A stretch of 64,000 bases of DNA, from contig NC_089450.1 of the NCBI RefSeq assembly GCF_026210795.1, forward strand, positions 1,426,001 through 1,490,000. Reading direction: 5' to 3'. Below, in pieces: positions 1-64,000 of this stretch. Both the position numbers and the translations under genes were made by a program. This stretch comes from Rhizophagus irregularis (taxonomy: Eukaryota > Glomeromycota > Glomeromycetes > Glomerales > Glomeraceae). Position 1 is the first letter of the stretch. Every line of letters begins with the position of its first letter. Below the pieces are notes generated by a model. That model saw only the letters and a program-made list of their open reading frames with translations. It was not told where the DNA came from and did no database searches.

Positions 1-137
1 TCATCGCAACTCTTTCCTGAATTTTTGAAAATACTAATAAAATTTATTTTTTTGAAATTTTCGTTCGAAAATTTCTAAGTGCTCGTTCAAATACTAATAT
101 TTCCACAGTTGCTTTCCTCTTTACTGAGCTTTAAACT

Positions 138-2265
138 ATGACTACACCTCCAGCTCCTTCTGTTATTAACCCGGATATTCCGCCGCCACCGCGTCCTACT
201 ACTTCTACTCCTTCTGGAGACCGACCTTTGTCTCCCACGACTACCGCTGGCGCGCGCCTAATAAACGTTCACGTATTGTCACTGATGATGCTATGAATGT
301 TGATATAACACCGCCCCTCTGCTCCTGCTCCCACCCTTACTTCTACTGTTCCTTCCGGTCTTCCTGTCAACAAAGTCCACGTGATTACCTCTCCTCATAT
401 TACTACCACTCCTGTTGAAACTGTTGACGCTTCTATCCATGCTCCCACTAACACCAATGGTAAAGGCAAAGCTGTTGCCTTCAACGTCCCTGAACGACGA
501 CCATCCCCCGATGGTAATGCTGCTGCTATTAAATCCGCACCCTCTCGTTATCACGCTGCGGCTTATCTACGTGACGCGCCTGACGCGTTCAAAGCTAAAT
601 TTACCACCAATCGTTCCATGTGTGACGAAGTGGATTGTTCACTCTCCCGATATTCCTCATATGGTGCTCGTGCACGCTGCGATGGATCAGGAGATAACAA
701 AAAGATCCTTGTCTTCTTTAATGATCAGCATGATTATACCGATTGTGTCAGCTCCCCACGTGTGGATCTTCTCAATTTAGCCTTTACGCATTATTCCCCT
801 GCAGATGCCAAACTCAATGACGAAGCGAAGTCTTTGTTTGTTACCGACATACCACTTTTCCTTACTGAGACTCAAGTCCGTCAGGCATTTTCCCGATATG
901 GCACTGTAATTAAGTGCAAACTTACTCCTAGAAAACATTATTATAATGGTCATATCCAGTTTTCTTCCACAGATGCAGTTACCCAATTTAATGATATTTG
1001 GGCGATCATTTGCCTTGGTAATTCTTTACGCGTCTGCCCGGCATCTTTTTCGAAATCCCAACGTGATAGCCGCAGAGAACATGTTGCTATCCTTGCCGGC
1101 ATTCCCAAGAATATTAAAGAAGCTGATCTATTAGAAATTGCCACTCAAGTTAATGCTAAGGCTCTTAACGTTCCTTTATCTATCAGCTCTTACAAGCCTA
1201 AACCCTATGTATATTTGAATTTCTCCTCGTTTGAATCTCTTGAAGCTGCCAAAGAAATGACCGTGGCTTTCCGCGGCAAAGGCTTAACATGGCACCCTCC
1301 CAATGATGCACAAACTTTATGCCATGTTTGTGGACGTCCTGGTTGTTCTCCCTCTGAATGTAATCCACGCCCTTCAGAAAAGTGGATGATCGCTTTAACA
1401 AACTTTAAACATTCGTTTGATACTGGGACCTAGACGTGGTCGTCGGGATTCGCGCCAATCGCGTGCCAATTCCAATTCCCGTTCAAGATCGCGTTCCAAC
1501 TCTAGATCCCGCAATAATAATTCCTCTTCACCCCGCTCCAACAACAATATCAATAATACTAACACTTCTCGTCCCATCACTTCACGAAGTAGTAACCGTA
1601 CCAACAATAATAACAACAATATTCCCAGGAACAATGCCAATTCTTCCGGTTCTACTCAACCTCCACACAAACCTCATCCTACTGATTCTACATCACCTAC
1701 TTCTCCACCTGATAATCCTGCTCCTACCCTTCCCCAATATGTTATTGATGAATTAAAGGCACAGATTAAAGAGATCGCTAACACCCTCCATACTCTTGAG
1801 GAAACTGTCTCTTGGATGAATGATACTATCACGGCTCATGAGTATAGGCTATCTGAGCTGGAATCAATGATGAATTATGATGCCCCTGGCGACTCTGAAT
1901 TGCATTTGCCTCAGAATGATCATGAACATTATAATCATTCCTATGACAATGGATGGGATGATGCTCCAACCCAAGACACGCATTCTGGATTCAATCTTCC
2001 TCCCCACACTTCCTCTTCTCTTATGGACGTTTCTCCTGATGCCTCCTTCTCAGCTTTGGATCCTAGCTCTGTCCTATCAAACCGACATGTCCCCTTACCT
2101 GTCTCCCGACCTATTAATATCGCCCCTGACGCTAATACTTCCCGTTTGCAATCAGAAATTTTTAATGTTACTAATACACAAAAGAATCTTTCTGCCCAAC
2201 TTGGTTCGATTATGGATAAATTGGACTCCTTCTCTCCTTCAAAACCCTCCCCTTCTAATGATTGA
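138..2265 (+). pseudogene. LINE ORF1: RRM-like plus zinc-knuckle nucleic-acid-binding protein, frameshifted
   Basis: Presumed ORF1 protein, which coats the LINE RNA. The ATG at 138 opens a Pro/Thr/Ser-rich start. The frame is lost near 260-296, since a neighbouring frame continues as NKRSRIVTDDAMNVD. The long frame from 381 carries two RRM-like folds: RNP2-like LFVTDIP with RNP1-like YYNGHIQF, then a weaker one from AILAGIPKNI to PYVYLNFSS. A short Cys cluster follows, CHVCGRPGCSPSEC. At about 1420 the frame shifts by one into an SRSRSRSNSRSR and poly-Asn stretch, then a Glu/Leu-rich segment that may form a coiled coil. It ends with TGA at 2263-2265, overlapping the ORF2 start. Function is inferred from position and domains. 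Confidence 0.8.
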
Positions 2266-5200
2266 ACACCAATTTATATCGGGTGCATCACAGGGATTTC
2301 ACCCCCCTAACAGTGCGATACCTAATAATAATAGTTTTAATAATCCTTCTTCTCTTTCTCTTTCTTCCCCTCTTATTAATTTTGGACAAATCAATGTTAA
2401 TGGTTTGTGCTTCCCTGTTCGACAATTGCATTTGCTAAATTATTTTCTTCATTCTTCCTTTGGCGTTTTATCTTTAAATGATACTCGTCTTACTTCTTCT
2501 GGTGCGAAATTTATTTATCAAAATGAACATTCCCAGCATAATTTTAAGTCCTATTGGGCTCCTTCCTCTTTTACTTCACGACCACATGATGGTGTTGGTC
2601 TTTTACTTCGCCATCCTTTACATAAACATGTTCAGAAGATTGATCCTTGGAACGGTCGTCTTTTAAAATTAGATCTTTTTTTCCATCAAACAAAAATTTC
2701 TATTATTTCTGTTTACCTTCCTCCTTATCATTCTATTCATTATAAAGAACGTGATGCTATTTTTGCCCAACTTAATTTATGGCTTGATAAAGCCCGCTCT
2801 AATAACTATCACGTAGTCATCCTTGGCGATTTTAATGCAGATGAAATTTCACATTCACATCTTCCTCAACATCATTTAAAAATTTTACGATCACTTTCTT
2901 CTCGATATTTTACGGATCATCAATCCCATATTTCTTCAATTTCAGGTCCTAGTCCCACTTTTTATCATCAGAATGGTTCTTCAAGACTTGATTATATTTG
3001 GTCATCCCCTGGCTTTCCCGCTCCTGGTCTTTTCTCTCATGTTGACACTTGTCCTAAGTTAAATGATAATCAATTTACTGATCACCGTGTACTTATAACG
3101 GCTTTTAATTTTAGTTCTTGTTTCGCTACTTTAGCCAAAGCTAGATTAAAACAAAAAAGCGAACAACGCACCATTTTTCTCTACAAAAATCTGAAAGATG
3201 ATACTTGGGACAAATTTTCTATTGAAGTGAACTCGCGTCTTGAGTTGTATTTGACCACACATCATCCTTCTATATCTTCACTTTCAGCTCTTTCCCTGGA
3301 CAAACTTTGGCACGCTCTTAAACGTTCTATTCTTGGTGGTGCCATTGATTCTCTACCATTTCAACATGTATCCAATACCCATCACCATAAATATCCTCCC
3401 CGAGCTTACAATGCTTATTGCTATTAACAAATTCTTGGATAGATTATTGTTCAAATTGACCACGTCTCGGCCTAGTCGTCCTGCCCAAATTTCACAGATG
3501 ATTAACTCTTTGTCTACACAATTAACTCTTCTCAAATCCCTTTTAAAAGATTATACTATACCTATTTATAGTACGACACCACTTCCCGCTTTTATCAAAT
3601 TTTTGCGTTCGCAAAAAGCTTTGGTTTCTGCATATCTTACCACGCAACTTCATCAACATCGTGTAGATTCCATTGATTATTATACTGCTCTTAGAGATGA
3701 ACATTTCTCTGTGTCTCCGGGCTCTTTTATTTCTTCAGCCCTATCAGTGGAACATCGCTCTATCGTTCTTGACAGAGTTTTGGTTGTAATTTTCTCTAAA
3801 CCCACTCTTCTTACTGATCCTTTGGATATCAAACAAGCGGCTATCGAACATTTCCAATCGGTTGTTACTCCTCCTTTGGTCCAGTATTCTTCTACAAATT
3901 CGTTTCCTCCACGATGGCAACGTGCGTATACTCCTCTTCCTGATATTAATTCGTCGTTATACAACTCGGTCATGTCTCCTATTCTGGCCGATGAATGGAA
4001 GAACACTCTCAATTCTATGCCTAATAATAAAGCCTCCGGTCCTTCCAAGATCTCTTATGAGATGCTCAAACATTTAACTGGAGAAGCTTTTAATTTGTCC
4101 CTTGTATTAGCGAATGCCTGTCTTACTCATGGAGATATTCCTGCCGATTGGCGTGAAGCGCTCGTTTATCCCATTCCAAAACCTCATGAATTTGACGCCC
4201 AATTGAAAAATACGCGACCTATCACTTTGTTGGAAACTGTACGAAAATGTGTGGTTAAGGTCGTTACAACTCGTCTTTCTAAAACTCTAACTGACAACCA
4301 TGTACTCCAAGGTGGTAATTTTGCTGGATTGCCAGGTGGTTCCACTGACATTCCTATTAAGATGCTGGATGCTATCATTCATCAACGACGCTTTGATAAA
4401 AGCGATGACCAAGAATTATGGATTGTTTCTCAGGACATTTCTAAGGCCTTTGACTCAATTGATTTAAACATGCTCAGATTAGCTTTAATCCGTCTACATA
4501 TACCGTCTTTATTGATTAAATTTATCATCAACCTTTTTACAAGACGTAATAACAAAATTATTACCCATCATGGTGATACTTCTGGATATAGAGTTAGAAT
4601 TGGTATTGACCAGGGTGAAATCATTTCTCCATTATTATGGGTTATTTACTTGGATCCTTTGCTTACCACACTTAATCGAAGCTTGTGATCCCTTTATTTT
4701 AAAATCTTCTGCATTATTGGATTATTCTCCAATTGATTATGAACAACACAATCTTCCTGTTTCGCATATTACCTTTATGGATGATTCTACCTTAATTGCC
4801 TCATCTAAACGAGGAATTGAAGATCGCCTTTCCATTACTGCTGAATTTTATACTTTAAATAATACTCAAGCCAATTCAGCAAAATATATCCTTCTTTCTT
4901 CTGAACAATTTTCTCAAACTATTGTGTTTGATCTTTCTCCATCCCCTCTAATTACATCTCATACCCTTACTTTAAAGGCATTAGCCTTATCTACATCTTT
5001 TCGATTTTTAGGTGTTTGGTTTAATCTTTCGGCTTCTTCTCGTTTTGTTCACAACCAAACTGTTTCCATGGTCAAAGATATGGCTGCTTTACTTAGTCCT
5101 AAAAAACTTTTGGCACAACACGTGGCCTATCTTTATAATATTGTTTTACTTCCAAGGCTAGAGTTTCGCCTACAATCCACCTTATTTGCTGAATCCACCA

Positions 5201-7731
5201 TTAATCGCATGGTTTCTCCAATGCTTTCTCTTATTCGACAGAGAGCTGGTCTTGCCTCAGTCACTCCTCTTCCTGCGCTTTTTACATTATTGCCGTTCTC
5301 TATTCAACAAGCGTTTGGTCGGTTTCTATCATCTCATGTGGCTTCATGGCAAAGAATTTTTTCTCACCCCTCATATAAGCTTTTTGCCAACTATATGATT
5401 ACCTATCTGCAAGGATTTTTGGATTGTGATGCCTGTCCCTCTACTATTAATTTAGAACCATGGTCCCATACCCTTTCCTTACGAACACATTCTTTGTTCA
5501 ATTCTTTATTGTTCTCTTCTCGATTGAATATCACGTGGTCTTTATTGTTCCGACCTCCGAGGAAAGATTTATGACCGGCGATTCAACTCCGGTCTATTTT
5601 ACCAAAAGATTTATTTACTTCCATGAAAAGTGTTCGAAAAAATTTCTGCACTCGTTTTCTTGCTCAACTGATTACACCGTGTGGCTCTCGACTTCTCTCA
5701 TAGAAAGATTTGCGCTTTCTTAAACGAGTATCGAACAAAGGATCTGTGCCTGCTTGGTTTAATTATTTGTTTAATCTTATTGTTATTCCTAATTCACCTT
5801 CCTTTTTTATTTTACAACGATTTAGAATTCCTAGTTCTCATACAGTAGCTTCTATTTCCTTTATAGATATTAGTCGAAATTATTGGTTTAACCCTCAATG
5901 GGCTGTTTCTTTTAATCGTAATACTAACTCTTTTCTTGTTGGCCGTGTGATTACTACATATCCAGCTCCACGTAACGAAGCTCTTATTTCACATTGGATT
6001 GCGTCATCTGTTGATGATTTATTATCTGATTTTACTGCATGCCAAGGATGTGCCTCTGCTCTTCCGCGATCCTCTACTTCCAAAACATTGCTTAAACGAT
6101 GTCCTTCTGAAAAGTGCTTCTCTTATGTGCCTTTATCAAATCTCATCCGTTACCCTACGAAGCCTCGTACTTATATACATGCAGACACTCGATCGGTCTC
6201 ACTTTCCGCTTCGCTAGGCTATGCCAAATCTTTATTATTATTTCATCTTTTTGCTCCAGTTCGATCACCCCTTATGAGCAATCAAGTGTCTCAGATTTCT
6301 GATATCCACCTTCCTTCTTCGGTATCTACACTTTATATTGATGGCTCCTTCCTTCCTTCTTCTAGTCATCCGATTCCTTCGATGGCTTATGCATGGACTG
6401 CTATAGATTCCGATGGATTTATTTTGGAATCCCATTATAATATCATTTCTACTATCCTTCCTTCTGCTTTACGTTCAGAAGTGTTTGCTTTATTGCATGG
6501 ATTGGACTCCCTCCCTTGGAATTCTAAGATTATTGTCGCCACTGATTGTGCTCAATTACTTTCTTTATGGTCATTATATGTGGATGCTCCTTTTATTCCC
6601 AGAATGCTTAAAGAATCCAACCACCTTTTGTGGTCCTCCATACGCACTATTATGTTGCAAAAGAATCTGGATATTACCTTGATCAAGGTTCCTGCTCATG
6701 CTGACGACCCTTTGAATAATCATGTGGATGCATTAGCCAAAGCCGCTTTCATACTGACTCACATCTTCCTTCGTCCACCATCGGTATTGATGGCCTTGCA
6801 TTTTACAATTTAATTCCTTCCTGTGGATATGAATATCCGGAAATTTCTTAGAGATATTTTTGACGCTAAAAGTCTTTTAACTCTTGCTGTATTACCAAGA
6901 TTTAATTCCTCTTCTTCAATTTCTGATATTGATTGGGCTTGTACCAAATTTTGTCTCAATAACAATAAGCAATTTGTTTCTCATCGGAATGGCCGTTCCG
7001 AGTTTTGTGGTTTTCGTATCAAATTACTTTTAGATATGCTTCCAACGCTTACAACTCTTCAGAGACGAAAGCCTCACCTTTATAATCCGAGTTGGCTTTG
7101 TCCTCAATGTAACTCTTCTCCTGAGACTTTAGACCACTTGTGGACTTGTCCTTATATCTTACCGGAATTTAGCCCTTTAAATACCTTTAAAACACTTCTA
7201 TTGGCTCTCCGGACTAATTATCTTGACAAATTCCTTTCCGCGTCATCTTTAATACCTTTGCCGGACTCTTTTGCTGCTGAATTTATGGCTCTTGATTGTT
7301 GGAATTGTGACCCTCCTTCATTTTCTTGCCTGAGACTCGCACGAGGACTTATACCGATATCCCTTACAGAGTTTCTTGGAAATTATTATTCTTCACTTAC
7401 TATATGGTCTGTCTTAGATACACCTTTGCACGACTTTCACTTTGACCTTTATGTCCAAATCTGGTTGTGCCGTTCCATTTTCTTTCATCATTGGGAATCA
7501 GCTCAAGGCATTACAAAAAAAATGAAATCGTCAGCTCTTGGGCCTCCTTCTACTCTTTGTCCTTCCTCTAACATTCCTCTTGACTCTTCGACACCTTCCT
7601 TGGCGACAGCTTCCTTGGATTCCTGGGTTTCTTGGGTTTCCTCTTCTATAATCCGGGGATCTTGGATTTCACATTTGGATTTTTGGCGCCGCTTAACAGT
7701 TCAGCCTCTACTTAGGATTTCTTTTTGGTAA
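2258..7731 (+). pseudogene. LINE ORF2: AP-endonuclease, reverse transcriptase, RNase H, zinc motif; broken
   Basis: The polyprotein that nicks target DNA and copies LINE RNA. The start MIEHQF at 2258 overlaps the ORF1 stop. The endonuclease domain (about 2370-3120) shows GDFNAD, SRLDYIW and TDHRVL. A frameshift near 3400 leads into the reverse transcriptase, with PADWREALVYPIPKP, TRPITLLETVRK, QDISKAFDSID (motif A) and GIDQGEIISP (motif B). Another shift near 4680 precedes FMDD, the catalytic box (usually FADD). After stops at 5572 and 5701 comes RNase H (about 6330-6760), with LYIDGS, RSEVFAL, ATDCAQ and VDALAKAA. After a stop at 6811 the C-terminus has a CxxC...HxxxxC zinc motif, CPQCNSSPETLDHLWTC. 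All domains are recognisable and the protein is dead as read. Confidence 0.9.
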
Positions 7732-8057
7732 CGGATTGGATCTTAGGATATGCTGGATAGTTGACTCACACTGGCCTTCGGGTAAAGATGGGGTATGCGT
7801 TTCTGTAATAGTTTAGTTTTTCTTTACTTAATTTTATTTTGTTTAGATTTCTTTACTTGTATGAATCGTGAAGCTAGTTCTTTTTATTTTTTATGTTTTA
7901 TGTTTATTTTCTACATTTTGATATTTGTAATATTGTTCGATTTGTTTATTGTACTTTTCGTTTAAATTTCATAATAAAAGATAAAGTCATAAGACTGTTT
8001 GCTCATAATCACCAAATATGGACTGTCCCAAATGTGTGACTATAAAGAGAGTTGACT

Positions 8058-8564
8058 GTATTTCAATATTATTTTGATATTAAAATGATAATATTTTATT
8101 TTGATATCATATCAATATTATTGCTATTTTCTAATTACTGTGATCTAGCATTTTTTAATAAAAAAAAAAATTTTTTGAGAAAACATGTGAAAATAAAAAT
8201 TTTATTGCATTTTTAAATAAAGGAGGTATGATTATAAGTTAAAAATTATAATTTTAAGAAAAAATTTTCAATCTTTAAATAAGTTTGCTTATAAATAACT
8301 TTTTTAAAAACGATTTGTTACACAAAATTTAAAAAGTTACTTATAAGTAAACTTATTTAAAAATTGAAAATTTTTTCTTAAAATTATAATTTTTAGCTTA
8401 TAATCATACTTTCTTTATTTGAAAATGCAATAAAATTTTTATTTTCACATGTTTTCTCAAAATTTTTTTTTTTTATTAAATAATGCTAGATCACAGTAAT
8501 TAGAAAACAGCAATAAATCAATATTAAATCAATATTAAAATGATATCAAAATGATATCGTTTGA
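8058..8564. repeat. Foldback (long inverted repeat) element, about 500 bp
   Basis: Two arms of about 200-250 bp are near-exact reverse complements. The left arm runs through the ACTGTGATCTAGCA block at about 8140 and the right arm carries its complement at about 8490. The centre lies near 8315-8325. Arms agree at roughly nine bases in ten by eye. It has no coding capacity and would form a giant hairpin. It is most likely a foldback or MITE-type DNA transposon directly 3' of the LINE. Exact ends and target duplication were not resolved. Confidence 0.8.
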
Positions 8565-8737
8565 AAACTTGAAGTTTCTGTAAAGTTAGTTTATTTCCAA
8601 TATTTCCTTAAAAAAAAGAATGTCAAAGCAGAAACATAATAAACTTCTTTTAACTTTGCATAATTTTAAAACTGAATTATCTTATGTGGATTAGTGGATA
8701 TGAAGTTTGAGGTGGCACTTATAAACTTTTCAATTAG

Positions 8738-9076
8738 TTGTACAAATTTGCATCATATATGATTGAAGAAAAAATTGGTATCCTTTCAAAAGTTCACCTA
8801 CATTTCGATGATTTTATCACAATTTATGAAGAAGATCATAAAGAATCTTATGCAATAATCAAAGATATTTTTCAACATAAAGGTAATAATAACAAATATT
8901 ATACATTTATTATTGTAAATTGGTTTGAAGATACTATGGTTAAACATTCAGTATTAAAATATCCACTTTATCGTCTTCAAGTAACAGGAGATAAATGGAA
9001 ATGTATTTTTCCAATTACTGTAATAGATAATATTCAAAAAGTATACTTTATTCATAATTGTAATTCAGAAAGATGA
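8738..9076 (+). CDS. Hypothetical ORF, 112 aa, possible C-terminal piece of a transposon protein
   Basis: A complete 112-codon ORF with mixed polar and aromatic composition. It lacks the Asn/Ile/Lys bias of random AT-rich ORFs here. Notable segments are FDDFITIYEEDHKESYAI and WKCIFPITVIDNIQKVYF. I have an impression that such a module (BAH-like, binding-surface type) sits at the C-end of some Rhizophagus transposase-domain proteins, but this could not be checked. It has no obvious partner: a foldback repeat lies upstream and MITEs downstream. It is probably a truncated gene fragment rather than a working gene. Confidence 0.35.
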   Translation: MYKFASYMIEEKIGILSKVHLHFDDFITIYEEDHKESYAIIKDIFQHKGNNNKYYTFIIVNWFEDTMVKHSVLKYPLYRLQVTGDKWKCIFPITVIDNIQKVYFIHNCNSER

Positions 9077-9387
9077 CAACTACCAAATCAAATAGAATTT
9101 GGATAAAAAATAATTTTTATTTTACAGCCATATAATTATATTAATTATATAAATATAATAAAATAATTATTTAATTTGTAAAATTAACCAATAAAATTAC
9201 ATGCATGATGTAATAATTAACCAATTAAAATTGCTTTAATTGCATGCATGTAATATTTAAAAATAGCTAAAATTTGTGTTTTTTATTTTCAACAATATAC
9301 TTTTCTCTTCTTATATATCTTTTATTAACATTTTACAATATTTTAGTTCGTTTCTTCTTTTTTTTTTTATTCAAGTATACTTTAATT

Positions 9388-9563
9388 TATACATGCTGTC
9401 CAAATTATTTTGAGATGCCATAATTATAATTTGGGATGTCATAATTCATTAAATTTATATATAATTTACTATGTAAAGTGCCAAAATAATTTGGGATGCT
9501 ATAATTGAATTTGGGATTTTACTTATAATTACGACAGCCCAAAATAATTTGGGTGGCATATAT
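9388..9563. mobile_element. MITE, 176 bp, with 9-bp flanking duplication
   Basis: Imperfect terminal inverted repeats of about 40 bp are built around CCAAATTATTTTG at the left and CCCAAAATAATTTGGG at the right. The direct repeat ACTTTAATT flanks it at 9379-9387 and 9564-9572, which fits a 9-bp target-site duplication (Mutator-like) or an 8-bp one extended by chance. It is non-coding. A second copy in inverted orientation lies at 9801-9980. Confidence 0.75.
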
Positions 9564-9565
9564 AC

Positions 9566-9800
9566 TTTAATTATTTTTTATAATATTAACAATACTTTGG
9601 CATTTAGTTTATATATTTGACATAGTAAGATATTTACATATAAAAAAAAAAAGAAAATGTACCTACTCACTCACATACAAAAGAAAAGAATAAAAGAAAA
9701 GAAAAATATACCCAACTACCTACATATAAAAAGAGAAAAACTGCTTTTAAATAAATAGTAAACTGAAGCTGTTAAATAAGGTATAAAAATAGGATATACG
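9566..9800. other. Spacer between two inverted MITE copies
   Basis: AT-rich and A-rich spacer with AAAAGAAAAG runs and a repeated CCTACTCACTCACATA / CCAACTACCTACATA phrase. No gene or RNA is visible. Confidence 0.5.
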
Positions 9801-9980
9801 TTATACATACCACTCAAATTATTTTGGGCTGCTGTAATTATAAGTAAAATCCCAAATTCAATTATGACATTTCAAATTATTTTGGCATTTTACATAGTAA
9901 ATTATATATAAACTGAATAAATTACAGTATTCCAAATTATAATTATAGCATCCCAAAATAATTTGGGTAGTATGTATAAT
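9801..9980. mobile_element. Second copy of the 9388-9563 MITE, inverted
   Basis: This is the reverse complement of the MITE at 9388-9563 with scattered substitutions. It shares the CTCAAATTATTTTGGGCTG end and the internal TTACATAGTAAATTATATATAA block. The two copies with their 235-bp spacer form a large hairpin. No clear target duplication is visible for this copy. Confidence 0.75.
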
Positions 9981-10716
9981 ATATATATGTGTATTTTTTA
10001 TATTTTTCAGATTTTACCATAATTGTAAAGTTTACTGGTTCTGAAGGAGGAATTGGTTATGTACCTTCTTTACAATAGGTTGTGATTTGAGTCTTTCTTT
10101 ATTAAACTGTGATATTACAATATGAAGTATGAATATATTTTTCAATGGCCATATATCTATTACTTGTTAAATACTTACAAATGTAATATATCTATTAAAG
10201 TTTGATTTTTTTTTAATATATAAATTATTAATATTAAAATAATTTATAATATAATACTTATATAAATACATTGTAATTAAAAAAAAAATAATAATAAAAT
10301 AATTTTGAAATCAGTTATATATAATAATATAATATTTTTCAAAATAAAATACAATATATTTTGCATTTTATAAAATATCCAAAATATCCAAAAATATAAT
10401 AGGATCCCGCTTACTTATAAAATAGGTTCACTTCAGGTCTAAGATAAAAATCATATATAAAATTCCTATTATAAAAGGAAATTTTATGTTATATTATTAT
10501 GATTTTTTTTTTAGCTAATTAACTAATAGAATTTAAAAAAAAAGTAAGGTAAAAACTATTAGTAAAATCCAATTTTTTATAGTAACTTTTATTATAAATA
10601 AGCAGGAATATATTAGTAAATTTTAATTATTTTCATTAAATAACTTAAATAATTAAATTCAAAAATTTTGCAATATTTATTATATTATTTACTTTAATGT
10701 ATATATGATTTTATTT
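9981..10716. other. AT-rich intergenic DNA, no gene seen
   Basis: Very AT-rich with many A and T runs. No ORF above noise, RNA gene or clear repeat was found. Confidence 0.5.
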
Positions 10717-10996
10717 GGGAATATGTTTTTTTTCACACCTGCGATATGTCGCATCTTCCTTTTTTGGTGTCATTTTGATCATGTAACCTTACTAAGATTT
10801 TCATTTGTTAAAAAAATCCTGGTGTGAGACCTTATGCACTTATTATGTACTATAATAAATCTTATATTATGTGTATTTTTGACTACTCTACAAGTTTTCT
10901 TAATATATCAAAAAGGATTTAGAATGTTATTTTTGACTTTTATATGTAACATATTATAGGGTGTGACATAATACAGGTGTGATAAAAAACAAACCC
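10717..10996. mobile_element. hAT-like MITE, 280 bp, perfect 8-bp target duplication
   Basis: The left end is GGGAATATG then T-run then TCACACCTG. The right end is its inverted partner, CAGGTGTGA then A-run then CAAACCC. The 8-bp direct repeat TTTTATTT flanks it at 10709-10716 and 10997-11004. Non-coding. An 8-bp duplication is typical of hAT transposition, so a hAT-derived MITE is inferred. Confidence 0.8.
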
Positions 10997-11004
10997 TTTT
11001 ATTT

Positions 11005-14000
11005 AATAATGAATTTATATATATTTTACAAATACCATTTAAAAAATTGAAATAATATATACATTTGCTAATTGGATGGGTAAAAATTTTAAGTATTACC
11101 TTTTTCTTATAAATTACAATTCTATAAATATAAAATATTATTTATAATATAAAAATTATAAAAATAAAGTAATTGTTACTTATAGATTCCTGTATAATCA
11201 TATAATAGGCAATAAATATAAAACTATTAGTTATATTTCAATAATAATGTAATTAAAATCCAAATTAAAGAAGAAAGTTAACTTTTTTCAAACTTTTGAT
11301 AGTTATTTAAATTTTGTATTAAATGTCATTTTGTATTTATCAATGGTAATATATATATATACAGGTCTTTATTTTGGTAGACCATTATTTTTGCTGGGAT
11401 ACTTTATATAAAATTGCTGGTAATAATTCATTTATTGAAAGGGAGTGATAACTTATCAGTCACCGGATGGGGTAAATATATATTATAAAAATAGTTAAAT
11501 TTATATAATTCTAAATATACGTGTTAATTGGAAAATACCTGTTCATTGTTTCTTAGTAAACTTTATATAAAGAATTTATAATATATTAGCAACCTTTCTC
11601 TATTATTGATATATGCCATAATTAAATTAAGACCAGGTAGTAGAATTATCATTATAAAAAAATTTATCAAAGCTGTAAAATATCTAATTGTTGTTACGTC
11701 ATGTATACTGAAAAAGTTACGAAGTTACGCACTATACTGTAACAACATTATGAACATACGCAAATATGAATTAATATGATCTGTAATCTTTAGAGGTTTA
11801 ATTTTTAAGGGCAGATTAATAACACAATTATTAGGTCAAATACCTGTCATGAATAATAAAAATAACTGTAACATCATTTAAATTATAAATGCGTAATAAT
11901 TCGTTATGTTCATTATATATATACTGTATATGTGTATAATACATTTACTCCACGATACATTTCACTTATAAGCTTAAGTGACTTCTACCCTAAAACTATT
12001 TAAAATACAATATTAAAACAACTTAACAAATAATTCAAGTTCTAAATTGAGATTCGGCAAATCCGAGCGTTTTTTGAGAAACTATATGAATAGTAATAAT
12101 TTTCTTTAAATTATTCAGAGAGATAGGAGTAGATTAGTATTTATAAGTTGTATTAAATGTCGCAAACTAGGGATGCTATCAATTCCGAAGGAGATATCAT
12201 ATATAATTATAAATAACATTTTATAATAGCATGAAAATTTTTTGAATTTAATTTTATAATTGCATGAAATTATTTTTATCTTAAAAAACAAAGAATACTG
12301 CACATTATGACTAAAAAAGGTGTAAGTAATTCCGTATTTTGAGCATTCATTCTTTTTCTTTTTAGTAATTGAAAATTTAAGTATATTTTAAGTATATTTT
12401 AATAAAATTTAATTCTTTAAATTAATTACACATGGCACTTTGGAGAGGGTTTAAAGCAGTTATTAATAACCATGGACAGGATTGGTACTAAGTATTAAGA
12501 CGTGAAAAAGTAATTGAAATTTAAAATGAACATAAACCCGACATATGCTATTGTATTTGATATCAAGATCTACTATCATTGTACAATCAAAAGGAACTAA
12601 CTAATTTGCAATTGAAGATCTATTATGTCATTTTGAGAATCGGAATCATCACATCATTCAGCAATATTTCAATGTGAAACTTGTGAAATTTTGAGGTAAT
12701 GTACAAATAATTGTAATGAAATCTTATGTCTCAATTCGTCAATTGCAATTATGAATTAACAATTAATCAATTATCTATTTCGTTTATCAAAATTGATGAT
12801 ACTAGAATGGAGTTATTAATAGAAAATATTTAATTCGTGATCCGGTCGATCTGTGAAAATTCGTAAATAATAAGAATTTGCTGTCGCCATAAAGACAAGT
12901 TATTTTTAATTTTTATCGGAAGGGAAATTAATAATGCATTCGAAAGTTGTGGTTTTTCTGTTATAAAATACTGCGTAACATTTTGTTGCACTGGATGCAG
13001 TGATACTTTACCCATAAAAATGCCAATTTCATTAATGATCTACAAAATTTCGCCCCTAGTAATTTCATTGATTTATAGCCGGATCTCGAATTAAAATAAA
13101 AAAAAATAATATTTCATTATAATATTTGATCATACAGATTTAAAATATAGTTAAGATTAATGAATGAGATAAGAATTCCTTTATATTTAACCTATAGTTA
13201 AGTCTTCTTTAGAATGTGAGATTTATATTCTTCAAATATTTCTGACTGATATATATGATATGATATTTAATTAAATTGGCTTGTTAGCTCAAAAAATTTT
13301 TCTCTCAATGAAGCATGAGCCATGAGGAACTAACCTTTCATGTTAAACCAAATGAAATTCTACTTAATAAAAAAAAGTTATTTAAAGAGATCAAAATCTA
13401 AAGAAAAGATTTTCATTATGAAAAAACCAATTATTAAATTTATAATAAAAACAAATTAATTTTTGTGAATTATTATATTTTTTTCTAATTATGGTGTTTC
13501 CGCCGGAACATTTAGAACATGATTAGCATTACGTAATCAAATAATAATAATAATAGTAGTAACTAAAAATAATATCGGCTGTTATTTTTGGTATTTTTTA
13601 TTAGTAATTTCTGGGGTAAATTTGTGATCAAATTTGGTTAAAATGATGATCATAATTGTAAACCTAAAATTTATAGCTTAAAAAATTCATTGATCCATAT
13701 TTGATTGTGGAACTTTTATACTTACTCATGATACGATTGCCATTTTTGTTGTCTAATTACATTACATGTGCAAAGTATTCATTATTATTACTTATTTTGT
13801 ACTAATTGCACATAAGATTTTGGATCAGGATCTTTTATCTGTAATCAGTTAAATCAAATAATGAGATAAATCACCCTTTAAAAACGTACAAAATATATAA
13901 ATATATCTTCTATGTGATCCTGGATTTTGAGGGCTTCATATTTCCTTTTTTTCCTTTTACCCCTAAAGATCAGCAAGGAATAACAACAATAAAAAAATGG

Positions 14001-14360
14001 TTTCACATAACGCGTTATATGTATTCAAATAGAATAAAGTATATTCGGCAAACCGAGAGATGTTCACGGAACACGGAACAATCCGTTATTATATGGTATA
14101 GAAAAGGCATGCTTTTTACTAATGGTATTTTCCTAATTTGTTATCCCTAAGTTGTACCAGGACCTTGAATTATTGAATATAAAAGGACGAGATTTGATGA
14201 GTTTACGTTCTTTCCTTAGACACTTTATATAATTAGAATTCCGGCCTTTGACAATTAGTTTAATCGTAACCATTACCTGCTACGCCATCGTTATATTACG
14301 ATCTATTTTCTATATGTTTTAATGTAACAAATCATTATCACGATCAAATAATTATACGTT
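11005..14360. other. Long AT-rich gene-poor stretch
   Basis: About 3.3 kb between a MITE and the HMG-box gene. Short ORFs on both strands look random, being rich in Ile, Asn, Lys and Phe. No tRNA B-box, array or long repeat was recognised. The last few hundred bases presumably include the promoter of the gene at 14430. Confidence 0.5.
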
Positions 14361-14429
14361 TGTTTTTCTTCTTTTTTTTCAATCTTTTCCTATTTTACTT
14401 TTATTACTTTCCTTTTTTTATAATCCAAA
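14361..14429 (+). promoter_or_regulatory. Pyrimidine-rich tract just upstream of the HMG-box gene
   Basis: A run dominated by C and T ends directly before ATG 14430. Such CT-rich tracts often mark transcription start regions of fungal genes. The function is inferred from position and composition only. Confidence 0.4.
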
Positions 14430-15365
14430 ATGTCGGAATCAAAATCAGGCGACCAAAATCAATCACAAAAAACATCGAATAACTCCATTAATAATAATAA
14501 TAATCGTGATAATAGTGATAATAATAGTAATAGTAAAACAAGTAATAATAAACCAATCGAGCAGGAACTCGTATTTATTCTTGAGAATGGAACTGAGCCA
14601 ACCCCAGTAAGAGCAATTAAAAGGCCTGAACCTCAGCTTCATTCTCCTGTCCATGTACCATTTCCACCAGCTATAAATGCGGCCGATCTAATTAGAACAA
14701 ATAAAAGTGGTGCACTGCTAGCCAGATGTACGAATAAGTTTCTAATTTATCGTAATGAATTTGCCAGAGAAGTTCGTGCACAAGGATATAATCTTTCTAT
14801 GAGTGAAGTTTCATGTTTAGCGGCTCAAGCATGGAAACAAGAACCTAATTATGTTATTAGGAAATACGCTGATATAGCTCATGAGGTTAAATGGTTACAT
14901 AAACAATTGTCAAGGTCGAATTCACGAAACAGAAGGAGGAATTCTTCAAATCATCTCACTTCTCCTGTTGAGGATGATGAACAGACAATTTACACAACTA
15001 GACAAAAAAGAGCTAATTTATTAACTCAACAATTTCCTTCTGAAATGTATCATTATAATAATTTACACTATCAACAGAATATTATGTCTTCTCCATTAAC
15101 TCCATTAACTCCATTAACACCTACAATGTATTCTCCTACTTTTATGTATCATCCTAGAATCTCCGAGGTTATTACATCGGATATTCCTTTAAATGCAACT
15201 ACAATGTTTACCACTTCATTGAAGGAAGAAAGATTTTTAAATAATTCTGCTAATTTGGAAATGATTTCTTCTTACGAAATTCCTGCTAATTATTGTGATG
15301 AATCATTTTCAATGCCTTCTAGATGGGTATATAGTAATCAACAACCATATTTGCATAGCTCTTAA
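14430..15365 (+). CDS. MATA-HMG-type HMG-box transcription factor, 311 aa
   Basis: A DNA-binding regulator of the MATA-HMG class, the type found at fungal mating loci and greatly expanded in Rhizophagus. After an Asn/Ser-rich start, the HMG box spans roughly residues 85-155. It includes RCTNKFLIYRNEF, then NLSMSEVSCLAAQAWKQEP and YVIRKYADIAHEVKWLHKQL, with the family's conserved Trp and basic-helix pattern. A basic patch follows (SRSNSRNRRRNSS), plausibly a nuclear localisation signal. The C-terminal half is Ser/Pro/Tyr-rich with a short LTP repeat, compatible with a transactivation region. The gene is intronless. The start is the first ATG after a CT-rich tract. An A-run directly follows the stop. 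It has no gene neighbour within several kb, so its target genes and any mating role are unknown. Confidence 0.88.
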   Translation: MSESKSGDQNQSQKTSNNSINNNNNRDNSDNNSNSKTSNNKPIEQELVFILENGTEPTPVRAIKRPEPQLHSPVHVPFPPAINAADLIRTNKSGALLARCTNKFLIYRNEFAREVRAQGYNLSMSEVSCLAAQAWKQEPNYVIRKYADIAHEVKWLHKQLSRSNSRNRRRNSSNHLTSPVEDDEQTIYTTRQKRANLLTQQFPSEMYHYNNLHYQQNIMSSPLTPLTPLTPTMYSPTFMYHPRISEVITSDIPLNATTMFTTSLKEERFLNNSANLEMISSYEIPANYCDESFSMPSRWVYSNQQPYLHSS

Positions 15366-16796
15366 AAAAAAAAAAAGTCTGTTATAATATCCAGTAATTA
15401 TTTTATGATTATGTTTAAAATTTACAAGTTTTTTCTTTTACCCACGACAAAGTAATAATTGTTTTAAGAAATTATTTTTTACTTCATTCTTTAATATATG
15501 ATTTAAATACGATATTTAGACATTCTTTTTTTCTTATTTACTTTTTTTTTAAGAGCAATCAGTTTTTTTCCCTTAATCAAAAAAAAAAAAACAAAAAAAA
15601 AAATTATTTTTATCCTGTACATTACCATTTTAATTAATGTAGGTAATTTCTTTCCTTTAATATCGGATATCGTATAGAATTCATTTCTAAACTGGCAGAA
15701 TACAATATAATACAGTTCTTTTAGAGATAATAGGGAAAAAAACGAAAGTGTAAAATACATCAAAAAAATTTTCTAAGTATAGTCGATCAATACTTATATT
15801 ATTTTCAGACTTTCATTTATTTGTTCGACTTTTATTATAATAAAGATAAGACAAAACATTAATCTCAAATTTATATTAATTTTAAAATGTTATAAGCTTT
15901 TCTTTACTAACGCGTCTCTATCGTAGAAGCATGTAACTTTGATAATTTTGAGGAATTTCTTATAGATTAACATATAATTATGATTATATAGCATGCACCT
16001 GGATATCATTGTTTATTTGTTCTGTTAAAGAGACTCGGATGTTGTCAGAGAAGAGGTATCGTAACGCGTAGTGATGGGTTAATAGGTACTTATTAAGTTA
16101 ATAATTTAAAGACTTTTTAATTTTTAGTACTTATTACCGGTAATTGAAATAATCTTTACTAGTAATGCGCAATCTAGAAATCGATCATTAACTAATTCGG
16201 TAAGTAAAAAACATGTCGACCTATTAAATTTCACTGACTAGATTAGATCGACTTTTTCGTTACTTAATTCGTTGACTTATAATAAATATCCGGGCCCATC
16301 AAAAATGTCGGTGTGTTAATTAATAATAAGAGTTGGAAAAACAGCAAATTGAAACATTAATCATTATAAATCAATTAAGGAAATTAAATAATGAGGTTCA
16401 ACGGTACTTATAGAGATACTCACATGTACTGTAAACTCCAATTCTAACATTCTAACGAAAAGTTTGTTGAAACTTTTCAAAAACATCGTCAGGTTAACCT
16501 ACAAAATTATTTATATTTCTTCTTTTCGTTAACTGGATTCTCACTAAAAGCAAGATTTAACATTCCTATAATATTTTATCTACCTTTATTTTCTTTGTAA
16601 ATGTGAACCACATTTTCGCATATCTCATCCATTTTTTAATAAATTTCCGTGATAATAAAGTATTCTTTTTGTTAATAAATTTATTGTCATTATACAATCA
16701 TACAATTAAATATATTAAAAATGGATCGTTTGCTATTAACGAAAATCTTGCTTAATAAATACTTTTTTTACCAGCGAGCAAATTTATAAATATTTT
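15366..16796. other. AT-rich intergenic DNA downstream of the HMG gene
   Basis: Contains poly-A and poly-T runs (15361-15376, 15580-15602). From about 16060 it is less AT-rich, with phrases such as GTGATGGGTTAATAGGTAC that could be a hAT terminus. No gene is supported. Confidence 0.4.
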
Positions 16797-17355
16797 TTTT
16801 AAGTATAAATTTAGATGTCGAGATATTAAAGTGACAGGATTTTGGATGTAGCGGGATAGTGTTAGGACTGAGTTTCGGAGTTTCGGTCTTTCGGCATAGA
16901 GGTCGGGATTATTTCCATTATAATATCTTTACTAAGTCATTTAAATTTATAATAAATTTTTTAAGTATAAATTTAATATGGTGATATTAAAAGTGTCGGG
17001 ATTTTGAAGTGTCGGGATAGTAGTGTCAGGACTGAGTTTCGGATTTAGGCGGCACCCGGACTTTATATCCATTATAATATTTTGTACTAAGTCATTTAAT
17101 GGCTATCAAATTTATAAAAAATTTTTTACAGCTGATTTCATAATGTACGGCCGAGAGTTGTCAGGTTGTCGGTAGCCAATCAGCCAATCAATTACCTTTG
17201 AATCCAAAAAAGGGTGTAACGTGATATTAGCTAAATCATGTGTTTCGTTATTTTTTCAATTTGCCGACAGGCGACAACCGGCAACTCTCGGCCAAGTGTC
17301 CTGTACATTATGAAATCAGCTGTAATATGAGGTTAGTGTCGAGATATTAAATATC
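16797..17355. repeat. Three tandem copies of a roughly 160-bp unit, third copy split by a MITE
   Basis: Copies start near 16797, 16960 and 17110. Each carries AAATTTATAA, then TTTTTTAAGTATAAATTTA, a GATATTAAA segment with GTCGGGATTTT, GGACTGAGTTTCGGA and CCATTATAATAT. The third copy is interrupted at about 17126-17325 and resumes with TGTCGAGATATTAAA. Non-coding. Confidence 0.75.
17126..17325. mobile_element. Mariner-like MITE, about 200 bp, inserted in the tandem repeat
   Basis: Terminal inverted repeats CAGCTGATTTCATAATGTAC begin and end the element. TA lies at both borders, as for Tc1/mariner insertion. A second inverted block (CCGAGAGTTG / CAACTCTCGG) lies inside. Removing it restores the third copy of the flanking tandem repeat. 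Confidence 0.78.
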
Positions 17356-17479
17356 GGAATTTTAAATTATCATTTGAATGACATGAACAATCATACTGAC
17401 AATCTTTTTATTTCTCTTAGTTACCATGAAATTTTTTTTTTTTATTTTCTTCTAAGATGAAAATTTTAAATATAATAAA

Positions 17480-17581
17480 AGAGCTACCTGTACTTATTGC
17501 AGTAAAACTTATATATGTTCTGGGGGTAGTACTACGAATATAACAAAACATTTAAAAAATGTTCATTCTATACAAGAATAA
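17480..17581 (+). pseudogene. BED zinc-finger scrap of a hAT-type transposase
   Basis: This short open stretch encodes CTYCSKTYICSGG then TTNITKHLKNVHS. It is a CxxC...HxxxxH BED finger with the usual S/T-N-L/I-xxHLxxxH ending, and a stop follows at once. BED fingers stand at the N-terminus of many hAT transposases. Nothing else of the protein is visible, so this is an isolated relic. Confidence 0.6.
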
Positions 17582-17889
17582 ATAACTTTTTATTGACTCT
17601 TTTTCCCTTTCCATAAAAATAAACCGGCCCTGCCCAACATTCCCAATTTACATCCGATAAGTAAGTTCGAATATTTGCTTCAAGGTATTCAAAAACAAAA
17701 ACATTTGCATTGAGATGTCATGTACCTACTTATTTTTAGCAGCTAATTATAGTTGCCAGAAATAAGATAAAAATAGATAACCGCGTTATGGTTTTTGTAT
17801 TTCAGATGAATCACGTGAAATTGAGATTTCATCCGGTGCCGTATTTGCCGTTAACTTTTATTCTAAGTTCTGCATTAAAAACAATTACG

Positions 17890-18720
17890 GGAATTTTATC
17901 GGATTTCACTAGATATCGAGCAACTTTTTTCCACAGGAAAGAATTATGATTTAATTATTCTATTCAAGCTGGAGAAGGTCATAATATGGAAGAATTCTTA
18001 AGTGCTAGGTCAAAAAACCAAATATTTTTCCAAATTATTGAATTAATTTAAATACTCGAATCATCAATCTCGATAAACAGAATTGTTAAATTTAATTACA
18101 ACTGACGAATCGAATCTGAAAAACTTGGCGATTATATTCAAAATTATTTAATTGAAATCGAGAAAAAGTTTTATAATCTTATCAAAGTTCTTCAAGTAGT
18201 ATTTCAACATGAAACTTGTTGGATTTTTGAGAAACTATTATTTATATAATATTTGTCAAAGTCCTGAAATGCTTTTTGAATCTTCAAAATGGTATCGGGA
18301 CATTTCGCCGAAAGGAAATTTCGCCGGAAAATAGGGTCAACATTATGAATAACTCATACCAGAGATTATTTTTCGGCGAAATGGCTTTCGGCAAAATGTC
18401 CCGTAACCCTTTAAAATTATATCATTAAAGAGAGATCTTATCATTCTTTTTTTTAAAAACAGAGTGGGCTTTTGATATTTGGGAATACATACTTGAATGG
18501 GGTAAGAATGTTAGCACAACATAATTTTATCAAATTATTTTGATGAACGTCAAGTAATTTTGATGAATTAAAAGAATTTTATGATCCAATTCCACATATT
18601 AGTTGGTTACAAATTCCTCCTAAAGTCTTTTTGAACCAATATTTCCCGAACAATTATACAAGGATATGATTAAATATCATTTCTTTTCAGCTACATCAAG
18701 TTCTATATTTTATCTTAAAG
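17890..18720 (+). pseudogene. BTB/BACK-domain gene relic, split by a MITE
   Basis: Broken frames spell a BTB-BACK protein of the kind greatly expanded in Rhizophagus. The BTB part is seen as IQAGEGHNMEEF and LSARS. The BTB-BACK linker and BACK part are LINLLTTDESNLKNLADYIQ-like, with NICQSPEMLFESS, AFDIWEYILEWGKN and ISWLQIPPK. Several frameshifts and stops separate these blocks, and a 112-bp MITE lies between the ESSKW and WEYILEW parts. In intact relatives such proteins often act as substrate adaptors for Cullin-3 ubiquitin ligases. This copy is non-functional. The identification rests on my memory of family patterns. Confidence 0.65.
18294..18405. mobile_element. Short MITE, about 112 bp, inside the BTB pseudogene
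   Basis: The ends are GGGACATTTCGCCGAAAG and its near-complement CTTTCGGCAAAATGTCCC, each with an inner TTTCGCCG / CGGCGAAA repeat. TA flanks both sides (18293-18294 and 18404-18405 within a base or two). It is almost a full palindrome and non-coding. Confidence 0.75.
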
Positions 18721-19440
18721 ACCTAACTTATAAATACAAATATTAGTTCTTGCAAATTTGATTGATAGAAAAGGCAAACCTTAATATTATTTTATAAATA
18801 CATCTATCTGAATTTTTTATTATACCAGTAAAAATGGATTTGAGGCTTTAGAATTTCATAAGTTATGTAATATTAAAGGTTCAACCAAATTTTAAAATTA
18901 AAAAAAAAATGATAAATTAATTAATAATTATATCCAAATTTTTTAATAGTTGAAAAGCATTATTCTCTAATAATTTTTTGTTTTCTTTTATAGTAAATAT
19001 AAAATAGGTTATAATTCAAATTTTGATTCAATTTTTAGTAAATGGAATTTAATAATAAAATATAATGAAATTGTTAAATATAATATTAGTGTATATTTTA
19101 TATATATTGCCAAAATTCAATATAATTTGAGATTTGAAATTTGGAATTTAAATAGTATATATAGTTTAAATTATTATTAAATTTAATATAAAATACATTT
19201 TAAAAGATTATAAAATATTTTTATTTTATTTTTTTTTTTATTATTATACTTAAAGGAAATGGTGTTTTTTATTTAAAAGATAAAGTTATATGAATCAAAA
19301 CCTAATAACCTATTCTAAATAAATTACTCCCTGCCCATCTGCAGATATAACCTATGAATCTAAGATTATAAAATATTTAAATCAAAAATTATAAGAATTA
19401 TTTATTAAATTTTTAAATTTAAAATAAATTATTTATATAT
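18721..19440. other. AT-rich intergenic DNA, no gene seen
   Basis: Extremely AT-rich. No feature is supported. Confidence 0.5.
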
Positions 19441-19618
19441 TATACAATCAGATTTCTATACAATCACTTTCTATATAAAAATACCTTTCTATAAGCATTT
19501 ATTTTTGCTTAACCTATATAATATTATTATTAATCAATTAACTTTTATATAGTTACAACTCTATATAATTACTGTTTTTTGCTGAACCAATTAGGTAAAT
19601 ATATAGAAATCTAACTAT
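19441..19618. mobile_element. Possible Tc1/mariner-type MITE, about 178 bp
   Basis: The left end ACAATCAGATTTCTATACAA and the right end complement ATAGTTAGATTTCTATATAT form inverted repeats of about 25 bp with TA at the borders. The sequence is related in style to the larger element at 20268-20775. Non-coding. Confidence 0.55.
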
Positions 19619-20267
19619 ATATATAGATATTACAAAAAAAATGGAATATTATTCACATGATAAAAATACATATTATTATATGCTTAAATAAACTCAACTT
19701 ATATTGTATAAATTGTATAGTAAATCTGAAATCCAAGATTACATTTTAATATCTTTTAAAGTTATAAATATTTAGTATTTACATTATTTTTTAAAAAAAT
19801 TAGTAATAATTATTTACTTTAAAGCATAAAATATAACAGAAATTAAATTACATTTATAAAATATTGGTAAATTAAATTTAAATTTTATGGTATAATTCTG
19901 TTAATATTAAAGTTAAAAATGTTGATTTTAATATCATTAAAATCCTTTTATCAAGCCAAATCCAATGATATAAATTTTATTAAAATCAAATTACTGGTTG
20001 TATTAAAAATAGGATATGTAGGATAATAAAATTTTGAAAATACCTCTGTAATATGTAATTTTTGAAAAATTTTAATATAAACTTTAAGAAAATTCAAATA
20101 TGAGTTGTATTAGTATTATTTAGAGTTCTAGAATAATGCCAAAAAATAAATATTAAAAAATCTGCAATAAAGAAATATTTATAATGGAAATTTTATTCTT
20201 TAAATTATCATAATTTCAGTATATAATAAAAAATACTAATAAATAATTCAAATTACAAAAATATGTG

Positions 20268-20775
20268 TACAGTCGGACCTCCATGTAATCACCTCCTATG
20301 TAATCACAACTCTTTATAAACACACAATTTTATGTAACTGACTTAAAATTAATTAAAAAACCCTCTTATAATCACGTATATTTTATAATCACTATCACTG
20401 AAATAATCATGCAACGTACATATTAGTTTTATTAATATATAAAATCTTCCTTGTAATCACATAATTTCTGATTGGTTTGATTATCAGTCGTTTGATTGGC
20501 AGAAATGTGTTGGATATACAAATGCACAGCACCAGTGAGTAGTGCGCCTTTTACATAACACATTCTATTTATTAGTATTAAAATTTATGATACTTGCTAA
20601 AAGACAATATTTAGCTATTAGTATGATAGTAATAATATCAATCACCAAATTTGTAATTGGGCAGAGGTTAAGCAGATTAAACATATATAGAGGCCTCATT
20701 CCAAGTAATCACACTTCTATGTAATCACCAATTTTCTTGTAACAGACTCGGTGATTATATAGAAGTCCGACTGTA
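20268..20775. mobile_element. Tc1/mariner-type non-autonomous element, about 508 bp
   Basis: Begins TACAGTCGGACCTCCATG and ends AGAAGTCCGACTGTA, giving inverted repeats of about 25 bp flanked by TA. The internal motif TGTAATCAC recurs many times in one orientation near both ends, as transposase-binding subterminal repeats do. It has no transposase, so it needs one supplied in trans. Confidence 0.78.
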
Positions 20776-23285
20776 GTTTATTTAAATAACATAATTATTC
20801 ATCAATAATAACTTCACATTTTAACTTAAAAGATAAAACCAATTTTTATCATTTAGCTACATTTTAATATCATTTAGGATTTTAATGCTTTTTTACTTTT
20901 TAAAAAAATTGTTAATTTTAATAATTTTAAAGAAAAATTTGACATGAAATTCATAAATTAAAAAATAGATGCAAATTCATTTGAATTTTATTAAGATAGA
21001 TAGAAAAAATGCAAATAAAAAAAAAATTCTTTAATAATATAAAGTATTTTATGCAAAAAATATAAATTTGCTCTAAAATAGTTATAAAAAATTTTTAAAA
21101 AATTATTGAATAAATTTTATATTAATTTGTTATTTATAAAATCTATCTTTCAAATAAGCTATTCATATATAATTTGGTAATTCCAGTTTTTTTTGTAATA
21201 CACTATATTAATTTGCAATTTACTTATTACCAGTAGTAGTTAATACTGATATTATTTATAATTTTAATAATATAGTTTATAAATGAATATAAAATTTGAA
21301 AAAGAAATATTATTTTAAATATTCATAATATCTTAAATTTTACATGGTTTTGATTGATAAATTTACAAAATTTTAATATTAAACTCTTTAAAATATTTTA
21401 TAATAAAATATTATATTAAATAATATGTAAAAGTTAAATTATAGTTGAAAAACTTTAATTATAATTATTTAAGTTTCTGTTATAAAATATATTTTAGAAA
21501 AATTTACTATTTTATGTTTTAAATTGCTTTAAATTGCTATTTTATGTTTTAAATTACTTTTATGTTTTAAATATACTTTTTATTTGAAAAAATAAAAAGC
21601 TTTCTGCATTTTAGTATTTTAATATTTTTGATAATTTCTACTTTAACATTTGCTTTATCTAATTTAATAAAATTATCTATAAGTCCATATTATCTAATAA
21701 GATGAAGGCATTTAATTAGAAAAAAAATAATAAAAGTGGTAAGATTCAGAGTTATTTTAATAATAAAAATTATACATTACTAGTAAATCTAGTAAATTGT
21801 ATGTGAAATGAAACTTATTAATATCTTGCTTAATGTCATAAGTGTGCAAATATATGGGCCGAAAATAAAATTTATATTACAGAAATCAACGGATTGTATA
21901 AGGAAAGGAAAAACTTTAAGCAAAAAATCTCTAAGCTTTATTAATTAAAAATAAAGCTAAAGTAATGTTAATTCGAAGTAACTTGAAAGGTTAGAAGGGA
22001 AAGTTTACTGGGTATCAAGAAGTACATTATCGAGAGTGAGGAATAAATATGGTTATTAGATTTAATAAATTGTGTCATCTAAATAAAACAAAGCAGTATA
22101 TTGTTATTCTGGGTAAAATATTAAGTATAGTAATACTATATTTTGTATATATTAGCTTATTATTAAAGTTACAATATCAATATATTCCCAATTAATCAAT
22201 GAATATAAACAAACTTGTTTAATTAATAATTATTAAATTTTAAATTTAGTAATTGAAGATTACAATTTCCGCCATATATCCAATTCGAGAATTTTTTTTT
22301 CTTGGCTTTTTTTTAAAATAAATATTTCAGTATAAAAGTTCGTGAATATTAATCACATATTTTTGAATAACAAATAAAGTAAACATCACACTTACGATTA
22401 TACATTACTTCGCCAAGTAATTCGTACATCGCCAAGAATTTATGTATAATCTGCATTATCTTTAACACGGGAGTTAAATGACATCGCACGATTGAAAAAT
22501 AATTTAGAGTAGATTAATAAATATTTAAGAAGCTCTCAAAAAATTATATTTAAACTTAGTCATACGGTTATACAACTTCCGATTAATTTGCGTCATGTTT
22601 GTTTGTTAACCACCATTTTATTAATTATTTAATTATTATTATGTTTGTTTATTTCTTGTGTAACTTTTATTTTTATTTGCTGCAAAATAAAATACAAATA
22701 GTGATTACGAATATTCTTACTCCCTCCAAATAATCCCTTTCCAAAAAGTAATTTCCTTCCAAAAAAAGGTAAATCGCGACATTTCGGATATTTCCCGATA
22801 AAGTTCATGTCAATAAAAGATTACATTTGATTACATTTTTGATCATCTTTTATCGTCTTTCAATCGTGCCAAGCATTTTCATTTCATCAATGAATATTTT
22901 AATTACTAGAATTAGAAAAATCGGTAGCCAAGATATACACGACATCTCCGTATTCTCGGATACCTCCTCTTTTGTTTAATTATTAAAAACTATTAATATC
23001 CTGATATACAACCTGTTATGCAGATAAAGGGATTAGATCTTTGGTTGGTTCCGCATCTGTGTCAATTATTAAATGTTACACAAGATCGAAATTTTTTTAA
23101 TTTACAAATTTTACAATACTGCACATTACTATTATTATTTTTGTTCACGAGATAGTCACGTGATGAGATTTTTATTATTATTGTTGTTGTTTTTTTCAAA
23201 GAAATTTTGATATATATTTTTTATTACACTATTACATTAAAACTCTATCTAAGATTATTATTAAATGTAATGAAGTAGGCGGGAC
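20776..23285. other. AT-rich intergenic DNA 3' of the aspartate kinase gene
   Basis: No ORF, RNA gene or convincing repeat was seen. GC rises slightly from about 21800 on. Confidence 0.5.
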
Positions 23286-23435
23286 TTAGGGTAGCAATTG
23301 GTCGTGAATTGATAAAGCAGGCGGAGCTTTGGGTACGTGAAGTGATAAAGTTGGCGAAGATTGGGGTAATAATTGATCGTGAAGTAATAATGCGGGTGGA
23401 GATAGGGGTAATAATTGGTCGTGAATAATTTTTAA
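23286..23435 (-). repeat. In-gene minisatellite encoding the aspartate kinase C-terminus
   Basis: About three and a half copies of a roughly 41-bp unit run through the last coding part and just past the stop. On the plus strand each contains GGTAATAATTGGTCGTGAA and a GC-richer segment like AAGCAGGCGGAGCTTTG. They encode repeats of HDQLLPxSxPxLxLH. The stop codon falls within a unit, so gain or loss of units would change protein length. Confidence 0.75.
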
Positions 23436-25246
23436 TGCTTTGTCAGCATTAAATTCATTAATAACACATGATATATTAATTTCTGACGCACCTTGTGAAA
23501 TCATTTCGATATTCACATTTGCCTCAGCAAGTGTAGTAAACATTTTACCAGCAATTCCTACCATATTTTTCATTTGTTTACCAACTAAGCTTAATATTGC
23601 CATGCCTTCAAGTACATCAACCTACAAATAAAATTTTTTTAGTCAATTAATCAAGGAAAATTCAAAATATCAATATTTTATAAATTCAACATACGTCGCC
23701 TAATTTTTCTAATTCTTTTAATGCTTTTTGTAAATCCTTTTTTACGATTTCCGCACCTAGTGCCATAGATACGTGGACTTCGCTTGTAGAAATCAAATCT
23801 ACAACAATACCGTAAGTATCTAAAGCTGCAAAAATTCGTGCGAAAAATCCATGGCTCATAATTTTACGATTTGAATGGATATTTAGAACAATAATATTGT
23901 TTTTTATGGTAACAGCAGTAGGATGTCTTCTATGATATCCATTTTTAAGGGATCCTTTCTTAGACTTTTTAGGTGCATCAGGAAAAATAATTGTTCCTTC
24001 TCCTAATGGATTCATCACATTCTTTATACGAATGGGAATGTCCGATCTTATAACTTGTTCCATTGTATATGGATGTATAACTTCAGATCCATAATATGTA
24101 AGTTCTGCTGCTTCTTCAGGTGTAATGATCGATAAAAGTCTTGCATTGGGAACTTTACGAGGATCTGCCGTAAAAATTCCATCAACCTCTTTCCAAATTT
24201 GAAGTTCTTTAGCTTTAAGTCCTACTGCTAAAAGTGCTGCACATAAATCCGTATAACCTCGTCCAATACTATCAATAATACCTCCCGGTACCATTCCAAA
24301 ATATCCTGTAATAAAAAAAGTAATTAATGAGCATTCTGATAAAAAAAAAATGAAAAGACAATTACCAGTAATAACAGGTATCTTATTTCCACATTTATTA
24401 ACTGCATCTGCAATTTTCTGTGACAGATAATCGTAAAATTTTTGATTTAAATTATTAGCATCGAAGCCTTGTTCAATAATATTATCTAAATTAATAATCT
24501 TGTCTAATTTAACAAATTCAGCATTTATTCCCTATAGGTTAAATAATAATGATATTATTGTTATTAAAGTTTCGTTAAATTTAATTCTTGTAATTTATTT
24601 ATTAAAATAATTTATTGAGCATAAATACCTTATCTTGTAACGCAGCTACGATAATACGACAAGACAGTATTTCTCCAACCCCAATAATACTGTCTTTCAA
24701 GCGAGGTGATATTTCATCAATGAGCTATAAAGAAAAAGAATTAATTACCTAAAATTCATATATAAATAAATTTTTATATGTTTTCACCACTTACTTGTGC
24801 AGCATCTAAAAAACTTTTGAGCTTTGTACAATCTTGAAGCAATTGATTTTCTAATTCTTTAAAAATTTCATTTTTAATAATAATTTCTCGAGAAGCTTTA
24901 ACATGATCTTCGTAAATCTCATCTACAATACGAACATATTCTTTGGAACCATGCTTAAGTGCTTCTTCAGAAGCTTTAAATAATCTATTAGTGGTTCCCT
25001 CCGTCTTTGTATTACCACTGCGTGCAGAACAAACTAATGCAACTCGGTGCTTTTCTAAATGAGATCTAGTACAAAAAGTTAAGATGCTTGAAATTTAGAA
25101 GAGAAATTAAATTAATTTACGTTATAAAATACATACCTTACAATGGTGTCTGTGATATTTTCTAAAAATTTTCCAACGCTTGTCCCGCCAAATTTTTGGA
25201 CAATCCACGGTAGGCATTCTTTGTTAGAAATAGGAAGAGCAGCCAT
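23286..25246 (-). CDS. HOM3: Aspartate kinase (aspartokinase), six exons, 529 aa
   Basis: Phosphorylates L-aspartate with ATP, the first step toward threonine, methionine and isoleucine in fungi. Exons (complement): 25137-25246, 24795-25065, 24629-24724, 24366-24531, 23695-24305, 23286-23621. All introns are GT-AG and the sum is 530 codons, like yeast Hom3 (527 aa). The start MAALPISNKE precedes the kinase motif VQKFGGTSVGK. Further family marks are VALVCSARSGNTK, IPVITGYFGMVPGG, GRGYTDLCAALLAVGL, WKEVDGIFTADPRKVP and EAAELTYYGSEVIHP. Two ACT domains follow (from about residue 385, with VDLISTSEVHVS, then GMAILSLVGKQMK and ISQGASEINISCV). These are the usual site of threonine feedback inhibition. 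The last 40 residues are unusual, with IHDQLLP repeated. Cytosolic by family. Confidence 0.95.
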
Positions 25247-26819
25247 TGTAAATCAGATAAAAAAAAATTTTTTTTGATCTAATTTAAAAATTTAAAACAA
25301 CGTGTTACATTACTTTTTCTGCCAATCAAAGTTGAAAGAATATTTTAGTGTTACTAAATGTGGTGAAAAGGGTGGTGTTATTCAACTTCCATTAAAAGTT
25401 ATTGAAATCCAAAATTGGCATTATCATAATAATATTAAATTATATGATAATGATAATGATGATAATGATAATGATGATAATGATAATGTATTATGCATTT
25501 ATAATATTAATGATTATAACAATAAGGTAATAATAATAGTAAAAGTGTAGAAATTGCGGAAAAAGTATATAACTCTGCGCCACCTGCGCCTACGAATCGG
25601 AGAATTCCGAAATAGATAATAAACTAGTTATTTTTATCACAGGATATTTGAAAGGGAAAACATACCGATGAATAACTAGGGCTTTCGCTTCAACTTACTT
25701 AAAAATCGAGCCGTAAAGAAATAGTCTCGAAAAAAAAGTAAATCAATTCCGAGCCAAACATTGTAAGACATGCTTTTTTATTATTTCATTTAATTGTCTC
25801 ACAAATATGTTGATTTTAGCGCGCATTCGAACTTTATTCGGTTAAATCCATGTACAGCAAAAAAAAACGCGTACAAATTGATCAATATTGGGAAAAGTGA
25901 GTAATATATTAATTTAATTTAATCATTCAATAATCATTTTTCTTAATAATGTGTCACATTTGAAAAAAAATGCATAAATTTATTTTATATAAATAGAAAG
26001 ATAAATCTTAATCTATAAGTTTTTGAACTTCGCATCGAGAACCTTAATTATAAAAATAGTAGTACGTGGTCTGTGCTGTGCAAACAATTAAATTAAATTA
26101 TTACATAATTTGGCATGTGTAAAATTAAGATTTTTTTTTTTTCCTTTTGAACAGCCACAAAATTTTCTTTCTGAAAAGAAAAAAATTTAACGACACAAAT
26201 TTAGTAATTTACAATATAAATTATCGGATAAATCAGTCAATATTGGGCTTAGAATAATGTAAATCACAAGACAAATAAATAATTTTAAAAAATATACAAA
26301 TCAGCCAAATTATTGTCTAGGCTTAGCAATAAATTAAAGATTTAATTTAATCAGCCCTAATAAAAATAAGCCCTCTTTAAGACCTAAGCCTTTTTGTATA
26401 ACTTTAATTGAGTGGCTAGAAGAATCAAACATTTATTTAAATCGCGGCTTATTTTTCAGGCTTACTGTTTTTGTTTGACAGCAGATTGATTATTTTATCT
26501 AATTTATTTAAAGTTGCGGCAAAGTCTGAAAAAAATTTTTTTAAATAATTCGATATACATTATTGATACACGTACATAGAGAAATGGGCTTTGAAATACA
26601 TAATAATACAAAGAATGAACTAAATTTTATTATTAACATTTAAAATTATTTAAAATTATTTCCTTATACATAAAATATCAAAAATTCATATTCATAAAAG
26701 TAGATAACTTATTTTACACATAAATAAAGCTAAGGCTTTAAAGAATTCATATAATAAATATAATAATAATATAAATTTATACCATATAAAAAACTTAAAA
26801 AAATGAATTAATTTTTTAA
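25247..26819. other. Intergenic region with a GATAAT microsatellite
   Basis: Lies between the 5' end of aspartate kinase and the 3' end of the GATA gene. It must hold the aspartate kinase promoter (just above 25246, where T/A runs stand at 25260-25275). A GATAATGATAAT repeat occupies 25443-25489. An ORF over it is only the repeat read through. No RNA gene was recognised. Confidence 0.5.
25443..25489. repeat. GATAATGAT microsatellite
   Basis: Alternating GATAAT and GAT units, about 47 bp. Likely length-polymorphic. Confidence 0.85.
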
Positions 26820-28597
26820 TTAATCAATTTCAATTCGTGTTGTGGATGAATAACCTCCTTGTGAAACCCTTGAGGTAGAAGGTGGTGGTGTATTTATAAA
26901 TTGATTTCCACTTTGATTAACATTATGTTGTGGGAATCCGGGATATTGTGTTATATTTAATGCGTTTTGATTTTGATTTGCAATTTGTAAATATGGTGGT
27001 GGATAAGGATGATGTAAATAGGTTCTATGTTGAGCTAAACGTTGCTGTTGCTCTTGAATCGCATTTTGTGCGCGTTTACGTGTTAATTTCGCAAAATCTG
27101 TAAGTTTGTTATTTTATTTTAGTAATCTACCGTTATAAATTTTTTTTTTTAAAAAAAAATAAATACTTACGCAATCCACACGCGTTGCATAACGTTCTTG
27201 CTCCATCTGGTCCACGTCGCCATTCGGGCGTTTCTTGTATATTACATGAATGACACCTTCCCGGAGGTGCAGGTCTTTTCTAATATTTTCATAAAGTTAA
27301 TATGAATACTTGACCGATATAATATTCCTTTTCATATAATGTAACGTACCGTTCGTTTTCGATATTTTGGACGAGAAGAAGCAGCTGTAGTTGATCGTTT
27401 GTTTCTGATAAGTTCAATTTCACTCTATTGGTTGAAGATAAAATTAATGATTTTGATACAATTTTTTCTTTTTTAAAATGATCTCAATTACCAACCGGGC
27501 CACGACGACTTGCTTCATCTTTTAAAGCATTTAGCACGTAAAGAATATCAAAGGCTTTATTTATCATTTCGGAGACATGTGCTTCCGTAGGAATGGGGAT
27601 TGCTGGCTGCATTGGCCAAATGTCTGGCCTACTATTTCCAGTCCGACTGCATATTTCACCATATTGAGTAGCGAATTGGCCGATAATTGCACAATGATCA
27701 ATTATCTGAGATTGATAATAAGGAATCATTTTGTTTAATTATTATTAAAATAAAAAAAAATGTAAAAATATATAATTAAATAAATAAATAAACCTTTCTC
27801 AAATCAGCCATTGTTCGTTCGGTTCCTCGAGTGACAGATTGATAAACGTCCTTTTCAAAAGAAGCACGATAATAATGATATTCTGAAGGGAGTCCACCAG
27901 CAGCAATAGCTGCATCATATTGCATAGTCTGTTGTTGTTGCTGTATTACAGAATCCCGTTTTGTATCTTTTGGAGGTATAGCGTCTTGTTGATTTGAAGG
28001 TAACATTTGTGAATGCTGCCTCTGCCATTGCGACTGTTGATATGGTTGTGTAAGCGTATTTGAATGAGAAAACGAATTTTTCGGGAACGAAGAATGTTGT
28101 TTTTGTTGTGAAACGTTAATTTCGTGAGGATTTAATAAAGGACTAGATTTTGACAGACTCGCGACTGATTCTGATGAATGCTTAGATTCTGGTGACCTAT
28201 TCTGTTCATTTAAGAGAATGTTCGAATTGGATCTACTTAAATTTGGTGTAGTAAGGGGAGGGCTAGGATGTATTTGAGTGGATGATTGTTGTCTTGGAGT
28301 TTCCAAAGATAATGGATGAAGATTTATAAGTGAAGGTGAACTATTAACTGAACTCTTTTGAGATTCAAGCTGAGTTAATTGAACTGAATTAGGTTTAGTA
28401 TGTAAATAAGGTTGCGCGGTATGATTTTCATGATGCGTGGGAGATGTCTTATCAGGATGTTGTGATAGAAGTGACGATATTGGAGGTAAAGTACTTTTAA
28501 GCGATTCTGTCGATGAAGTCACATTTGTCTTTGGAAGAGACGCGCTAGTTGATATTGTTTTATCAACAAGAGGTAAACATATCGAAGCAACATCCAT
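26820..28597 (-). CDS. GATA-type zinc-finger transcription factor, five exons, 491 aa
   Basis: A sequence-specific DNA-binding regulator. Exons (complement): 27794-28597, 27496-27705, 27350-27424, 27171-27279, 26820-27097, all GT-AG and in frame. The long N-terminal part is Ser/Pro/Gln-rich and disordered-looking. A conserved-looking helical block follows, [20 protein letters not shown] to [18 protein letters not shown]. Next is a basic run ([11 protein letters not shown]). The finger is CHSC, 17 residues, CNAC ([20 protein letters not shown], then [18 protein letters not shown]), the standard fungal 17-residue-loop type. The tail is Pro/Asn/Gln-rich. The helical block before a C-terminal finger recalls the NsdD group that controls sexual development, but this is a weak guess. 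Nitrogen regulation is the other common role of fungal GATA factors. Confidence 0.92.
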
Positions 28598-28886
28598 ATT
28601 ATTGAAAATATTGTTTTAATCAAGAACGGCTAAAAAAAGAAAAAAATATAAAAAAAAATTGTTTAATATACAAATTTATTTTCTTGATTTTTTTTTTAAA
28701 AAAAAATAATAATGAAGAGAAAAACAAACAAAAAAAAAGCCTTTTTTTTTTAATATTTTACCTCTTATATAAACTTTTGTGTAAATGGTTTTTTTTTTTA
28801 TTATCAACAATTTAATTTCTAAATTTGAAAATTTTTTTGAAGTTTAAATTCGAGCGCGTTTAGTTGTGCATATCAATTTGTTGGTC

Positions 28887-28900
28887 TATTTTATATAAAG
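28887..28900 (-). promoter_or_regulatory. Candidate TATA box of the GATA gene
   Basis: On the minus strand the sequence reads CTTTATATAAAATAG, about 290 bp upstream of the ATG at 28597. Long A/T runs (28620-28800) lie between and would form the leader. It is the only strong TATA match nearby. It is nearly symmetric, so the plus strand could use it too. Confidence 0.35.
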
Positions 28901-29052
28901 GACTGGGGTAATTTTTTTTTATAATGCCGCCAAAGAATTCTAGAGAACATTGGGCGGGAGAAAAATCTGAACCAGTGGCAACACTGTTGAAAAAGTGGCG
29001 GGGTCAACATTTTTTTAATGAATATTTATTTAAAGAATTTTTTTTATCTTAA

Positions 29053-30800
29053 AACAACCAATAATAAATTCGAACTTGTTCTCAAAACAAAAAGCTCAAT
29101 GAGAAATATTATATAGTATGTATAGTTAAAGTATATATTGTTAATATGCAGTGAATATATATATATACACCCAATATGTATACAAAAGATAGATGACATT
29201 TTGTTGGTGGCTGTTTATGCAAAGTAAATCACTCTTTTGTTAGCCTTCTTAAAAACAGTGCCACGATTGTCCTACAAAGTAAATGCATGCTATTTTTATT
29301 TAAATTCAGGTTTTTTAATTTGTAATAAACAAGCATGTTTGGTTATGCAATGGGTTCGGGTAGCGTCCTAGTTTCAATCCGGATTTCTACGGGTAATTCC
29401 TTAGTTGGAGCTTTGTTCGAAATCGTGTCACATACTATTTAACTTGATCAAGACCTCGTTTGGAATGTTGACAAACAATCGCAGGCCGCGACGCGAATTT
29501 ATAAATCAAAGAACATATGACCCGAATAAGGGAAATGGTTACTTTAGTTGAGATCTGGTCTAACGCGATGAATGGGAACTGATCGGATCGACTACACATA
29601 TTCCCAATTTGTTATTCATCATATTCATCACCGGGGAATCAAATTTGGTTTAGCTCGAAAATTAAGAACCGTTGCTTTTTCCTCTTCTATTTCAATTTAA
29701 TTAAAATGAAATTACTTAAATTTTTTTCATTTAAGTTAAAAAAAGTTATTGGCAAATTTTTATATAAAGGTTAACAAATTGAGATTTCAAAATTCTTGGC
29801 ATAAGTTCTTGGCATGCATTTTAAATCTGAAACTTGCCCTAATCTTAACATCGATACAAACTACGGCCATTGAAGATACTTAAAAAGCACATGCAACTCA
29901 CGCGGGTATGATTTGCAATTACTAAATCACATGAGTGACACGGATGTGTAGCGGACCATAATGTGATAAAAACGAATTAACATAATTAACATAATTAATT
30001 TAACGTGTATCAAAAGTAAAAATATAATTTACGAAATGTTTTCGTAAAAAAAAGCTTGCGGTCCTTTAGATGTAAACAAATTGATATTAAATAAGAATTT
30101 TTGCTGTAATGGCGCAAAATTATATAATTTTTATCTTCACGGCCACAAATATGCTACAAGGATTTCAGGATTTAATATCGGTAATTCTTAAAATAAAATT
30201 GTTCATCTAGATTGTAATCTTTGCCAAGAATTAATGAAACAAAAAAAGAATTTTTTTTTTTTTAATAAAAGAGTGGTTGGTTCAAAAGATCGTCATGACC
30301 AAACAATACTAAAATTACTATACTAAATTTTTTATGCATGAAACGATCTTTGAATGTTACACAATCTAACAATCATTTCAATTAATAATTATCTTGTGTT
30401 CTTGTTTTGCCAAGATTTAAGATTTGGTAATCCATTATGTGTAAAATTATATTTTTTTAGCAATAACGTTTTTAAATTTAGATCCAAGATTTTCAAGAAG
30501 TTTTATGACCACTTTATTTTAATAAGGAAAGAATCTGTGGTTTAAGACTTGCATTTCAAAAACGTAAATGTCAAAAACTTGTTGCATCTTCAAAAGGGAA
30601 AACTTTCATATGATCTAGTTTTTAACAAATTTTCGGATATAGATTAAAGTCAAAAAAGTCAAAACCAAAAAAGGTAGGGTAAGATTCGTAGAATTCTAAT
30701 ATTTGTTTATCTACTAAATATTTATTTAAATCTTGTATAATTTTAAATAACTCCTTTTCAGATTTTATTAATTAATATATCCGTTGATAATATTATTATT
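29053..30800. other. Intergenic region, partly less AT-rich, no gene supported
   Basis: Between the GATA gene and the Kei1-like gene. 29330-29650 has mixed composition but only short frames. Around 30106-30240 a plus-strand frame reads LHGHKYATRISGFNIGN and HLDCNLCQELMK after one stop, which looks protein-like and may be a gene scrap of unknown family. The Kei1-like gene's promoter must lie near 30700-30800. Confidence 0.4.
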
Positions 30801-31737
30801 ATGATGGTTGCACCCACCAAGTTACAATTCAAGAAATGTTGTGGAATTGTTGATCTACAACGAGGTAATTAATTCGGATACATAATTGTGATTTTAATTT
30901 ATTAATTGTTTGTTAATAATCTTGTCTTGAAAAAAATCAGGTGTCGTTCTTATTACAGTATTCGCCCTGGTAATCTTACTTGAAAGAATCTTGTATTCTT
31001 GGTTTTTTTCATTCAAATTAACGGTTAATTAAATTTTTATTAACAGCTTAATAAGGTTTCCGGTTTTTTCGGAATACCGACACTATTTTATGGAGGTGGA
31101 ATTGTATCTATTATATCATATATATACTCTATTATAGCATCAATAGCAATTGTCTATTTTCTGTTTTATGGAGTTTTCCCGGTATTTATATATTTATTAT
31201 TTTAAAGAGTAAATAAAGAAAGTTTCCTAATAATTTATTATTAATCTTATTTTTTTCTTTTTAAGGAAAATCCAAAAATAATTAGATATTATTCTATATT
31301 TTATTGGATAGATTTAATTGCAAATGGATTATTCACAATAATTTTTGGAATATGGTGGTATCTTGTAGTGGATCATTTACCATTAGCAGAAACTGAAAAT
31401 CAAAAATCAAATAATGAAACAGCTACAGTATTAGGAACCTCTCCAACATTACCAGCTTGGAAAACTGAATCAGCTATTGCAATTGCTAATTTGGTTGCGG
31501 TAACATTTGTACATGTAAGTTTATTATTTTTTCAAATTAAATTTTTTAAGCATTATAAGTACTAATTAATTGTTATTCATAAAAAAACAGATTTATTTTG
31601 CTTTTGTAGTTAATTCTTATGCTATATTAGTACAAAAAAGTCAATCATATTTCTCTACATCGGGAATAATTGCTACTTCTCGTATATCAACATCTGGTGT
31701 GGGTTTATTAGATAATCCTCAACACGATGATGATTAA
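30801..31737 (+). CDS. KEI1: Kei1-like regulatory subunit of inositol phosphorylceramide synthase, 207 aa
   Basis: In yeast, Kei1 partners the Golgi enzyme Aur1 to make inositol phosphorylceramide, the first complex sphingolipid of fungi. Exons: 30801-30864, 30941-30969, 31047-31181, 31266-31514, 31591-31737, all GT-AG and in frame, for 207 aa (yeast Kei1 is 221). Four hydrophobic segments are visible. The family pattern LNKVSGFFGIPTLFYGG, then YIYSIIASIAIVYFLFYGV, matches the Kei1 layout (LNK.SG..G...L..G). A longer loop after VVDHLPLAE and a short polar tail ending QHDDD follow. The start MMVAPTKLQF is the first ATG of the first coding exon. An acidic or basic Golgi-sorting signal in the tail was not recognised. 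The identification is from remembered family pattern. Confidence 0.82.
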
Positions 31738-32136
31738 TCACGCATATGTTATTATAAAAAAATATATATATATGTGATCTCATAACATTTATTACCGATT
31801 TTGTATAATATTTAATTTAATACTAATTTAAATTTTGGTTTGTTATTTAGCTCAGATTAAAAAGATAATCTGGCTTAAAAGAGAATTTTATTATGAATTT
31901 ATTACAATAAAAATAGCTATCTATTATTTAAAGAATATTTCTATTATTTTTTTTTTAAAAAAAAATGTGTAATTTTAACACCATATTAATGCTAGAAGAT
32001 GTTTGTACAGCGAACTTACATTACATGTAGCTCTTATCCAAATAATAACAAAAACCTCAATCTCGATTAAGTGTAATATATTACAGGAGAGTGATAATTT
32101 AACAATAAGATTAATTATAAATAAATATTAGATTAT
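31738..32136. other. Short intergenic between convergent genes
   Basis: Shared 3' region of the Kei1-like gene (plus) and the amino acid transporter gene (minus). AATAAA-like signals occur (for example 31906-31912). Nothing else was seen. Confidence 0.5.
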
Positions 32137-34319
32137 TTAATGCATTTCCATTTCCATCGTATCCTGTTTTTGATATCCTTGTCGAAATTTCCAATTCTTA
32201 ATATTTAAATTTAAGTTGGAATAACGATTCTTTATTGCTATTGAAAGGGGATAAATTAAAAAATCGGCTGTTAACATAAAAAATTAATTTAAATCGTTCA
32301 AATTATGATCTGATGATTACCTTTAATCGAAAATGTTTCCTTGCATTTTACTCTTATATACCAAAATGGTATTCCGGCAAGGATAAATCCAACTGCTGCA
32401 AGTGATTGCAACGGAACACGTGCGAAAGGCATTATGATTAAAAATATAGCAACACAGCCAAATATAATAGGTGTGGTAAGCCAAACTTTGTACGGTCTAT
32501 TATTTAATAAAAAATTGTGTTAACGTTTAATATTAACAATTAAATGTTATTATTGATGTATTGACCTTTTTAAATTAGGCTCTCTCCATCTTAATAATAA
32601 TAATCCGAACGTTGTAAGGAAATAAAATATCCATGCAGCAACAGAAACGAAATTCAATAATGTCATAAATGTTCCTGGAATAATCATTGCTATGGTCAAT
32701 CCTGCTTGCATAACCAATGCTGCAGTAGGAGTATTCCAAGTTCCGTGAACTTTTCCAAAGAAAGTAGGTAAATAACCCTCGCGACCAGCAACATAAATCA
32801 ACCTTGATCCTGTGAAAATACTTCCATTTGCTGCACCAAAACAACTAGCAGCAACGCAAAGAGCAAAAACAATACCCCCTACATGCCCAAAAATTTTCCT
32901 ACCAAATTCCTATATAAAAATCAAAACCATTAAACCTTTAATTACAACCTTATTTAAATCTTTATGAAAAAAAAATTATACTTACTAACGCTATAGCATT
33001 AGTCTTGACAACAATAGATGATGGCAATACAGCATAGTAAGCGACATTTGCTAAAGTATAACATACAATCACAATTGGTAAACCAACCATGATCACTCGT
33101 GGAAGATCTCGAGCAGGATTTTTCATTTCTCCAGCAACATAATTTACATTGTTCCTGAATGCAAATCGCACAAAGAAATAAAATCTGACTCTTAGTGATT
33201 GATAAAAATTCTAATGGAGGCAATGCCAACCTTCCCGCTAATAAACTTTAGATATTTGAAAAACTTACCATCCGTCGTATGCCCAAAGACCTAATTTAAA
33301 CATACGCGTTTTTAAAAATGTGTATACGTTAAACTTTCAATGAAAATTCAAAAGTGATCACACAAGATAACTAACCTGAATAAAAGGCTAATGCATAGTC
33401 ACTACTTCTTGTTGAGCTACCTTCAAATATATCCCCATCAAAATTTTTTGTAAGCCCACCTTTACCCAACACAATAAATCCTATTATAGCAATAACCGCT
33501 AAAGTGATCAATTTCAAGGCTGTAAATATATCTTGCGTTCTAGTGGCTAAACGAACACTATATGCATTTATAAAAGAGATAATGATTATGCATAAAGATG
33601 CCACTATTTTATTTAGCCAGAGATGAGTTATATCTGAAAGATGTTCTGCATCATCGTTAAAAATTGAATAATAAATCATACGATTTATATATTCTGCAAA
33701 AATCACAGCAATAATTGCATTACCTCCTGGCTATTCAAGAAATATTGGTTAGAATCGATGATGACAATGAATTCAAAGTCACCAGTGTATTAAAAAGTTA
33801 AAAATTCTTTCAATATACCTTTAAACAGGTTATGGCCGTCCAACTATATAAGAAAGCAGGTAAACTTCCATATGCATGATTTAAATATGCATGTTCACCA
33901 CCAGATAATGGAATTTCAGATCCTAATTCCGCGTATGAAAGTGCTCCAGTGCAGGCTAGAAGCCCACAAATTATCCATACAACTAATGACATTCCAACTG
34001 AACCCGCATGTAATGCAACTGGGCCAGGTGATGCAAAAATCCCAGATCCGATCATCAAACCAACCACTAAAGTTAGTCCATTAAAGAATGTTACTTCTTT
34101 CTCTAAAGTTGCGGGACGTCTTTGTGTTTCCGTTAAACTTAACGGTATTAGATGATCATCGAAATCAAAAATTTCGCTTTGCCGTTCACTTGCTTGTATA
34201 AACGATTGTTGATCATCGTCACTTAGTTCAAAAGAATCGTTACGTTCTGTGTTTAATAAATTACTTTCCTCTGTTGCATCGAAAATAACAGCTGTTGGTT
34301 CTTCTTGATTAGCAGACAT
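32137..34319 (-). CDS. LAT/SLC7-type amino acid transporter (APC superfamily), seven exons, 565 aa
   Basis: A membrane amino acid permease or exchanger. Exons (complement): 33819-34319, 33376-33730, 33269-33290 (only 22 bp), 32986-33154, 32566-32909, 32321-32496, 32137-32267, all GT-AG and in frame. The N-terminus is acidic and polar (about 80 residues). The first transmembrane segment carries the substrate-binding turn VGLMIGSGIFASPGPV. About twelve hydrophobic segments follow. Family marks are [50 protein letters not shown] and LLRWREPNLKRPYKVW. The pattern is closest to the LAT branch (methionine permease Mup1 and animal SLC7 light chains). The substrate cannot be read from sequence. The location is probably plasma membrane. 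The 22-bp micro-exon is needed to keep the conserved YDGW motif. Confidence 0.92.
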
Positions 34320-34662
34320 AACTGTTTGTATTAAATATTTTATTATTAATAAAAGAATAAACGGTAACTTTCTGCTATTTATGTTACATAAAAATCTTCA
34401 GTTTAAATCAAATGTAAATAGATCGCAGATCAGGTTTATTTCGAAATATTCAACAAATTATGCCTAATAGTACAACAAATTTTTAGGGAACAAAAAGAAT
34501 ATTTTGGCGTTTTATCGGGAATTTATCAATTTAATCAATTTAGTAATTTAGACTTCAAAAAGTGGATTAAATGTTAGGAAAAAAATAAATTTAGCTGGAA
34601 AGAAATGACGCTATTAAAAGATCTGTTCAAGTTTTGATTCTAGTTGCATATTTATTCACGAC
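34320..34662. other. Promoter region of the transporter gene and 3' end of the copper transporter gene
   Basis: AT-rich. The transporter's promoter must lie just above 34319. No distinct element was recognised. Confidence 0.4.
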
Positions 34663-35423
34663 TTATGTCCTCTTTTCCTCCTTGGTTTCATTATTGATAT
34701 TTTCAATAACAAAATTACGAGATTCGAGTTCTATTTCATCTCTATAATTGTTATTATTTCCCATTAACACAGAACCTTCTATAGTGTTAGGTGTAATTTC
34801 TGATGAAGGGTGAATTGTATATTGTTGGTAAATTCTACAAATAAAATAATTATGTTACTAAAAATTATATATACGTTAAAAAAATCAAAAAATACTTACG
34901 GAATCGATCGTATATATTCTACGATCAATTGTCCTGTAGTCAAGCCCGTCACCTAGAATTTACAATTAATCAAATTAACATAATTCGTTTCAAATAAGAA
35001 AATCAATTTATCAAAATTAATATAATTCATACCACTATAATAAATATTTGTGAATTCATAGACATTATTAATAACATGTAAGAAAGTCTTAAAGTTGTTA
35101 ATATTCCATAACTAAGAGTTTTCACTGCAATCGATCTAAATCTTTTTTGATTTCGATCATACTTTGATTTTTTATGATAATAATAATTTAAAAACCTTTC
35201 ACACCAACATATTAATGTGACAAAAATGGATGCAAGTACAAATGAGAATATAGAGTTCACTTGCAAAATGGAAATTTTGGATAAATCTGCAGTATTAAGT
35301 GAATTTTTAGCGAAAATATTAACGCAGTTTTTGCTAATATAGAGGTTTCTTACCATCAGAAAAATAAAGCTTATTGTGATCGAAGTGAGCTGGGGTTGTA
35401 TGTTCTGTCATTGTCTCTGACAT
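34663..35423 (-). CDS. Ctr-family copper transporter, four exons, 182 aa
   Basis: A copper(I) transporter that works as a trimer. Exons (complement): 35354-35423, 35033-35286, 34900-34952, 34663-34834, GT-AG and in frame. The N-terminus is short, with Met and His residues (MSETMTEHTTPAHFDHN). Three hydrophobic segments follow. The second holds the signature MxxxM as YMLLIMSMNSQ and the third holds GxxxG as TGLTTGQLI, both needed in Ctr proteins for copper passage and trimer packing. A basic loop (HKKSKYDRNQKRFRS) joins segments one and two. The tail is long, polar and acidic with no clear Cys-His motif. The few N-terminal Met residues suit a vacuolar Ctr2-like protein as well as a plasma-membrane one. 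Copper specificity is inferred from the signature. Confidence 0.85.
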
Positions 35424-36265
35424 TGTAAATATTTATCATTGCTAGAGAACAATGAAAAGAATGACGAATTGAAATTAAGAAATTGGTTTTAAAAATGAAA
35501 TTTAAGCAATACATAATATGGTAGAAATCAAATTTTTATTTCTTAATTATAACCAATCATGCACGACTAATTATTTTTAATGCAAATCGAGGTAGTTATT
35601 TCAAACGTGATTAGCAGATGAAATAAATAACCAATAAATTAGATAACTTATTTAATTAAAGTGTGATTTTAATTAGTTCCAATCCGCGGATTGACAGATA
35701 GGCACATTTTTGGCAATTATAAAGAATAAAGGCAAGGTTTTTTTTTGATATAAAATTTAAAAAATCCATAAAATTCCCAAATTTATATTGGATATAGCCT
35801 TGAGATAATTCCAATGAGTTAAATTTTGTTCTTATACAATCAGTAAATAAAGAGTTATACCACACATCTGAATTTTTATTTTGGACATTCAAAAATTTAA
35901 AAAAATGCGAAAATTGGGATAACCTGTCACATAGTAATCAAAAAAGGATGAAAAAAAGCTCATTAGATTCGTCTCATTAAGACCTATTGAATGATGCTAA
36001 GATCATTTCTCTAGGATTAATAGATATCCTTTAACACTAGTTTTTAAAAAATGTTTAGCATAAAATATCTTGTGATGTATCGATGCTGGAAACATAATCT
36101 TACCGCCATTTGATGTGTCTTAATGAGACGATTATAATAAGCTATAGTTGAGTTCTGTACAATTACTGGTTGTCAAATTATTCTAATTTTCACATTTTTT
36201 TAAAAATTGAGTAGAACTGAACTGAACTGGATAGTTCCAGTTCAGTTTTCATTTGGTTTTAGTTC
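35424..36265. other. Intergenic; holds a TIR repeat
   Basis: Upstream of the copper transporter gene. Apart from the repeat at 35948-36150 and a CAGTTCAGTT-rich stretch at about 36210-36300, nothing was seen. The 78-codon minus-strand frame at 35656-35892 looks random. Confidence 0.45.
35948..36150. mobile_element. MITE-like inverted repeat related to the core of 58178-58709
   Basis: The left arm AGCTCATTAGATTCGTCTCA and the right arm, whose complement reads AGCTTATTATAATCGTCTCA, extend as inverted repeats for about 80 bp with moderate identity. The same core (AGCTCATTGGAATCGTCTCA) occurs in both inner arms at 58338 and 58570. Non-coding. Confidence 0.65.
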
Positions 36266-36970
36266 TTACTTGAACTGAAAAAAACTGCACTGAACTAATC
36301 TGTTCAGAGCTTTAATTAAAAGTCTTGGATCAATAAAAGTAGGATTTTTACTTAGGGTGTCTTTAGCTAGTTTATCTACTATATTATTGTATTTACTATT
36401 ATCATGCATTTTAACTTTAATTAACAATATTGTCAAGTTAAAGAATTTAATCATTTGAAGCCTAGTATTCACCATGCATTATATTAATGTTTTCCTCTAG
36501 ATATTTATTGTAAAGATTCTTTTTCTAATTGGTTAAATAGTTTATATATCAATATATATTGTAATATTAGCATCTTTAAGACAAATTAATAACACTAATA
36601 TAATTGCTCAGTAATATTAACATTGAATTCTAACTACTAATCAAAAAAGTACTTTCCATATTAGCTGATGTAGATGTATATTTTTTAAACAATCTATTTG
36701 TATATGCTTCTATATTTTTAACAAATTCTAAATTGTCTTTAATCCTCAATATATTCTTAATGGATAAATAAATATCAATAAATTAGAAAGAATCTGATTT
36801 GTAACATTATTTACTAATCTTATAATACTTATTTTCAGCTTGTACTAAGCATTCAAATACTGATACATCTAATATATATTGATCATTAATACTTTTAATC
36901 TTAATTGATCTGTTAATATCATTTATAGTTAACAAACATTTTTGTTTAATACTTTTTCAGTTCTTTTATT
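36266..36970 (-). pseudogene. RNase H / reverse-transcriptase relic of a retroelement
   Basis: Minus-strand frames, broken by many stops, show an RNase H-like end: IKVKMHDNSKYNNIVDKLAKD, with the typical VKxH...NxxxDxLAK pattern. Upstream fragments such as ESTFLISS and SMLILLSNYISVINLS recall the segment before it. The catalytic acids of the N-terminal half are not recoverable. It is probably the 3' part of a LINE-type ORF2. Confidence 0.55.
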
Positions 36971-37189
36971 CTTTATATAAATTTCTTTTAAATTACAATC
37001 TGAATATTTTTTAATAATAAGTAATTGCATATAATGCTCTGAAAAAAATCTGATTTATGGTGTGCATCACCTATAAATCACAAAGTCCGAAATTTTAAAA
37101 TGTAGATTTTCACGTGACATGATACTATTTGCACGTGACTTCAGTGACAAAAAAGATTGCGTATGCGCATTTTTTAATTTTATTCAAAT

Positions 37190-39240
37190 TTATTTAACTC
37201 ATCTAATACATATTCAGGAGTACAGCAATGGGGTTTATATTTTTTAGCTGCATATTCTGTCAACTTACCTGTAATTCTATTTCTATATAAATCCATATAA
37301 CGCTACGTTTTCCTTGCAAATTTTCTTATCATTTTTGTATCAATAGATTTTAAAACTGTAGGAACAACACGTTGTAAGCTTGATTATGAATAATCACAAT
37401 TTTTATAAGCATATCTTTTTGCTGCCCCTAATATCTTTCAATAAAGTTAAGTTTACAATGGAACTTTGGATAAAAAATGCATTTATGCTCAGCTTCTAAT
37501 ATTGCTTCCTCTAATGCACTTTTTTGTTCATAAAATCAGATTGTAGTGAAATAATCCAGCGTGCACAACAATCAATTCAGGTTATATCATCCACTTTATC
37601 TTTACACAACTGACAATCAGCCTCGTTCAATTAAAACTTGTTTCATTCCCTTGGGCTCTCCATTTTCATTTACCATCGATTGGTGCTAATTGTTTAATTC
37701 AAAACTGTATCCCTCATTTTTAGTTGTTTACTACTGGGTTTTAAGTTCATTTTATTTGCAATAAGAATATCAGGTTTAAATGCTGCATGGTTTGAGCTAT
37801 TATCAAATGCAAATAATGCAATACAATTGGGAAAAAGGGTTTCAAAAATGGGAATTGCTTTTATTTTTATTTGATTAATTAGGTATTTACTTGTCCAATA
37901 TCCTTCATGATCTTTGCCTGGTTGAAGATACACATGTGCTTTTTTAGGTATAAAAGGATTTCTTAATACTATTGTATATTTAATTTAAGTCGTCCACATT
38001 CCTCTAACAAAAATTTACTAACCATTATCGAACGTCCATTTCCTTTTTTGCGTAATAGCAATTTTCCCAATTTCGCCCATACATTTAATTTTTCATTATT
38101 AGAATAAAAGATACATTCATCATGCGTTATAAGAATTATCTCTTTATTATCAGATTCAAGTATTGGTGGTATTTATTCCATAGTTTTATCTTCATATTTT
38201 ACCATATACTTCTCATAACTATAGATTTCGTCTAGAAAGGATTTTTGATATTCAACAACATCAAGACGTTCATGACCATCATAATAAATACCTTAATATT
38301 TAAATAATAATGTTATTTTTTTGTATAGCAATGTGTTAATAGTTAATCTTCTTATCTTGCTTTTATGATTGAAAAGTATAATTAAGAACATTTAATCATC
38401 ATGTTGCAATTTTCATACTGATGGTTTTTTTTTATTATTCCAGAATTTGCAAGCAATTTTTGCTCAATGAATTCCTTAAACTTCAATGGAGTGGTTGTTT
38501 CACCTTAAGATCAAATCCATATATGGCATTCTTCTGCTATATCTTCATTATCTATCAATCGTATTATTTTTTGATGCTTTTCTTGACAGCTTACTGGAAG
38601 ATGATTATACTGAAGCCAAAAATTTGCCCAGTATTAAATTGATCTTGCTCTATATGGTGCACAATCAATAAAAATCAACTGTATGGCTTCTTTGTTAGCT
38701 TTTATCTTTCATTTTCCATTTTCACCTAATCTTTTCAAATACTCATATATTGCATGTTTCCTGTTATATTTAGCAACTGTTAAAATTTTCTACTTTTCTT
38801 TAAGGTCAGTCTTTAAATTTTCAATTCTTTCATTCACATCAAGTTGATTTCATTCTTCCTTATCCATATCATTAAGAACGTCTTCAAAATCATCCAGTAT
38901 TGGGTTATTATTCATAAAAGTTGATATTTTTATGGTTCCTTTTTCAGTTTTCGTAAAAGAGCCACTTGGTCTATATTTATCAAAATATGTTTTTCCCAGT
39001 AAGATATAGTCCACGTTTTTTTTTTCCAAATGGATGTTATCTGATCAGGTTAACTTAAAAGATTTATCTTCAAAAACTTCTTTTTCATTTAATAAACTAA
39101 ATTCTTCATCCTATCCACTGTCATTTTCATCACTCCATTAATTCATCACATCTATCAGATAGCCTTGGTCATTTTGTAAACTTCCCGTTATTGTCTTATA
39201 TCTGTTCTTTTCCTCTGGTTTTTCTCTTAGATAGACAAAT
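37190..39240 (-). pseudogene. Decayed DDE transposase gene of a family common in fungi
   Basis: Broken minus-strand frames keep a recognisable order. From 5' these are KTITGSLQNDQGYLIDVMN, IYEYLKRLGENGK, THDECIFY-like, a longest open piece (37694-37933) with HEGYWTSKYLINQ and LFAFDNSSNHAAF, then LKMRDTV, EQKSALEEAILEAEHKC and FYPKFHCKLNFIE, and lastly KYKPHCCTPEYVLDEL. The FDNSSNHAAF and FHCKLNFIE blocks carry the presumed second Asp and the Glu of the DDE triad. At least ten stops and frameshifts make it dead. I recall similar proteins as highly repeated in basidiomycete and Rhizophagus genomes. The terminal repeats of the element were not found. Confidence 0.75.
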
Positions 39241-40022
39241 TATTATTATTGCGTGAGGAAATTAATAAAAAAAAAATGCTATTTTCATATAAAATTTACG
39301 TAACATTTATCCTGATCACCAGTACGAAATTTTCCATTTTTCCATATAGATTATATGATTTATTCTTAACTTTCAGACTTAATAAAATTAAATTTTTATA
39401 TTAATTCTTAAAAAGTAAACTGATAGAAATATTCAGCATATACTATTCTATTAATTTATCAGTTTAAATTTGTATTTTATTGCTTAATTCTTAACATATA
39501 AAATTTTAAAGTCACATAATATTTTTGTGGTTTATAGGTAACACATACCATATCAGATTTAGATCAGATCAGATGAATTTAATCAAATTTAAATAAAAAA
39601 AAAAATTGGAAACATTTTCATATAAACTACTGGAGTTAAAGAGCACTAAGAAATTGGCATTTTTACATATGAATGTATTGATTTTATAATATTTCTGCAC
39701 TACATCTAATATTTAAAAACACTGCAATCACGTGGGCGTTATGTTTAGATTACCCACATAAATAACTATTTACAAATTGTGCAACTGCAGTGCATGACAT
39801 ACATGACGCAATAGCATCAATCTTAATTTTTTTTTTTTTTAAAACTTTATTATAGATGCGATCATGTCCTATTATAATCACGCTTACTTACATATATAAA
39901 CTTACAAAATATAAGATAAACAAATACATATAAGAATTAAGCATTATGAAACAAGACTACTTTTCATAAAGAACAAGTCGACCTGTTACCTAAATGATTA
40001 CATCATTATTAAAAACCATGAT
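39241..40022. other. Intergenic, no gene seen
   Basis: AT-rich with a T-run at 39829-39840. It could contain the missing terminus of the decayed transposon. None was recognised. Confidence 0.4.
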
Positions 40023-40736
40023 GCGACCTCAAATTCAAAGGTGACTGTTATGATCTACCTAAAAATTTGCCCAATGACCGCTACGATGGAATGCCAAATC
40101 ATTCCATTTATTCCAATTACTTTCTAACATATTACAGCCAACATTTTTAACACCCACTTCAGTGCGTTTACTATGTGACTTAGCTTTATCTTTAACGCTA
40201 ATACTGCACCGCTTTTCTTCCTTTATTTGTAACTCGTTCCTTAGTTCCCAAATAAGCACTTTGAATTCTAATAAAACTCTCCCAGTTATTTGTTTCAGTA
40301 CCTTATACAACAGTTTTTCTTCAGTTATTTTATAGCACCTTAATAATTCTATTAACTGACAACTAACTTGATTCTACATTAAAAATGTAAAATCATATAA
40401 GCGTCCAATATCCCACATACCAAGCTCATTAATTTTAACTTTTAATTCTTGTATATCTATATCATCTCTTGAATATTCCTGTATAATTTTAGCTAAAAAA
40501 ATTTTTAATCGTATGAGTATATCTTGCACCACATTTTGAATCTTACTACATTTCCAAAAATGGTCAAAGGTTTCTTCTTTTATTTTACAAAAATTACATC
40601 TCCAATTTTCATCATATAGATCTGGCTTTTGCTTTTTTAAATTAGCACAAGTTGGTAATTCATTACAACAAATTTTAATCCTAACTACACATTATAAATA
40701 ACGTGCATGTATGATTCTTTCTTTATTAAAAAAGTT
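40023..40736 (-). pseudogene. 3' end of a LINE ORF2 (zinc-motif region), truncated
   Basis: Minus-strand reading gives CCNELPTCANLKKQKPDLYD, then a CxxC...HxxxxC zinc motif WRCNFCKIKEETFDHFWKCS, then helical sequence to LYKVLKQITGRVLLEFKVLI and NKWNDLAFHRSGHWANF. This is the C-terminal region that follows RNase H in LINE ORF2, comparable to CPQCNSSPETLDHLWTC in the element at 1-8 kb. A stop breaks the frame near 40378. Upstream ORF2 domains are missing, so the copy is truncated or rearranged. Confidence 0.7.
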
Positions 40737-40990
40737 GTATGTACATACTATCGGATACAGAATGATGAAATAAACAAAAACAATTTTTCTAAATAATTCG
40801 ATAAAACACTGGGAAGTCTATATATTTTTCTTTCAAATAATATTTGCCATATGTAAATATAATCAAATATGGAATGATGTGAAACTAAAAATAAATTCGA
40901 TAGACAAAACTGACTATATATTTTTCTTTCTAACCAAATAGCCTTATGTAAATATTATCAGATAAGGAATGATCTAAAATCCTAAAATAA
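40737..40990. repeat. Imperfect tandem repeat, about 2.5 copies
   Basis: The phrase ATGTAAATATxATC then GGAATGAT recurs near 40746, 40853 and 40930. CTATATATTTTTCTTTC occurs before two of them. Units are about 80-110 bp. Non-coding. Confidence 0.6.
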
Positions 40991-41096
40991 TTATTCATTT
41001 TTTCCCTTTTGATAATTTGTTTCTTAATAATTAGCCATCCCACAAAAGAAAATAGAAAAACAAAACAAGAATAACTAATTATATACTTATGTCCCC

Positions 41097-42305
41097 TTAA
41101 AACAACATACCTTGCTCTAATTTACGAGCTTTAATTATACACTGATTAATCACGTAGTCATGAGTAACACCACGTCCACGCCTTCCTCTTCTAACCCCAT
41201 TACAATATGTCGTTAAAAGACTTTTATCTCTAATACTATTCAAACCCCGATGAAATTCTGCCCTTGTAATAGGTTCTCGTCTATTGAGTATTTCTTGCCA
41301 AGGAGTGACATTATCCTGTCCATTAACTTCCATTTCCTGAAGGTTCATAGTAATATTGTCTATTGTAGCACTTTGACTAGCACTACTTGACTGTTCAGCT
41401 AACTTACCATCGTTTCGTTCAAAAGAAGTGTCTTTTTTCTTTCTTAATTCAAAAAAATACTCTTCGTTAAAAGAATGATTCATAAAAATATCATCTATTA
41501 ACATTTTGTATCCAGCTTTACTTGTAACTTGATCTACCAGAAACTCCATTTCTTTTTCTGATATGTAATGTTTCTTAAGGATATCCCCTCTACGTTTCAA
41601 CTTATGTTTGGAAATGAGTACCTTTGATCCAATTCCATTATTTATAACCTGCCATTTATTTTTATTACTCTTGAGGCTGTTTTTAAACCTCTTTTTATAC
41701 TTCTCTTGTTCTTTCAACGTCTTAAATTGCTTGTTTATCTGCAAATTTGAATACGTAACTGCATATTTACGTGCTCCACCATCCATCGAAACTTTTTTTG
41801 TATAAGACACGCCAACACGTTTACTTATTACTTGTTTAACTTTACTAAAATCCTTGAACACATTTTGCGACGGAGGTGTAGGAGTTACTATCACCTTCGA
41901 ACGACAATTTTGACAAACTTTTCTATTTCTTGACATCACATAAGCACAGACGTTACTACAAAACGAGCATGGGATGTAGAACCCCAAATACCATGTTCGT
42001 CTACTATGACTAAATTTAATATAAGTTGTAGTTTGTCTGTTCTTTTCTTGTTTCTTCAATCTATTTTCAATAACTACAAGTTTATCCAATAATAATTGAC
42101 GTATTCTTAAAAAATACTTGTTTCTAGTTTCTATATCAATAGGTAACCCACAAAATACACTCGTCAAGTATTTTGAAATCCTGTATTTAGTATTCATCAT
42201 AGGCCGATCTGAATTAATCAAATAAGGCTTATCATATTTCTTTATAATATGTCTATTGTTGGTAACAATCGTCAACATATCTTTCTCTTTCTGTAACGAA
42301 TCCAC
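41097..42305 (-). CDS. Intact orphan ORF, 402 aa, with a zinc-ribbon-like Cys cluster
   Basis: An uninterrupted 402-codon frame, rare in this transposon-littered stretch. I do not recognise the family. Visible features are a basic, Lys/Arg-rich protein and a Cys cluster near residues 112-135 (CSFCSNVC, then CQNC, spacing CxxC-x14-CxxC) that could bind zinc. A central Lys-rich helical region (FKTLKEQEKYKKRFKNSLKS) follows, then a Ser/Gln linker and a C-terminal basic segment RRGRRGRGVTHDY. After LEQ the DNA reads GGTATGT, a good splice donor, so the real gene may continue in another exon. It lies just 5' of a LINE 3' end on the same strand and could be ORF1 of that element with the middle lost. 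Alternatively it is a host gene. Confidence 0.6.
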   Translation of the reverse strand: MDSLQKEKDMLTIVTNNRHIIKKYDKPYLINSDRPMMNTKYRISKYLTSVFCGLPIDIETRNKYFLRIRQLLLDKLVVIENRLKKQEKNRQTTTYIKFSHSRRTWYLGFYIPCSFCSNVCAYVMSRNRKVCQNCRSKVIVTPTPPSQNVFKDFSKVKQVISKRVGVSYTKKVSMDGGARKYAVTYSNLQINKQFKTLKEQEKYKKRFKNSLKSNKNKWQVINNGIGSKVLISKHKLKRRGDILKKHYISEKEMEFLVDQVTSKAGYKMLIDDIFMNHSFNEEYFFELRKKKDTSFERNDGKLAEQSSSASQSATIDNITMNLQEMEVNGQDNVTPWQEILNRREPITRAEFHRGLNSIRDKSLLTTYCNGVRRGRRGRGVTHDYVINQCIIKARKLEQGMLF

Positions 42306-42765
42306 ATGTAAAAGGATGTAGGACTTTCCTTTTCAGATGGAGTATATCGTATCAGCCCCGTGTACCGTTTCACTTTTTCTGGACGGAAAAAAGTATAGCC
42401 GATAAAACTTTCTTTATTCAGCATCTTTTATCTGATTAGTGCATCGTGTTTACGCCTTCTTTTAAAGAAATTTCGCAAGAAAACAAAATTTTTATGTCTT
42501 TAAAGGACTATTAAGCTCTTGTAAACTTGTTCGAACTGAAAAGAGTGATAATAAAAAGTGTGTTGTTTAAACCAAGGAACACTTTTGTCTTAATACTGAA
42601 ATGCTATTTTTCTAGTAATTTAACGAGAAAAAAGCGTAATATTTCTTGTATGAAAAATAGACGTGAACGGTACCAGAAAGAGTTTTTATATCAAATACCA
42701 TCAATCTTAATAAAAATATGTTACACGTTTAATTTTTTATTTTTTTTATTTTTCTTACTTTTGTT
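42306..42765. other. Region upstream of the orphan ORF
   Basis: Moderately AT-rich. It should hold the promoter of the minus-strand ORF if that is a gene. The plus-strand 100-codon frame crossing it ends in poly-Phe from a T-run and is not believed. Confidence 0.4.
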
Positions 42766-42769
42766 TTTT

Positions 42770-43200
42770 TTTCTTTCCCTTCTTCAACAAAATGGAAGGA
42801 GAGTAGAAGTTAGAATGAATAAAAAATGAAACAAAATAAGCAATACAAACAAAATGAAATAAAAAACAAAAAAACATGCATCTTAGGGTCAAAGAGCTTA
42901 AAGAACCAAGACCTAAATGGAGATGGTAAAGGTTAGAACGAATAAAAAATGAAACAAAACAAACAAAAAAGAAAACAAGACACACCTTAGAGCCAAAAAG
43001 CCAAGACCTAACTGGAGAGAGTAAAGGTAAGAACGAACGAAAAATGAAACAAAATAAACAATACAAACAAACAAAACAAAAAATGAAAAAACATGCACCT
43101 TAGGGTCGAAGAACTGAAAGAACTGGGATTTAAATGGAGAAGATAAAGGTTAGAACATACGAAAAATAAAATGAAACAAAACAAAACGGAATAAACGAAA
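42770..43200. repeat. Minisatellite A, about four copies of a 95-122-bp A-rich unit
   Basis: GAATAAAAAATGAAACAAAA recurs at about 42817, 42939, 43035 and 43157 with small changes. Each is followed by a CAC/CATGCACCTTAGGGTC-type phrase and AAGACCTAAATGGAGA. Strongly purine-rich on the plus strand. Confidence 0.8.
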
Positions 43201-43204
43201 ACAA

Positions 43205-43850
43205 AAAAAGATTTACCTGGAATCTCACATTAAAAAAAGGACTGATCTAAAGAAAAAAAATGAAAGAGGTTAGCAACCTCTAACTAAAGAAAATGAAAGA
43301 AAGAGGATTTTAGAGACCTACCTGGAATCTGATGCTGAAAAGAGGACCGATCTAAAGAAAAAAAAACAAAGAAAAAAAGAGTTAGCAACCTCTAACTAAA
43401 GGAAAATGAAAAAAAGAGGGCTTTATAGACCTACTCGGAATCTGATACCAAAAAGAGGACTGATCTAAAGAAAAAAAAATGAAAAAGGTTAGCAACCTCT
43501 AACTAAAAGTAAACGAAAGAAAGAGGGCTTTAGAGACCTACCCAGAATCAGATGCTAAAAAGAGGACCGATCTAAAGAAAAAAATGAAAGAGGTTAGCAA
43601 CCTCTAACTAAAGGAAAGCGAAAGAAAGAGGGCTTTAGAAACCTACCTGGAATCTGATGCTGAAAAGAGGACCGATCTAATGAAAAAAAATGAAAGAGGT
43701 TAGCAATCTCTAATTAAAGGAAAATGAAAGGAAGAGGGCTTTATAGACCTATTCAGAATCTGATGCTGAAAAGAGGACTAATTTAAAGAAAAAAAAATGA
43801 AAGAGATTAGAATCCTCTAACGAATGGAAAATTAAAAGAAAGAGAAAATG
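43205..43850. repeat. Minisatellite B, six copies of a roughly 107-bp unit
   Basis: The unit contains TACCTGGAATCTGATGCTGA, AAGAGGACCGATCTAAAG, an A-run, GAAAGAGGTTAGCAACCTCT and AACTAAAGGAAAATGAAAG. Starts are near 43213, 43320, 43432, 43539, 43644 and 43750. GAGGTTAGCAACCTC inside each unit is a perfect hairpin. Confidence 0.88.
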
Positions 43851-43859
43851 ACTTAACCT

Positions 43860-44150
43860 ACGAATCCAATAGAAGAATACCGAATACTGACCTACAAAAA
43901 AAGAGAAAAATCCTAAAGGCATTGTCCTACAAGAAAGAGAATCCCAGAGCATCATCCTATAAGAAAGAGAATACTGAACTGACCTACAAAAAAGAAAAAC
44001 TCTATAGAAGAATGCTGAACACTGACCTACAAAAAAAGAAAGAATCTCAGAGCGAAAAGAACATCGAACTGAACCTACTGAACTGACCTACAAAAAAAAA
44101 GAATCCCATAGCGTCATCCTGCAAGAAAGTACTGACTTACCAAGAAAAGG
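43860..44150. repeat. Minisatellite C, short irregular units
   Basis: Repeats of GACCTACAAAAAAAGA and TCCTACAAGAAAGAGAAT phrases with ACTGAACTGA, in irregular order. Confidence 0.7.
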
Positions 44151-44274
44151 ATCTTGAAATATCCTAAGGGTTTTACTATAAAAGATCACCAGTGGTGATC
44201 AACACCATATATAAATTATATAAATTTAAAATTTAAAAAGTTTGCACTGCGCTGTGATTTTGTATGGCGCAACT

Positions 44275-44770
44275 TTTGGTTTTTTTTCTTTAGAAACGAA
44301 CTTGGACTTCAGCTTTCGGCTTAAAGTAAGTATTCGCGTTATTTTTTATTTATTTATTTTTTTAATTTGGAAACACTACCAACGTTCCTTTTCCTTTCTT
44401 TTTCTTTAGGAATGAACTTAGATATTACCAAACACCAGATTTTGGCTTTGAGCGAGTATTTGCAATTGTTTTTTATTTGTTTTATTTTTTTTTGATTTAG
44501 GAACATTACTAATATTCCTTTTCCTTTCTTTTCTTTAGAAATGAACTTGAATATTACTGGACTCAAGATTTTAGTTTTGGAGTGAGTATTTGTGTTGTTT
44601 GTTGTTTCTTTTTCTTTTTTGATTTGGAACACTACTAATATTCCTTTTCTTTCTTTTTCTTTAGGGACGGACTTGGACTCCAGATTTTGGCTTTGAAGTG
44701 AGTATTTGCATTTGTTTTTTTGTTTCTTTTTTGGTTTTTTTTTTGATTTAAGAACACTACTAACATTTCT
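44275..44770. repeat. Minisatellite D, four copies of a roughly 120-bp unit with splice-like borders
   Basis: Each unit reads CACTACTAATATTCC, a pyrimidine tract, TTTCTTTAG, a 30-50-base segment with GAACTTGGACTCCAGATTTT and GGCTTTGAA, then GTGAGTATTTG and a T-rich part. Starts are near 44275, 44385, 44508 and 44635. The tract plus AG and the GTGAGT look like 3' and 5' splice sites around a mini-exon. Confidence 0.8.
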
Positions 44771-45840
44771 GATCTGATCTTTGATTTTTGCATTTTTATG
44801 GATCTTTGTGTTCTTTATCTTTGGAATGTGATATACATGAAACCAAAATTGGTTAATTTTGACCTCTGAAATGGTCAAAATGGTCAAAATGATTTCGACT
44901 TGAGCCCCTCCAAAAGTCGAAATGGTCAAAATGGTCGAAATGATTTTGACTTGAGCCCCTCCAAAAGTTGAAATGGTCAAAATAGTCAAAATTACGTCAT
45001 AGTCATATGATTTTATAGTAAACAATAATATTAAATTCAAAGTTAACGAACTCCGCATCCAGTGATTCGATTTTTATGATCTTTACACGGTTAGATTCGG
45101 CTCATCGAGAGGATTCCAATGATATGTATTTCATATTTGTAGCATCAATATTGACGGAGTTATTCACGTTTAAAATTTGGTATTAAATAGTCTTATAATT
45201 TTTATAGTAAATAATAATTTTAAAATTCAAAGTTAACGATCTCTGCATCCAGCGATTCGATATTTATGATCTTTATGCGGTTGGATTCAGCTCATCGAGA
45301 GGATTCCAATGATATGTATTTCATATTTGTAACATCAATATTGACGGAGTTATTCACGTTTAAAATTTTATATTAAATTATAATTATAAAAATCACATAA
45401 CTATGATGTAATTTCGACCATTTCGACTTTAATTTCGACTTTTGACCTTCCCAAGTTGAAATATTTCTACTTTTGGGCTTTAATTTTAACTTCATGTATA
45501 GGATGTGATTACCCTTTGATCTTATCCTTGATTTTCGCATTTTTTATTGATCTTTATATTCTTTATCTTTGGGATGTGATTACCTTTGATCTTATCCTCA
45601 ATTTTCGTGTTTTTTATTGATCTTTGTGTTCTTTATCTTTGGGATGTGGTTACCCTTTAATCTTATCCTCAATTTTCACGTTTTTTATTGATCTTTGTGT
45701 TCTTTATCTTTGGGATGTGATTACCCTTTGATCTTATCTTCAATTTTCACGTTTTTTATTAATCTTTATGTTTTTTATCTTTAGGATGTGATTACTCTTG
45801 ATCTTATCCTTGATTTTCACATTTTTTATTGATCTTTGTG
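44770..45840. repeat. Minisatellite E, 71-bp units, split by an inserted TIR element
   Basis: The unit GGATGTGATTACCCTTTGAT, then CTTATCCTCAATTTTC, TTTTTTATTGATCTTTGTG and TTCTTTATCTTTG is repeated about five times from 45500 to 45840. Most of one more copy stands at 44770-44830. The 44831-45500 element lies between them. Confidence 0.82.
44831..45500. mobile_element. TIR element, about 670 bp, inserted in minisatellite E
   Basis: The left end ATACATGAAACCAAAATT and the right-end complement ATACATGAAGTTAAAATT are inverted. Inner parts also pair (GACCATTTCGAC-type phrases at both sides). It contains a direct duplication of about 185 bp (about 45005-45188 and 45195-45375; GAGAGGATTCCAATGATATG in both). 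No transposase, so it is non-autonomous. Confidence 0.7.
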
Positions 45841-46222
45841 AAATAAATAAAAAATAATTTTTTTTTTAAGAATTTAACACCATATACAGATCACGCAGGA
45901 TCCCGAAAAATACATATACAGGTCACATTTAAGTTTTAGCGAATTAACTCAAATTTAATTTAATGTCCAAATTTAAGTTTTGGCAAATTCATAATTTAAG
46001 GGGTAGTCATAATTTTTAGTTTTGGCGAATTATATGAATTTTCTCATAGTCATATTATACGTTTTGGCGAATTGAATGGATTTTTTCATAGTCATATTAT
46101 TTGTTTTAGCAAATTTATCCTGTTTTGGTATTTTTTTTCACCCTTTCTCACAATCAGAAGTATATATTTTGAAACTAAATACGTGTTTTTTTTACAAAAA
46201 CTTTTAAAACTTTACTTTTATA

Positions 46223-49200
46223 ATGTTGAAGTGGAAGCATACTCGAACTCGCTTAAGTGATAATAAATTTTGTGCAGCTATTATTAATAAACGTGAAGTA
46301 TTTTGCAAATGTAGACAAAAGGTTATTCTTGATAACGATTATGATGAAAAAAGGCTTAACGAACATTCTAGAAACTCAAGATGTAAAATAAATAACTAAA
46401 AACGACAACTTGGTTTACCTGATTTGTTTCCTATCTTACCTAATCCTAAAAAAGTAAGAGAAGACTTAGAAGATTCATCACCGCCACCACCGCCATCATT
46501 TTCAAATAAACTATGTCCTGGACTTCATTCTGAACAAATTGTTACTTATATTAATCAAACACCAGCTACATATGGAGGTGCACGACGATGAGAAGTAATT
46601 GGAAAAGAAATGTTTTCAAATAAGTTTTTAAATAAACTACCATTTAATTCTAAAAAGCTCAATAAGAAAGAAATAACTGATTTTAATCAGCAAATGATCG
46701 TTGAATCAGAATGGTCTATTGATCGTCTTGGTAAGAAAAATTAGTTAACGTATAATGATCATTTATTAATTTATTAATACTGACGTTTAATTTAGAAATG
46801 TGCATTCGATCAGTTAATTGTGAGAAAAAAACTTATGGGCAACCCTATTCACCATGTTCCCATATTTATTTTAATTCAACTTTTTTGAATTGTTTGCATT
46901 GTGCTGTTCCCGATCCAAAAATACTAAATTTACACCGAAATTTTATTATGAAAATAATCCGTTATTAACATATCTAAAAAATGGTCATATTAAACAATTA
47001 AATGAATTTCTTGATACTGAGGATTCATCTGTAAGATTTTGGATGAAACTTGCTAATAAAGCTGTTCAAGGTGCATTTGACCAAAAACCAGTATTTAAAG
47101 AACTTTGCTATATTATGTTACAAGCTGCAGAACGTGAAGAACAAGGAAAAGGCTTACGAAATCTCAAATATTCAACTGAATTTTTAAATTTTCTTATAGT
47201 GTTGGGAAGTATTAGTTTAAAAGCATTAGATTTGTTCTGTCAGAATTTAGCTAGTATGACAATTAAGGTTGCTTGCCAAAACCTAGGAGTTTAGGTAAGA
47301 TGGCGTTTCGCCAAAAAGCGAAATTCTGCTGAAACTATATTAAAGTTATATTAAAAAACTGGCAAAACTTTGGAGAAAAGTGAAACTGCCAAAACTTATT
47401 ATAAATGCCAAAACTGCCAAAACTCTGCCGAAACTATAATAAATCTATAGTAAAAATTTGACGAAACTAATCGTAGGATTTTGAAGAGGTTTAGACAAGC
47501 AACCTTAATGATAATTTGTACAATAAGGTAATGATAATACAATTAAAAATTATCTAATTAGCATGATTATATATATAATAAAGCATAATTTTTTATATGT
47601 ATATAGGTATCATAGAAGTATTTCTAAAGATACTATTAACAATCCCGACCTTTGTTATGAGAATGTTGCTCGATTTAAAAGGCTCTTAGATTCATTACAC
47701 TATAAAGGTCCTGTTGTAGTCATGACAGATTGTACAATTTTAAAGTCCAGGTTGCAATATTCAACAAATTTAGGTTATATTGTTGAATCAACTCTAGACC
47801 AAAATGATTGCAAAATTGAAACCTATAATGATATATATAAAAAGATTTCTGATATCAAGCAAAGAAATGCGATTGCAAAATATGTTAGAATTTATGTTTT
47901 TCAGGTAAATTTATTAAAAGAATTGATCAAATTTTAATTACTATTATTAAATTTAATTGATTTAAAATTATTAGATACCTCTTCTGAAGTTTCCACCTGT
48001 AATTGTGGCATTAATTCCAACTGGAAATGACAGTGCTAAAAAAATTTTAGCACTTTATGAGAAACTTATTGATATTGCAGCAGATTTTGAATTACCTATA
48101 ATTTCTATCAGATCAGATGGTGCTGCTGCTGAATTTCAGACACAAAATTTACTATAATCAATTAAAATAAGAAATCGTGTTCAACATCGAAATTCCCAAT
48201 ATGGAATCAATTTCAACTGTCCTGTATTTCCTAAAGTTGGTATAGTTCATATTCAAGATCCTAAACATGGGAAAAAACCAGCAAGAAATGCGGCCATATC
48301 TGGTGCTTGTTTACTTACATTTGGTAATTCTACAGTTTAATTTGATCAGCTGTTAACGTTATCTTTTCAAGAAAATAGCATTATGTATAAGCGAGATGTA
48401 ATAAAATTGGACCATCAGAATGATAATGCTGCGTATAGAGTATTTTGCTCAAAAAATTTGGCACAAGTATTAGATGGAGAAAAAGGATTATCATCTGAAT
48501 TTTGAGAATTATTTGTATATCTCTTTGTTATGGGTATGTATAATGTGTTAATTTCAAAATCTTTTATTACTTATTTTGAAATTTGGTTTATTAATTAATA
48601 TTAATTTATTTTAGGTGAGCTTCTCGATAGTTACCTTAATTGAAACATTACACATAATGAGAGGATCGAAATGGCTATGACCACATATTTTTTTTTACAT
48701 TTGTGGAAGTATCATATCAAGACTCTTAGTGATCTTTACTATCCTTCATATATATCTATTTCAAAAAACTTTTTAGCAATGCAAACTTTTAATATTATGA
48801 TTAGTTTAGTTGAATCTTTGGTTCTTTTAATTAAGATTCACAGAGATTACTATAAAAATATACCTTTATTACCATGGAAGCATGGCAATGAATCTTGTGA
48901 ACATATTTTTGGAATTTCTCGATAATTTCGTTTTGATTTCAATTATTTGGAAATTCTTCAAATGGTTCCGAAAATTAACCAATATCTTAGGTCTGTTCAA
49001 TCAGATAATTTACTATTTAGAAAGGAAAAAATCATACGTGAAGGTAAATATTATGATTAATATATATTCTGTGATTATTTTAATGATTTATCTTTTTTTG
49101 ACCAAAAAGGTTTCCTATTATTATCAGAATATGTTGGTTTTAAATATATATCACCATTTATTCAATCAATAATATAATCTTCATGATATTATATATATGT

Positions 49201-50533
49201 TCATATTAATTTAAACATTAATGACAAAAAGCATAAATTAAACTAAAAAAAAATTATTTTATTTTTTACTTATTACGAAACTTACATTATTACTAGGTTA
49301 TGATTTTAATGAATATGCAGAAATTAATTTTTCAAACAATAATCTTGAATGTTTATGGTATTGGCCATTTGATATTGAAATTGATAATGCAATTAGTATA
49401 GGTTATGAGAGAGCTATTCACCTAGCAAAATATTTGGAAATGACAGCTGTACCAGATGATGCTTATTATTTTAATATTCATAAGAGATTTCCAGATTTAC
49501 AGCTTGATGATTTTTGGAATGATGATCCAAATCCTAGAATTATGGATAGTAATGACGAATTTAATATGGATAATTTGTTAACTAATCAATGTATAAATCA
49601 CGTAATATCTAAAATGAATATAAATCGAAAAAAAGAAATTAATTCTAATGATTCGCAAGTTACATTTCCGATGGAAAAAAATTATAATTGTCAAGTAATT
49701 GTTGAACTTGTAGAAAACTTACCTGACATTTCATGGTTTCCAAACAGTAAATAATAACAGTAATTAATTCTTCATTATTTTATTGCTAATTTTGTATTTT
49801 ATATTTATAAATAGATCCTAAATTCAACTGTAATTATATATTGGATGATGAATTAAATGTTGATTTCTTTTTGGATTTATGTCAAAATCATGATGCTTAT
49901 ACGAGTAGAAATCTTGAACGAACAAAAACTGTTTTTAGAAACAATGAAAATAATACTTTAGACAAACTTGATGTTAATATGGCCAGTAATTTGGTTTCAT
50001 ATTTAACGAAAAATGATGATTCTACTTTAACTAAATCGTGAGAAAATAGATGGAAGTCAAGTAAAAATACTAATAATAACACAAAAGATAAACTAATCTA
50101 TAAATCATTAATTGTTAAAGATGAATTTTTTTCACATTTTTTTCTATTTTTAGATCATCCACGTGCTGATAACTCTGCTTTTTTACCGTTATAAATTGGA
50201 TCTTTCGTGATAGCTAAATTTGACAATACATTTTGTGTTGCTCAAATCATTGCTATGTATGAACAAAAGTCCTTGATGCATTCATATACTGATACTTCTG
50301 TTTCAGATCTCAAATCTCTTTCTTATGTATCTATGAAAATTTTCTTTCATGTTAATGGTGCAATTTTTTCAGAGATTCGGGATCATCATTTTTTAATTTT
50401 TTCTCATACTAAAACTTCACATATTATTCATCATTTGATATTAAAAAATGTTATTATTAGTGAAGAAGCATTAATTCTTAAAGGGCAAGCAAAGAAATAC
50501 TTTAATGCACTCCTTAAAAATAATAATAAATAA
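46223..50533 (+). pseudogene. Transposase gene of the 4.85-kb element, multi-exon, broken
   Basis: The N-terminus MLKWKHTRTRLSDNKF leads to a CxC...HxxxxC finger (CKCRQKVILDNDYD, then KRLNEHSRNSRC). Later blocks are PDLCYENVARFKRLLDSL, VVVMTDCTILKSRLQYS, IISIRSDGAAAEFQ, VHIQDPKHGKKPARNA, SGACLLTFGN and PLLPWKHGNESCEHIFGISR. The Asp of SDGA, the DPKHxxK motif and the ESCEHIFG block look like an RNase H-fold nuclease. The C-terminal part is acidic (IHKRFPDLQLDDFWNDDPN). Introns with GT-AG borders are visible (for example near 46729-46796 and 49755-49814). Lesions include stops at about 46398 and 46588, a frameshift near 46910, stops near 48157, 48338 and 48503, and the MITE at 47264. Non-functional. 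Confidence 0.75.
47264..47507. mobile_element. hAT-like MITE copy 1, 244 bp, inside the transposase gene
   Basis: Starts TAAGGTTGCTTGCC and ends GACAAGCAACCTTA. Flanks are ATGACAAT and ATGATAAT, an 8-bp duplication with one difference. It is nearly identical to 52337-52580 and the same length. Its interior holds repeated CGAAA/TTTCG and GCCAAAACT/GCCGAAACT phrases. It interrupts coding sequence after the LASMTI block. Confidence 0.88.
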
Positions 50534-50866
50534 AATCTTAATAAATAAATATAATAAATAAAATTTTTTTTTTTTACATAATTATTTACATATAAAAATA
50601 AAGTCATAATTTAGTTTTGGCAAATTAATACTAAATTTGTATGTAATAATTCAATTTTTGGCGAATTTAACTAATTTTAAGGGTAGCGAAATACCCATAA
50701 TTTTGTGCAGATCATTTATGACCTATATATGTATTTTCCAGGGTCCTTAGAGAATCCAAAAGTCTTTAGGATTCATATGCATGGTAAAATCCGTCTATAT
50801 TAATCTCAATCTCTTTTATAAGTATATTTATTTTTTTTTATTTTTTTTCCATATCCTATTAGGAGG

Positions 50867-51828
50867 TATGGGCCGTTGCAAAAAGATTTGTACCTCACTT
50901 AAAATGGAAAGGATTTACACTAAGAAATGTACCGTATGATTAAAATAAGATGGGCTGAAAAAAATATATATATTAGTCCATCTTCAAACAAACGTTTTTC
51001 ATTAAAATTTTTATTATCTTACCACACATAGTTCTTCCATAAAATGGAATAATATACCATTAAATGTTAATAAAAAATTGATAAAAATAGATGTGTACAA
51101 CTATTTTTTAGGGTCTACCTCTACAAAAAAGAACTATCAGAAGATCATATTATGCAAGTAGGTTGCTGAAATGTTGAACATAATAGAGAGGGTACAGTTT
51201 AGAGTGTTATTTTAGACTGGAACAGTTACAGTGACAATACTTTATACTGTATAAGCTCTTAGTCAATCTCGCAACCTAATAAAACTATTCTGTAACTTTT
51301 GTGTATGAAAATTTTGAATTTTAATAAACAGCTGAGCAACTTTTTTTACATATCCTATGATATATTCTTACTAAAAAATGATACAACTTTTTTAAATAGA
51401 AACTTCTTTAAGAAATTAATTTTACCTCTCATTACCATTGTGAACTTCAATTTATTGAAGATGTTTAGTCAGTTATAAATGGTAAAGTTGTGTATTCAGG
51501 TTCCCATTTAAACCTCTTATTCATTAGAAATACATTTTTAGATGCATTTAAAAAAAAAATTACTTTGAAAGTTATTGTTAGGCTTTAATAAGAGCATTTA
51601 AAAATGCTAAGGAAATATTGTAAGTTTAATAAAAGCATACAATTAATTGATAAAAAATTTGACGCTCATAGTAATACTGATAATAATCATATAATTTAAT
51701 TTAATATTTATATCATATCTTTTCCAATATGTACTGGTAAAATTTTAATAAAAAAAAAAAATTTATATAATAAAATTTTTTATATCAACGCCATATTTGA
51801 GGTACAAATCTTTTTGCAACAGCCCATA
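50867..51828. mobile_element. Non-autonomous TIR element, about 960 bp, TA borders
   Basis: Starts TATGGGCCGTTGCAAAAAGA and its right end complement is TATGGGCTGTTGCAAAAAGA. The inverted repeats run about 30 bp through TTTGTACCTCA. TA borders suit Tc1/mariner-type insertion. Inside, a plus-strand scrap HCEFNFIE near 51440 recalls the FHCKLNFIE block of the decayed transposase at 37.2-39.2 kb, a weak hint of a shared origin. Confidence 0.78.
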
Positions 51829-52336
51829 ATGCGATATGTTATGTAATGCAATTGGATCACGAAGGAATTTACGAACTTAGAGAATGTTGCAAAGTACCTA
51901 TCCCTATGGTTACGAGTGATTTATGTAAAATGATATATGCCATGAACAACTGAAGTACATTGCATTCTTAATAGGTATTTCAGAAACTTAAGTATTTATT
52001 ACAGGTATTTTATACTAATAATATTTCTTGCATAGAAGATGCAACGCATTATGTTTCAAAAGCTTATAAAAACAACTCGCAAGGTAAAGTCTTCCAAATC
52101 TATTAATCAAAGAGTCACAATCACTACTCCGATAAAGATTCCCATCAGAAAATTTCAATAATTAGAATTTCAATAACATCACGTGTATATATAATGTTAG
52201 AATGATTAGACTACAGGAATAGTGTGTAATGAATTTGATTAAAATTTGTCAAGCCAGAGTGAAGTTAATCTAATTATTGAATAAAACATGTATGCATATC
52301 ATCGATTGATGATTAAAAAATTATGTGTACATTATG

Positions 52337-52580
52337 TAAGGTTGCTTGCCGAAACCTAAGGGTTTAGGCAAGATGGCGTTTCACCGAAAAGCGAAATTTT
52401 GCCGAAACTATATTAAAGTTATATTAAAAAACTGGCGAAACTTTAGAGAAAGGTGAAACTGCCAAAACTTATTATAAATGCCGAAACTGCCAAAACTCTG
52501 CCGAAACTATAATAAATCTATAGTAAAATTTTAACGAAACTAATCGTAGGATTTTGAAGAGGTTTAGACAAGCAACCTTA
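52337..52580. mobile_element. hAT-like MITE copy 2, 244 bp, perfect 8-bp target duplication
   Basis: Same family as 47264-47507, with TAAGGTTGCTTGCC and GACAAGCAACCTTA ends. The flanking ACATTATG occurs at 52329-52336 and 52581-52588 exactly. Confidence 0.9.
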
Positions 52581-52588
52581 ACATTATG

Positions 52589-53831
52589 GATTAAAGCCAA
52601 ATCTTTATCATACATTAAAATAAAATTATTACACATATGATCCTGTATTAACATGCATATTTGTTACCAATCGCCACGGGAAAAATATTTTACTACATTG
52701 CTTTTGTCATTTAGCATCCCAAACATTTTTTATTTGCAATACATTGAGCTAAAATAAATTTCATGGTGCGGGCGGGGGTATATGATAACTAGTCCAGTCG
52801 CACCAGCAATTTTTGCACAGTCACATGATCGCTTTTATTCATCACATCGTACCAACCAGTCTGAGTTTCACTGTTTATATTTATCTGAGAAACAGTTTTT
52901 TTTGAGTAGGCAAAACCTTATTCATCACACAATATTCATCACTGTTTATTTTCATGTGTTAGTGCATAACGCCGTAATGTGGCCCTGTGTGCAAAATTTT
53001 GCCAGTACGGCTGGGGTAGTTGTATTTATACTTGTATATGATACCATTTTATGACCGTAGACTATTATACATGATTATTTTTTTGAACGATATTTCTCTA
53101 TTCTAGTTTTTTTTTTTTAAAGCAAAAAGTTCAAGAGTCAAAATGTAGTCCATGATATATGTAACCTCAAATTAACTGATTCTGAAAAATATTTATAATT
53201 TAAAATTAGGTTTTTTCATTATCTAATGAATACTCTAAAAAAAGAAATATATTGAAATAAAAATATAGAAATCAGATAAAAAAGTTATTGGTCATATTGT
53301 ATAGTTGCTAGAGAAAATCCAAAGATTAATTAAATTAGAGGATAAAAATTAATAATATATTTAATTAAAATAAAATAAAATGTATATATTAGTTTCATAA
53401 TATTGTATAATTATTGAATTTATTTATAATTATTAGTATAAATTAAAAAAAATTAACCATATAAAATTTATCATAGATAAAATTTGGGATTGATCCTAGT
53501 ATCTAGGAATTTTAGATTCTTAATTAATAAGTATATGATACTAATAATATATATAAAATCTATATTTGCTAATCAGAATTTACTTGACAAATCTAAAAAA
53601 TATTTTTTGAAAAAAATTCAGCTATAATAGTTATATTAACTATAGCAATAAAGTGAACATCTTTATTTATCAAAGTGGGTTTATCAACCCAATTATTTGT
53701 AAATTATTTATTCAATTTATCATATATAAAAAATATCTATTTTTCTTATTAATCATAAAAATATTAATAGAAATTTTTGCACAATATATATAGGCCAAAA
53801 TTTTTATATTAATTTTTACTGAATCAGAATA
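52589..53831. other. Intergenic, no gene supported
   Basis: A 90-codon plus frame at 52782-53054 has no family resemblance that I see. The rest is AT-rich. Confidence 0.4.
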
Positions 53832-56789
53832 TTAGGGGAGTTACGTACACATATCACGTAATTATCGGAGGAGGGGGTATCCCGAATATCTAACCTATCA
53901 CGTGATACTTTATGGCCTTTGGCCAAAATTAGTTTCGTGATTGTAATTTTAACTGGAATTAACGGAAATCACTTGTATCACAAAATACATTTTTTATTTC
54001 TGTAGTGTAACATGCCGTAATAAAATTTTATTAAAAAAAACATTTTTTACCACTTTTTTAAGACATAATTTTCTAAAGTAAAGCCACTTCGCACTTCGTA
54101 TAAAACCACCTCCTTACTCACCTTCCGATTGCACCTTTCGGTCATTTATAATTAAAACTTGTACGTCCCATGCAGGCACCGAAAAATTGTCAACAGAATT
54201 TGTAAATACTTTTTTCTGTTTGGCTGGTCATCCTCGTCGCTTTAGATGCTGGTTTTTCTTATGTTGAGCAACAATGGAAAGTATTGGAAAGTACACATTA
54301 CATTCAGAACAGCAAAGACAACTATAAGTGCTTGAGCTAATAGAAGGACAATGGGCATCATATCCGGGTATTTTAAGCTTGTCACAATACTCTAGTATAT
54401 GGAGTGGATTTAAGAAATGCCCATCTTTTCCTTTCGTTACTGGTGGGAGAAATCCATTATTTTCAGTAAGAAGAATAGCTGCTTCCTCATGACGGTTAGG
54501 TAAACAACAAGAGCGATCTTCGCATTTCTTGATATCAAGTGAGTATGTACACATTTTGGTGTGATTTTCTAACTACCGCCAGGGTACGTTTGATTCATTA
54601 TTACTTTCTTTTTCAGATCCAGGAAATATAACATCATTGAATGGAGTGTTTTTGTGATTAATATATTGCGTGGTGACTAGTTTCCCGAAGATAGGATCAC
54701 GTTCCCAAAGAGTACACAAAACCTCACCAGCATAACGAAAATTTTTTATTGTAAGCTCCGAATCAACAACTTGGCCTTGAGAATTGAGGTGAGAACTGAA
54801 TTTGTTAATAGGTAATGTTATACTGGCCAATTTTTGAGAAAGTGTTGACATACTACGCTCAACAGGATTATAAGCCGATTGACCTGGTGCATGAGTCTGA
54901 ATAGAAAGATAATCAAGGTCAAAGGTGTGGAACATTTTACAATATTGGTAAATATTTTTCATATAGCGGGGATTTTCATCTGGACCTCCATCAACTAAAA
55001 AAATCCAAATAGGTTTTATTTTGCCGTCAACTTTTAATATCTCATCAAAATGGCTGTTTTGAGTTAACGAATTAAGATCATTCATATGAGTGGCTGCACT
55101 TGTACCAACTTGGTATTGTGGATATACGAAAATTGAAAGTTGGCCATTACAAAAAGTATCATTTGTGTCATGTGGATTAATGAGTAAATATACTGATGGA
55201 ATAAGCTTTTGCTGCATTCCAACCGGAAAATCATGATCAGGTAGTGTAACTGGTTCTTGAAAGCTTTGTATAGTTTTGAACGTTCTCCCAACTGCAGGGA
55301 TACCAAGAGGAACTTTAACTTTGTCATCCTGAGAAATGATAACAGAATGAGTTAGAAATAAGGCTGCAAATTTTTTTGCACTTTTTACAGAAGCAAGACA
55401 ATAGTGCTCATCAAGATGTTAATTTTTTTCATCTCTAGAAACGGAGGCAACTGCAATATTAGCTGGGTGGTGATGAGTCTTTGCAGCTATAGAATTTGAT
55501 CGAGATGATAGCAGATAATTGCTAAAAGTAGTACGAGAAAGGTATTCGTTATACTTTGATTTGAGTTCTTCTTGGAGGTGACGGATTGTTCTAACTTTAA
55601 TAACCTCCTTTCTTCTTTTTTTATCTGCAACTCCGAACTCAATACATTCATGTAAATGTTCATGTAAATCAGGATATTGAGTCAAAAGTGGTGGACAACC
55701 AGGTGAACTATACTGTATTACTTCTTGACATTCTTGCAAAAGCTTTGCTTTTTTTTCTCTATTCTTACGTTGATAACCTGCTTGATGCTTTAATTTCTTA
55801 ACCTTATTATTCTCACTGCACAAAATTTCTTTAAGATTTGTCATACGCTCCATTAAATTACACCGAATTTCATAATCACTGGTGGAATTGTAAATTTGTT
55901 GAAGCTCAGCAAGTTTCATATTGGTTGCATTAATAATTTCTGCAGCTTTCTTCTGCGCAACAGCATTGGGAGGTGGATTAACATCAGCTATGATAGTTTC
56001 TTCTATTGGCTTTTGAGAGACTTGGGACTTGGTGGATTTTGAGCTTTGAGATGAATCTGGTCGCGAATGAAAAGTTTGCAAAAAACCTTGAATTGGAACT
56101 GGAGTTGTTAGATATTCCTGGATTTTATTTTCGATTTCTTCTTGAGATTTATGCCGAATTTCTTTCCATGCATTAGTACATTCTGTACATAAACTAAGTT
56201 TTGGGTATACAGGATTTTTTGCATTCACCATAAAATAATATCCAAAAGCATTGCAGAATTTCTGGTGTTGATTTATGGGAGTTTTATAAATGTAAAACTT
56301 GTTATATTTCGGTGTAGTTAGGAAAGTCTGCATGTTAAAAAGATCAGATAAAGAAATTAAAGGGGAGATTTAAAACGCGATCAGATCATTTTTACGTGTA
56401 TTAAATATTGAGTCACGTTAAAAAATCGCAGAATCACATGTGTACAGTTGCAAAAAACAATGTAATTTTTTAATTTGATCAGATTTATTAATAAAAATGT
56501 AAAAAATTCTTTTGTTTGACTATTATATTCATTATAGCGGTAAAACAGTCAAGAGAGACTCATAATTTAAAAGGCATATATTAAATAGTAAAAAAAAAAG
56601 AGAATAAAGAAATATTGTCAAAATTAGATCGATGAGAAAATTTTGAGTTTTATATAAAATATGATGACACTTGTGTGACAGTTACTATAATTATGTTGAT
56701 TACAATATGATCACGTGATAGTATAATCTCACTAGGGGGGGGTCAGTTATATAGCAATCTATAATTACGTGATATGTGTAAGTCCCCTA
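53832..56789 (-). mobile_element. TIR DNA transposon, about 2.96 kb, with nearly intact transposase gene
   Basis: The left end is TTAGGGGAGTTACGTACACA. The right end, as complement, is TTAGGGGACTTACACATATC. Inverted repeats continue through ATATCACGTAATTAT. A second inverted pair with CACGTGATA lies inside both ends. One transposase frame on the minus strand fills most of it, with only two premature stops. It is compact and intronless. The target duplication was not resolved. Confidence 0.85.
54228..56333 (-). pseudogene. Transposase, single 701-codon frame with two nonsense codons, C-terminal C2H2 finger
   Basis: Starts MQTFLTTPKYNKFYIY. The N-terminal third has a Cys pair (LCTECTNAW) and a coiled-coil-like, Lys/Glu-rich helical region (NLKEILCSENNKVKKLKHQA). 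The catalytic part follows, with LDEHYCLASVKSAKKF, SQDDKVKVPLGIPAVG, FLVDGGPDENPRYMKN and APGQSAYNPVERSMSTLS. DG-PDEN and NPVER most likely hold the later DDE acids, and SQDDKVK the first Asp. The end carries a C2H2 finger, CSECNVYFPILSIVAQHKKN then QH. In-frame stops are TAA at 55419-55421 and TAG at 54573-54575, with no frameshift. Family name unknown to me. This degree of preservation suggests recent activity. Confidence 0.8.
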
Positions 56790-57129
56790 ATCATTATTGA
56801 TTTTTTTTTAAAAAAGATTACATAATGCTTATATGATAATTATTTTTATAATACTATTTGTGACTGATCTGTAATCTGTGATTTTTAAAAAAAATTGAAC
56901 AGATAAAAAAAATTATTATAAAATAATATTATTTCAAAATTATAATATATTTTATATATTTTTATTTTTTACTAGACAGGTTAATCAAATTCAGGTACCT
57001 GACAGATTGGCCTGAATTTTTCAGGTCAGGTTTAGCAATTGCAATTCAGCATTTGTTCAGGTTGTAACATCAATATAATCTGAATGACCTATTGATCTGA
57101 AACTATGATTTTATATAATATAATATATA
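56790..57129. other. AT-rich spacer with TCAGGT-rich stretch
   Basis: 56980-57080 repeats CAGGT/ACCTG phrases, which recur at about 57880-57990 on the other side of the array. No gene. Confidence 0.4.
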
Positions 57130-57197
57130 AGTAATAGTATTATAATTCACTTTTTATATTGATTTTATATAATAAAAGTGAGTTGTGATATTGTGAT

Positions 57198-57441
57198 TAG
57201 TGTTGTTAAATCGGTAGGCCGATTTCAAGTCGATAGCTATCGGTTTTACTTGAGTCGGTGAGCTGATTCCAAAGTTGATGCCGTTAGTTTGACTTGAACT
57301 GGTGGGCTAATTTCAGTCCGATGACCATCGGTTTCGACTTGAGCTTAGGTGACTGATGGAGTCAAACTGATGGTAAAATCAACCATATTTTATTTATTTT
57401 TATTCAACCGACTTGAATTGGCTCACCGATTAACAACACTA
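57198..57441. mobile_element. hAT-like MITE, 244 bp, perfect 8-bp duplication ATTGTGAT
   Basis: Ends are TAGTGTTGTTAAATCGGT and, as complement, TAGTGTTGTTAATCGGTG. ATTGTGAT stands at 57190-57197 and 57442-57449. A CGATTTCAAGTCG / GACTTGAATTGG pairing lies inside. A different family from 47264 and 52337, despite the same length. Confidence 0.88.
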
Positions 57442-57616
57442 ATTGTGATTCACTTTTTTATATCAATTTTATATAATAAAAGTGAATTGTGATATCAGAA
57501 TTCACTTTTTTATGTTAATTTTATATATAAAATGTGAATTGCAGTATTAGAATTTACCTTTTTATATTGATTTTATATATAAAAAGCGAATTGCAGTATC
57601 AGAATTCACTTTTTTA

Positions 57617-57747
57617 CACAGGTCAAAAAGTGAAAAATCAGGCATCAATCAGTCACCAATCAGTTACCAATCAGATAACTGATTGGTAACTGATTGGTAA
57701 CTGATTGGTGGTTGATTGATAATTGATTTTTCACTTTTTGACCTATA
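57617..57747. mobile_element. PIF/Harbinger-like MITE, 131 bp, 3-bp duplication TTA
   Basis: Starts CACAGGTCAAAAAGTGAAAA and ends CTTTTTGACCTATA. TTA flanks at 57614-57616 and 57748-57750. The interior alternates CACCAATCAG and CTGATTGGT, so almost the whole element is one hairpin. A longer relative is at 58178-58709. The superfamily is inferred from the 3-bp duplication. Confidence 0.78.
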
Positions 57748-58024
57748 TTATATTGATTTTATATAAAAAAAGTTAGTTATGGTATTGCAATTCACCTTTT
57801 TATACAATTTTAATATAAAAAAATTTAAAAAAATGTTTTGTACTATTTTTTTTTTTATATTTTAATAAAAATCCTGAAAATTTTCAGGTTTCAGTTCAGG
57901 TCAGATTAAATAGATAACCTGATATAATCTGATCTGATCTGATTTGAAAAAAATTTCAGGTAATTAACCTGATCTGATCTGATTCATTTAGAACTCTAAT
58001 TTTTACAATATTTTATAAATAATA

Positions 58025-58735
58025 TATAGTCAAATCTTGATATAGCGAATCCTTGATATAGTGAATTTTTCAGGCAACTATAATAAATTTCTCTTACTAT
58101 AACAAATTAACCAATCAAATCTCTTAAAATCTTCACTATAGCTTTATAGCAAAGTTGAGGTTTGAAATCTAGGGTTCCACAGGTCGAAAAGTGAAAAATC
58201 AGGCACCAATCGGTTACCAATCAGGTAGCTGATTGGTGCCTGATTATGACGATTGGTGCCTGATTGGCATTTTCGCCAAAAAATCGTCGCCAATCAGGGC
58301 AGTTTGCTAACTTTTGATCCAGTGATCAGAAAAGGATAAAATATAGCTCATTGGAATCGTCTCAACATGACGAATCTAATGGTAGTAAAATCTCATTTCT
58401 AGAATTAATACTTGATGAGAAATTAAGTAAAATATAAAAATAAAAATGTATCATTTATATTTTATTTAATTTTTTATTAACTATTAATCCTAGAGATGAG
58501 ATTTTACTACCATTAGATTCGTCATGTTGAGACGATTCCAATGAGCTATATTTTATCCTTTTCTGATCACTGGATCAAAAAGAGTAAACTGTCATTGCGA
58601 CGGTATTTGGCGAAAATGCTAATCAGGCACTATCGGTCACCAATCAGGTACCTGATTGGTGACTGATTGGTGCCTGATTGATGCCTGATTTTTCACTTTT
58701 CGACCTGTGTTCATTATAACAAGGGTTAACTGTAT
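58025..58735. mobile_element. Tc1/mariner-type MITE with a second MITE nested inside
   Basis: Left TATAGTCAAATCTTGATATA and right complement TATACAGTTAACCCTTGTTA, with TA borders. The interior before 58178 (CTTACTATAACAAATTAACC) is of the same type as 63790-63965. The nested element takes most of its length. Confidence 0.7.
58178..58709. mobile_element. Long foldback MITE nested in the mariner MITE, 3-bp duplication TTC
   Basis: Ends CACAGGTCGAAAAGTGAAAA and TTTTCACTTTTCGACCTGTG are exact complements. TTC flanks at 58175-58177 and 58710-58712. Outer arms carry CAATCAGGYACC-type phrases. Inner arms (about 58310-58405 and 58485-58585) are a near-perfect inverted repeat of about 95 bp containing CATTGGAATCGTCTCAACAT. 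The inner part is related to the repeat at 35948-36150. Confidence 0.85.
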
Positions 58736-59813
58736 ATATTTACAAAAGTATTGTATTAGTATTGTATTAGTATTGCAATTTACATAAAATAATAATTTTT
58801 TTTATTATTCTTTTTATCATGTTGTTTTTATATTATTTATGCATTTACTTTAATACCATTTTTTAAATTATCTTTATTTTTATTGTTTTTTTATTATTAT
58901 TATATCATATTATTATATAATCATATTGTAAAAATATTTTAAAAAATTAGAGGTTTTAGTAAAGTAAGATAAGGGCTTTGTGTCTAAAAAATTACTATGT
59001 AAAAAGTAAATGTATTTTAACATTTCTTTATAATAAAAATTAGTTAAATTTTATCATTTTTTACAGAAATAATTTATCTGATTACAAACAGATAATACAA
59101 GTAATAGTATTTTTGATAATAAAATCCTATTATAAGTGAAATGTTATTATGTATAAAATAGATTAGGGAAGGAATGTAATTACTTTTTTGATAAAAAAAT
59201 TGGCTACTCTTTTTTTTAGTAAAACCTCATTATTTTATCTAATTTATCTATCATTTCCAATATAAAAAATTAATATAAATTAATGAATGTACAAATAGTA
59301 ATAATAATGTCATAGATATTAATATTTATTAATGTTATCATTTTGTAAAATTTCTGATTACATTTGTACTATATTTGGAATAATAAAATGAATCTTATTA
59401 AAGTTATCCACTATAGTATTGCTATCTGAAACTCAAAAAACTAAAACTTAAAAACTTTATTTTTAATGAAAAAATTGGTAAATCTGAAACTTTTCTAAAT
59501 TATAATTAGTTTTAAAAAAGTATAAAAACAGTTTAGACAATTAATTTATTTATAAAAAATAATTTTGAATTGAATTTTGATTAAACTAAAATTTTGAAAA
59601 AATAGTTTTGACAAGCATCTTTAATCCACCAGAAGAAATACAATTACAAATAATGCAACTGTATAATATTTTTTTATTAAACTATCATAATATCAAAATA
59701 ATCAAGTACCAAGAGTAAATATTTTTACTTGCATATTTGCAAACTTCTGATAGTTGGATTATTTCATATTTTATAAAGTCATATATTGTTATTAAGTAGT
59801 TGATTACAGTCTA
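58736..59813. other. AT-rich intergenic DNA, no gene seen
   Basis: Extremely AT-rich. No feature is supported. Confidence 0.5.
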
Positions 59814-60125
59814 CATATGGGCCGATTTGTCTCGTATCACTAATTAATTTTTAGTGATAAATATGAATTTTGATCGATATGCTGATCAAAATAACTTGTA
59901 AACAGTGATAATATCAGATAACGCACAATGATGCACATGACGATTTTATATTCAAACCAATTGTTGGTGGCTTCGAACTTGTTTCTCGCAACTTTGATTC
60001 CTGTTGGTAATTGGTTTGTAATTGGTTTTATTTGGAAGGAATTGGTTTTTTTTGGAAAACCGTAAGTAGTATATTAAAAATTTATTATAGTCAATTAGCG
60101 AAACTCTTTGCTTTAAAATAATAAA

Positions 60126-62673
60126 ATGGCAGAAACAATCGTTCTCATTACCGAAAGTAATATTTTTTTTTTATTTTTTTTAATATAGGGAAAAGTCTAA
60201 CAACATCCTTTATCAATAGCTACGTTTTCTAGTCATGTCTTTACACATGATTATCCAAAAAGTTCGAAAATTGAAGCACATTATCAATCAAATGGACGAT
60301 TATTTATTTCATATTACAATATTATTTCTCTGGGAACCTATCCTTCTATACCAAAGTTGACACAAAAATCTAAAAACAACGCAATTCAATATCCAATACC
60401 TGATAATTATATAGTTGAAACAGAGATGTTTGAAAGGAGTCTTAATTGCAAGACTAAATATATTTCAAATTCAAAGGTAAACTATACAATTAATTGGAAG
60501 ATTGGTCGGGCAGAGTGGAGTGTTAGTAGTACAAAATCTTCAACAGCAGTTGTCAATACATTTTTGCAAGTATGTAATTCTTTCATATTTATATTAAAAA
60601 ATTTTAATAATTATAGATAATTAATTTAATATTTTATTGATTAGAAAATTAACCAAAACCCATCAACTAAACTTTCTGGACCTCGGTTGTTTGGATTTGA
60701 TATTGAGCCATTATACTATGCTCGTTCACAAATTGGTTTTCAACCTATTACTGCTGGTACAAATGATAAGCGAAAAAGACCCCTTGAGGAAATCACTTCT
60801 CAATCACAGCAAAATAAAAGATTTAAGAGTTTTGGAGAAGATGTGCATAAAGCAGTTGATGAATTGATCATTAAGCACAAGTTGACAAATGTATCTGGAG
60901 AATCAATTATACATTTACAGCAAATTGGATTTGATTACAAAGAGAATCAAGTTTGTATTAAATTCAAAGATCCAGATCCTATGGCAATTCAAACAAGACT
61001 TGATGCCATTGTACGTGTGTGTGATGAAGCACTTTTAAGCCGTGATGGATATCGACATTTAGCAGCAACTGTACTATCACTTTTCCGTGAATATTTAGTT
61101 GCTGATCGCCGAAATAAGATAAATTAACTAATAAATACTCAGATAAATGTGAAAATTTTTAATATAGATCAAGATATTAATCAAATTAATGATCATAATT
61201 CTGATGTACATACTGGTGACATTTTAGTAAATAATTATGAAGTGGGAAATGAAGCTTATCGTTCTCTTTCAATTTTACTTAAAGTATTAATACCTGTTTG
61301 GAAAGGAGGCAAAAATCCTGTAATAATTTCAGAAGATACTCTTTATATAAAACTTGGTGGTGATGGTCGTAATGTGGGGAGGAAACAAAACCATGTAATG
61401 ATTACCTTTTGTTTACTAAATGAAAAAGATAATGTGCTTAAACCAGACCATCAATATAGGTATATTTTTTACATGTATTATAAATTAACTTGTAATTTTA
61501 ATGAAAACTGAAATAAATAAAATTCAATTGCTATTTCAGTATATGTCTTTATATAGGTAAAGAAAAATATGAAACATTGGATAAGGTTGGCAAAATATTT
61601 GCTGTACAGTTAGCTGATTTAAAAGAAAGTGGAATAATTGATGGTGATGGCGTTCATTGGCCAATTAAATTTTATTTTTCTGGTGATTGGAAGTTTACAT
61701 ATATTATTATGGGCTTAAATGCGCCAAATTCAGAGTATTTTTGCCTATTCTGTGAATGTGATGCTAAATCTCGCCATAATATGGATCTTTCTTGACCATC
61801 TACTGGAAATATTAGGAGTAAAATAATTAAAATGTTTGTGAATTTTTTGTAAAACAATAACATATAAGTAATTATTAATTTATTATAATTTACATTAACT
61901 AGGAAAAAAAAGGGTATCTTTATTTCCTGTAGTTGATTTACATAGTTACATTCCTGATGAACTTCATATCTTATTACGGATATCTGATGTATTGATGGAA
62001 TGTTTATTTAGAGATTTATTTAAGAAAAATGATTTTGAACGAAATTTTAAAGAGAAAATTGAAAAAAAAATGAATGATCTTAATATTCATTTTGAGTTTT
62101 ATCATGGTGGTTCTGCTCGAGATAATTGGAACTGGACATCACTTATGGGACCTGATAAAAAAAAAATGCTACAACATTTTTCTGTAAGTGAATTTATACC
62201 TGAAATACGTGGAGTGGATATTGAAATTTTATGGCGTAAATTTTATCAATTGTATGAAGTTTTAAAAAAACCATCTCATACTGAAGAAGAAATTTCAAAA
62301 TTTGAGGAAGATGTTAAAAATTGGGTAAGAACTTTCTGCCGGCCTACTATAGGCCAAATGAATTCTGCAACATCAATTCCAGGACTTTATAGAAAAGAAG
62401 ATGTTACACCTTACATGCACATGCTTACAATGCATGTTCCTTATTGTATGCATCAATTAAAAGAAAAGGGACTTTCACTTAGATTATTTTCAACAAGTAG
62501 TATTGAAAAAAAAAATCATAATCAGGTATTTGATTTTATTAATTTTATAATTTTATATGAATATTATTCATTCTCACTAATTTTATTATTCATTTATTAC
62601 TTATTAGGTTAAATTGTTTTTTAGAGGAACTACTATGGGAGGAGGTAAAAAAAAACTTCCTGTTTGTTTATGA
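60126..62673 (+). pseudogene. Putative DDE transposase, six exons, 720 codons, two nonsense codons
   Basis: Hand-built exons: 60126-60156, 60220-60569, 60645-61459, 61540-61817, 61903-62525, 62608-62673, all GT-AG, in frame and summing to 721 codons with the stop. In-frame stops are TAA 61125-61127 and TGA 61793-61795. Domains: an N-terminal part of unknown fold, then the nuclear-looking KRKRPLEE. The presumed catalytic part follows: YIKLGGDGRNVGRKQNH (first Asp), DWKFTYIIMGLNAPNSEYFC then LFCEC (CxxC), DLHSYIPDELHILLRISDVL, and TPYMHMLTMHVPYCMHQLK then SIEKKNHNQVKLFFRGTTMG (Glu). This order matches that of RAG1 and Transib (CDG; GLEAS..Y.C..C; HVPE; NES...FRR). The resemblance is by eye. I recall similar unnamed proteins in cnidarians and Rhizophagus. 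Confidence 0.72.
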
Positions 62674-62792
62674 TATATTAGTATTTGAAAATCGCCAAAT
62701 TTTTTATTTGATTAATAATATTCCCAATGAAATAACATATAAAAACATTACTATATAGTAATAAAAGCATTTTATTTATTTTATTTAAAAAT

Positions 62793-63624
62793 TTATATAA
62801 TTGGAGGGCGAGGTAAAATATATCTATAGCGTGATTTAGTAATAGTTGTTGGCTCAATATTTATTGATGAAATTGTATTATTTGATTGAGAAAAATTAGG
62901 ATGAGAAGAAGACACATTACAGGAATTATTATATATCGTATGCAAATTATGTTTACTATCAAAGGTTGGTTCATAAAGAGGTGGCGCAATATTTTCTTGA
63001 TCTTGGCTGTAAATAATAAAATAAATTTAATATTTGAACAAAAACTTTTAAAATTATACAGTATACTTACTAATTTACAAACTCGCCAGAATTGGTAATA
63101 AAATTAATTAACATAGCTCCAGTTAAAAAAAGTTCATTGTTTTCCTTCCACTCCTTCTGTTTCCAACTAAATGTTGCTTTGTATTGACTATCATTATCCT
63201 CAAATAATATATACCCTCGGGTTGAAGTATTTATATTTTCACGAAATATAATTTCATTATATTTGAATATACTTTTAAGTTTTTCTGCACCCATACTACC
63301 CTCAAAAATGCATTGATATTTTCGTTGACTTGATATATACTTGAAATTATCTTCATTTTCAAATAAAAACAAAAATACACTTTCTGGAAACGCATCTATT
63401 GTTATGTGTTTCTTTCCAATTGCATGTCTATTGAACCCAAGGCTATTTTTCAGGCGAATTATTATTGTATCTCGATAAAATGACAATGTTTCATCAGAAG
63501 GTTGACAAAGCATGTGACGGTGTGGAATCAGTTTATTGTTTTTATGTTTGCTTCGTTCATGATTTTAGAGTTTTTTTCTTGTATCATAAATTTTAGAACA
63601 TAAAAGACAAGAAAAAGTACACAT
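62793..63624 (-). pseudogene. Accessory transposon protein with N-terminal C2H2 finger, 255 codons, one nonsense codon
   Basis: Exons (complement): 63071-63624 and 62793-63006, GT-AG and in frame. The start MCTFSCLLCSKIYD opens a C2H2 finger (CxxC-x12-HxxxxH, ending NHERSKHKNN). A TAA at about 63564-63566 breaks the finger just before its first His, and a downstream ATG at 63513 leaves 147 open codons in exon one. The rest is unrecognised. It has a beta-rich-looking part (KKHITIDAFPESVFLFLFEN and STRGYILFEDNDSQYK) with WKQKEWKENNELFLTG, then a polar tail ending RYILPRPPII. It converges on the transposase gene. A DNA-binding helper or regulator of transposition is the natural guess, with no homology to support it. 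Confidence 0.6.
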
Positions 63625-63789
63625 GGCAGTTATTTTTTGCTGGTATCAGAGCCGCGTATTGTTAAACAGATCAAATTAAATTGATTGGTTATAAATGTGA
63701 TGTGTGATTAAACAAATTAGTAATGATCGACCATTGATCATTTTTGCAGGTGATATAATCAAAGTGAGCCAAATCAGCCCATATGACCT

Positions 63790-64000
63790 TTAGTATAGTA
63801 AAGAAGCTGTTCTGCACCTCAAATTTGTTATAGTAAGTTAATGAAGAATTTGAAGAATTTGATTGGTTACTTTGTTATAGCGAGAGAAAATTAACATATT
63901 CTATTGGCTAAGCGTTACATGATTTATTATATCAAAATTTGCTATAGAAAGAGTAAACTGTATACTTCTAGTTTATTAGTTTTTTATATAGGAATTAGTT
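63790..64000. mobile_element. Mariner-type MITE or remnant, possibly cut by the window end
   Basis: GTATAGTAAAGAAGC at the left, TTTGTTATAGCGAGAGAAAA in the middle and GCTATAGAAAGAGTAAACTG then TATA near 63962 share phrases with the mariner MITE at 58025-58735 (CTATAACAAATT and TAACTGTATA). The boundaries are approximate. Confidence 0.45.

Follow-up and report, generated by a model that had tools for sequence, protein, structure and literature searches.

Transib transposons generate 5-bp target duplications and have CAC-type ends, the ends recognised by RAG begin with a heptamer, and in RAG1 the second histidine of the zinc region and the catalytic glutamate are separated by a spacing of 20. 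RAG1 and RAG2 have been derived from one transposon (Kapitonov and Koonin 2015, PMC4411706). In animal RAGL elements the gene order is convergent (PMC7204232), and 5-bp duplications of RAGL are given, together with 20 fungal Transib-like proteins, in the account of Tao et al. 2022 (PMC9435367). The broader CMCT clade (EnSpm-Mirage-Chapaev-Transib and allies, with RAG1), as defined in the text of Kojima 2025 (PMC12730594), is marked by three acidic residues (D, D, E), with the motifs C(2)C and H(3-4)H lying between the last two, by mostly CA..TG termini and target duplications of 2-5 bp; the motif set is given there as common to EnSpm, Chapaev, Plavaka and ESTA, and ESTA elements have a TA target duplication and, in those described in that text, TET/JBP cargo. 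Transib was reported as new in Rhizophagus irregularis by Oliveira and Corradi 2024 (PMC11075540), and the elements named in that account may be the RAG1-like elements described here. Searches of the literature for RAG1 and transposase with Glomeromyc- or Rhizophagus irregularis found no paper linking them.

The window (the whole stretch of 64,000 nucleotides of R. irregularis DNA that was analysed, G+C content 28.4 %) contains at positions 59814-63785 a decayed DNA transposon copy of 3,972 bp. Its sequence indicates that it is very probably a copy of a cut-and-paste transposon from a large and diversified R. irregularis family, with a CMCT-type DDE transposase carrying a zinc-binding insertion. 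The family has the D, D, CxxC, HxxxxH, E order of RAG1 and RAGL (ProtoRAG), with a spacing of 19 from the second D to the first C and with H-x4-H, and, like animal RAGL, a pair of convergent genes, but differs from them in a 1-bp instead of a 5-bp duplication, in a second gene in which RAG2 (kelch/PHD) was not recognised, in a spacing of 22-24 and not 20 between the second H and E, and in CATATnGGC ends in place of the RAG heptamer. It has the motif set of Transib, but a 1-bp duplication, CATATnGGC ends and an extra gene. With ESTA it has in common that it is fungal, RAG1-like by profile and equipped with the CMCT motifs, whereas the C2H2 gene and the single duplicated base contrast with the TA duplication and the cargo of the described ESTA elements. 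EnSpm/CACTA and Plavaka likewise carry CxxC and H-x3-4-H after the second D and ahead of E, and PG...L..EL before the second D; their clade duplicates 2-5 bp, no member of the family alignment matched PF02992, and the EnSpm-type protein of locus L059 has H-x3-H where the R. irregularis family has H-x4-H.

The element, its transposase gene and its genomic copies

The element lies on the plus strand, its limits being set by ends common to sister copies, and is bounded by a left terminal inverted repeat at 59814-59833 (CATATGGGCCGATTTGTCTC) and a right one, on the minus strand, at 63766-63785, complementary at 18/20 positions. The genome searched comprised 146.7 Mb in 32 contigs, with the window mapping to contig C22. 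The end pattern CATATGGGCYRATTTGKCTC, allowing up to two mismatches, gave 182 + 199 = 381 matches in it against 1 + 0 for the reversed control, so the ends are not due to chance and the matching 20-bp ends of the original prediction were confirmed. The most frequent end among the 100 matches listed for this pattern was CATATGGGCTGATTTGTCTA. A DNA search found at least 69 stretches matching the element in its own genome, and a protein search found 131 matches to the transposase, many without stops. Short elements of 911-962 bp with the same ends as the full-length family made up 9/16 of one insertion set, and these (about 930 bp) presumably moved in trans. The near sister copy L013 (C21:586500-595600), with pieces 92-97 % identical to the element, is interrupted by several kb of other sequence, and its right flank carries another end of the short-element type. 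Pattern searches for relatives in viral contigs (53 matches) and in bacterial and archaeal genomes (42 matches) yielded no confirmed relative.

The transposase gene was modelled on the plus strand as six exons joined by five GT-AG introns. Exon 1 (60126-60156) is followed by exon 2 (60220-60569), which encodes the N-terminal domain, and by exon 3 (60645-61459), with an in-frame stop at 61125-61127 and the first predicted catalytic D in GGDGR (codon 61362-61364). Exon 4 (61540-61817) holds the second D (61685-61687), the cysteine codons of CxxC (61742-61744 and 61751-61753) and an in-frame stop at 61793-61795; exon 5 (61903-62525) holds HxxxxH (62418-62420 and 62433-62435) and the predicted catalytic E in EKKNH (62505-62507). 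In exon 6 (62608 to about 62760, the end being approximate) the frame is broken by a frameshift relative to sister copies, and with its two in-frame stops the window copy of the transposase is dead. The joined exons give the gene of 720 codons that had been predicted, and the motifs listed with it (GGDGR, GLNAPNSEYFC with a CxxC, HVP, and E-K-x-N-x5-FRG) are all present in the window copy. The likening of FRG to the FRR of RAG1 and Transib did not hold: of seven copies aligned only the window copy has FRG, all six sisters (L005, L008-L012) having FFGG, and 14 more distant relatives have FFRKT (6) or another F[RKQ]xT (8) at this position.

These 14 relatives and the window core form the 15-member alignment A1, the relatives being 36-39 % identical to the window core. 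They have no introns at the last three splice points of the window model, for example from exon 3 into exon 4, and this uninterrupted reading supports the joining of the exons. Many relatives have a catalytic region that is unbroken and without introns, L039 and L044 being examples of loci with intact frames; an apparent read-through intron lies near the N terminus in L042, L043 and L047, and the frames of other relatives begin late. The dN/dS of the transposase gene is 0.14-0.18 in five pairs, and these values are signs of purifying selection.

Other sequences were seen elsewhere in the window. Two frames (214 and 304 amino acids) on the minus strand at 54573-56333 resemble the proteins of another transposon, a plus-strand frame of 311 amino acids at 14430-15365 resembles by eye a protein with an HMG-box of the MATA-HMG type, and plus-strand frames at 618-7731, with endonuclease-like and then reverse-transcriptase-like pieces by eye, are presumably a decayed LINE.

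Catalytic motifs and kinship to RAG1 and EnSpm-type proteins

Motif order was read from alignment A3, containing 13 proteins, from which two near copies present in A1, L040 and L043, were left out and in which the probable read-through intron was cut from L042 and L047. The order D(G), D-x18-C-x2-C, H-x4-H, E, as in RAG1, was found in 13/13 proteins, with spacings in all 13 of 79-81 between the two aspartates, 19 from the second D to the first C, and 22-24 from the second H to E. Among the residues that never vary are the aspartates of GDGxNVG and of DWKF, both cysteines, both histidines, and the E before K-N-H. The D-x18-CxxC and HKTLAH of RAG1 are legible in the computed alignments, and the catalytic E of RAG1 follows them. 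The comparison of further copies, proposed with the original prediction as a way to locate the catalytic triad and the target duplication, gave D, D and E in 13/13 proteins and a duplication of 1 bp.

Searches with single sequences found little. The spliced window protein matched no Pfam family, and a phmmer search of the window transposase core against PDB sequences gave no match, so the link to RAG1 would have escaped single-sequence searches alone. The Pfam RAG1 model reached the open reading frame at 61517-61795 (the exon 4 frame) with E 0.009 and 1/15 members of A1 with E 0.11, both below the cut-off, and matched nothing over the genome, where 14 controls likewise gave no match. Four NCBIfam families appeared at E <= 0.1, one member each and none sensible. 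As a yardstick, phmmer with a RAG1 segment against PDB sequences reached RAG1L at 7.5e-9, and Transib was absent from its list up to E 10.

The profile search that had been suggested for the joined exons found no family with the spliced protein in Pfam; with the family profile in PDB sequences, RAG1 or RAG1L made up 16/17 matches at E <= 10 (best E 0.0015), many of the 16 being versions of the same few proteins; the remaining match was a lysozyme at E 0.44. The match to RAG1 aligns the second D and CxxC. With hhalign, A3 matched two RAG1 segments (A4) with a probability of 78.9, P 1.6e-5 and a raw score of 41.5, against 0.1 for reversed A3 and a maximum of 1.2 over 60 column shuffles. Matched to a pair of EnSpm-type proteins from this genome (A5, 2 of the 6 EnSpm-type loci fetched), A3 gave a probability of 38, P 3.3e-4 and a raw score of 42.4, and covered the same segment, while EnSpm-type proteins against RAG1 gave a probability of 0.2. 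The similar scores to both make the transposase family kin to both, and the PG...L..EL segment before the second D is common to it and the EnSpm-type proteins. The spacing of 19 from the second D to the first C was considered as a RAG1 signature and rejected, as the EnSpm-type L059 also has 19.

The second, convergent gene

A second gene, absent from the original prediction, was found by profile (A2) and alignment on the minus strand at about 63070-63645, convergent to the transposase and with one in-frame stop at 63565-63567; it encodes a C2H2 finger and a conserved C-terminal domain. The A2 profile matched the window in two pieces with E 1.1e-45 and 6.2e-5, the window sequence being itself a row of A2. 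A homologous frame lies downstream of the transposase on the opposite strand in 22/28 loci, including 14/20 that were not used for the profile (8/28 built it), and was not seen in the other six (L007, L017, L045, L050, L051 and L052). At L046 a weak extra piece of the second gene (E 0.0021) was observed on that opposite strand at the far end, upstream of the transposase.

The finger at the start of the protein matched PF00096 in 9/9 cases at E <= 1 (best 1.4e-4), and the PDB matches of the protein were zinc fingers (best 1.1e-6), those listed all falling on the C2H2 finger, as does the Pfam support on zinc fingers. The conserved domain that follows contains Y-x-C-x-F-x-G and has nothing convincing among the Pfam and PDB matches listed, and neither kelch nor PHD appeared among those listed (60 of 232 PDB matches, 25 of 27 Pfam families). 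The gene order is suggestive of RAG2, with nothing RAG2-like recognised in the listed matches. For the second gene, two pairs at moderate divergence give a dN/dS of 0.19 and 0.24, and the signal is weaker elsewhere (0.40 and 0.41 in two near-saturated pairs, 0.75 in the near-identical L009/L010); from these values the gene appears to be kept by purifying selection.

Target duplication and placement of the family

The window copy is flanked on the plus strand by an A at 59813 and an A at 63786, the left and right copies of a 1-bp duplication. The same base stands on both flanks in 7/7, 13/16 and 8/13 insertions in three sets, a total of 28/36 (P 2.8e-8 at a flank-composition chance of 0.323), the 36 insertions being not all independent in that L067 and L068 have the same right flank. 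In the first set L012, L006 and L007 had no readable end and were uncounted, and in the third 7/20 loci gave no second end. CATATG stands at both ends in 29/36 insertions, and 25 of these 29 have the identical flanking base. The duplicated base is A in 15, T in 9, C in 2 and G in 2 insertions, and two flanking bases are identical in only 4/36, which means that the duplication is not longer than one base. Outside this count, 19 further loci included four with usable ends (L041, L046, L014 and L016, the flanks of the last read by eye after shifting the alignment), each with matching bases on its two flanks, one (L048) with a weak end candidate and no identical base, and no end in the remainder.

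Empty sites at two loci fix the length at one base. L028 reads ACCAA-element-ATCAG and its empty sites L053/L054 read ACCAATCAG, and L033/L034 read GAAGAA-element-ATCAAA with empty sites L085-L087 (3 of the 40 matches listed) reading GAAGAATCAAA; both of these clean cases duplicate an A beside an A. The 8/36 insertions without an identical flanking base fall into two groups. L024, L025 (by eye), L066 and L068 fit an inverted end that is one base longer, the flanking bases being complementary and the identical base standing next to them, with altered end hexamers in L066 and L068. L029, L070, L073 and L075 fit neither rule. The empty sites of L024 (L055-L058, four of the matches) agree with a single duplicated T on condition that an extra complementary G..C pair belongs to the element, and L024 was therefore left out of the clean cases. 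L008 was dropped as an empty-site test because a tandem repeat of about 100 bp and a T run make the length ambiguous; its insertion lies inside this apparent repeat, which recurs in many places (139 matches). TA or CATATG as the target duplication was ruled out by the empty sites. A literature search, with most subscription journals outside its coverage, found no 1-bp duplication, and wording for 2, 3 or 5 bp did match.

On its sequences the family is placed in the broad EnSpm/Chapaev/Transib/RAG1 (CMCT) group and outside Transib, given the similar raw score to EnSpm-type proteins and a target duplication unlike that of Transib. The CMCT definition is matched in 13/13 proteins by the triad D, D, E, with C(2)C and H(3-4)H following the second D and preceding E, and also by termini of the 5'-CA..TG-3' type; the 1-bp duplication lies outside the published range, so it is the protein and the ends that carry the placement. 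The original prediction had offered membership of the RAG1/Transib superfamily or an independent family of the same fold. Membership holds for the wider DDE group containing RAG1 and Transib, by motif order, PDB profile and hhalign, and is not supported for Transib or RAG1 proper, in view of the 1-bp duplication and the lack of a recognised RAG2-like gene. The second alternative was the better half, as a divergent sister lineage and not as convergence, with an RNase H fold that would follow from motifs and profiles.

It is unlikely, though worth weighing, that the family has already been described under another name, as part of ESTA or of a further fungal CMCT lineage such as Plavaka or EnSpm. 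ESTA is recognised by RAG1 similarity and has C(2)C and H(3-4)H, and the clade termini are mostly CA..TG in the text of PMC12730594; the hhalign match to EnSpm-type proteins points the same way. However, ESTA, compared by its description, is defined by a TA duplication and here the single duplicated base may be A, T, C or G, and the EnSpm model PF02992 matched 0/15 members of A1 at E <= 1 against 155 stretches of the genome (counted irrespective of overlap with the transposase loci). It is improbable that the family is genuine Transib or RAG-like (RAGL), the first being a label that an R. irregularis repeat library may give it. The predominance of RAG1/RAG1L among the PDB profile matches, the H-x4-H, the convergent genes as in RAGL (PMC7204232) and the report of Transib in this species (PMC11075540) speak for it, but RAGL has 5-bp duplications (PMC9435367), the second gene gives zinc-finger matches with no kelch or PHD among those listed, and EnSpm-type proteins score about equally. 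Hardly credible is a one-base duplication that is an artefact of ends misread by one base, or of a preference for CATATG targets with a longer palindromic duplication: CATATG is palindromic and stands at both ends, but the empty sites lack it and differ by exactly one base, and divergent members have other end hexamers (L046 CATATC and CATATG; L049 CATATC and L045 CATATT, as loose one-end matches), so that the hexamer belongs to the element.

For the family as placed here in the CMCT group, the transposase would recognise the CATATnGGC ends and excise the element, with D-D-E as the site of metal-ion chemistry, the 3' ends of the element would be joined to target strands one base apart, and gap filling would then duplicate the single base. 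The zinc-finger partner may bind DNA, either at the ends of the element or at the target, in support of the transposase, which could also have moved the short elements in trans. Tentatively, the family may be an undescribed RAG1-related lineage, in which a DDE-plus-zinc site, a one-base stagger and a selectively kept convergent C2H2 partner are combined, the partner having arisen as an independent counterpart of RAG2.

More surprising are the duplication of a single base and the convergent zinc-finger gene that selection appears to have kept, both of which go beyond the original prediction. With its abundance and its many unbroken frames, the family is open to bench work and to comparison of resequenced strains on either point. 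Duplications of 2-5 bp are what has been described for transposases of the RAG1 group, and for a single base the strand-transfer complex would need another geometry. A second gene in the position of RAG2, unrelated to it in the part that can be recognised, would show that RAG1-type transposases repeatedly take up partners.
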